The position numbers and the translations under genes were made by a program. This document shows positions 1-26,844 of a stretch of 26,844 bases of DNA, piece after piece. How positions within the stretch are numbered: the first letter of the stretch is position 1; the number at the start of each line of letters is the position of its first letter. The stretch lies in IMG/VR virus record IMGVR_UViG_3300017991_000359, positions 1-26,844 of that record. The stretch is one strand, 5' to 3'. This DNA is from a virus. A model generated the notes under the pieces. It saw only the letters and a list, made by a program, of their open reading frames with translations, was not told where the DNA came from and ran no database searches.

Positions 1-1011
1 CGCGGTGCCGCCGATGCTGTAGGCGCCGAGTTCACCGGCCTTGACGTCGGCCCACAGGTCGTCGTCGGCGACGCGGACGCCCAGCATCCACGTTCCTTTG
101 ATGATGTCGTACGCTTTGTCCCCCTCACCCAGCGTGAAGGCGACCGGCGCGATGTAGCACTCCAGGACGCGGACCTTGTCCTTGCCCAGTGCCTTCCACG
201 AGTGGTGGAGATCGATCGCGCCGTAGTTCTCCATCCAGGCGTGTGCCGCCTTGCGGATGTCCTCGGCGCTGTAGATGTCTCCCTGCGTGTCCGGCTTGAG
301 CGGGGCGTCGCCTTCACCGTCGTTGGGTTCCAGGACCAGGGACATGACGAACCGTTCTTCGGCGCCGTCCTCTGCCTTGTTGATCGTCGCAGTCTCGGTC
401 AGGATCCGCAGCCCCGCGGCCATGATCCCCTTGTTGACCGCGTGGACGGCCTCCCACCGCTTGATCGAGTCGGTCAGCGACTTCTGCCCCTCATCGGTGC
501 TGCGCTCCGTGTCCTTGTCGATCTTGCCGTAGGCCGCGCTGATCCCCGTGTCCACGGTGATCGTGCGGTACTCAGAGAAGAACTGCGGGTCGTACTGGCG
601 GAACCGGTACGACGTCTCCGTCTCGTCCACCCCGTAGTCCCCGAACCCGTCGTGATCGGTGACCCACTTCCGCGCCTCCTCCAGGGTGAACTCGTCCTTG
701 GAGAAGATCAGGGTCTGGATCGCCCACGTGCCATTGGAGCCGGGGGGCACGCGCCCCCCCTCCGGCTTGGCGGCTTCGTCGTCCGCCTGGATCACGTACA
801 CCGACTCGTCGTCCACACCGGCCACTGTGACGGCGCCGACCTTGCGCACCTTCATCCCGGCCGGTGGATCGAAACAGTCCATCCCCGGTCCGGCGATGGC
901 CACGGCCGCCTTGTACAGTGCGTCAAGGATCTGCGCGTCACTCATACCGAAGAACGAGATCGGCACGCCGTCGTCGTTCTCCTGGCTCGATGTGAAGATT
1001 CCGATTTCCAC
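1..1011 (-). CDS. XkdF-like prohead serine protease (3' end outside window)
   Basis: An open frame of 337 codons runs off the left edge without a stop, so the protein is C-terminally incomplete. The start is GTG at 1011-1009, preceded by GGGAGG six bases upstream. Residues about 220-337 match the XkdF/Peptidase S78_2 family of phage head-maturation proteases: a beta-rich core with NIDLxH-like segment (here IDLHHSW, H269/H270), an ECYIAP strand, and GxYSIGG (S332), the probable catalytic His and Ser. Residues about 80-160 form a second conserved block (VDETE, YRFRQYDP, RTITVDTGI) seen ahead of the protease domain in this family. It follows the acidic protein gene by 26 bases and fits the head assembly module. 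Expected role: cleavage of scaffold or capsid proteins during prohead maturation. Family assignment is from motif recognition only. Confidence 0.85.
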   Translation of the reverse strand, partial: MEIGIFTSSQENDDGVPISFFGMSDAQILDALYKAAVAIAGPGMDCFDPPAGMKVRKVGAVTVAGVDDESVYVIQADDEAAKPEGGRVPPGSNGTWAIQTLIFSKDEFTLEEARKWVTDHDGFGDYGVDETETSYRFRQYDPQFFSEYRTITVDTGISAAYGKIDKDTERSTDEGQKSLTDSIKRWEAVHAVNKGIMAAGLRILTETATINKAEDGAEERFVMSLVLEPNDGEGDAPLKPDTQGDIYSAEDIRKAAHAWMENYGAIDLHHSWKALGKDKVRVLECYIAPVAFTLGEGDKAYDIIKGTWMLGVRVADDDLWADVKAGELGAYSIGGTA

Positions 1012-1037
1012 GGTGTACCTCCCAGGGGATCAGCGGG

Positions 1038-1955
1038 CTAGTCGCGGCCGCGCTCCTTCGCTTTGCGGATCTGCGCCGCCTGCTCCTCGGGTGTCTGGTC
1101 CTTGGCCGCCAGGTCGCGCCCGCCGAACCACGCGCTCGAGGCCTTGCTGACGTCGTCGTCGCCCTCGTCGCCGTCGCTCTCGTCGCCGTCGCCGTCCTCG
1201 CCGTCGTTGCCGTCGCCCTCGCCACCGTCGCCGTCGTCCAGCTTCTCCAGCTCGGGCAGCACCGCCTCGGCCGCAGCCTTGAGCTCGTCGCACTTGGTCA
1301 TGATCGCGGCGCTGGTGCGGATCGCGTCCTTGAGGGGCCAGTCGTCCCACAGGGAGTCCAGCTGGTCCTTGGTCAGTTCACCGGACTCGATCGCGGCCTT
1401 GATCTTGCCGTACTTCTCCAGGAGGGTGTCGATGGCCTCCATGGCGAGAGCCTGGGCCGTGGGCTTGTCGCCCTGTTTGCCCTGTGCCGGTTCGGGCGAA
1501 CCGTCGCCCTCGTCCCCACCGTTCTCGTCGCCGTCGCCGTCGCCGGCCCCGTCCATGTCGTCCTGCTTGGCGGCCTCCAGGGCGGCGATCCTATCCTCCA
1601 GGGCGGCGATCACGTCGGCCTCGGACTTCTCCACGGGCAGTTCCACAGCGACCAGACCCTCGGAGTCGGTGACCCCCTGGGCCTTGACCGGGGCCAGGTT
1701 CTTCTTGACCAGGGGCAGCAGGTCCATGTCGCCGTCCTCGATCTTCTGGACCGCGTCCTCGTGCCACGCCTTGAACTCGGCCAGGGTCATGGTCTTGAGG
1801 GTGGTCGCGGCCTCCTCGTCGGCCTCGGTCGCGGCCTTGATCGCCGCGCTGATCTTCGCCAACTCGGCGGCCTCCTCCTTGGACAGCTTGTCCTGGGCGC
1901 TCTTGGCCGCGAGAACGGCCTGACGCTTCACCAGCTCGAGAAATTTCTTGTTCAT
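1038..1955 (-). CDS. Acidic Asp/Gly-rich coiled-coil protein, possible scaffold
   Basis: A 305-residue protein; ATG start preceded by AAGGAG, overlapping the upstream stop as ATGA. Three alpha-helical, Ala/Glu/Lys-rich segments (about 1-65, 105-130, 160-235) are joined by two extremely acidic, low-complexity linkers of Asp, Gly and Glu at about 132-152 and 237-268. There is no signal peptide, membrane segment or catalytic motif. It sits directly before the XkdF-like protease, where many phages carry a scaffold or capsid-assembly protein, and its helical, charged nature fits such a role. That function is inference from position and composition; I do not recognise the family. The repeated GAC/GGC codons of the linkers create long spurious open frames on the other strand. 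Confidence 0.8.
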   Translation of the reverse strand: MNKKFLELVKRQAVLAAKSAQDKLSKEEAAELAKISAAIKAATEADEEAATTLKTMTLAEFKAWHEDAVQKIEDGDMDLLPLVKKNLAPVKAQGVTDSEGLVAVELPVEKSEADVIAALEDRIAALEAAKQDDMDGAGDGDGDENGGDEGDGSPEPAQGKQGDKPTAQALAMEAIDTLLEKYGKIKAAIESGELTKDQLDSLWDDWPLKDAIRTSAAIMTKCDELKAAAEAVLPELEKLDDGDGGEGDGNDGEDGDGDESDGDEGDDDVSKASSAWFGGRDLAAKDQTPEEQAAQIRKAKERGRD

Positions 1956-2320
1956 TGGGTGTCTCCTTCCGGCACGCCGTAGGAACCCCTCGCAGGAGCC
2001 GGCGTGTAGATTCCTCCGTCCAGTTCACAGCGCAACGCGCGTCCCATCTCGGCCTCGATCCTGGAGATGGAGTATCCAAGATCGCCGCGGAACACGCGGA
2101 ACCAACGCGCCATCTTCTCGGCGCGCCTCTTCATCTCTGACCCGGTCTGAACCCGTTCCCGGAAGGCCTTGCCCATGACCTTCTCGTCGTGGTCGAACGA
2201 CTCGCGGAGAACCCTCTCGAACATGGCCATCGCTCGCTTCGCCTGGTGCGGTTGCAGCATCAGGTCCGCGAATGGACCGCCCGTCGCCGAGCCAATGGGC
2301 TTTTGGATTAGCACTTCCAT
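1952..2320 (-). CDS. Hypothetical helical protein in head module
   Basis: A 122-residue protein not recognised. An in-frame TAG lies two codons before the ATG, so the start cannot be further upstream. The nearest good Shine-Dalgarno (AAAGGAG) is about 13 bases from the ATG, which is long. A possible near-leaderless promoter ends just before the start. The body (about 20-100) is amphipathic helix rich in Arg, Glu and Met (AKRAMAMFERVL, EMKRRAEKMARWF), and the tail is Gly/Pro-rich. It overlaps the next gene by four bases and sits between the MuF gene region and the acidic protein, so a head-assembly role is possible but unproven. Confidence 0.75.
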   Translation of the reverse strand: MEVLIQKPIGSATGGPFADLMLQPHQAKRAMAMFERVLRESFDHDEKVMGKAFRERVQTGSEMKRRAEKMARWFRVFRGDLGYSISRIEAEMGRALRCELDGGIYTPAPARGSYGVPEGDTQ

Positions 2321-2327
2321 TTTCTAC

Positions 2328-2357
2328 AGCCTACTCCTTTCTGCTGGATCTCGTCAA
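2328..2357 (-). promoter_or_regulatory. Weak candidate promoter before the 1952-2320 gene
   Basis: Read on the minus strand, TTGACG (2357-2352) is followed after 18 bases by TAGGCT (2333-2328). Transcription would begin near 2321, next to the ATG at 2320, giving a leaderless message. The -35 lies in the downstream copy of a 12-base tandem repeat. The -10 matches only the TAnnnT core, so this could be chance in one of the few intergenic gaps. Confidence 0.25.
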
Positions 2358-2372
2358 CTCTATCGTCAACTC
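2349..2372 (-). repeat. 12-base tandem direct repeat GAGTTGACGA(T/G)A
   Basis: Two adjacent 12-base copies on the minus strand (2372-2361 and 2360-2349) differ at one position. The first covers the TGA stop of the 2366-2668 gene. Each copy contains TTGACGA, so it doubles a -35-like element. It may be a small duplication or a binding site. Confidence 0.5.
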
Positions 2373-2668
2373 GGCCAGTCGACGTGTTCGTCGTCAACGT
2401 CCAGCCCGATGCTGGGCAGCGCCAGGCAAAGAGCCTGGTAGTTGCCCGAGAAACCCTTCCACCCCTTGACCACGCCGGCGTCCATGCTCATGTCCGAGAA
2501 CGTCACCCCTCCCAGATCGGCGCGGACCTCGAGCAGCCTTGTGATTGCCTTCTCCGTCTCCTTGGTGGCGTACCACCATTCACCCTTGCCGGTCCTGTCC
2601 CCGCCCTTCCAGCGCAGGATCGCCGCCACGTTACCGTTGCGGTCCGTGATCGGAATCTGACCCGTCAT
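2366..2668 (-). CDS. Hypothetical protein directly after the MuF-metallopeptidase gene
   Basis: A 100-residue protein whose ATG overlaps the stop of the MuF gene (ATGA), with GGGGAG about nine bases upstream. It looks like a compact mixed alpha/beta soluble protein: an N-terminal beta segment (NVAAILRWKG), a central helix (KETEKAITRLLEVRADLG) and an acidic tail. I do not recognise a family. Because phage MuF proteins with C-terminal enzyme or toxin domains are sometimes followed by an immunity gene, this small translationally coupled gene is a candidate inhibitor of the metallopeptidase domain. It could equally be an unrelated head protein. Confidence 0.75.
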   Translation of the reverse strand: MTGQIPITDRNGNVAAILRWKGGDRTGKGEWWYATKETEKAITRLLEVRADLGGVTFSDMSMDAGVVKGWKGFSGNYQALCLALPSIGLDVDDEHVDWPS

Positions 2669-5600
2669 GGAATGAAGCTCCCCTTGGCCTGGGCCATGTA
2701 GTAGCCGACGTGATCCGGGTTGGCATCGTACATCACGTTGAGCTTGGGGTTGACGGCGGTATCGGCGGCGAACGACTCCGACATCACCGAGTTGGTTTCC
2801 GCGCCACGGTGACTATAGACGCGGCCGCAGTACGAGTCACCCCACTTCCCGCGCTTGTACCGGTAGGAGTAGCCGCTGGAGTACGTCTTGGTGAACACCT
2901 TGCCACCGTGGGTGGCGTAGGTATCGCGGAACGCCAGTGCCGCGTCCAGTCCCTTGCCCAACGTGTCCACGTAGTGCCCGAACTCGTGGCGGAAGATCGC
3001 GGACAACCGGGTCGCGCTCGCATCTGCTGGAAGCACGATCACGTTCAGGCTCTGCATGTAGTAGGCACCGTCGTAGGCGTGCGTTGCCTTGAAGATCCTG
3101 GGCAGCCCCCTTTTCAGCGCCTCGTCCATGACCCGCTGGGACAGGTGCTCGAACGCCTCGTTGTACAGCTTGGCGGCGGCGTCGTGGGACACCTTGCGCA
3201 GCCCCACCTTGGACGGGGCGACGAACGCCCCCATCGACCCCTCCTTGACCGACCGCTGCGTGGCCTTGCGCACCACATCTGTCTCGACCTGGAACACCTT
3301 GTCCGTGTGCTTGCTGACGATCCCCTTGTTGAACCGCCTCACCTTGCCCGTCTCGGCCTGGACGAAGTCGCGGATCCTGGCAGCACGTTCGTGCTTGTGG
3401 AGGTTACGGCCGAACCGTCGCTGCATCTTGGCCGTCTCGGTGGCCAGGTAGTCGGACAGCCGTGCGCTTTCCCGCTTGATCCGCTCCTTCAGCTGCTTCT
3501 TCACCGACACCCCATCGAGGAGGCCATACTCGCTGTAGTCGGCCGCCTTCCCGGCGCCGGGCTGTTGCGGCTTTGGTGGCGCCGGCGGCTTCTTCTTCGG
3601 CTTCTTCTTTTTCGGCCCCTCGATCTTGGGCTTGGGCTTCGGCCTGACCGTGGGATCGGTGGGCTTCTTCTTCGGCTTCTTCTTTGGTGGCGCGGTGGGA
3701 CGCTTGGGACCTGGGCCGGACTTGGGCGCCATCTTGGGCGCGGGTTTGCCGAACGTGACCTTGGAGGGATCGGTGGTGCGCTGAATGTACCCACGCTTCT
3801 CCATCCTGGCCAGGACCGTCTCGATCCGCTCGTCGGTGGCGGCCTTCTTCAGTGCCTTGATGTCGTGGCGTGCCGCGACCCGCAGATCGCTGTTGAACTT
3901 GATGTACTGGAGGTCACCGGTGGTGCTGCTGCGCAGGGTGTAGACCCGGTGGGCAGCGGGTTGTGCCGTCTCGGCGAGCACGACCTGGCGCGTGGTCGCG
4001 CTGCCCAACCTCTCGATGTGCATCACCACGCCGTTGGTGTCGGCGGACAGGTTGAGCTTCTTGGACAGGTCGGACAGCACGTCCTTGACCGGGTCCTTCG
4101 CCTTGGCCACCTGGGCCGGTTTCGCCATGCCGCGGATCACCCGGTACTCCTGGTCGTACTGGTATCGCTGATAGACCGCCGCCGGCTTCATCTCGCCCGT
4201 CGCCGGGTTGGAGAACCACCGCTTGTGCAACCGGCTAGGCGCCACGAAATCCTCGGTGAACGGATACCTCTCGATCAGATCGGGATCGCCCACTGGAACT
4301 GGCTTGCCCGCGGACGGAACTGGGTGACCAATTTGCGGCCGCGGCCCGACCCCGCTCGGCACCTTGCCCCCCTTGGGCACGATCTTTGGCGCCACTGGAG
4401 CTCCGCCGCCGGCACGGGGCATCTGGTTGCGCGGCACCGACACCGTGGTTGTGACCGGGATCGTCCACGACCTGCAGAGGTGGTGGTACGGGGGCGGCCC
4501 GATGTTGGCGTCGGCCAGTTGGTTGCCGGCCTTGTAGTATTTGAAGATCCCGCGGTCATCGAGGCGCCCCATGCCGCTGCGGACCACGTCCGCGATCTTG
4601 GTGCCGTTGTTGGCCGTGACGATGGACTTGACACCGGTCTTCTGGTCCACCCGCTCACGGAGGAACGGCGAAGCGTCTCGTATGTCCTCGGGACGCGCCA
4701 CGTTCATCGCGCCGACGATCTGCTGGCTCACCACGTGCGTCTCGATGATCTGCCCGTCAAGGCACCGGCAGATTTCTGTGGTGCGTTCGTCCAGGACGGC
4801 CTGGACCTCGAGAGCCTCGATGCCCACCTCGATGTAGCCGCTGACCTCGGCGTATGACCTGGCGCGGTTGATCGCCGCCGACGCCACCGCGGTGAAGTAC
4901 CTGGCCCCCATCGCCTGCCACGCCTTGGGGATCGCCTTCTGGAGTGCGGCACCGATCTCGGTGCGGCCCAGCCCGTCCCGCAACCCCTGTTGCACCACGT
5001 TCCGCGCACGTGCGGTCAACCTGTCCGACCGGACGCCGGCTGCGTCACGCATCCACCACCCGTTTTGATCGGCGATGGTCTGGATCGCCACGAGGTCGGG
5101 CTGGCGCAGGGACAGGCCCACCGACGGCAAGAAGTTGGACCGCACCACCTTGCGTGCGTTGGTGAACACGCCCTGGAGCTTGGTTTCCACCTTGGTGCGC
5201 CACGTCGGCATCACGTCCTTCGCGGCGGCCCCCAGCATCTTGCGGAGATCGCCCCGGATCATCGCCAGTCTTTTCGCGCTCTCCTGGGCGGACAGGTTGG
5301 GCCAGTCGATGTTGAGGCGCCGAACGTACTTCTCCAGCTTGGGCGCCAGGATCTCCCGCTCGGCGAATCGCAGCTGGCCGGCGAGTCGTTGGGCGATCAG
5401 GCGCGAGTCCACTGGATCCTGCGGGGACAGGGCCTTCTCCACCAGCACACCACTCGGCCCAACCATCGACGCCGCGGCGTTGAGCTCGGCCTCGGCTGGT
5501 CGCATCGGGGTGATCGTCTCCACCCTCTCAAACACCGTGCGCCGTCCCCTGAACCGGGAACGGAGGATCGTGACCTCCCCCATAGGGAGACACTTCACGG

Positions 5601-5817
5601 CCTCCTGGCGGACCTGCTGGAGTGTGCGTGCGTTGACGTGGACCGGGACCACCCCGACCCCGCCCATAACGACCATCGCGTACCCCTCGGCCTTGACCAG
5701 TGGCGCCTTGCCCCGCACGCCCACCTTCCACAGCGCCACCACTGGGTCGGTCCCCAGGTCGGCCACAGGGTCCAGGGTCATGAACCCGCTCGCGGGCGTG
5801 GAGTACGCGCCGAGCAT
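2665..5817 (-). CDS. MuF-type head morphogenesis protein fused to a C-terminal zinc metallopeptidase domain
   Basis: A 1050-residue protein; ATG overlaps the previous stop by one base (TAATG), with GGAG five bases upstream. Residues about 130-400 match the MuF/SPP1 gp7 head-morphogenesis domain, including the helical run AAINRARSYAEVSG and the conserved VLDERTTEICRCLDGQ near 340-355. A Lys/Pro-rich unstructured linker (about 695-760, repeated PKKKPKKKP units) follows. The C-terminal part, about 780-1050, holds HEFGH (H944, E945, H948) and a downstream SESFAAD (E1014) that fits the third zinc ligand of a gluzincin. MuF proteins attach near the portal inside the capsid, and long variants can be carried into the host with the DNA. 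The enzyme domain may act on host or phage proteins after injection or during assembly. Domain calls are by motif; substrate unknown. Confidence 0.88.
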   Translation of the reverse strand: MLGAYSTPASGFMTLDPVADLGTDPVVALWKVGVRGKAPLVKAEGYAMVVMGGVGVVPVHVNARTLQQVRQEAVKCLPMGEVTILRSRFRGRRTVFERVETITPMRPAEAELNAAASMVGPSGVLVEKALSPQDPVDSRLIAQRLAGQLRFAEREILAPKLEKYVRRLNIDWPNLSAQESAKRLAMIRGDLRKMLGAAAKDVMPTWRTKVETKLQGVFTNARKVVRSNFLPSVGLSLRQPDLVAIQTIADQNGWWMRDAAGVRSDRLTARARNVVQQGLRDGLGRTEIGAALQKAIPKAWQAMGARYFTAVASAAINRARSYAEVSGYIEVGIEALEVQAVLDERTTEICRCLDGQIIETHVVSQQIVGAMNVARPEDIRDASPFLRERVDQKTGVKSIVTANNGTKIADVVRSGMGRLDDRGIFKYYKAGNQLADANIGPPPYHHLCRSWTIPVTTTVSVPRNQMPRAGGGAPVAPKIVPKGGKVPSGVGPRPQIGHPVPSAGKPVPVGDPDLIERYPFTEDFVAPSRLHKRWFSNPATGEMKPAAVYQRYQYDQEYRVIRGMAKPAQVAKAKDPVKDVLSDLSKKLNLSADTNGVVMHIERLGSATTRQVVLAETAQPAAHRVYTLRSSTTGDLQYIKFNSDLRVAARHDIKALKKAATDERIETVLARMEKRGYIQRTTDPSKVTFGKPAPKMAPKSGPGPKRPTAPPKKKPKKKPTDPTVRPKPKPKIEGPKKKKPKKKPPAPPKPQQPGAGKAADYSEYGLLDGVSVKKQLKERIKRESARLSDYLATETAKMQRRFGRNLHKHERAARIRDFVQAETGKVRRFNKGIVSKHTDKVFQVETDVVRKATQRSVKEGSMGAFVAPSKVGLRKVSHDAAAKLYNEAFEHLSQRVMDEALKRGLPRIFKATHAYDGAYYMQSLNVIVLPADASATRLSAIFRHEFGHYVDTLGKGLDAALAFRDTYATHGGKVFTKTYSSGYSYRYKRGKWGDSYCGRVYSHRGAETNSVMSESFAADTAVNPKLNVMYDANPDHVGYYMAQAKGSFIP

Positions 5818-6194
5818 TAGGACTCCGAGGGTTCGATCTCGAGCTTGGGCGGCGGCTTGACGCCTGCCTTGGCCAGCTTCTTCGGGATGGGACGGGAAGG
5901 TCGTACAGGAGGTTCGCACTCGGCTGCTCGCCCGTTCGTGATCGTGAACCAGATCCCGCACTTCTTGCAGTGGCCGCTGCCGCAGTGGATCGGCCGGTCC
6001 AGGGTTGGCGAGGACTTGGCGTTGTACACCTCGGCCCTGGTGAACTGCATCGCGTGGCACTTGGGACACCGGAGGATCACGGCGCCGCTGCGGTGGGCCA
6101 TGATGTCACCGAGGGCGGGGTGTGGACGGCGCCCCAGCGTGTCCACGCCGTCGATCACTCGGTACGGTCCGTCGTACCACTCGCGCTCGGTCAT
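5817..6194 (-). CDS. Hypothetical zinc-ribbon protein
   Basis: A 125-residue protein with ATG overlapping the previous stop (ATGA) and a strong GGAGGG five bases upstream. It has a clear pair of metal-binding knuckles: CPKC (about residues 43-46) and CxxxHCKKC (about 71-79), which together make one zinc ribbon. The last 30 residues are Pro/Lys-rich. It overlaps the MuF gene start by one base, so it is translationally coupled to head genes. The zinc ribbon suggests nucleic-acid or protein binding, but no specific role can be assigned. Confidence 0.8.
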   Translation of the reverse strand: MTEREWYDGPYRVIDGVDTLGRRPHPALGDIMAHRSGAVILRCPKCHAMQFTRAEVYNAKSSPTLDRPIHCGSGHCKKCGIWFTITNGRAAECEPPVRPSRPIPKKLAKAGVKPPPKLEIEPSES

Positions 6195-6715
6195 TTGTTC
6201 CCTCCAGGCGGGCGCCCCTTACCCCACAGCGGCCCGAACTGGACGTCCACGGTGCCGACCGCGTCCGGGTCCAGGGAGTGGACCCCGGCGCAGAACCCAC
6301 GGAACGCGGCGGTGCCGTCGAGCACGGTCAGAACCTCGGTGGAGAACGGGGTGAACGCCCCAGGGTTTGCCGGGACGGGTTGTGGCGGCTCCTGCTTGGT
6401 GTACGGCAGGTGGAACGCCGCGTACTTCGCAGCCGCGTTGGCGATCATGGCCAAGGCGCCTTCCAGCTTGCCGGTATTCTGGTTGACGACCAGGCCGAAC
6501 GAGTTGGCAGCGACCTCACACGCCCAGTCGTACCGTGCCGCGGACATCGCCTCACCCAACTCACCGCCACCGTACTGCCGCTCCAGTCCCTTGGTGAAGG
6601 TGAACGTGAGCTCCACGAGGTCGTCCTCGCGCGGCCGAGGGATCGGGATCGGCAACGGAACCGTGATCGGGTCCAGTTCGTCGGGGAAGGTGTCCCCACC
6701 ACCGCCGCTTGCCAT
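6191..6715 (-). CDS. Hypothetical head-module protein
   Basis: A 174-residue protein, ATG start with GAGG seven bases upstream inside the preceding small gene. The N-terminus is a Gly- and Pro-rich tract, followed by a predicted beta strand (LVELTFTFTKGLE), a helical centre (EAMSAARYDWACEVAANSF, then ALAMIANAAAKYAAF) and a Gly/Pro-rich tail. The helices are not hydrophobic enough or placed to be obvious membrane spans. I do not recognise the family. Position between the repeat-rich fibre-like gene and the MuF gene suggests a virion or assembly role. Confidence 0.75.
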   Translation of the reverse strand: MASGGGGDTFPDELDPITVPLPIPIPRPREDDLVELTFTFTKGLERQYGGGELGEAMSAARYDWACEVAANSFGLVVNQNTGKLEGALAMIANAAAKYAAFHLPYTKQEPPQPVPANPGAFTPFSTEVLTVLDGTAAFRGFCAGVHSLDPDAVGTVDVQFGPLWGKGRPPGGNK

Positions 6716-6784
6716 CTAGTCCTCGTCCTTCGGCGGCCAGTCCTTGGGTACTGGGCGCGGCTTCGGTTTGTCGTCGGTTCGCAT
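6716..6784 (-). CDS. 22-residue Lys/Pro/Asp-rich small protein
   Basis: ATG at 6784 is preceded by GAAAGGA six bases upstream. The frame encodes 22 residues, very rich in Lys, Pro and Asp (KPKPRP, PKDWPPKDED), and ends with TAG just before the ATG of the next gene. Its length, ribosome site and exact fit into an otherwise empty 88-base gap support translation. It may be a real micro-protein or a leader that couples translation to the 6191-6715 gene. Its function is unknown. Confidence 0.5.
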   Translation of the reverse strand: MRTDDKPKPRPVPKDWPPKDED

Positions 6785-6803
6785 GTCGTGTCCTTTCCCC
6801 CGT

Positions 6804-7922
6804 CTACGCGGGTGCTCCTGTCGCGTCTACCCAACCGGCGCCGGCCCACCAGATAGGCATGCCGAGTGTCGTGTCGAAATACTGCTTGCCGGTGTCGGTC
6901 GCCCCCAGGCCGCCGGGCCGGTCGCCCGTAATGCCGTAGCCCAGGTGCATCGACACCGCGCCCTTGTCCACGTACTTCGTCTCCTTGGTGGCGGGGTCGC
7001 GTGCCAGGATGTGGGTCAGGGCGTCGTCCTGGGCCGGGTCGTCCCAGATGTTGAGGTTGCGCTGGTACACCTTGTCGGGGTCGGTGATCGTCGCCCCGTT
7101 CAGTCCGATGGCCACCGACCTGTCGGCGGTTGCTTCCATTACCACCGTCCGACCGCCGATGATCTGCGCCTCGGTGGCACCAGCCTTGATCTCGTGGTTG
7201 AGGCCGCCCCAGATCCCGCACCGTGTCGCCGCCGCACCGGTCTGGGCCGCACCGTAGGAACCGTTGACCGTGGAGAAGTTGTAGGACCCTTGCCCCAGGG
7301 CCTGCAGGTAGCGGATCGTGGCGCCGCTCCAGTATCCGTTGCCGATCGCGACGGCAGTGGCGGCGGTCGCCTTACAGAATCCGCCGATCGCAACCGCGCT
7401 CCAGTACGTCGCTTCACACTCCATGCCGATGGCGAGCGCATACCCCTCGTTGGCCTTGCACTTGTAGCCGAGGGCGGTCGCGCCCCATCCCTTGGCCTCG
7501 TTCTCCTCGCCTCGGGTCATCGCGTAGGATCCAGACGCTTCGGACTGGCCGGCCAACGCGGCCGCGGCGTACCCCGACACGTCGTTGAGGAATCCAGCCG
7601 CGAACGAGGACGGCCCAAGGGTGGCCCCTGGATCCCGTGGTGGGTATGCCGGGCCGTACACGTCGATGCTCGATATGTCGAACGCACCGTGGACCGTTCC
7701 GAGTCCCGCGATCAGGTCGAGCGCGTTGAGGGCGCCGATGTCGATGTCCAGTGGCATGGACATGACCGCCGAACTGCCCACGTCCAGGACACTCTGGAGA
7801 TCCTGCATGATCCCGCCCGCGTTCACGAGGTCCACAAGCTCGTTGATCTTCTCCACGACGGGGTGGTCCATCCCGTTAAGGATCCCTTGGATGTCATCGC
7901 TGGTGAGTTTCTCCGCTGTCAT
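6804..7922 (-). CDS. Virion fibre-like protein with YadA-head-type repeats
   Basis: A 372-residue protein; ATG overlaps the previous stop (ATGA) with AGGAG six bases upstream. Residues 1-110 are a helical, non-repetitive N-terminus. Residues about 130-295 consist of irregular 14-16-residue units built on (A/V)xAIG or ALG followed by small residues (LAIG, VAIGG, VAIGN, ALGQG, VAIGLN), the pattern of the left-handed beta-roll in trimeric YadA-like heads. The C-terminus holds KQYFDTTLGMPIWWAGAGW, a motif common at the ends of phage fibre or receptor-contact proteins. Trimeric fibre or decoration function is inferred. Its place between portal and MuF genes, rather than in a tail module, makes a head fibre possible. 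Confidence 0.75.
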   Translation of the reverse strand: MTAEKLTSDDIQGILNGMDHPVVEKINELVDLVNAGGIMQDLQSVLDVGSSAVMSMPLDIDIGALNALDLIAGLGTVHGAFDISSIDVYGPAYPPRDPGATLGPSSFAAGFLNDVSGYAAAALAGQSEASGSYAMTRGEENEAKGWGATALGYKCKANEGYALAIGMECEATYWSAVAIGGFCKATAATAVAIGNGYWSGATIRYLQALGQGSYNFSTVNGSYGAAQTGAAATRCGIWGGLNHEIKAGATEAQIIGGRTVVMEATADRSVAIGLNGATITDPDKVYQRNLNIWDDPAQDDALTHILARDPATKETKYVDKGAVSMHLGYGITGDRPGGLGATDTGKQYFDTTLGMPIWWAGAGWVDATGAPA

Positions 7923-8149
7923 TGATCTCTCCTGTATTCGCGGCCCAGCGTGGCAGGAGAGACGACCCGCTCCATACCGCCGAGGCCAGAGATGGCGGAC
8001 GTGAGGCGGATCATGCCTGTGTCGTCCACCTCGGCGACACGGACGCGGCGCATCGGGTGCGGCTCGCCTGCCTCGTCGATCGCCAGGTTGATGAAGTAGT
8101 CCCCGACGTGGACTGACGGATCCTTGGCGGCGTCGAACAGGCTACTCAT
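7919..8149 (-). CDS. Hypothetical small beta-rich protein
   Basis: A 76-residue protein with ATG three bases after GGAGGAGG, overlapping the preceding gene by eight bases and the following gene by four. The sequence looks like a small beta barrel (VHVGDYFINLAID, RRVRVAEVDDTGMIRLTSA), then a short helix and a basic end. No family recognised. It lies between the portal and the fibre-like gene and is probably co-translated with them. Confidence 0.7.
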   Translation of the reverse strand: MSSLFDAAKDPSVHVGDYFINLAIDEAGEPHPMRRVRVAEVDDTGMIRLTSAISGLGGMERVVSPATLGREYRRDQ

Positions 8150-8291
8150 CGTCCTCCTCCGCCTCCAGGTCGTCCACGTCCCGGAACTCCGCTGACAGGT
8201 CCATGTCGAACCCGGCCTGGCGCAACTCGTCGGTGAGGATCGCCTCGACCCGCTTGGCCAACTGGTTCAGCTGGTTGGTCAGTTGCGCCAT
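8142..8291 (-). CDS. Small acidic helical protein after portal
   Basis: A 49-residue protein. The ATG at 8291 lies 13 bases inside the 3' end of the portal gene and has a purine-rich GAGGAGAGGTGG upstream. The N-terminal two thirds form an amphipathic helix (LTNQLNQLAKRVEAILTDEL); the tail is strongly acidic (DDLEAEEDDE). No longer in-frame start is needed. It is probably a short coiled-coil accessory protein of the head module. Function unknown. Confidence 0.65.
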   Translation of the reverse strand: MAQLTNQLNQLAKRVEAILTDELRQAGFDMDLSAEFRDVDDLEAEEDDE

Positions 8292-10099
8292 CGTTGCCAC
8301 CTCTCCTCGTCCCCTTCCTCTGGTACGACCTGGCCGCCCTCCCCGATCCCTGCAAGGGTCATCGGCATCGGCCACCGGCTCCACTCCTCCTCGACCTTGG
8401 CCAGCCCACGGTTGAGCGCGTCGCCTAGCAACGTGCGGATCTCGTAGGGCAAAAGACCGCCGTGGGGGGCCGCCACCTTGATCAGATCCGCGATCTCCTC
8501 GGGGCTACGTGTCGGCGGGGAGTTGGACCGGAACCGGTGCAGGACAACGCCGATCCTGGGCAGGATGTACTTGTTCACAACCCAGTCGATGTCCTCGCGC
8601 TCCGGCTCGAAAACCTGTTCCTCCGCGAATGACAACGCCGCGATGGCCGTGGCACGGTTGAGGTTCTTCGGGGTGTAGCCACGCAACATCGGTGGCAACC
8701 GGAACGAGGCGCCGATCCGATCCGCGCTGCGCTCGTCGTAGTTGGTGAAGGTGGCGTCGCTCTGCTGTGCGGATCGCAGGGACTCGAACTCCATCGTGGG
8801 CATCAGGGTGCGCTCCTCACCCTTCTGCTTCATGGGGTGCGCCTCCACGACCAGGATCTTGTGGCGGTTCTCGGACCCGCCGAACTCCTGGGTCATACGT
8901 TGCTCGAGGCGGTCCTTCATGTCCCGTGGCACCTTGCCGCCGCCGACAAACAGGATCCCGGGAGGGATCGCGCTGCTGTCCAGGTAGAAGTAGTTCGTCT
9001 CGTCGGCCTCGCGCACTCCCAGGACGGCCAGGAGGTTACCGATCCACCGTGGTGGCGGACACGGACTGCGCGGATCGTGGAGCGGGATGTAGATCAGCTC
9101 GTTCGCTTCCTTCGCATCCTTGCCCTCGCCGCCGTCCTCCTCGGGGCGCCGCATCTCCTGGACCGACTTGTAGACCGTGCCCGTGGTGGCGCTGATCACC
9201 CGTGGGTCGCCTGGGGACTTGTAGTAGGACTTGCGGTCCCCGACGATCTGGACGTACCTGCGGAACCGACGGTGCACCAGGACCTCGCGTCCCTCGGACA
9301 AGGGTGTGACCGGATCCGGCTCGGTGACCTCGACCAGTTCCCCCTGGTCTCGCAGCGGCCGCACCGTGTAGCCCGGGATGTAGTTGAGGCGCTTCAACCG
9401 GCCGTAGCCGTCGGTCAGCATCTCCCACGCGCCCCACCCGTGCGCCTCGATGTCGTACCGGGTGACCCGGCGGAGTTTGATGAACGACATCGCGCTGCAG
9501 CACGTTTTGAAGAACGCCTCGAACAGGAACTGCTCTCGGCGCAACGCAACGCGCAACTGCTCGCGGACGTCGTCGATCTCTTGGTCGGTGACCTCCCCAT
9601 CGTCGTCCTCGTCCACCGGCTCGCCGGCGTCGGGGTCCAGTTCAGGATCCGGCTCGTCCTCGTCGGCCTTCTCCGCGGCGTCCAGGGCGGCTTCCTCCTC
9701 CTCGACCCACCGCTCGATCTGGAGCGCGTTGCGGATCGCCTCGGTGGCTTCCTCGCTGTCCAGGTCCTCCATCCACGACTCGCACACCACGGCCTGGAAA
9801 CCATATCCCTCGATATTGGTCTGATAGGCGGCGATGTTGGGCGCGACGTGCGGCGTCAGCTCGATGTAGTTGAGAAGGGACTCGGGGTCGTAGGGTGGCT
9901 CCACCGCGCCGGCGTCACCGTACACCTCGCGCCGACGGTCCAGGGCACTGATCGCCTGACTCTCGTCGACGGAGCGGCCGGTCATCACCGCTGCCTTGGC
10001 CAGGACCTCCCGGATGTCCACCACGAACCCGGTGTCGTCCGTCTTGCCCTTGGCGGTGCGCCCGCCCTTGGCCCCGCCTCTTTTCGCGGGACCCCCCAT
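8279..10099 (-). CDS. Phage portal protein
   Basis: A 606-residue protein; ATG overlaps the upstream stop (TGATG), with AAGG seven bases before it. It is recognised as a PBSX/HK97-like portal: the helical core near residues 185-215 (FLFEAFFKTCC), the beta-rich wing with HxRFRRY and YKSPGDPR, and the hallmark ASFRLPPMLRGYTP followed by NLNRATA near 485-510, which resembles the SRxPPxLxG stretch of this family. Portals form the dodecameric ring at one capsid vertex through which DNA enters and to which the terminase docks. A strongly acidic insertion (about residues 125-175, Glu/Asp/Pro-rich) is unusual. Its place downstream of the terminase large subunit is standard. Confidence 0.9.
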   Translation of the reverse strand: MGGPAKRGGAKGGRTAKGKTDDTGFVVDIREVLAKAAVMTGRSVDESQAISALDRRREVYGDAGAVEPPYDPESLLNYIELTPHVAPNIAAYQTNIEGYGFQAVVCESWMEDLDSEEATEAIRNALQIERWVEEEEAALDAAEKADEDEPDPELDPDAGEPVDEDDDGEVTDQEIDDVREQLRVALRREQFLFEAFFKTCCSAMSFIKLRRVTRYDIEAHGWGAWEMLTDGYGRLKRLNYIPGYTVRPLRDQGELVEVTEPDPVTPLSEGREVLVHRRFRRYVQIVGDRKSYYKSPGDPRVISATTGTVYKSVQEMRRPEEDGGEGKDAKEANELIYIPLHDPRSPCPPPRWIGNLLAVLGVREADETNYFYLDSSAIPPGILFVGGGKVPRDMKDRLEQRMTQEFGGSENRHKILVVEAHPMKQKGEERTLMPTMEFESLRSAQQSDATFTNYDERSADRIGASFRLPPMLRGYTPKNLNRATAIAALSFAEEQVFEPEREDIDWVVNKYILPRIGVVLHRFRSNSPPTRSPEEIADLIKVAAPHGGLLPYEIRTLLGDALNRGLAKVEEEWSRWPMPMTLAGIGEGGQVVPEEGDEERWQRWRN

Positions 10100-10416
10100 C
10101 ACAGAACCTTGCCGGCGATCTTGAGCTCGGCGCCGTTGAGGACCCCGGCGTTGGTGCCGTTGACCCGCACGTAGTTGTACTGCGCGGGGATCACGCCCTG
10201 TGCGTCCGCCGGTCCCAGGCCCGCCTGGATCGTGGTCCACACGTCACCGGCCACCGACCCCTCCAGGTCGAACACAGCCACCACGCCCACGTCGGTCTGG
10301 TACTCGTACCCCTTATCCGACATCTGGCGCACGTCGTGCTCGTGGCCGGCGCCCAGGGGCAGCGAACCTACCGGGTTCTCGTCGAACGGATACACTCTGA
10401 TCTCTGGCATCGCCAT
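10099..10416 (-). CDS. Hypothetical beta-rich protein before portal
   Basis: A 105-residue protein. The first ATG (10416) has GGAGG five bases upstream; a second ATG two codons later is possible. The sequence is Gly/Val-rich and looks beta-structured (VGVVAVFDLEG, YNYVRVNGTNAGVLNGAELKIAGKVL), with no Cys and no membrane segment. It ends by overlapping the portal start. Composition and position would suit a small virion surface or decoration protein, but the family is not recognised. Confidence 0.7.
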   Translation of the reverse strand: MAMPEIRVYPFDENPVGSLPLGAGHEHDVRQMSDKGYEYQTDVGVVAVFDLEGSVAGDVWTTIQAGLGPADAQGVIPAQYNYVRVNGTNAGVLNGAELKIAGKVL

Positions 10417-10426
10417 GTGGTCCTCC

Positions 10427-10966
10427 TCAGTTCATCGAAGCTCGGGACGCGGCCATCGCCTTTTGCGCCAGGTCCCGCGCGTCTTGGTCGGCCAGTGGGT
10501 CGGCGGCCTGTCGCATCAGGATCCGCGTCGCCGCCACCCGAAGGTCGTTCCAGTCCTTGCGTCGGTGCATCAGCTCCAGGACCTTGTTGACCGCGTCCTT
10601 GGACGCCTTGGCCTTGCGGTCGTCCACCACGTCCCGGAAGAACGCGGCCAGGATCCGGGGCTTCTGCTCGTCCGGTGCCGCGTGAAAGTCCGCGAGGAGG
10701 TGCTCGTGGAACACCCCGTCGTCGATCTGCTGCGCCGCCTCTTTCATGATCCTGTCGAACTCGTCGGGCTGGACACCGCCGTCGGCCCGGCTCACGCACC
10801 GGCAGATGATCGGGATCTGCTGCGGCCCGTTGCCGTCGCCCAGGTCGGCGTTCTTGTACCCCACGATCCCGCGGCCGTTGCACCGCTTGCACCCGGGCTT
10901 GGCCTTGGCCAGATCCACGTGCTTGGCGAGCCGCACACGGGGCGGCGCCTGATCACGCTTGGTCAT
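10427..10966 (-). CDS. Hypothetical protein with DnaJ-like zinc motif
   Basis: A 179-residue protein; ATG lies 14 bases within the previous gene. Residues 26-33 are CKRCNGRG, the CxxCxGxG knuckle typical of DnaJ-type zinc fingers, and a second Cys pair (CRC) follows near residue 55, completing one zinc site. The remainder is helical and charged, with a run of basic and acidic residues (FRDVVDDRKAKASKDAVNKVLELMHRRKDW). It lies between the terminase large subunit and the portal. A chaperone-like or DNA-binding adaptor is conceivable, but only the zinc motif is supported. Confidence 0.75.
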   Translation of the reverse strand: MTKRDQAPPRVRLAKHVDLAKAKPGCKRCNGRGIVGYKNADLGDGNGPQQIPIICRCVSRADGGVQPDEFDRIMKEAAQQIDDGVFHEHLLADFHAAPDEQKPRILAAFFRDVVDDRKAKASKDAVNKVLELMHRRKDWNDLRVAATRILMRQAADPLADQDARDLAQKAMAASRASMN

Positions 10967-11546
10967 CGTCACCCTCCAGTTCCTTGACCCGTCCCTGCCA
11001 CCACCGCCGCAAACAGCCGCGGCACTTGATCTTGCCGAAGTCCTTGTGGTGGTGACGGCACTTCGTCTTCCTGTCCACGTGCGTCCCTGTGCCGGGTTCT
11101 GCCCGTTGGAAGTGGTCACGTAGGGTTCCGGTCGGGATCAGGACGCGGACGGGCGGCAGGTCCCCGTCTCGGACCACGCACGGCACCAGGAGTTCCATGT
11201 GGTCGGGGCCGCCGGTGAACAGGTCCGGTCGGATCTCCACCGCCTCCTCCCACACCTCGTCGCACTCCTCGATGTCCTCGAGGGCACGCTCGAGCTCGGC
11301 GTCGTCCACGTCCACCTCGGTGCCCCCGGGAAGGCCCAGGCGCAGACCCAGGACCCGCTCCCACTGGTCGTCGTTGACCGCGGCGATCACGGTGTCGTCC
11401 AGGGTGACGAATGCCTTGCCCGCGAGGGCGCGGTAGGGGTGCTGTGCAATCTCGGTGGTCACGGTCACGTCTCCGTTGTCGTAGCGGCTGTACTCCGCGC
11501 CGGTTTCCACATCGCGCATGGTCGTGGATTTAGAACGGGTACTCAT
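10953..11546 (-). CDS. Hypothetical protein with C-terminal Cys/His cluster
   Basis: A 197-residue protein whose ATG lies 17 bases inside the 3' end of the terminase gene. The middle (about 75-100) is very acidic (DVDDAELERALEDIEECDEVWEE split by hydrophobics). The C-terminus has KCRHHHKDFGKIKCRGC near 165-182, a probable zinc-binding cluster, followed by a basic RRWWQGR. No family is recognised. Its overlap with terL and with the DnaJ-like gene suggests coupled expression in the packaging block. Confidence 0.75.
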   Translation of the reverse strand: MSTRSKSTTMRDVETGAEYSRYDNGDVTVTTEIAQHPYRALAGKAFVTLDDTVIAAVNDDQWERVLGLRLGLPGGTEVDVDDAELERALEDIEECDEVWEEAVEIRPDLFTGGPDHMELLVPCVVRDGDLPPVRVLIPTGTLRDHFQRAEPGTGTHVDRKTKCRHHHKDFGKIKCRGCLRRWWQGRVKELEGDDDQA

Positions 11547-13119
11547 GCTCGTCCTCGTCGCCGATGTGGATCTCCATTACATCTTCCCCCCCGTCGGCGT
11601 CCACGTCAAGGAAGTGCGTCCGTGCAGCACCGACCAGCTGCGAAAAGGCGTCCACCATGTCGTCGTGCTTGCCGAACGGGAACTCGATCAGTTCGTCCAC
11701 AAGGCTGCCGCGGCTGCCGTCGAACAGACCGCCGTTCGGGTCCAGGTGGGCCGAGAACACCACCTTGCCCTTTTCCAGCAACGGGGTGGCGCCGAGAAGG
11801 CGCATCTGCTTGCTGATCTTGGGCTTGGTGACCTTGATGTGGCCCTCCATCTCGGGGTGCTCGTTGATCACCCACTCGTCCACGGTGGACAGGCCGATCT
11901 TCTCGATCAGGACCAGCCACGGATCGTATGTCTGCGCCTCGGCGTGGATCACGTCGGCCAGGGTCTTGACCGACATCCGCTGGTGCCAGGCGTCCACGAT
12001 GTACAGGACCCCGCGCTCCTGGTCGATCGCGCCAACGCAGCACCCAGTGTAGTCCTGCTGCTTGCTGGTCTTGGACCGTGGGTTCGGCGTGCCGGCGGGG
12101 TCGTAGCTGGTGAAGAACACCAACCGATCCTGCTCCACCAACTCGGCGAACCGTTGGTCCTGGCGCAGGTCGCTGAACTCGAACCAGTCCGGTCGGATCA
12201 GCGCGGACTCGATGTCGATCGCCTGGTTGCGGAAGGCACGGTTGAACTCGATGCTCTGGATCTCGTCGAACCGCATCCGCAGCGCGGCCTCACTCCACTT
12301 GTCCGGCCAGATCGCGCCGAAGTTGGCGTCGATGTCGTACCGCAGCACCTTGTACGTGCTGCCGCCCATGATCTCGTGGGACAGGTCCCCGGGGTGCCAC
12401 AACGTGCAGATGTACCAGACGCGGCTGTCCGGCTCCAGGAGGTTGGTCCAGTCCGCCTTCCATGCCTGCTTGATCTGCTCGCGGAGGGCCGGGAAGGTGA
12501 GGGCGTTGCGGCGGTCCACCACGTCGTCGGCGATCAGCAGGTCGGCGCGGCCGCCAGTCGCCGTGGAGGTGATGCCCAGGGCCTCCACCGACGCGTCCCT
12601 GTGCCTCGCGGATCGCATCAGGACCAGACGGTGGGCGTTCCAGGGCGCGTCTGGGTTCGGCCGTAGGTCGGGGAACACCTCCCGGACACGGGGGTTCGTG
12701 GTGATGTGCTGGTCGATCTCGAACAGGCGCTCCTTGGCCCGGCCGTCGCTCGCGCACACCACCTTGGTCCGCAGGTTCGGGTTGTTGCCCAGTTCCCAGA
12801 TCACGCGCCCCACCACGTTGCTGGTCTTGGCGTGGTCACGAGGCGCGATCACCATGACCCGCTGATACCGATCCCAGGCCTGGTGCCACTCGTCGTGGAA
12901 CCACTGCTGGGCGTAGGGAAGGCGGCTCGACTCGTCCAGGAACGCGTACTCCATGAACGCCGACGCCGACTTGCGAGCGAGGGCGATGTGGTGGTTGCGT
13001 ATCGCCACGGCACGCTTGATCAGCCTGTCCCGGGACGGTGCACGGATGAACTTGTCCGCGACCAGCCGCGGGAGGTGGCCCACAGGAGGGCGGAAGTCCT
13101 TGTGGATTGCCGCGTCCAC
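11530..13119 (-). CDS. terL: Terminase large subunit
   Basis: A 529-residue protein that powers DNA packaging into the prohead and cuts the concatemer. Residues 90-100 hold the Walker A-like loop IAPRDHAKTS (K98), residues 194-202 the Walker B segment LLIADDVVD. The C-terminal RNase H-like nuclease shows FTSYDPAG (first acidic residue near 350) and GKHDDMVDAFSQL near 490-500. Start chosen is GTG at 13119, two bases before the ParB-like stop at 13121; the upstream site AAGAAG is weak, so translation is probably coupled. The length is normal for the family. It is followed through overlaps by two small genes and the portal, the usual order. The small subunit candidate lies about 6 kb upstream. 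Confidence 0.93.
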   Translation of the reverse strand: MDAAIHKDFRPPVGHLPRLVADKFIRAPSRDRLIKRAVAIRNHHIALARKSASAFMEYAFLDESSRLPYAQQWFHDEWHQAWDRYQRVMVIAPRDHAKTSNVVGRVIWELGNNPNLRTKVVCASDGRAKERLFEIDQHITTNPRVREVFPDLRPNPDAPWNAHRLVLMRSARHRDASVEALGITSTATGGRADLLIADDVVDRRNALTFPALREQIKQAWKADWTNLLEPDSRVWYICTLWHPGDLSHEIMGGSTYKVLRYDIDANFGAIWPDKWSEAALRMRFDEIQSIEFNRAFRNQAIDIESALIRPDWFEFSDLRQDQRFAELVEQDRLVFFTSYDPAGTPNPRSKTSKQQDYTGCCVGAIDQERGVLYIVDAWHQRMSVKTLADVIHAEAQTYDPWLVLIEKIGLSTVDEWVINEHPEMEGHIKVTKPKISKQMRLLGATPLLEKGKVVFSAHLDPNGGLFDGSRGSLVDELIEFPFGKHDDMVDAFSQLVGAARTHFLDVDADGGEDVMEIHIGDEDEHEYPF

Positions 13120-13120
13120 G

Positions 13121-13717
13121 CTACTTCTTCTTGCCGCTCACCTGGAACTTGTGGCCGCACTCTGGACACGTCGCCTCCACGGTGATCGTCACGTTGGACT
13201 TCGCGTCCTTCTTCTCCTGGAGGGCCTTCAGCTGCTCGTCGTTGGCCTTCTTGAACGCGTTCCAGTCGAAGTCCACCATCTGGGAGAACCCCTCCAGGGT
13301 TTCCCGGTCGAACGGCATCGTGGTGTTGAGGTCGGCCACGTTGAACTCGGCGCCGCTGCCGCTGGTCATCTCCTTGATCAGGACCGCCAGCTTGGCGTCG
13401 TCGCGCTTGAACTTCGTCTCGTTCGTCTCGATGGCGATCCGCCACGCCTGGGAGTCGGTGATCGGGCCGAAGTTGAAGCACACCGCTTTCTTGATCCCGA
13501 GGTGGTTGAACGCGGCGAGGCGGTGGTTCCCGTTGATTACCTCGAAGAACCCCGTGTCCAACTCGCGCACCAGGATGTTCTCCACCTGACCGTTGCGCTT
13601 GATGTTGGCGATCAGTTTCTCGGCCTGGTCTGGGTCCTCCACCTTGTAGTTCCAATCGGCGCCTACGAGCTTGCCCACGGGCAACTCGATCCATCGCGGG
13701 TCATTGAGCTTGGCCAT
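13121..13717 (-). CDS. ParB/sulfiredoxin-fold protein with C-terminal zinc ribbon
   Basis: A 198-residue protein; ATG has AGGAG seven bases upstream and lies 17 bases inside the dpdA 3' end. Residues about 10-110 form a ParB-N/Srx-type domain: the opening IELPVGKLVGADWNYK, a helix (AEKLIANIKRNGQ) and the signature VINGNHRLAAF near 58-70. The end of the protein has one CPECGHKF knuckle, and the last residues are Lys-rich. ParB-like folds occur as partition proteins, nucleases and ATP-using enzymes. Close linkage to dpdA suggests a DNA-modification partner, as ParB-like proteins accompany DpdA in bacterial dpd clusters (from memory). Biochemical role is inferred, not shown. Confidence 0.85.
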   Translation of the reverse strand: MAKLNDPRWIELPVGKLVGADWNYKVEDPDQAEKLIANIKRNGQVENILVRELDTGFFEVINGNHRLAAFNHLGIKKAVCFNFGPITDSQAWRIAIETNETKFKRDDAKLAVLIKEMTSGSGAEFNVADLNTTMPFDRETLEGFSQMVDFDWNAFKKANDEQLKALQEKKDAKSNVTITVEATCPECGHKFQVSGKKK

Positions 13718-14564
13718 CGCACATCTCCTGTGGCGCCGTGTCGGCGCGTGTCTGGTCGTTCCACTCGATCCCGCGCTCGCGCCACATCGACGTGACGGAC
13801 TCCTGGAGGCGGTGTCGTTTCATCAGCCACCGCGTGAACCGCACCTTGCACTTCTCGGCGCCGGCCAGGTCCTCGCGTTGTTCCACTTGGGCGGCGAGCA
13901 CAGCCTCGACGGTGTTGAGTCCCTTCTCGGCCAGGTCCCGCAGCTTGTAGGTGCGCCCGTCCTGCATGTGCCACGTCTTGTTGCCCGCCTGGAGGGAACC
14001 GGCCGACGAGTCCGCGGAGTAGAACGGGTAGCGGCGCAGGATCTTCTCGCTGCCCACGCCGAACATATGGATCTTGCGGGTGTCCCGGTACTTGGCCAGG
14101 ACCCGGGCGTACAGGTCGTCGAGCCAGATGATCTTCGCCGCGTCGCTCTTGCCCACCACACCGCCCAGGCAGAAGAACTCGTATCGCTCGGCCAACTCCT
14201 CAAGCACCGCGATCGGCTCCCCGAAGTGGTAGGTGGGCAACGGCGCGAACCCCGCCTCCTCCATGACACGCTGGTTCTCCGCGCTGGCCACCGGATCCCC
14301 GATCACGTCCAGCCCGGCGTACACGTCGATTATGTGGGACCGGTCGGCGATGAACTTCATGTACTCGTCGATGTCGATCTCGATGCCCAGGGTGTTGGCG
14401 CTGTGGGCGCCGCTGTCCAGGAAGAAGTGGAACCTGTCATCGAGCAGGTCCACGGTGGGCAGGAACCGCTGGGCGTAGACGTAGCTGATCAGGACGTTGG
14501 GATACAGCGTCTCGATCACCGCCTCGAGATCCTGGCGCTTGATCACGACCTCGAACACCCTCAT
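13701..14564 (-). CDS. dpdA: DpdA-like DNA 7-deazaguanine transglycosylase
   Basis: A 287-residue TIM-barrel-type protein related to tRNA-guanine transglycosylases in the DpdA form, which exchanges guanine in DNA for a 7-deazaguanine base. Visible motifs: FLDSGAHSA with D50 (the base-recognition/general-acid aspartate region), GLDVIGDP near 84-91, FCLGGVVG near 131-138 (compare the LGG of TGTs), KIHMFGVG near 164-171, and YSADSSAGS with D185 in the position expected for the nucleophile. It is shorter than bacterial tRNA TGTs and lacks their C-terminal zinc-binding CxCxxC, as phage DpdAs do. The ATG overlaps the queE stop (ATGA). The complete preQ0 pathway immediately upstream strongly supports the call. 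Confidence 0.87.
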   Translation of the reverse strand: MRVFEVVIKRQDLEAVIETLYPNVLISYVYAQRFLPTVDLLDDRFHFFLDSGAHSANTLGIEIDIDEYMKFIADRSHIIDVYAGLDVIGDPVASAENQRVMEEAGFAPLPTYHFGEPIAVLEELAERYEFFCLGGVVGKSDAAKIIWLDDLYARVLAKYRDTRKIHMFGVGSEKILRRYPFYSADSSAGSLQAGNKTWHMQDGRTYKLRDLAEKGLNTVEAVLAAQVEQREDLAGAEKCKVRFTRWLMKRHRLQESVTSMWRERGIEWNDQTRADTAPQEMCDGQAQ

Positions 14565-15151
14565 GACAGCCCCCACGCCTTGTGCGCCTGGACGTTGAGC
14601 CGCCAGGGAATCTCGCTAGTGTTCTCCTCGATCAGGTGCACCGCCCAGTCCACGTTCTCCTGGACCACCCGGTCCCCGTCGTACGCGGGGGACAGGAAGT
14701 AGTTGTCCGCGGCGATCAGTGGCACCGGGATCTTGCACCCGGCCTCCACGATATACTTCAACTCGGCGACGGGGCGGCTGAAGTTCTCGATCAGACGCGA
14801 CGGGCCGACCTTGGGACTGACCACCACGTAGTCGATCCCCTCGGCCACGGCAAGCGTGCCGTTGGTTTCGATGGTGAGCATGGCGCCGAGCGCGTGGAGT
14901 GCGCGGACCAGGACGTTGTCGACCTGAAGCGCGGGTTCGCCGCCGCACAGGGACACCACGTCGGACCCCAACTCCTCGACCTCGTCCAGGATCATCTGAA
15001 GGGACATGTCGCGGCCATTCGTGTGCTCCTTGGTGTCGCAGAACGGACAGTTGAGGTTGCACCCGCTGAAACGCAGGAACGTGGTGGGAATACCGATCCT
15101 GGCGCCCTCGCCCTGGATCGACCGCACGATCTCGTGGACCTTGTACAGCAT
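14561..15151 (-). CDS. queE: 7-carboxy-7-deazaguanine synthase (radical SAM)
   Basis: A 196-residue enzyme that rearranges 6-carboxy-tetrahydropterin to 7-carboxy-7-deazaguanine. The radical SAM cluster motif CNLNCPFC gives C31, C35 and C38 in a CX3CX2C arrangement, which binds the [4Fe-4S] cluster. The family N-terminus with SIQGEG (11-16) and FLRFSGC is present, as is the GGEP SAM-binding motif (about 68-72). Later, TIETNGT and VVSPK match QueE strands. Length is close to the usual 200-220. The ATG overlaps the queC stop (TGATG). Substrate comes from QueD; product goes to QueC. Confidence 0.95.
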   Translation of the reverse strand: MLYKVHEIVRSIQGEGARIGIPTTFLRFSGCNLNCPFCDTKEHTNGRDMSLQMILDEVEELGSDVVSLCGGEPALQVDNVLVRALHALGAMLTIETNGTLAVAEGIDYVVVSPKVGPSRLIENFSRPVAELKYIVEAGCKIPVPLIAADNYFLSPAYDGDRVVQENVDWAVHLIEENTSEIPWRLNVQAHKAWGLS

Positions 15152-15906
15152 CAGTTGTGCCCCCTCTCGTCCCGGTGCGCCCGGTCGTAGGCCAGTTGGT
15201 CCGGGGTCTTGACTGTTTGTTCCCCGTCGTACCAGCCGCCGGCCCACAACGCGTCCTCCCGTTGGCGGCACGAGTCGCACTCGCCGCAGTGGGCCTCCCC
15301 GTCCAAGTAGCACGACCACGTGGCGTCGTAGTCCACGCCCAGCTTGCGACCGAGGTCCACGATCTTGGCCTTGGGCCAGGTGGCGAACGGGGCGCAGATC
15401 CGCGGATGGAACGACGGGTCGGTGCCCTCCCGGGCCGCACGCTCCATCGCCTCCACAAACTCCAGACGGTCGTCCCAGTAGTTGCCGCTGTCCAACCCGT
15501 TGGCGCCCAGGTAGATGCTGTTGATCCCGTGGGCCTCGGCGAATCCGACCGCGTAGGCCAGGAAGATCCCGTTGCGGAACGGGACGTAGCTGGGCGGCGT
15601 ACCGCCATCCTCGATCTGGCCACGACCGCGCCCCTTCGGAAGCCCCTTGACCGCCTCGGTGTTGCCCTTCAACAGGCCGCACTCCGGTGCCATCCACCCC
15701 AGGTCGACCCGCACGATCTTGGGGTGGGCGCCGTACTTCTGGGCGTTGTCCACGGCCACGTCGAGCTCGCGCCGCAACGTCTGGCCGTAGTCGAAGATCA
15801 GGGCGACGATCTCCTCCGGGTCGATCAGGTGCATGTTCTGTAGCCGCGCCAGGCACGTGGTACTGTCGATCCCGCCTGACAGTAGGATCACCGCTCCTCG
15901 TTTCAT
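15151..15906 (-). CDS. queC: 7-cyano-7-deazaguanine synthase
   Basis: A 251-residue enzyme that uses ATP and ammonia to turn 7-carboxy-7-deazaguanine into preQ0. The N-type PP-loop SGGIDST is at residues 10-16. FDYGQ near 38-43, a PFRNG segment near 110-116 and the ANGLDSGNYWD region match QueC. The C-terminal zinc site is CYLDGEAHCGECDSC, about 199-213. Start ATG has GGAGGGG six bases upstream. It is a free-standing QueC, with no fused glutamine amidotransferase domain, so it does not itself predict the amidated base made by Gat-QueC fusions. Confidence 0.95.
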   Translation of the reverse strand: MKRGAVILLSGGIDSTTCLARLQNMHLIDPEEIVALIFDYGQTLRRELDVAVDNAQKYGAHPKIVRVDLGWMAPECGLLKGNTEAVKGLPKGRGRGQIEDGGTPPSYVPFRNGIFLAYAVGFAEAHGINSIYLGANGLDSGNYWDDRLEFVEAMERAAREGTDPSFHPRICAPFATWPKAKIVDLGRKLGVDYDATWSCYLDGEAHCGECDSCRQREDALWAGGWYDGEQTVKTPDQLAYDRAHRDERGHN

Positions 15907-15909
15907 CTC

Positions 15910-16488
15910 CTACCCCTCCCGGCCCGCGAAGGCCATGAACTCGCCCCTGGTGCGTGGGTCCTCGAGGAACCGTCCACGCAGGGCCGTTGTGGTCATCCAT
16001 GCTTCCCGTTTCTCCACCCCCCTCGCCACCATGCACAGGTGACGACCCCGGACCAGCACGCCCACGCCCAGGGCACCTGCGGTGTTCTCCACGACTTCCG
16101 CGATCTGGTCGGTCATCCGTTCCTGGATCTGGAGGCGGCGTGCATACACCTCGACGGCACGCGCCAGCTTGGACACGCCCACCACCTTGCCGTTCTTGTC
16201 CGGCAGGTAGGCGACATAGACGTGGCCGTAGAACGGCAGGATGTGGTGCTCGCACGTGGACCAGTATTCGATGGGACCGAGGCACACCATCTGGTTGTAG
16301 CTGTCGCTGGCGAACGCGGTCTGGAGGATCCCCTCCGGCTTCTTGTCGTAGCCGCCGAACAGGTGCTTCCAGGACTTGACCACGCGCTTCGGCGTGTCGA
16401 CCAACCCCTCCCGCTCCGGGTCCTCCCCGATGTACTCCAGCATGGTCCGAACCGCGGCGAGCGCGTTTGCTTCTGTCGGCTTTGTCAT
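15910..16488 (-). CDS. folE: GTP cyclohydrolase I
   Basis: A 192-residue enzyme that converts GTP to dihydroneopterin triphosphate, the first step to preQ0. The motif [12 protein letters not shown] gives zinc ligands C79 and H82, and [13 protein letters not shown] gives C152. The family segments TPKRV (32-36), VGxSKLAR (104-110) and [19 protein letters not shown] are all present. Start ATG overlaps the queD stop as ATGA, with GAGGAGG seven bases upstream. Carrying folE makes the phage less dependent on the host folate enzyme for substrate. Confidence 0.95.
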
Positions 16489-16973
16489 TTGATCGCCTCC
16501 TCGTAGTCCGCCTCCCACGTGGCGCACGACTTCTCCGTCTCCCACACGTCCACCCTGATCACGTCCGCGCCGACCACCGGGATCTCTGCCAACCCCCTGG
16601 CGATCATCGACGCGAGCAGGGTGGCCATGTTCTCAGCGGTTGGCATGTTGATCATCACCACGACCCGCAGGTCCAGGTCCGCGGCACGAAGCACCTCCAG
16701 GAGCGGATCCTGCTCCCACAGGATCACGGCGTGGTCCCACGGCACCGTGTCCGCGCCGCACCATTTCCCCTCGTCCAGGATCCCGCGCACCACCGTGGAC
16801 AGGTCCTTGAAATCGGCGACCATGCCGGTGGAGGGACCGACACGGCGCAACTCGGCCCCCTCGAGATGGGCGACGACGCGGTAGCTGTGGCCGTGCAGGT
16901 TGCGGCATCCACCCTCGTGGAGTGGCAGTCGGTGTGCCGCCTCGAATTTGAATTCCTTGCTGATACTGTGCAT
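16485..16973 (-). CDS. queD: 6-carboxy-tetrahydropterin synthase
   Basis: A 162-residue enzyme of the 6-pyruvoyl-tetrahydropterin synthase superfamily. It makes 6-carboxy-5,6,7,8-tetrahydropterin from dihydroneopterin triphosphate. H14 (EAAHRL), H27 and H29 (NLHGHSY) bind zinc, C23 is the catalytic cysteine, and D80-H81 (WDHAV) the partner dyad. PTAEN at 111-115 and E145/E147 in VWETEKS match the pterin-binding part. It is slightly longer than typical bacterial QueD. ATG has GGAGG five bases upstream across the TAG of the previous gene. First gene of the queD-folE-queC-queE-dpdA cassette. Confidence 0.95.
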
Positions 16974-17447
16974 CTAGTCCTCCACCTCGCCTGGCCCGTC
17001 GAACGCGACAGGGCCGACGTCATCGCCGCCGTCGAACGGCAACGGTTCCAGATCCTCCTGGGCCGCGTCTGTCAGGGCGAACTCCACCAGCTGACCCGGG
17101 ACCAGTGGGCCGCCGCACCCCTTGCACTCCTCACCAACGCGCTGTCCCGTGTTGGCCTGGAGTCCGCACTCCTGACACGTCACCTCGTAGATGGCCGCGA
17201 TGGCGCCGACGCCCGTCTTGTCCTGTACACCGAACAGGCCGTTGAGCAAGCCCAACGTGCCCAGTAGGTACAGGGTGCGCCCGTCGTCCGCCTTGTGGAA
17301 CAGCACCTGGACCGTTGGGTGGTGAGCCACCGGCGGCTCCACCGCGATCCGCGTGTTGACCAGGACCCCCATGCCGTCCCGGTCCCGCTCCACCAAGTCG
17401 TTGAGCAGTTCGATCACATCGTGCACACTGACGTTCGCCTTGATCAT
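16974..17447 (-). CDS. Hypothetical zinc-ribbon protein before queD
   Basis: A 157-residue protein starting at ATG with GGGAGAGG upstream. The N-terminal 30 residues are a charged amphipathic helix (VHDVIELLNDLVERDRDG), followed by a beta-rich middle (VQVLFHKADDGRTLYLLGTLG) and a zinc ribbon with CQEC (about 94-97) and CKGC (about 109-112). The end is acidic. It ends directly before queD, so it is transcribed with the base-modification genes, but nothing in the sequence ties it to that pathway. No family recognised. Confidence 0.78.
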   Translation of the reverse strand: MIKANVSVHDVIELLNDLVERDRDGMGVLVNTRIAVEPPVAHHPTVQVLFHKADDGRTLYLLGTLGLLNGLFGVQDKTGVGAIAAIYEVTCQECGLQANTGQRVGEECKGCGGPLVPGQLVEFALTDAAQEDLEPLPFDGGDDVGPVAFDGPGEVED

Positions 17448-17464
17448 CGCGCCTCTCCCGTCGT

Positions 17465-17776
17465 TTATTCGGCCGCCTGGGGCCGTTGATCGTCCGCCGC
17501 GGTGACCCGGATCCCTGGGGCTGCTTCTCGCCGCACCGAACACTGTTCGTTCCACGCCGCCCGCAACAGGCGGTCCACGATCGCCGCGTAGGTCGGTCGC
17601 GTATAGACGCGGTCCCACGCCAGCTTGGCCAGCAGATCGAACTTGGCCTCCGCCTCCGAGGAACCGCGGCCGATAGGTGGCGACCCGGGGAGCTTGGTCG
17701 CATCCGCCTCGAACTGACGCGGCACGGCCCGCCGCATCCTGACCTCGATTCCAAGTGCCTCGTCGATGGTGGTCAT
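17465..17776 (-). CDS. Hypothetical small protein
   Basis: A 103-residue protein with ATG overlapping the previous stop (ATGA) and a strong GGAGGG three bases upstream. It carries basic segments (RMRRAVPRQFE) and a helical middle (EAEAKFDLLAKLAWDRVYTRPTYAAI split across turns), with two charged ends. No motif or membrane segment. Not recognised; it belongs to the run of small genes between the terminase small subunit and the deazaguanine cassette. Confidence 0.7.
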   Translation of the reverse strand: MTTIDEALGIEVRMRRAVPRQFEADATKLPGSPPIGRGSSEAEAKFDLLAKLAWDRVYTRPTYAAIVDRLLRAAWNEQCSVRREAAPGIRVTAADDQRPQAAE

Positions 17777-17961
17777 GGTCCCTCCAGTCTGTCCAGGATC
17801 CGCCACCACAGGCAAACCCACCACGGGGTCGACTCCAAACGCTTGTCGCGCCACCTCTCCACCACCTCGCCGGCGCGGTCGTACACCACGATATCCACGG
17901 TCCACGGCCACCGGCCGCGTTCCACACGGATCGTGAATGTTCCCGCGTCCTTGGACGGCAT
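17773..17961 (-). CDS. Hypothetical very small Trp-rich protein
   Basis: A 62-residue protein. ATG at 17961 is preferred over GTG one codon upstream because GGGAGG lies eight bases away. The N-terminal half alternates polar and hydrophobic residues as in beta strands (TFTIRVERG, TVDIVVYDRAGEVVERW); the C-terminal WWVCLWWRILDRL is unusually Trp-rich and could sit at a membrane surface. Function unknown. Confidence 0.65.
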   Translation of the reverse strand: MPSKDAGTFTIRVERGRWPWTVDIVVYDRAGEVVERWRDKRLESTPWWVCLWWRILDRLEGP

Positions 17962-17964
17962 CAC

Positions 17965-18453
17965 CTATCCCTCCCCCACCTCGCGCTTGAGGTCGACCAG
18001 GACACGGCGCAACGCGTCCCGTTTGTCGCGCACTTCGCCCAGGTAGGTCACGATCTCCTCGATCCTGCCGATCATCTCCTGGCGCTCGACACGCTGTTCC
18101 TCGATCCTGTTCACCGCCTCGGCCCGACGCGCCCTGGTCTGCGCCAGCTCCTCCTCGAGCGCGGCCACGCGGCCGCACAGGTAGTCCACCACCGCCGTGG
18201 GCGGCACCTCGTTGTCGGTAGCGCACGTTTCCGGGGTGGTGAACACGACGCGCTCGTCCAGGTTGCGAACGGTGGCGTGGTCCGGGATCCCCAGGAACCG
18301 CCGCAACCGCCCCCGTTCGGCGCTGTCCTCGATCAGGGCACCGAACCGCCGCACGATCTCGGGGTGCTTGGTGGTCAGGATCTGCGCGTCCTTGGCGCCC
18401 ATGACCTCCCACAGCATCTCCAGGGCAACGTTCTTGCCTGGTCCATCACCCAC
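17965..18453 (-). CDS. Hypothetical coiled-coil protein
   Basis: A 162-residue protein beginning with GTG, with GGGAGG about six bases upstream. Residues about 90-155 form a long charged coiled coil (VAALEEELAQTRARR, EQRVERQEMIGRIEEI, RDALRRVLVDLKREV). The N-terminal part is helical with MLWEVMGAKDAQIL. There is no DNA-binding or catalytic motif. It overlaps no gene but is only one base from its upstream neighbour, so it is in the same operon. Function unknown. Confidence 0.75.
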   Translation of the reverse strand: MGDGPGKNVALEMLWEVMGAKDAQILTTKHPEIVRRFGALIEDSAERGRLRRFLGIPDHATVRNLDERVVFTTPETCATDNEVPPTAVVDYLCGRVAALEEELAQTRARRAEAVNRIEEQRVERQEMIGRIEEIVTYLGEVRDKRDALRRVLVDLKREVGEG

Positions 18454-18454
18454 G

Positions 18455-18757
18455 TCACACCTCCCTCGTCTCGGGGCACTCCTCGCCGGTGCACCCCGTG
18501 TCCGTCGGCTGTTGGGCGGCGGCTGCCGCCAGGACCTTCTGGATCTCGGGCGGCGGCCCGCTGATCACCTCGACGCGCGTGTAGTCGCACCAGAACGCGT
18601 CCTTGACCTTCCCATCCTTGTCCAGGTCACGGGGCTTTAACGCCACCATGTCGCACCCGGTCAGGTGGAACGTGTAGGACATGATGATCCCCTCGAACCC
18701 GGTGATGACGTCCTTGGCGTAGGACCCCAACTCGATCTTCATCTGTGGCTGTTGCAT
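18455..18757 (-). CDS. Conserved phage-type small beta-barrel protein
   Basis: A 100-residue protein; ATG follows AAGGAG. A second ATG at residue 6 could also serve. The core, ELGSYAKDVITGFEGIIM then HLTGCDMVALKP and a WCDYTRVEVI end, matches a small protein often seen in phages with the pattern GxxAKDxVTGFxG...YLTGCxxV...WFDxxRLxV. The pattern suggests an SH3-like barrel. The C-terminal Ala/Gln/Thr/Cys tail (about 75-100) is variable. Its function is not known to me. Confidence 0.78.
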   Translation of the reverse strand: MQQPQMKIELGSYAKDVITGFEGIIMSYTFHLTGCDMVALKPRDLDKDGKVKDAFWCDYTRVEVISGPPPEIQKVLAAAAAQQPTDTGCTGEECPETREV

Positions 18758-18770
18758 CTGCCTCTCCTTG

Positions 18771-19046
18771 TCACATCCAAACTTCCGCGATCACAGGGTC
18801 GTCCCCTGGTGACGGCCCAACTTTCACAAGTCCGCCAGGCAACAGGCCGCGTGCGGCCTCTAGTGTGTCGGCGAACTTCGCTTCCATCATGAAGACCACG
18901 CACCATGGCGGGATGTCGCCTGCCGTTTCCATGGCGCGGACAACGAAGCAGTCCGGGTAGTCCCTGGGGTGGTCATAAATGGCGAACACGCGCACACGTC
19001 CACGTCGCGTCACCTGCATCCACTCGTCGCGCCTGTCCACTGCCAT
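18771..19046 (-). CDS. Hypothetical small protein
   Basis: A 91-residue protein with GAGG upstream of the ATG, overlapping nothing and following the terminase small-subunit gene by two bases. It seems alpha/beta: basic start (VTRRGRVRVFAIYD), an Asp/Pro-rich turn and a helix (AKFADTLEAARGLL). No motif recognised. It is the first of six small genes ahead of the queD cassette. Confidence 0.7.
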   Translation of the reverse strand: MAVDRRDEWMQVTRRGRVRVFAIYDHPRDYPDCFVVRAMETAGDIPPWCVVFMMEAKFADTLEAARGLLPGGLVKVGPSPGDDPVIAEVWM

Positions 19047-19048
19047 CT

Positions 19049-19693
19049 CTACCTCGCGTGGTCGGGCATCTTGCCCGTCGTCATGAACTCCACCACCTCG
19101 TCCTCGGTCCAGTCCCGGAACGGGTCGTCGCCGCGGTGCTCGTGGATCTGGTCCGGCCCGCCCAGGAACCGCTCCATCAGCCGCGCCCCGCGCTCGTATG
19201 TCCCCAGGGCCGACGCCAACGACGCGCCGGTCTTGATCTTCTTGCCGTCGCTGTCCTGGTACTCCTTGACCCGCACCAGGATCTCCGCCTTGATCAGGCG
19301 CAACTCGGCCAGGCTCACCTGGATGATCTCGTCCAACTCCTCGGCCTGTTCCTCGTGGAACCTGATCAGGGTCAACTGCTTCCGCTCCTGGGCCTCGGCC
19401 TGGACGTCCAGGAACGCCTTCCGAATCGGCGCCATGCCCTCGTTCGGCCGCCCCGCACCGTCGATGTAGAATTTCGCCGTGGACCAGCCGACGCCCGCCG
19501 CCTTCGCCGCCTTCTCGATGTTCTGGTCCTTGAAGAACGCGTCCTGGAGCTTGTTGAAGGTGGCGACGTTGATCCGCGGTGCCCGGACTTTCCCCGGCTT
19601 CTTCGGTGCCTTGCCCTGGCCGGGCGATTTGCCCCTACTAGCCTTTGCCGGTGGTTTGGCCGAACCACCACTGCCCTTGGCCTTCGCTGTCAT
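19049..19693 (-). CDS. Probable terminase small subunit
   Basis: A 214-residue protein, ATG overlapping the ribbon-helix-helix gene stop (ATGA) with AGGAG eight bases upstream. A basic, Lys/Ala/Gly/Pro-rich N-terminal 40 residues precede a helix-turn-helix (about 45-75: FNKLQDAFFKD, then IEKAAKAAGVGWSTAKFYIDG). A long helical stretch (EEQAEELDEIIQVSLAELRLIKAEI) likely forms the oligomerisation core, and a conserved-looking ALGTYERGARLMERFLG near 165-180 resembles phage terminase small subunits. The acidic C-terminus could contact TerL. This would recognise viral DNA for packaging. A different DNA-binding regulator cannot be excluded, since terL is about 6 kb away. Confidence 0.68.
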   Translation of the reverse strand: MTAKAKGSGGSAKPPAKASRGKSPGQGKAPKKPGKVRAPRINVATFNKLQDAFFKDQNIEKAAKAAGVGWSTAKFYIDGAGRPNEGMAPIRKAFLDVQAEAQERKQLTLIRFHEEQAEELDEIIQVSLAELRLIKAEILVRVKEYQDSDGKKIKTGASLASALGTYERGARLMERFLGGPDQIHEHRGDDPFRDWTEDEVVEFMTTGKMPDHAR

Positions 19694-19896
19694 GAGCCGT
19701 GCTCCTGGAGGAGACGCCGGAGCGTCCCCTTGAACTGGGACCCGTCTTGACTGTTGATCTTGTCAAGGGTGGCGCCCACCATCAATTCGGTCACGGTGAC
19801 ATCGAGCGCAGTCGCGGCGTTGCGGATCGTGGTCAGCTCCTCCGGTGTGAGTCGGAGGTTGACCTGGGCAGTGCGCCGTTTCTCGCGTATAGACAT
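19690..19896 (-). CDS. Ribbon-helix-helix transcriptional regulator
   Basis: A 68-residue protein of the DUF1778/antitoxin-like ribbon-helix-helix type. The strand QVNLRLTPEEL (about 11-21) is the DNA-contacting ribbon, followed by helix TIRNAATALD and helix VTELMVGATLDKI. There is no neighbouring GNAT or other toxin, so a regulator is more likely than a toxin-antitoxin pair. The ATG lies about four bases after the expected transcription start of the upstream promoter and lacks a clear Shine-Dalgarno, suggesting leaderless translation. The two GTATATAC palindromes at this promoter are candidate operators for autoregulation. It is the first gene of the packaging block. Confidence 0.82.
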   Translation of the reverse strand: MSIREKRRTAQVNLRLTPEELTTIRNAATALDVTVTELMVGATLDKINSQDGSQFKGTLRRLLQEHGS

Positions 19897-19906
19897 CGTT
19901 GGCTCT

Positions 19907-19914
19907 GTATATAC
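19907..19914. repeat. Palindrome GTATATAC, copy 1 (over the -10)
   Basis: A perfect 8-base palindrome that coincides with the -10 element of the promoter. With copy 2 (19938-19945) it is spaced 31 bases centre to centre, close to three DNA turns. A protein bound to both would block the promoter. Confidence 0.6.
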
Positions 19915-19937
19915 GAGATCGCGGCGGCGCCTGTCAA
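19908..19937 (-). promoter_or_regulatory. Strong sigma-70-like promoter for the regulator and packaging block
   Basis: Minus-strand TTGACA (19937-19932), an 18-base GC-rich spacer, then TATATA (19913-19908). Expected transcription start is near 19900, about four bases before the ATG at 19896, with no Shine-Dalgarno between. It lies in the only sizeable gap (57 bases) that separates the small early-like genes from the packaging genes. The AT-rich boxes stand out from the surrounding high-GC sequence. Confidence 0.7.
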
Positions 19938-19945
19938 GTATATAC
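19938..19945. repeat. Palindrome GTATATAC, copy 2 (abutting the -35)
   Basis: A second perfect copy directly next to the TTGACA box. Same 8-base palindrome as copy 1, with flanks that differ. A paired operator for the ribbon-helix-helix protein is the simplest reading. Confidence 0.6.
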
Positions 19946-19953
19946 GCCGGAGA

Positions 19954-20190
19954 TTATCGAGGCGCGAAGTCGTCGCGCTGAAGGATCCGCACCTTGCCCT
20001 GGCAGAATATGGGGTGAGCGTTTTCCAGCATTGCGTCCGCCCATGTGCAGCCGGGAGGTCCCCCTGGGTACTGGTGAGACTTCTCCTCGCGGAACGCGGC
20101 CAGTTCGGCGTCGGTGAGCTCGCGGCACTCGGTACCTGCGGGGATTGTGAACCCGTAGAAGCGCAGGTCCCTGGTAAGTCGATGTGTCAT
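19954..20190 (-). CDS. Hypothetical small protein
   Basis: A 78-residue protein whose ATG overlaps the upstream stop (ATGA). It contains a beta-like start (LRFYGFTIPAGTECRELT), a short helix and two distant Cys (PPGCTWADAM, HPIFCQGKV). Its sequence suggests a small folded domain, but I do not recognise it. It is the last gene of the small-gene region and ends 8 bases before the upstream palindrome of the promoter region, so transcripts from region 1 may continue into the regulator. Confidence 0.7.
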   Translation of the reverse strand: MTHRLTRDLRFYGFTIPAGTECRELTDAELAAFREEKSHQYPGGPPGCTWADAMLENAHPIFCQGKVRILQRDDFAPR

Positions 20191-20525
20191 CTGTCGCCTA
20201 TCCTCTCCGGGCGCAGATTAACGGATTGCGCCACACAGTTGCGCCGACCACGGGGCGGATCCCCGAACCCTCCCAGGACCAGTGGGCGGATCAGGCGCAT
20301 GAAGCGACCGTCCTCGTTGCGGATCTCCAGGTCGGGCAGTCGCCGCCGCGCACCGTCGGTCAGTGCGTAGAACAGATCCCTGTCCCTGGTGCGGACGCAC
20401 CGGATCGACACGTCCCCGGGCCGTGCCGTGAACCGCTCGCACTTGATCGTGGTGGTGTGGACCAGGGGGGGCGTGACCGTCCCCACCTGCTTGCCGTCGA
20501 TCAGCAGTTGGCTTTTGTACGACAT
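20187..20525 (-). CDS. Hypothetical beta-rich basic protein
   Basis: A 112-residue protein; ATG three bases after GGAGGAG. The sequence is rich in alternating hydrophobic and polar residues (QLLIDGKQVGTVTPP, DVSIRCVRTRDRDLFYALT) and ends in a basic tail rich in Arg and Pro. A beta-sandwich or barrel is likely. No catalytic motif, no family recognised. Neighbouring genes overlap it, so it is expressed with the small-gene operon. Confidence 0.7.
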   Translation of the reverse strand: MSYKSQLLIDGKQVGTVTPPLVHTTTIKCERFTARPGDVSIRCVRTRDRDLFYALTDGARRRLPDLEIRNEDGRFMRLIRPLVLGGFGDPPRGRRNCVAQSVNLRPERIGDR

Positions 20526-20804
20526 CTACTCCTCCACCGCCTCGACCCGGAGGCCGTTGAGCGCCATGAGGGTGAACCCGGCCGGGTCGTCGTGGGACTT
20601 GTCGTCGGCGCCACGCAGCAGGATCTTGACCGCCCCTGGGATCGGTTCGAAGAACCTTGTGCTGAACCGTATCGTGCCTGCCTCGACTCGCCGCACTTCG
20701 TCCCGGATCGCCTCGATGGGAACGGCCGTGCCGCCGCTGCCCTGCAGGTAGCCCACCGCCTCGGCGCCGGTGAGGACATTCTTGAACTTGTACAGGTACT
20801 TCAT
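20526..20804 (-). CDS. Hypothetical small alpha/beta protein
   Basis: A 92-residue protein; ATG overlaps the upstream stop (ATGA) and the Shine-Dalgarno is weak, so coupling is likely. It starts with MKYLYKFKNVLTGAEA and has a helix (IEAIRDEVRRVEAG) between beta strands (RFSTRFFEPIPGAVKILLRG). Not recognised. Confidence 0.7.
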   Translation of the reverse strand: MKYLYKFKNVLTGAEAVGYLQGSGGTAVPIEAIRDEVRRVEAGTIRFSTRFFEPIPGAVKILLRGADDKSHDDPAGFTLMALNGLRVEAVEE

Positions 20805-21004
20805 GGCTGTGGCTTCTCGGTGGGGACTGCCACGTCGATGCAAACCCGATCCAGCAGCCGGTGCATCCTCAGCGTCCCACCGGAGGCCGCCACCGCGTCT
20901 TCGAACGCCCTTTCGATGCTTTCCCGCATCTCGTCATCCACGTGCGGCGAACACTCCTCCAGGAGCTTGAGGCATCCAAGGTATCGCAAGTGCTCGTCAT
21001 TCAT
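20801..21004 (-). CDS. Hypothetical small helical protein
   Basis: A 67-residue protein whose ATG lies 8 bases inside the previous gene (ATGAATGA), with GAGGAGGT nine bases upstream. It is mostly helical and acidic (LGCLKLLEECSPHVDDEMRE split by a turn, SIERAFEDAVAAS), ending in a beta strand and Pro/Lys tail. Function unknown. Confidence 0.7.
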   Translation of the reverse strand: MNDEHLRYLGCLKLLEECSPHVDDEMRESIERAFEDAVAASGGTLRMHRLLDRVCIDVAVPTEKPQP

Positions 21005-21575
21005 CGCCGACCTCCTCAGTGGCGTCGTGGACCGGGTTCTGGCAGTCGTCGCACCTGTACCGTCCAGGATCGAGTTCGGCGCCACACGTGCAGCAACTGG
21101 GGGGCGCGTCGTACCGTTCGTGTGCGACGATGTGGCCCAGGGCCATCTCGGTCAGGACTTGGCCCAGCGAGATCCCGGTAGCCTCCGCGATCGTACCCAC
21201 CTCCGTGGCCAGGATCTCCAGGAGGTCGTCCTGGGTCAGCGGATCGCTGCCTTGCGCGAGCTCCACCGTGGACTCGGTGATCATCGACACACCTTCCTCG
21301 TTAGATTTGTCCCGCTCGAACTGGATCACGACGCGGCCCTTCTGACACTGCCGTTCCGGTGGCACCTGGACGAGATCCACCGCGAACCGCATCGTCCACT
21401 CGTGCTCGCACTCGGGACAGTACATCCCAAGATCCCAGAACCCCTCGTCCGGGTTCGGATCGCCGCACTCCACGTCGTAGTCGTCGGAGAATGTGGGTGC
21501 TGTGCGGCGGCACCGTGGACACTGGACCGTGCGCGGCACGCCCAGCATCTTGTTGAGGTCCAAGTTGTTGCCCAT
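20997..21575 (-). CDS. Multi-zinc-ribbon protein
   Basis: A 192-residue protein with at least two complete zinc ribbons. The first uses CPRC (about 19-22) and CPEC (about 53-56), separated by an acidic loop. The C-terminal one uses CCTCGAEL (about 160-165) and CDDC (about 174-177). A helical, acidic segment (about 105-150) lies between. ATG follows the recurrent leader GGAAAGGGTAA. Such proteins usually bind nucleic acid or RNA polymerase, but no specific family can be named. It is one of several zinc-ribbon genes in this region. Confidence 0.78.
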   Translation of the reverse strand: MGNNLDLNKMLGVPRTVQCPRCRRTAPTFSDDYDVECGDPNPDEGFWDLGMYCPECEHEWTMRFAVDLVQVPPERQCQKGRVVIQFERDKSNEEGVSMITESTVELAQGSDPLTQDDLLEILATEVGTIAEATGISLGQVLTEMALGHIVAHERYDAPPSCCTCGAELDPGRYRCDDCQNPVHDATEEVGDE

Positions 21576-21579
21576 TGGA

Positions 21580-21590
21580 TTACCCTTTCC
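21580..21590 (-). promoter_or_regulatory. Leader with Shine-Dalgarno GGAAAGGGTAA
   Basis: Minus-strand GGAAAGGGTAA sits four bases before the ATG of the 20997-21575 gene. The same element stands before 21811 (21816-21826), and a variant (AGAAAGGGTAA) before 22935 (22940-22950). The AAAGGG core acts as ribosome-binding site; the conserved flanks imply duplication or shared regulation. Confidence 0.5.
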
Positions 21591-21601
21591 GCTCGTGCGT
21601 C

Positions 21602-21811
21602 CTACTTGACCAGGACCACGTGCTCGTCCCCGTCTGGTCGCCGGATCACGACCTTACTGCCTTGCGCCGCCTCGCCGGTGGCGTAGTCCAGGAGGGACAT
21701 GGCCCGGCGCACCACCTCGGCGTTGAACCCGGCGTCGATCCGCTTGCGGATCTCCTTCATCTTGTCCGCCGCCTCCTTCGTGAAATCGAACTGCATTCGT
21801 ACCTTCGACAT
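21602..21811 (-). CDS. Ribbon-helix-helix-like small protein
   Basis: A 69-residue protein that looks like a ribbon-helix-helix DNA-binding protein: VRMQFDFTKEAADKMKEI gives the strand and first helix, FNAEVVRRAMSLLDYAT the second helix (compare the AEVVRRAL helix of the fold), and the C-terminal VVIRRPDGDEHVVLV a beta hairpin. It would act as a dimer. ATG has the GGAAAGGGTAA leader. Its target is unknown; it could regulate the small-gene region. Confidence 0.75.
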   Translation of the reverse strand: MSKVRMQFDFTKEAADKMKEIRKRIDAGFNAEVVRRAMSLLDYATGEAAQGSKVVIRRPDGDEHVVLVK

Positions 21812-21815
21812 AGGA

Positions 21816-21826
21816 TTACCCTTTCC
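21816..21826 (-). promoter_or_regulatory. Leader with Shine-Dalgarno GGAAAGGGTAA (copy before 21811)
   Basis: Identical 11-base element, four bases before the ATG of the ribbon-helix-helix-like gene. The next bases (TCCT here, TCCA before 21575) extend the identity. Confidence 0.5.
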
Positions 21827-21827
21827 T

Positions 21828-22004
21828 CTAAAACATCACCACGGTGACCACAGTGATGAACCCGGCGATCCCGGCCCCGAGGGCGAGCGAGATCAAGACC
21901 AGGCGCCTGTTCCAGCACACGTTGCGCTCCACCGACCGCTTCCACTCCATCTCCGCCTCGTACCACGGGAACTCGTTCTCGCCGGGGTGTCGTGCGAACT
22001 TCAT
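21828..22004 (-). CDS. Small single-span membrane protein
   Basis: A 58-residue protein; ATG overlaps the upstream stop (ATGA), GGGAGG upstream. A charged N-terminal 33 residues (EMEWKRSVERNVCWNRR) precede one membrane span of about 22 residues (LVLISLALGAGIAGFITVV) at the C-terminus, with positive residues on the N-terminal side, so the N-terminus is probably cytoplasmic. It could be a small anchor or holin-like protein, but nothing confirms lysis function. Confidence 0.72.
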   Translation of the reverse strand: MKFARHPGENEFPWYEAEMEWKRSVERNVCWNRRLVLISLALGAGIAGFITVVTVVMF

Positions 22005-22306
22005 GGCCCCTCCCTTCTCTGCGGTACGATGCCCATCATGGACTCGACCGCGTCCTGTTCTTCTTGCGCCTCGATCCACTGCTTCACGTCCGGGAGTTCG
22101 CACTGGGCACGGTACAAGGCGTTAGCCGTCTGACGCATCAGGTCCAGCTTGGCCGCTCCCCTTCGATAGAGGCTCGGATCGAAGATCGGCGCGACCGTCT
22201 GGCTGCGCTGGATCGCGTTCAAGAAGCCCGCAAGATCCAGATCGCGCAGCACCGCTGCGATGGCGGTGATCTTGGTCTGGGTCGCCGTGTATTCGGCAGG
22301 ATCCAT
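22001..22306 (-). CDS. Hypothetical helical protein
   Basis: A 101-residue protein, ATG with GGAGGGGG upstream. Entirely helical in appearance: AEYTATQTKITAIAAVLRD, LAGFLNAIQRSQTV, AKLDLMRQTANALYRAQ, VKQWIEAQEEQDAVESM. No cysteine knuckles beyond a single Cys, no DNA-binding motif seen. Not recognised. Confidence 0.7.
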   Translation of the reverse strand: MDPAEYTATQTKITAIAAVLRDLDLAGFLNAIQRSQTVAPIFDPSLYRRGAAKLDLMRQTANALYRAQCELPDVKQWIEAQEEQDAVESMMGIVPQRREGP

Positions 22307-22309
22307 CGG

Positions 22310-22552
22310 TCACCCCCTCCCTGTCAGGACACGGTCCAGGCGCCGGGCCACGCGCAACATGCCCACGCCGATCCCGTGGGCGAAGATCGCCGGGACGGAA
22401 CTGGGCTGCCGCTCCTGGAGCTGTACCAAGGCGGTGCCGGGGACGACCGTGTCTAGGACGTTGACCTGGATCGCGCATGGCATGTCCTTCCGGTGCTGAT
22501 CCAGGAACCCCTCGACGGCCCGCTTCAAGTCGCTGTTGGTGATTATCCTCAC
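22310..22552 (-). CDS. Hypothetical small protein
   Basis: An 80-residue protein starting at GTG that overlaps the upstream stop (GTGA), with a near-perfect AAGGAGGTGA five bases before it. MRIITNSDLKRAVEGFLDQH forms the first helix; a beta strand (AIQVNVLDTVVPGTALVQL) follows. Not recognised; the strong ribosome site argues that it is really translated. Confidence 0.7.
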   Translation of the reverse strand: MRIITNSDLKRAVEGFLDQHRKDMPCAIQVNVLDTVVPGTALVQLQERQPSSVPAIFAHGIGVGMLRVARRLDRVLTGRG

Positions 22553-22935
22553 GGCTCACCTCCTTGGCGCGTCTCCACCGCGATCTGCTTGTACCGCTGG
22601 AGCAGGTGGTCGAGCTCGTTGACCTTGCCCCGGATCGCGTCCAGCGCCTTCTCGGTGGCCATGACGGGATCGGCGAAGACCCGGTCCACTGCCACGTTGA
22701 TCACGTGGCCGAGGTGGGTGCCGAGGCGCAACTCCTTGACCGGAGGGCACTCGCCGCCGCGCTCCGACGGTGAGTACTTGACCTCGGACAGGAACACGAG
22801 CCGCTGAACGCGGATCTGCTCGTTGTACACGGCGTCGGCGTGACGCGACGTGATCCCGCACCACTCGGGCCACGGGTCCACGATCCACACCTCCTGACCG
22901 AACTTGAACTGCCCATTTTTCTGTGCCTCTTCCAT
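22549..22935 (-). CDS. Hypothetical protein
   Basis: A 128-residue protein. ATG at 22935 is chosen because AAAGGG lies eight bases upstream; the frame is open further but without a good site. It has a beta start (KFGQEVWIVDPWPEW), central strands and a C-terminal coiled coil (KALDAIRGKVNELDHLLQR). No motif for a known family. Confidence 0.72.
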   Translation of the reverse strand: MEEAQKNGQFKFGQEVWIVDPWPEWCGITSRHADAVYNEQIRVQRLVFLSEVKYSPSERGGECPPVKELRLGTHLGHVINVAVDRVFADPVMATEKALDAIRGKVNELDHLLQRYKQIAVETRQGGEP

Positions 22936-22939
22936 CCGT

Positions 22940-22950
22940 TTACCCTTTCT
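22940..22950 (-). promoter_or_regulatory. Leader with Shine-Dalgarno AGAAAGGGTAA (copy before 22935)
   Basis: Ten of eleven bases match the elements at 21816-21826 and 21580-21590, four bases before the ATG. Confidence 0.45.
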
Positions 22951-22970
22951 GCGCCTGGCTGCGGCGCCTT

Positions 22971-23345
22971 TCAAATCGACAACTCCCCGTCGTCGGACAC
23001 GGCCCGACGCATATCGGGAAGTAGTTTCCTGTCCAGGGTCGCCCACAAGTGGCGACAGAACTCGTGGTGGTTGACGTGTTCGTCCTTGGGCGCGTGGATC
23101 TCCACCGCGGTAGCGTCCGCGCCGAACCAGTGCCGCTTGAGGTAGCAAAGCTCGTCGTAGGTCGGGAGGCGCCGGGGATGGGACAGGGACACGTGGAGCC
23201 ACCGCTCGCCATCGATCTCGTCCACCGACGCCAGGACCCGCAACTTCTTCTTGCGGTTGTACCAGGCGACGGCGTTGCCCCACGTGCCAACCACCTTCCA
23301 ACCTGGCGGCTTATTCCTCCAGCACTGGTCCTCGATCTTGGTCAC
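22971..23345 (-). CDS. Conserved phage protein of unknown function
   Basis: A 124-residue protein, GTG start overlapping the upstream stop (GTGA), with GGAGGG upstream. The core WLHVSLSHPRRLPTYDEL followed by LKRHWFG, AVEIHAPKDEHVNHHEFC and HLWATLDRKLLPD matches a conserved protein often seen in phage genomes; I think it is the DUF7694 family but cannot check. Many His and Trp residues are conserved in that family. Its function is not known to me. Confidence 0.75.
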   Translation of the reverse strand: MTKIEDQCWRNKPPGWKVVGTWGNAVAWYNRKKKLRVLASVDEIDGERWLHVSLSHPRRLPTYDELCYLKRHWFGADATAVEIHAPKDEHVNHHEFCRHLWATLDRKLLPDMRRAVSDDGELSI

Positions 23346-23854
23346 TTCTCGCCCTCCACATCCGCGATGGCCCGCGCCGCCTCCTCGTGCGTCGCCCCCC
23401 AGTACAGGGGTTCACCACGCACCTTGGCGACGACGTGGCCCGCACCGATCACCGCCGGGAACGCGCCGAACCACACCAGCGATCCGATCCACGCGCCGAC
23501 CTCGAGCGCACCGATTGCGGCGAACCCGATGAACACGATCAGGCCCAGGACCGCGCCGGCCAGGGCCATCGCCTCGAACTGCTCAACGTGCACCCCCTCG
23601 TGTCGTTCGGTCCTGGTCGTGTCGTGGCGCGTCCCAAACCCGACAGCTGACAGGACACCGCCGTGCCCAAGGGTGATACCGAGCCACACCAAGTCGTTGC
23701 GCTGGTACTGGCGCGGGGGGAGGACAGCCCACACCCCCATGTCCTGCCAGGCCAGCTTGCCGCGGGTCACGAGCGCGACCACCACGGCCGCGAGCCACAC
23801 CAGCAGATCCCACGGCAGGGTCCACAGGTAGGTGAAGATTCTTGTCCATCTCAT
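23342..23854 (-). CDS. Membrane protein with HExxH metallopeptidase-like motif
   Basis: A 170-residue protein. ATG at 23854 has AAAGGA nine bases upstream. A first membrane span at about 12-30 (LPWDLLVWLAAVVVALV), a soluble loop, then RHEGVHVEQFE with H85, E86 and H89 forming HExxH, followed by two hydrophobic spans (about 95-140). The family resembles small bacterial membrane proteins with HERVHVRQYE-type motif, described as hypothetical. A zinc peptidase is possible; no third ligand is obvious. Membrane location is well supported. Confidence 0.75.
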   Translation of the reverse strand: MRWTRIFTYLWTLPWDLLVWLAAVVVALVTRGKLAWQDMGVWAVLPPRQYQRNDLVWLGITLGHGGVLSAVGFGTRHDTTRTERHEGVHVEQFEAMALAGAVLGLIVFIGFAAIGALEVGAWIGSLVWFGAFPAVIGAGHVVAKVRGEPLYWGATHEEAARAIADVEGEK

Positions 23855-23870
23855 CGGAGAGTCCTTTCTG

Positions 23871-24278
23871 CTACTTGCCCCACGGGGAGTCCCCGGTGGG
23901 CCACGTCTTCGGAATCCAGATCCTTCCTTCCAGGACACCCCAACCTCCCAGGACGCGCTGTCCATGGCGCACCAGGGTTTCGCCCCAACCGTCGTTCTCC
24001 TCCACGGCCGCGAACCCGGCCGGATCCTCCTCCAGGCAGCACGGCCCGGGCAGATCCCCGAACGTGCCGTTCATCCCCACCTTGTACCCGTCCTCGTCGG
24101 CCGTGTCGTACCGGTAAAAGTACGCGTACAGCCTGCCGAGGTAGCGAGCGCCGCACTTCCCGCAACGCAGTCGCTGGGCGCAGCAATCGCACCCATCGTG
24201 ACCCTCGTCGTCCATGATCGGCCCCTTGTGGACCGTCCCCGCCGCCGACGGCGCCTTGAGCTCGAGCGCAAGTTGCAT
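23871..24278 (-). CDS. Hypothetical Cys-rich zinc-binding protein
   Basis: A 135-residue protein. ATG at 24278 overlaps the RMF-like gene stop (TGATG) and has GGAG six bases upstream; a GTG one codon earlier is too close to it. Residues about 27-43 contain CDCCAQRLRCGKCG, enough for one compact zinc site, and PCCLEED lies near 80. The rest is beta-like with WGVLEGRIWIP at the end. Not recognised. Confidence 0.72.
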   Translation of the reverse strand: MQLALELKAPSAAGTVHKGPIMDDEGHDGCDCCAQRLRCGKCGARYLGRLYAYFYRYDTADEDGYKVGMNGTFGDLPGPCCLEEDPAGFAAVEENDGWGETLVRHGQRVLGGWGVLEGRIWIPKTWPTGDSPWGK

Positions 24279-24457
24279 CACCTACTCCATGCCGGGTTCC
24301 AGAACGCGTTCCAGCCGCGGTTCCACCACTGCCACTGCCTCCGCTCGTTCACCACGTGGTACGGATTACGCACCATCGCCGGATCCCCGGCTGCGGCGCG
24401 GCACGCGTCCCGCCCCTCCCTGAATGCGCGTAGGTGCTGTTCTGTGGTCGGTCGCAT
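24278..24457 (-). CDS. Ribosome-modulation-factor-like small protein
   Basis: A 59-residue frame starting ATG at 24457 with GGAGG nine bases upstream and an in-frame TGA just before it. The residues AFREGRDACRAAAGDPAMV, then RNPYHV, NERRQW and WNRGWNAFW reproduce the pattern of RMF: a basic helix with paired Gly/Ala, a (C/N)PY turn, then R..W..GW..A. RMF inactivates ribosomes by promoting dimers; phage relatives could bind ribosomes or other RNA. The frame overlaps the end of the 24366-24818 gene by 92 bases in another frame. It ends coupled to the next gene by TGATG. Confidence 0.68.
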   Translation of the reverse strand: MRPTTEQHLRAFREGRDACRAAAGDPAMVRNPYHVVNERRQWQWWNRGWNAFWNPAWSR

Positions 24458-24818
24458 CGATCATATCCTCCGTCTCGGCAAGCCGTTTCTGTGCCCGCCG
24501 CAATCTCGCCTTGACTCGTCGTTCCTCGCGCTTCAACTCCTGGACCTGGCCTTCGTACCGCCGCACCTCCTTGCGCGAGTAGTAGAGGTTGCGCTCCTTG
24601 TGGGCCAGTTCGAGCAACACGGCGATCGGATCAAGCTCCACGTCGCATTCGCCGCAGTAGCACCGACGATCCTCCGCGCTCACCACGACCTGCAGGTGAT
24701 GGCACTTCTCCCGCTTGTGGTACTCCCTGCGCAGCCACGGTTGCTCGGGCCTGTCGCGCCCTGGGTCAAACGGGATCACGTTGTTCGGTTCGTCAGGTTT
24801 GGGTCCGTCGATCTTCAT
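24366..24818 (-). CDS. Hypothetical coiled-coil protein with Cys cluster
   Basis: A 150-residue protein; ATG overlaps the previous stop (ATGA), AGGAG upstream. Residues about 37-60 have CHH and CYCGECD, a probable zinc site. Residues about 70-120 are a charged coiled coil (VRRYEGQVQELKREERRV and KARLRRAQKRLAETED). The last 30 residues (basic, Arg/Gly/Pro-rich) overlap the RMF-like gene out of frame. That tail resembles out-of-frame translation, so the true end may be near position 24460 and the sequence frameshifted. Family not recognised. Confidence 0.6.
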   Translation of the reverse strand: MKIDGPKPDEPNNVIPFDPGRDRPEQPWLRREYHKREKCHHLQVVVSAEDRRCYCGECDVELDPIAVLLELAHKERNLYYSRKEVRRYEGQVQELKREERRVKARLRRAQKRLAETEDMIDATDHRTAPTRIQGGAGRVPRRSRGSGDGA

Positions 24819-25204
24819 TCGCCTCTCCTGGAACACACCTCCACGACGCGCCGACACTGGTCCACGTCGAACATGCCGATGTGGCAGCGGTGCTCCTCGA
24901 TTCCCAACGTGTCGGCGAGCCACCGATACCCAAGCCTGCGGGCGATCCCCTTTGAGTATCCGGTCCGCATCTTGGCCTTCCACAACACGTCGAACGCGTC
25001 GTGTGCCCGCCGCTTCCACTGGCGCAGTTCGGCGTCGGCGAGTCGTCCCAACGGTTCCCCCTTGAGCGGTCCGGCCTTGTGGACACCGACCCATGCCTGG
25101 CACGGGCGGCACAGATAGATCGGGCCGTAGCTGCGCCCGTCGTACACATCGGCGCTATCGACAAGCTCGGCGTCGCCGCCGCAGTAGGGGCACTTCACGG
25201 TCAT
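24815..25204 (-). CDS. Zinc-finger domain protein (DUF3268-like)
   Basis: A 129-residue protein; ATG overlaps the upstream stop (ATGA) with GGAGGG seven bases before. CPYCGG (about 5-10) and YLCRPCQAWVGVHK (about 30-43) form one zinc ribbon. The segments PLGRLADAELRQWKRRAH, a helix FDVLWK and a GMFDVDQCRRVVEVC near the end match DUF3268/zinc-finger-containing proteins found in bacteria and phages. Its molecular role is unknown; it resembles nucleic-acid-associated factors. Confidence 0.82.
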   Translation of the reverse strand: MTVKCPYCGGDAELVDSADVYDGRSYGPIYLCRPCQAWVGVHKAGPLKGEPLGRLADAELRQWKRRAHDAFDVLWKAKMRTGYSKGIARRLGYRWLADTLGIEEHRCHIGMFDVDQCRRVVEVCSRRGE

Positions 25205-26166
25205 GATCTGTCCCTCCGCCGCCGCTCCCACTTGTCGAACCACCGCTTGGAGTCGTACTTCGCCGCCATCTCGGACAGTTCGGTCTTCATGATCTTCTCG
25301 TCGTTCACCGCCTCGTCCCACAGGTCGTCGTCGCGCAGGTCGATGATCTTCCGCTTCACCATGTCGGCGAGGACACGCGGCTCCAGTGCGTCGAGCTCCC
25401 ACGACTCGTCACCGTGCTTCTTGCGGTAGTCGGCGAACCTGCTGTCCGTGACCTTGGCTGGGTTCGGCGGCGGTCCGTAGGTGTTGACCTGGGGCATGGT
25501 GAGGGCGACGCGCCGCACGTCCACGTCGCGCACATCCGTGGCCGCGAACATCCACAGCCGCTCCTGGACGTCCCGGTCCATGTCCAGGCCGGACGGGTCG
25601 TGATCGCCCAGGTAGAGCACCACAACCTTCTTCCCGTCCCGGATCGCACCGTCGATCTCCTTGCCCTTGCGGTACATGAACGACTGGGACGCGTACCCCT
25701 TGTTGCTGGTGAACGGCACGTCCAAGTCCAGGCACACAGGCACCAGCACGCCCTCGAGCGCCTGTTTTTCGCACATAACCTCGACGTGGATCGGCTGGTC
25801 CTTCCACTTGTCGATGGTGAACCACCTCGATGCGGCGAACAGGATCCCCCCGGGGTGGGACCAGTGGGAATTGGCCTCGGTTTCGCGGCCGCGATCCACG
25901 ATCACGTCCCAGTCCAGCAGACCAGCGAGCCGGGCGTCGTTCACGATGTTGCCGAGGCGTGTGTAGTTCTTCTGGCGGTTCTTCGTGCCCGTCTTCGGAT
26001 CCGCCCACGACGCTGGGAACAGATCCCGCGCCACCAGCTGGTAGTACAGCTGCCGCAGCGTGAGGTCGTACCCCTCGGCCGCGTACTCGTCCAGGATTTC
26101 CTCGCAGATTTCGATCACCCCCAACGTCTCGGGTCTGAACCCCTTCTCCTTGAAACGCTCCTTCAT
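25201..26166 (-). CDS. Spo11/topoisomerase VI A-like protein with TOPRIM domain
   Basis: A 321-residue protein; ATG overlaps the previous stop (ATGA) with GGGAGAGG upstream. The N-terminal 120 residues resemble the winged-helix 5Y-CAP domain of Spo11 and topoisomerase VI A: TLRQLYYQLVARDLF puts Y41/Y42 in the position of the catalytic tyrosine. A conserved YTRLGNIVNDARLAGLLDW follows. The TOPRIM half has VMCEK (E133) as the first acidic position and YLGDHDPSG (D188, D190) as the DxD, the metal site. Length is close to the A subunit. No B-subunit (GHKL ATPase) gene is visible in this window. This fits the Mini-A/topoisomerase VIII-like proteins of mobile elements, which lack B. Role could be DNA cleavage, recombination or replication support; activity is not proven. 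Confidence 0.8.
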   Translation of the reverse strand: MKERFKEKGFRPETLGVIEICEEILDEYAAEGYDLTLRQLYYQLVARDLFPASWADPKTGTKNRQKNYTRLGNIVNDARLAGLLDWDVIVDRGRETEANSHWSHPGGILFAASRWFTIDKWKDQPIHVEVMCEKQALEGVLVPVCLDLDVPFTSNKGYASQSFMYRKGKEIDGAIRDGKKVVVLYLGDHDPSGLDMDRDVQERLWMFAATDVRDVDVRRVALTMPQVNTYGPPPNPAKVTDSRFADYRKKHGDESWELDALEPRVLADMVKRKIIDLRDDDLWDEAVNDEKIMKTELSEMAAKYDSKRWFDKWERRRRDRS

Positions 26167-26844
26167 TGTGCCTCTCCCTGGGGCGCCCGTCCGCGCCCGC
26201 GTACCCTTGGCGGGTCCTTCTTCGGCCACAGGGTCCACGCCCTGCCGTCCCGCCGTGCCTCGATCCCGGGCACCACACCGCGCTCGATCAGCTTGATCAT
26301 GCTCGACTTGGCCCCCTTGTCCGACGCGTAGTGGTGGTCCACCGCAGCGATGATCTCCTTGAGCGTGCATCCCGGGTGGGCCTCGACGTGTCGCCGCCAC
26401 GCCTCGCACGTTCCCTTGAACGGGGTCCAGTACCGGTTGTGCGCGTTCCCGGCCTCGCCCCACTCCTTGTGCTCCTCGCGCAGCGACGACCGGAGGTGGT
26501 CACCGACGCGCCGACGCAACCGCGCTTCCTCGGTTTCGGTGACCCGGATCCCCGCCTGGTACTCGCCGACGATGTACTTGTGCGCCTCGTCGACCCCGTA
26601 CACGCCGATCCCCTGCTCGCGGCAGAAGTGCTTGAGAATGGATCGGCCGCGGACACGGGACGAAGTCTTTTCGTACGGAACTGCGACGTGCACGAGGTTG
26701 GCGTAGTGGGTCCAGAACCATGCCTGCTCGAGGAGGGCCGCGGTGAACGACGTCTTGACCTCGATGACGCGCACCACCGGTCCCTGGACGGCCACGATGT
26801 CCGCACGGTTGCCGCCCCAGTTGACCTGCACCTCCTGGTACACG
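26163..26844 (-). CDS. PD-(D/E)XK nuclease-like protein (5' end outside window)
   Basis: Open frame of 226 codons that begins at the right edge, so the N-terminus is missing; the GTG at 26843 is probably internal. Near the visible start EVQVNWGGNRADIVAV and RVIEVKTSF give the PD-(D/E)XK pattern (visible residues E4, D15, E28, K30), like MmcB-type or restriction-like nucleases. A C-terminal winged-helix-like segment (HPGCTLKEIIAAVDHHY, then IERGVVPGI and DGRAWTLWPK) may bind DNA. It ends by overlapping the Spo11-like gene. DNA repair, recombination or replication role is inferred. Confidence 0.8.
   Translation of the reverse strand, partial: VYQEVQVNWGGNRADIVAVQGPVVRVIEVKTSFTAALLEQAWFWTHYANLVHVAVPYEKTSSRVRGRSILKHFCREQGIGVYGVDEAHKYIVGEYQAGIRVTETEEARLRRRVGDHLRSSLREEHKEWGEAGNAHNRYWTPFKGTCEAWRRHVEAHPGCTLKEIIAAVDHHYASDKGAKSSMIKLIERGVVPGIEARRDGRAWTLWPKKDPPRVRGRGRAPQGEAQ

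Follow-up and report, generated by a model that had tools for sequence, protein, structure and literature searches.

The stretch of viral DNA analysed here (the window, 26,844 nucleotides) contains five intact genes in the order queD-folE-queC-queE-dpdA, all on the minus strand, with boundaries that agree with those given in an earlier note on this DNA. These genes and those around them are as follows.

11530..13119, minus strand: TerL, terminase large subunit, 529 aa (phrog_38 7.2e-72; PF17289 1.1e-7)
13121..13717, minus strand: ParB-like protein, 198 aa (phrog_723 9.1e-21), with a 17-base overlap with dpdA and one base before terL
13701..14564, minus strand: DpdA, predicted preQ0:DNA transglycosylase, 287 aa from ATG (phrog_887 1.2e-41)
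14561..15151, minus strand: QueE, 7-carboxy-7-deazaguanine synthase, radical SAM, 196 aa (TIGR04508 9.6e-31, below cut-off; phrog_2076 5e-31)
15151..15906, minus strand: QueC, 7-cyano-7-deazaguanine synthase, 251 aa, without Gat domain (PF06508 4.6e-49)
15910..16488, minus strand: FolE, GTP cyclohydrolase I, 192 aa (PF01227 4.9e-65; TIGR00063 above cut-off)
16485..16973, minus strand: QueD, 6-carboxytetrahydropterin synthase, 162 aa (PF01242 5.8e-26; phrog_2389 1.1e-28)
16974..17447, minus strand: 157-aa protein (phrog_21281 4.6e-6, unknown function), abutting QueD with zero gap
19049..19693, minus strand: 214-aa protein, candidate small terminase subunit (family cl3, often shortly before terL in relatives)

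From queD to dpdA, consecutive genes are joined by a 4-base overlap, a 3-base gap, a 1-base overlap and a 4-base overlap, which bears out the tight run described in the earlier note. The open frame of dpdA has a GTG start at 14576, ahead of the ATG used for the 287-aa protein. The Pfam matches of the cassette proteins are above cut-offs; among the NCBIfam matches, that of FolE is above and those of QueD, QueC and QueE are below the curated cut-offs. The key residues said to be present were located in each of the five proteins: CRNLHGH (CX3HGH) and PTAEN in QueD; CEHH and GRHLC in FolE; SGGIDS and CX7CX2CX2C in QueC; CX3CX2C, GGEP and QAHK in QueE; and DSGA, DVIGDP, KIHMFG and YSADSS in DpdA. 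Family matches and motifs for all five thus support a complete GTP-to-preQ0 route together with DpdA, as had been proposed, and the gene content (FolE, QueD, QueE and QueC with a phage DpdA) fits group 2 of Hutinet 2019, the amidotransferase-free phage cassettes. Judged from the sequence, chance is excluded as an explanation of the cassette.

The window is a fragment of its own genome, and statements about genome-wide absence rest on a relative, G001, which is 94,958 bp long and has end repeats of 117 bp; where it aligns with the window, identity is mostly 94-96%. All five cassette genes are open in G001, with omega relative to the window of 0.03-0.27 (QueD 0.03, FolE 0.27, QueC 0.22, QueE 0.16), which indicates purifying selection, and the ParB-like protein has zero amino-acid changes between the two.

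The DpdA of the window matches no Pfam family and no NCBIfam transglycosylase. Its AlphaFold2 model (pLDDT 85.2, pTM 0.81) has as its best Foldseek match the solved DNA preQ0 insertase DpdA (7ui4, E 2e-6) and contains a TGT-like barrel that aligns with the TGT 2pwv (VIA Z 15.9, rmsd 4.8 over 232 residues), and residues D50, D86, H166, S183 and D185 are invariant across 48 sequences. In a DpdA tree that omits eight of 80 loci (two almost identical to the window and six with DpdA fragmented or shorter than 200 aa), E. coli Tgt, the only TGT included, stands on a very long branch. The earlier note had allowed that this protein might fall among tRNA transglycosylases, to the detriment of its prediction; the lack of a PF01702 match in 11 contigs, the phrog_887 match and the long branch of the single Tgt favour DpdA. 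A PDB sequence search with a profile of five very divergent DpdAs gave nothing useful. As single queries, the DpdAs of loci L025 and L038 recovered, besides the contigs that they came from, just near copies or the recombinant L040 contig; the DpdA of Lars found two loci, and that of Streptococcus phage MS1 found zero loci.

In bacteria, FolE, QueD, QueE and QueC serve queuosine, and phages that have such genes yet lack DpdA exist according to the available text of PMC6884629. The genes of the window might likewise serve to increase queuosine precursors for the tRNA of the host, with no part in modifying phage DNA, but this is very improbable given that a phage-type dpdA sits in the same overlapping run and that G001 has neither a PF01702 match nor QueF. 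Instead, preQ0 is quite probably made from GTP and inserted by DpdA into phage DNA as dPreQ0. FolE, QueD, QueE and QueC would act in turn to convert GTP to preQ0; DpdA would then swap guanine in phage DNA for preQ0, leaving 2'-deoxy-7-cyano-7-deazaguanine at part of the guanines, and the modified base would shield the DNA from guanine-reading restriction enzymes. By analogy with studied relatives, in which the chemistry and the restriction resistance are known, the product in the window phage is most likely dPreQ0: in the part of PMC6884629 available, this five-gene set, lacking an amidotransferase, is described as yielding dPreQ0 by mass spectrometry, in the DNA of Rosebush at ~28% of G and in that of CAjan at ~32%.

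The choice of dPreQ0 as the simplest predicted base in the earlier note agrees with the search for tailoring enzymes; it is the best-supported product because G001 yielded no tailoring enzyme of the families tried. QueF was not found in G001, and Gat had no match there besides QueC itself, in a search that missed a weak GATase seen otherwise in another contig (G011). PF01702, which was also the sole means of looking for ArcS in G001, had no match at E 0.1 in 11 contigs, among which G001 and G002 represent the window, while all 14 control genomes were positive. The Vut_1 transporter had no match in G001. An unrecognised tailoring enzyme could still alter the base, because the Pfam scan of G001 covered 40 of 128 called genes, 38 of them among the 87 that lie beyond the part in common with the window, and no match was obtained for 24 of these 40. 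One scanned gene encodes a protein with DUF5131 that also matches radical SAM weakly, and the 7-deazaguanine cassettes of relatives include additional radical SAM enzymes and glycosyltransferase-like proteins. Further modification of the inserted preQ0 by an unrecognised enzyme into a different 7-deazaguanine (an amide, an aminomethyl derivative or a new form) is nevertheless unlikely, considering that no QueF, Gat (other than QueC itself) or PF01702 match was obtained in G001 and that the five-gene run contains no unknown gene. Cui 2023 reportedly found phage DNA with 7-deazaguanine in a carboxy- and in a plain form.

The cassette does not end at DpdA, as had been supposed: the ParB-like gene, overlooked in the earlier note, overlaps dpdA and is itself followed by terL. 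The cassette was also placed between terminase genes, but TerL is the only terminase gene identified; the family of the 214-aa candidate, with 13 members among 20 related-TerL loci, gave no terminase match in any of Pfam, NCBIfam, PHROGs and the PDB. A TerL search of genome contigs, one scan made for a host, found no relative. At the other end of the run, the 157-aa gene may open the transcription unit; a protein 59% identical to its product is encoded upstream of terL in locus L020.

The AlphaFold2 model of the ParB-like protein (pLDDT 90.7) matches ParB-CTPgammaS (7bnr, Foldseek 2.2e-8), on which residues 8-102 superpose with VIA Z 15.4 and rmsd 1.5 over 93 residues; sulfiredoxins also match the model, with Z up to 10.4. 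Some alignments extend to residue 150 or further, and the DNA-gate and C-terminal dimer regions are barely covered. The protein has a GxxR motif (GNHRLAA at 63-69), the motif of the CTP-binding N domain of CTP-dependent ParB/Noc clamps. Bacterial dpd islands (DpdA-DpdB) resemble the window in combining a transglycosylase with a ParB-superfamily protein, and their ParB-like ATPase DpdB is described, in the available text of PMC12839542, as serving dPreQ0 insertion. The ParB-like protein may work like DpdB; it was not filed as DpdB because Pfam found in it no DndB domain, of the type that dpdB is described as carrying (PMC11888242, available text), and because no DpdB row is among its PADLOC matches, from a library that may hold no DpdB model. 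The dpd island is described as marking host DNA for restriction, whereas the phage would escape restriction (available text of PMC12839542 and PMC11888242).

Across 80 DpdA loci, the neighbour of DpdA is a DNA-polymerase clamp in 63 and a ParB-like gene in nine (seven distinct loci, the nine being partly copies); both occur in none and neither in three, and five loci are cut off. When DpdAs were clustered at 70% identity, 18 clusters were ParB-only, 32 clamp-only, none mixed and five unlabelled. A profile from four CAjan/9g-type clamps had no match in any frame of G001. In Cellulophaga phage phiSM, ParB adjoins DpdA and a clamp lies a few genes further on. The neighbour type tracks DpdA phylogeny, and that the classes arose many times is ruled out by the tree, which requires one change.

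The Escherichia phage CAjan/9g type (Queuovirinae) has the same enzymes as the window, with Gat-QueC in place of QueC in 9g, and four of its DpdAs share 31-34% identity with the DpdA of the window. In this type, unlike in the window, the clamp and polymerase come directly after DpdA or with one small gene in between, the cassette genes are interspersed with others, and ParB is absent in the stretches examined. The Rosebush cassette (seen in Lars, Rosebushvirus rosebush) and that of Gordonia phage Sour share with the window the five-gene set and a ParB-like gene overlapping DpdA, directly before terL; in Nadezda the preQ0 genes, DpdA and ParB are one gene away from terL. The terL-side position, which the earlier note considered distinctive, was therefore known already, whereas the exact gene order, considered distinctive as well, did not recur in the remaining 78 DpdA loci of the 80 or in the named phages examined. 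The Rosebush and Sour cassettes have the order ParB-DpdA-QueC-QueD-QueE-FolE-TerL, with ParB preceding DpdA in nine of ten Rosebush-type loci, against QueD-FolE-QueC-QueE-DpdA-ParB-TerL in the window; their TerL is barely similar to that of the window (Lars 31% over 72 residues), and their DpdA belongs to another branch of the tree. Phage cytosine carboxymethylation operons (CmoX) resemble the window in that a ParB-domain protein adjoins the modification genes, and differ in their cytosine chemistry and in that the available text of PMC12783734 does not mention DpdA as part of them; the same text calls the role of the ParB-like protein beside phage DNA-modification genes unknown. The comparison made here gives it a concrete, testable role as the DNA partner of DpdA.

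In that role, the ParB-like protein would bind or slide on DNA and, on the packaging side of the genome, recruit DpdA to it, taking the place held by the DNA-polymerase clamp in CAjan/9g-type DpdA phages. The chances that it is such a DNA-bringing partner are about evenly balanced. In favour are the unmixed neighbour counts, ParB preceding DpdA in the Rosebush type, the match of the model to CTP-bound ParB and the role described for DpdB; the clamp of phiSM, the missing DpdB and DndB matches and the small number of ParB loci speak against it. A partner may not always be needed, because 9g DpdA with Gat-QueC modified plasmids to a large extent in the absence of any other phage gene, according to the available text of PMC6884629. 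Since neighbour types follow the DpdA tree and one change on it accounts for them, the link between ParB and DpdA is perhaps inherited rather than functional, and the ParB-like gene could be unrelated to DpdA, serving packaging or regulation in the terL region within an inherited neighbourhood. This alternative, which concerns the partner step only, is a realistic one at somewhat below an even chance. It is consistent with L020 (TerL 79%), where TerL is abutted by a ParB-like protein of 69% identity on a 98-kb contig without a DpdA match; with the ParB-like genes that accompany pyrimidine-type modification genes in the same phage family; and with L040, where dpdA is reduced to its tail, yet two ParB genes of the type linked to DpdA are retained. 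On the other hand, ParB lies beside DpdA in Finch, Mufasa8 and phiSM with no terminase in the stretch examined, and in locus G024 about 20 kb from terL; it is found on either side of DpdA and accompanies DpdAs that are only 18-26% identical to that of the window.

The cassette is a further instance of a known phage anti-restriction system, here found in an uncultivated phage family whose contigs measure ~95-102 kb; what is new here is the comparison of clamp and ParB neighbours and the site upstream of terL. The words clamp, ParB and DpdB are absent from the available text of PMC6884629, and clamp is absent from PMC8310023 and PMC8306585; novelty in the literature is not claimed for the clamp/ParB split.

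Of 20 contigs with related TerL, in which L038 and L040 count separately because they differ upstream, 12 have recognised DNA-modification genes before terL, and these genes represent several chemistries, so that the base chemistry at this one site varies within a single phage family. Among them are 7-deazaguanine sets that lack QueC, the product of which is not obvious; the cultured phage Nadezda also has a QueC-less set. The TET dioxygenase PF12851, sought beside TAGT glycosyltransferases, had 0 matches in 33 contigs, with the controls equally silent. Speculatively, the ParB-like genes upstream of terL may be a common adaptor, DpdA needing a clamp-like partner that is either a replication-coupled clamp (CAjan/9g) or a packaging-side ParB-type CTP clamp (the window phage, Rosebush and Sour). 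It is similarly doubtful, though conceivable, that the cassettes exchanged around such an adaptor comprise preQ0, QueC-less 7-deazaguanine with glycosyltransferases, and pyrimidine hypermodification. Two larger proteins encoded before the break in L040 gave nothing useful in the PDB and matched no named phage. L038 and L040 are 99.5% identical downstream and wholly different upstream from a point inside dpdA, which, unless the break is an assembly error, looks like the picture expected after an exchange of cassettes, apparently a recent one.

The window (a virus record of 26,844 bases, 65% G+C) has 46 called genes, all on the minus strand except one call at the left end, which is taken as spurious. 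The five genes claimed in the earlier note as QueD, FolE, QueC, QueE and DpdA are real. The queD gene overlaps folE by 4 bases, queC lies 3 bases after folE and overlaps queE by 1 base, and queE overlaps dpdA by 4 bases. In order of transcription, the features are:

16973 down to 13701, minus strand: queD, folE, queC, queE and dpdA
13121-13717, minus strand: ParB-like gene, overlapping the dpdA gene by 17 bases
11530-13119, minus strand: terL, 1 base after the ParB-like gene

All five cassette proteins possess catalytic and metal-binding motifs. The QueC motifs are stated in a passage of PMC13329287, where the first zinc cysteine is followed by eight residues; in the QueC of the window it is followed by seven. 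The DpdA matches phage family phrog_887 (1.2e-41) and no transglycosylase of Pfam or NCBIfam. In a Foldseek search with its AlphaFold2 model, built from 48 sequences (mean pLDDT 85.2, pTM 0.81), the solved DNA preQ0 insertase DpdA ranks first (7ui4, E 2e-6) and mainly TGTs come after it; by VIA, the TGT 2pwv (Z 15.9, rmsd 4.8 over 232 residues) is tied among the matches listed. None of the residues D50, S51, G52, D86, H166, S183 and D185 varies among the 48 sequences. The 227 named-phage records that match this DpdA are all below 60% identity, and the matches listed are at most 43% identical and mostly of partial length.

Two near relatives of the window were found: a 23.7-kb contig (99.9% identical) and G001, a contig of 94,958 bases with 117 identical bases common to both ends, as in a complete genome. 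Aligned stretches of the window and G001 are 94-96% identical (87% in one short stretch), and the five cassette genes and the ParB-like gene are open in both. Omega between the two is 0.06 for DpdA, 0.16 for QueE, 0.22 for QueC, 0.27 for FolE and 0.03 for QueD; the amino-acid sequence of the ParB-like protein is unchanged. Upstream of the cassette, window positions 17583-17893, 18453-19055, 20800-21012 and 21594-21808 do not align to G001, which is read as local turnover of small genes.

The earlier note had proposed dPreQ0 as the simplest base. It remains the simplest predicted product, and the prediction is now based on a contig with end repeats and not just on a fragment: neither QueF nor a PF01702 transglycosylase was found in G001, nor a Gat domain, the last a weak negative in that this search overlooked a weak GATase that another search had detected in a different contig. 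A phage Gat-QueC profile run against all frames of G001 matched the QueC gene alone, and an all-frame scan gave no match to the clamp or the Vut_1 transporter (profiles from four and two sequences). A Pfam scan covered 40 of the 128 called genes of G001, of which 38 are among the 87 that lie beyond the region common to G001 and the window; 16 of the 40 had matches at 0.01 and 24 had none. The matches include SSB, RuvC, DnaB, RecT, YqaJ, HNH, MoxR and VWA domains and an amidase. Another is a DUF5131 protein (L007:6587-7393) that also matches radical SAM weakly and could act on a modified base.

Passages of PMC6884629 describe a group of phages with preQ0 and DpdA cassettes that lack an amidotransferase, and by predicted gene content the cassette of the window belongs to it. 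The earlier note considered both the order and the position of the genes distinctive. The order is new, but sets placed before terL have precedents: Lars, of the Rosebush species, has ParB-DpdA-QueC-QueD-QueE-FolE-terminase, Gordonia phage Sour has the same order plus a small gene inside, and Nadezda has ParB-x-DpdA-x-QueD-QueE-FolE-x-terminase, without QueC. The TerL proteins of the window, Lars, L141, L155 and Nadezda are at most 31% identical to each other or have no BLAST match; therefore, sets of the preQ0/DpdA type stand before terL in several phage lineages. The cassette is thus a further case of a known kind of system, with a new gene order, and its most interesting side is its setting: a proposed ParB-like partner in place of a clamp, at a site of apparent exchange of modification sets.

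The model of the ParB-like protein (pLDDT 90.7) matches CTP-bound ParB and Noc (Foldseek 2.2e-8; by VIA, Z 15.4, rmsd 1.5 over 93 residues). According to PMC12839542, DpdB, a ParB-like ATPase of bacterial dpd islands, acts with DpdA and is perhaps dispensable in some, and a passage of the CRB2 paper (PMC6392294) suggests that the first gene of Rosebush-like sets is a dpdB homologue. The ParB-like protein of the window has no DpdB or DndB match, and is therefore not filed as DpdB. A 98-kb contig that gave no DpdA match has another ParB-like protein (L020:7393-7992), 69% identical to that of the window, directly adjoining TerL, as would be expected had the preQ0/DpdA set been lost or not yet gained.

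Viral contigs were scanned with the DpdAs of the window, EC151, RHph_X3_2, CAjan and 9g, yielding 284 relatives. The best 80 of the 284 loci had a clamp gene within about 2.5 kb of dpdA in 63 cases, a ParB-like gene within 1.5 kb in nine (seven distinct, since two are near copies of the window and two are an identical pair), both in none and neither in three; five were cut off. No ParB match occurred across the whole stretch of the 63 clamp-class loci, and a profile built solely from CAjan/9g-type clamps matched nothing in the nine ParB-class loci. A scan for Rosebush-type loci found ParB directly before DpdA in nine of ten and TerL after FolE in seven of ten. DpdA clusters at 70% identity were clamp-only (32), ParB-only (18) or unlabelled (5), never mixed. 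On a DpdA tree of 94 rows made by a quick method, 85 of them labelled (66 clamp, 19 ParB), each label requires a single change, compared with about 17 in shuffles. The split thus follows DpdA lineages and does not reflect many independent events, the deep joins of the tree being unsure owing to long branches; the rows nearest the window are of the ParB class. As an exception, Cellulophaga phiSM has ParB adjoining DpdA and a clamp further on. Streptococcus phage MS1 has a very different DpdA with DnaN adjoining. Polymerase clamps, like ParB proteins, encircle DNA, and we suggest that the two may play the same part for DpdA.

Among 35 loci of TerL relatives, the site before terL was surveyed in the 20 different contigs that extend at least about 3.8 kb upstream of it; G002 (a second, near-identical relative of the window), the near copies L037, L041 or L042, L026 and L014, contigs that are shorter on this side and L045 (weak TerL match) were omitted. 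Recognised DNA-modification genes lie in this stretch in 12 of the 20:

7-deazaguanine type: G001, G015, G018, G021, G023, G028
C5-methylase and radical SAM: G003
Amino acid:DNA transferase (PF18724) and GATase: G011
TAGT glycosyltransferase: G007, G012, G017 (only just above the cut-off), G022; radical SAM enzymes in three

Two contigs (G008, G019) are doubtful, and six (G010, G024, G026, G030, G031, G033) have no recognised modification genes in the stretch. A ParB-like gene was matched there in all 12 and in G008, G019, G010 and G030, and not in G024, G026, G031 or G033. In some contigs, the modification genes lie before, not behind, the 214-aa family often found shortly before terL. TAGT matches in 33 contigs number four, all in the stretch, as is DpdA in six of eight contigs (G015 and G016 of these are near copies), the others being G024 and G032; the C5-methylase is mixed: G003 and its near copy G004 carry it inside the stretch, G010 and G011 outside. 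Relatives with the most similar TerL (70-79%) have no preQ0 set within the sequence covered. DNA-modification sets seem to have been exchanged at this site.

Five sets (G015, G018, G023, G028, G024) consist of QueD-QueE-FolE-115-aa protein (phrog_17812)-DpdA-ParB with various genes between, the QueD of G023 being off the contig end:

L025:78-6612, QueC-less set with DpdA
L028:477-7977, QueC-less set with DpdA
L033:16-4090, QueC-less set with DpdA
L038:58-5883, QueC-less set with DpdA
L072:2823-10023, QueC-less set with DpdA

QueC was not found in them by Pfam or a local profile. Only in G024 (96.7 kb) and G018 (26.2 kb) is this absence firm, as the other contigs end near the set. Three have a glycosyltransferase-like protein, two Vut_1, and three a radical SAM or related protein; we guess that the product is 7-carboxy- or plain 7-deazaguanine, perhaps glycosylated. 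Cellulophaga phiST and Acidovorax ACP17 also have relatives of phrog_17812 in their QueD/QueE/FolE sets. At L031:6302-7988, QueD-QueE-ParB precede terL; the 17.7-kb contig gave no match to QueC or DpdA, and the 14.2 kb covered gave none to FolE.

Two different records, L038 (in G028) and L040 (in G030), are 99.5% identical from position 4313 across 8 kb including terL, and unrelated upstream. The upstream part of L038 is its 7-deazaguanine set; that of L040 has a ParB-like gene of the other type, sharing 51-60% identity with the ones that accompany pyrimidine-type genes. This gene continues in frame into about the final 35 codons of dpdA, and further upstream lie other proteins without a recognised identity, for two of which searches gave nothing. 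An assembly error at the break is possible; the pattern looks like the outcome of a swap whose break fell within dpdA.

The pyrimidine-type genes lie up to about 8 kb before terL in L013, L017, L021, L022, L027 and L032, loci of relatives in the phage family of the window, and encode TAGT glycosyltransferase, B12-type and other radical SAM enzymes, an FkbM-like methyltransferase, C5-methylase, and amino acid:DNA transferase with GATase. The combination of TAGT with several radical SAM enzymes looks unusual.
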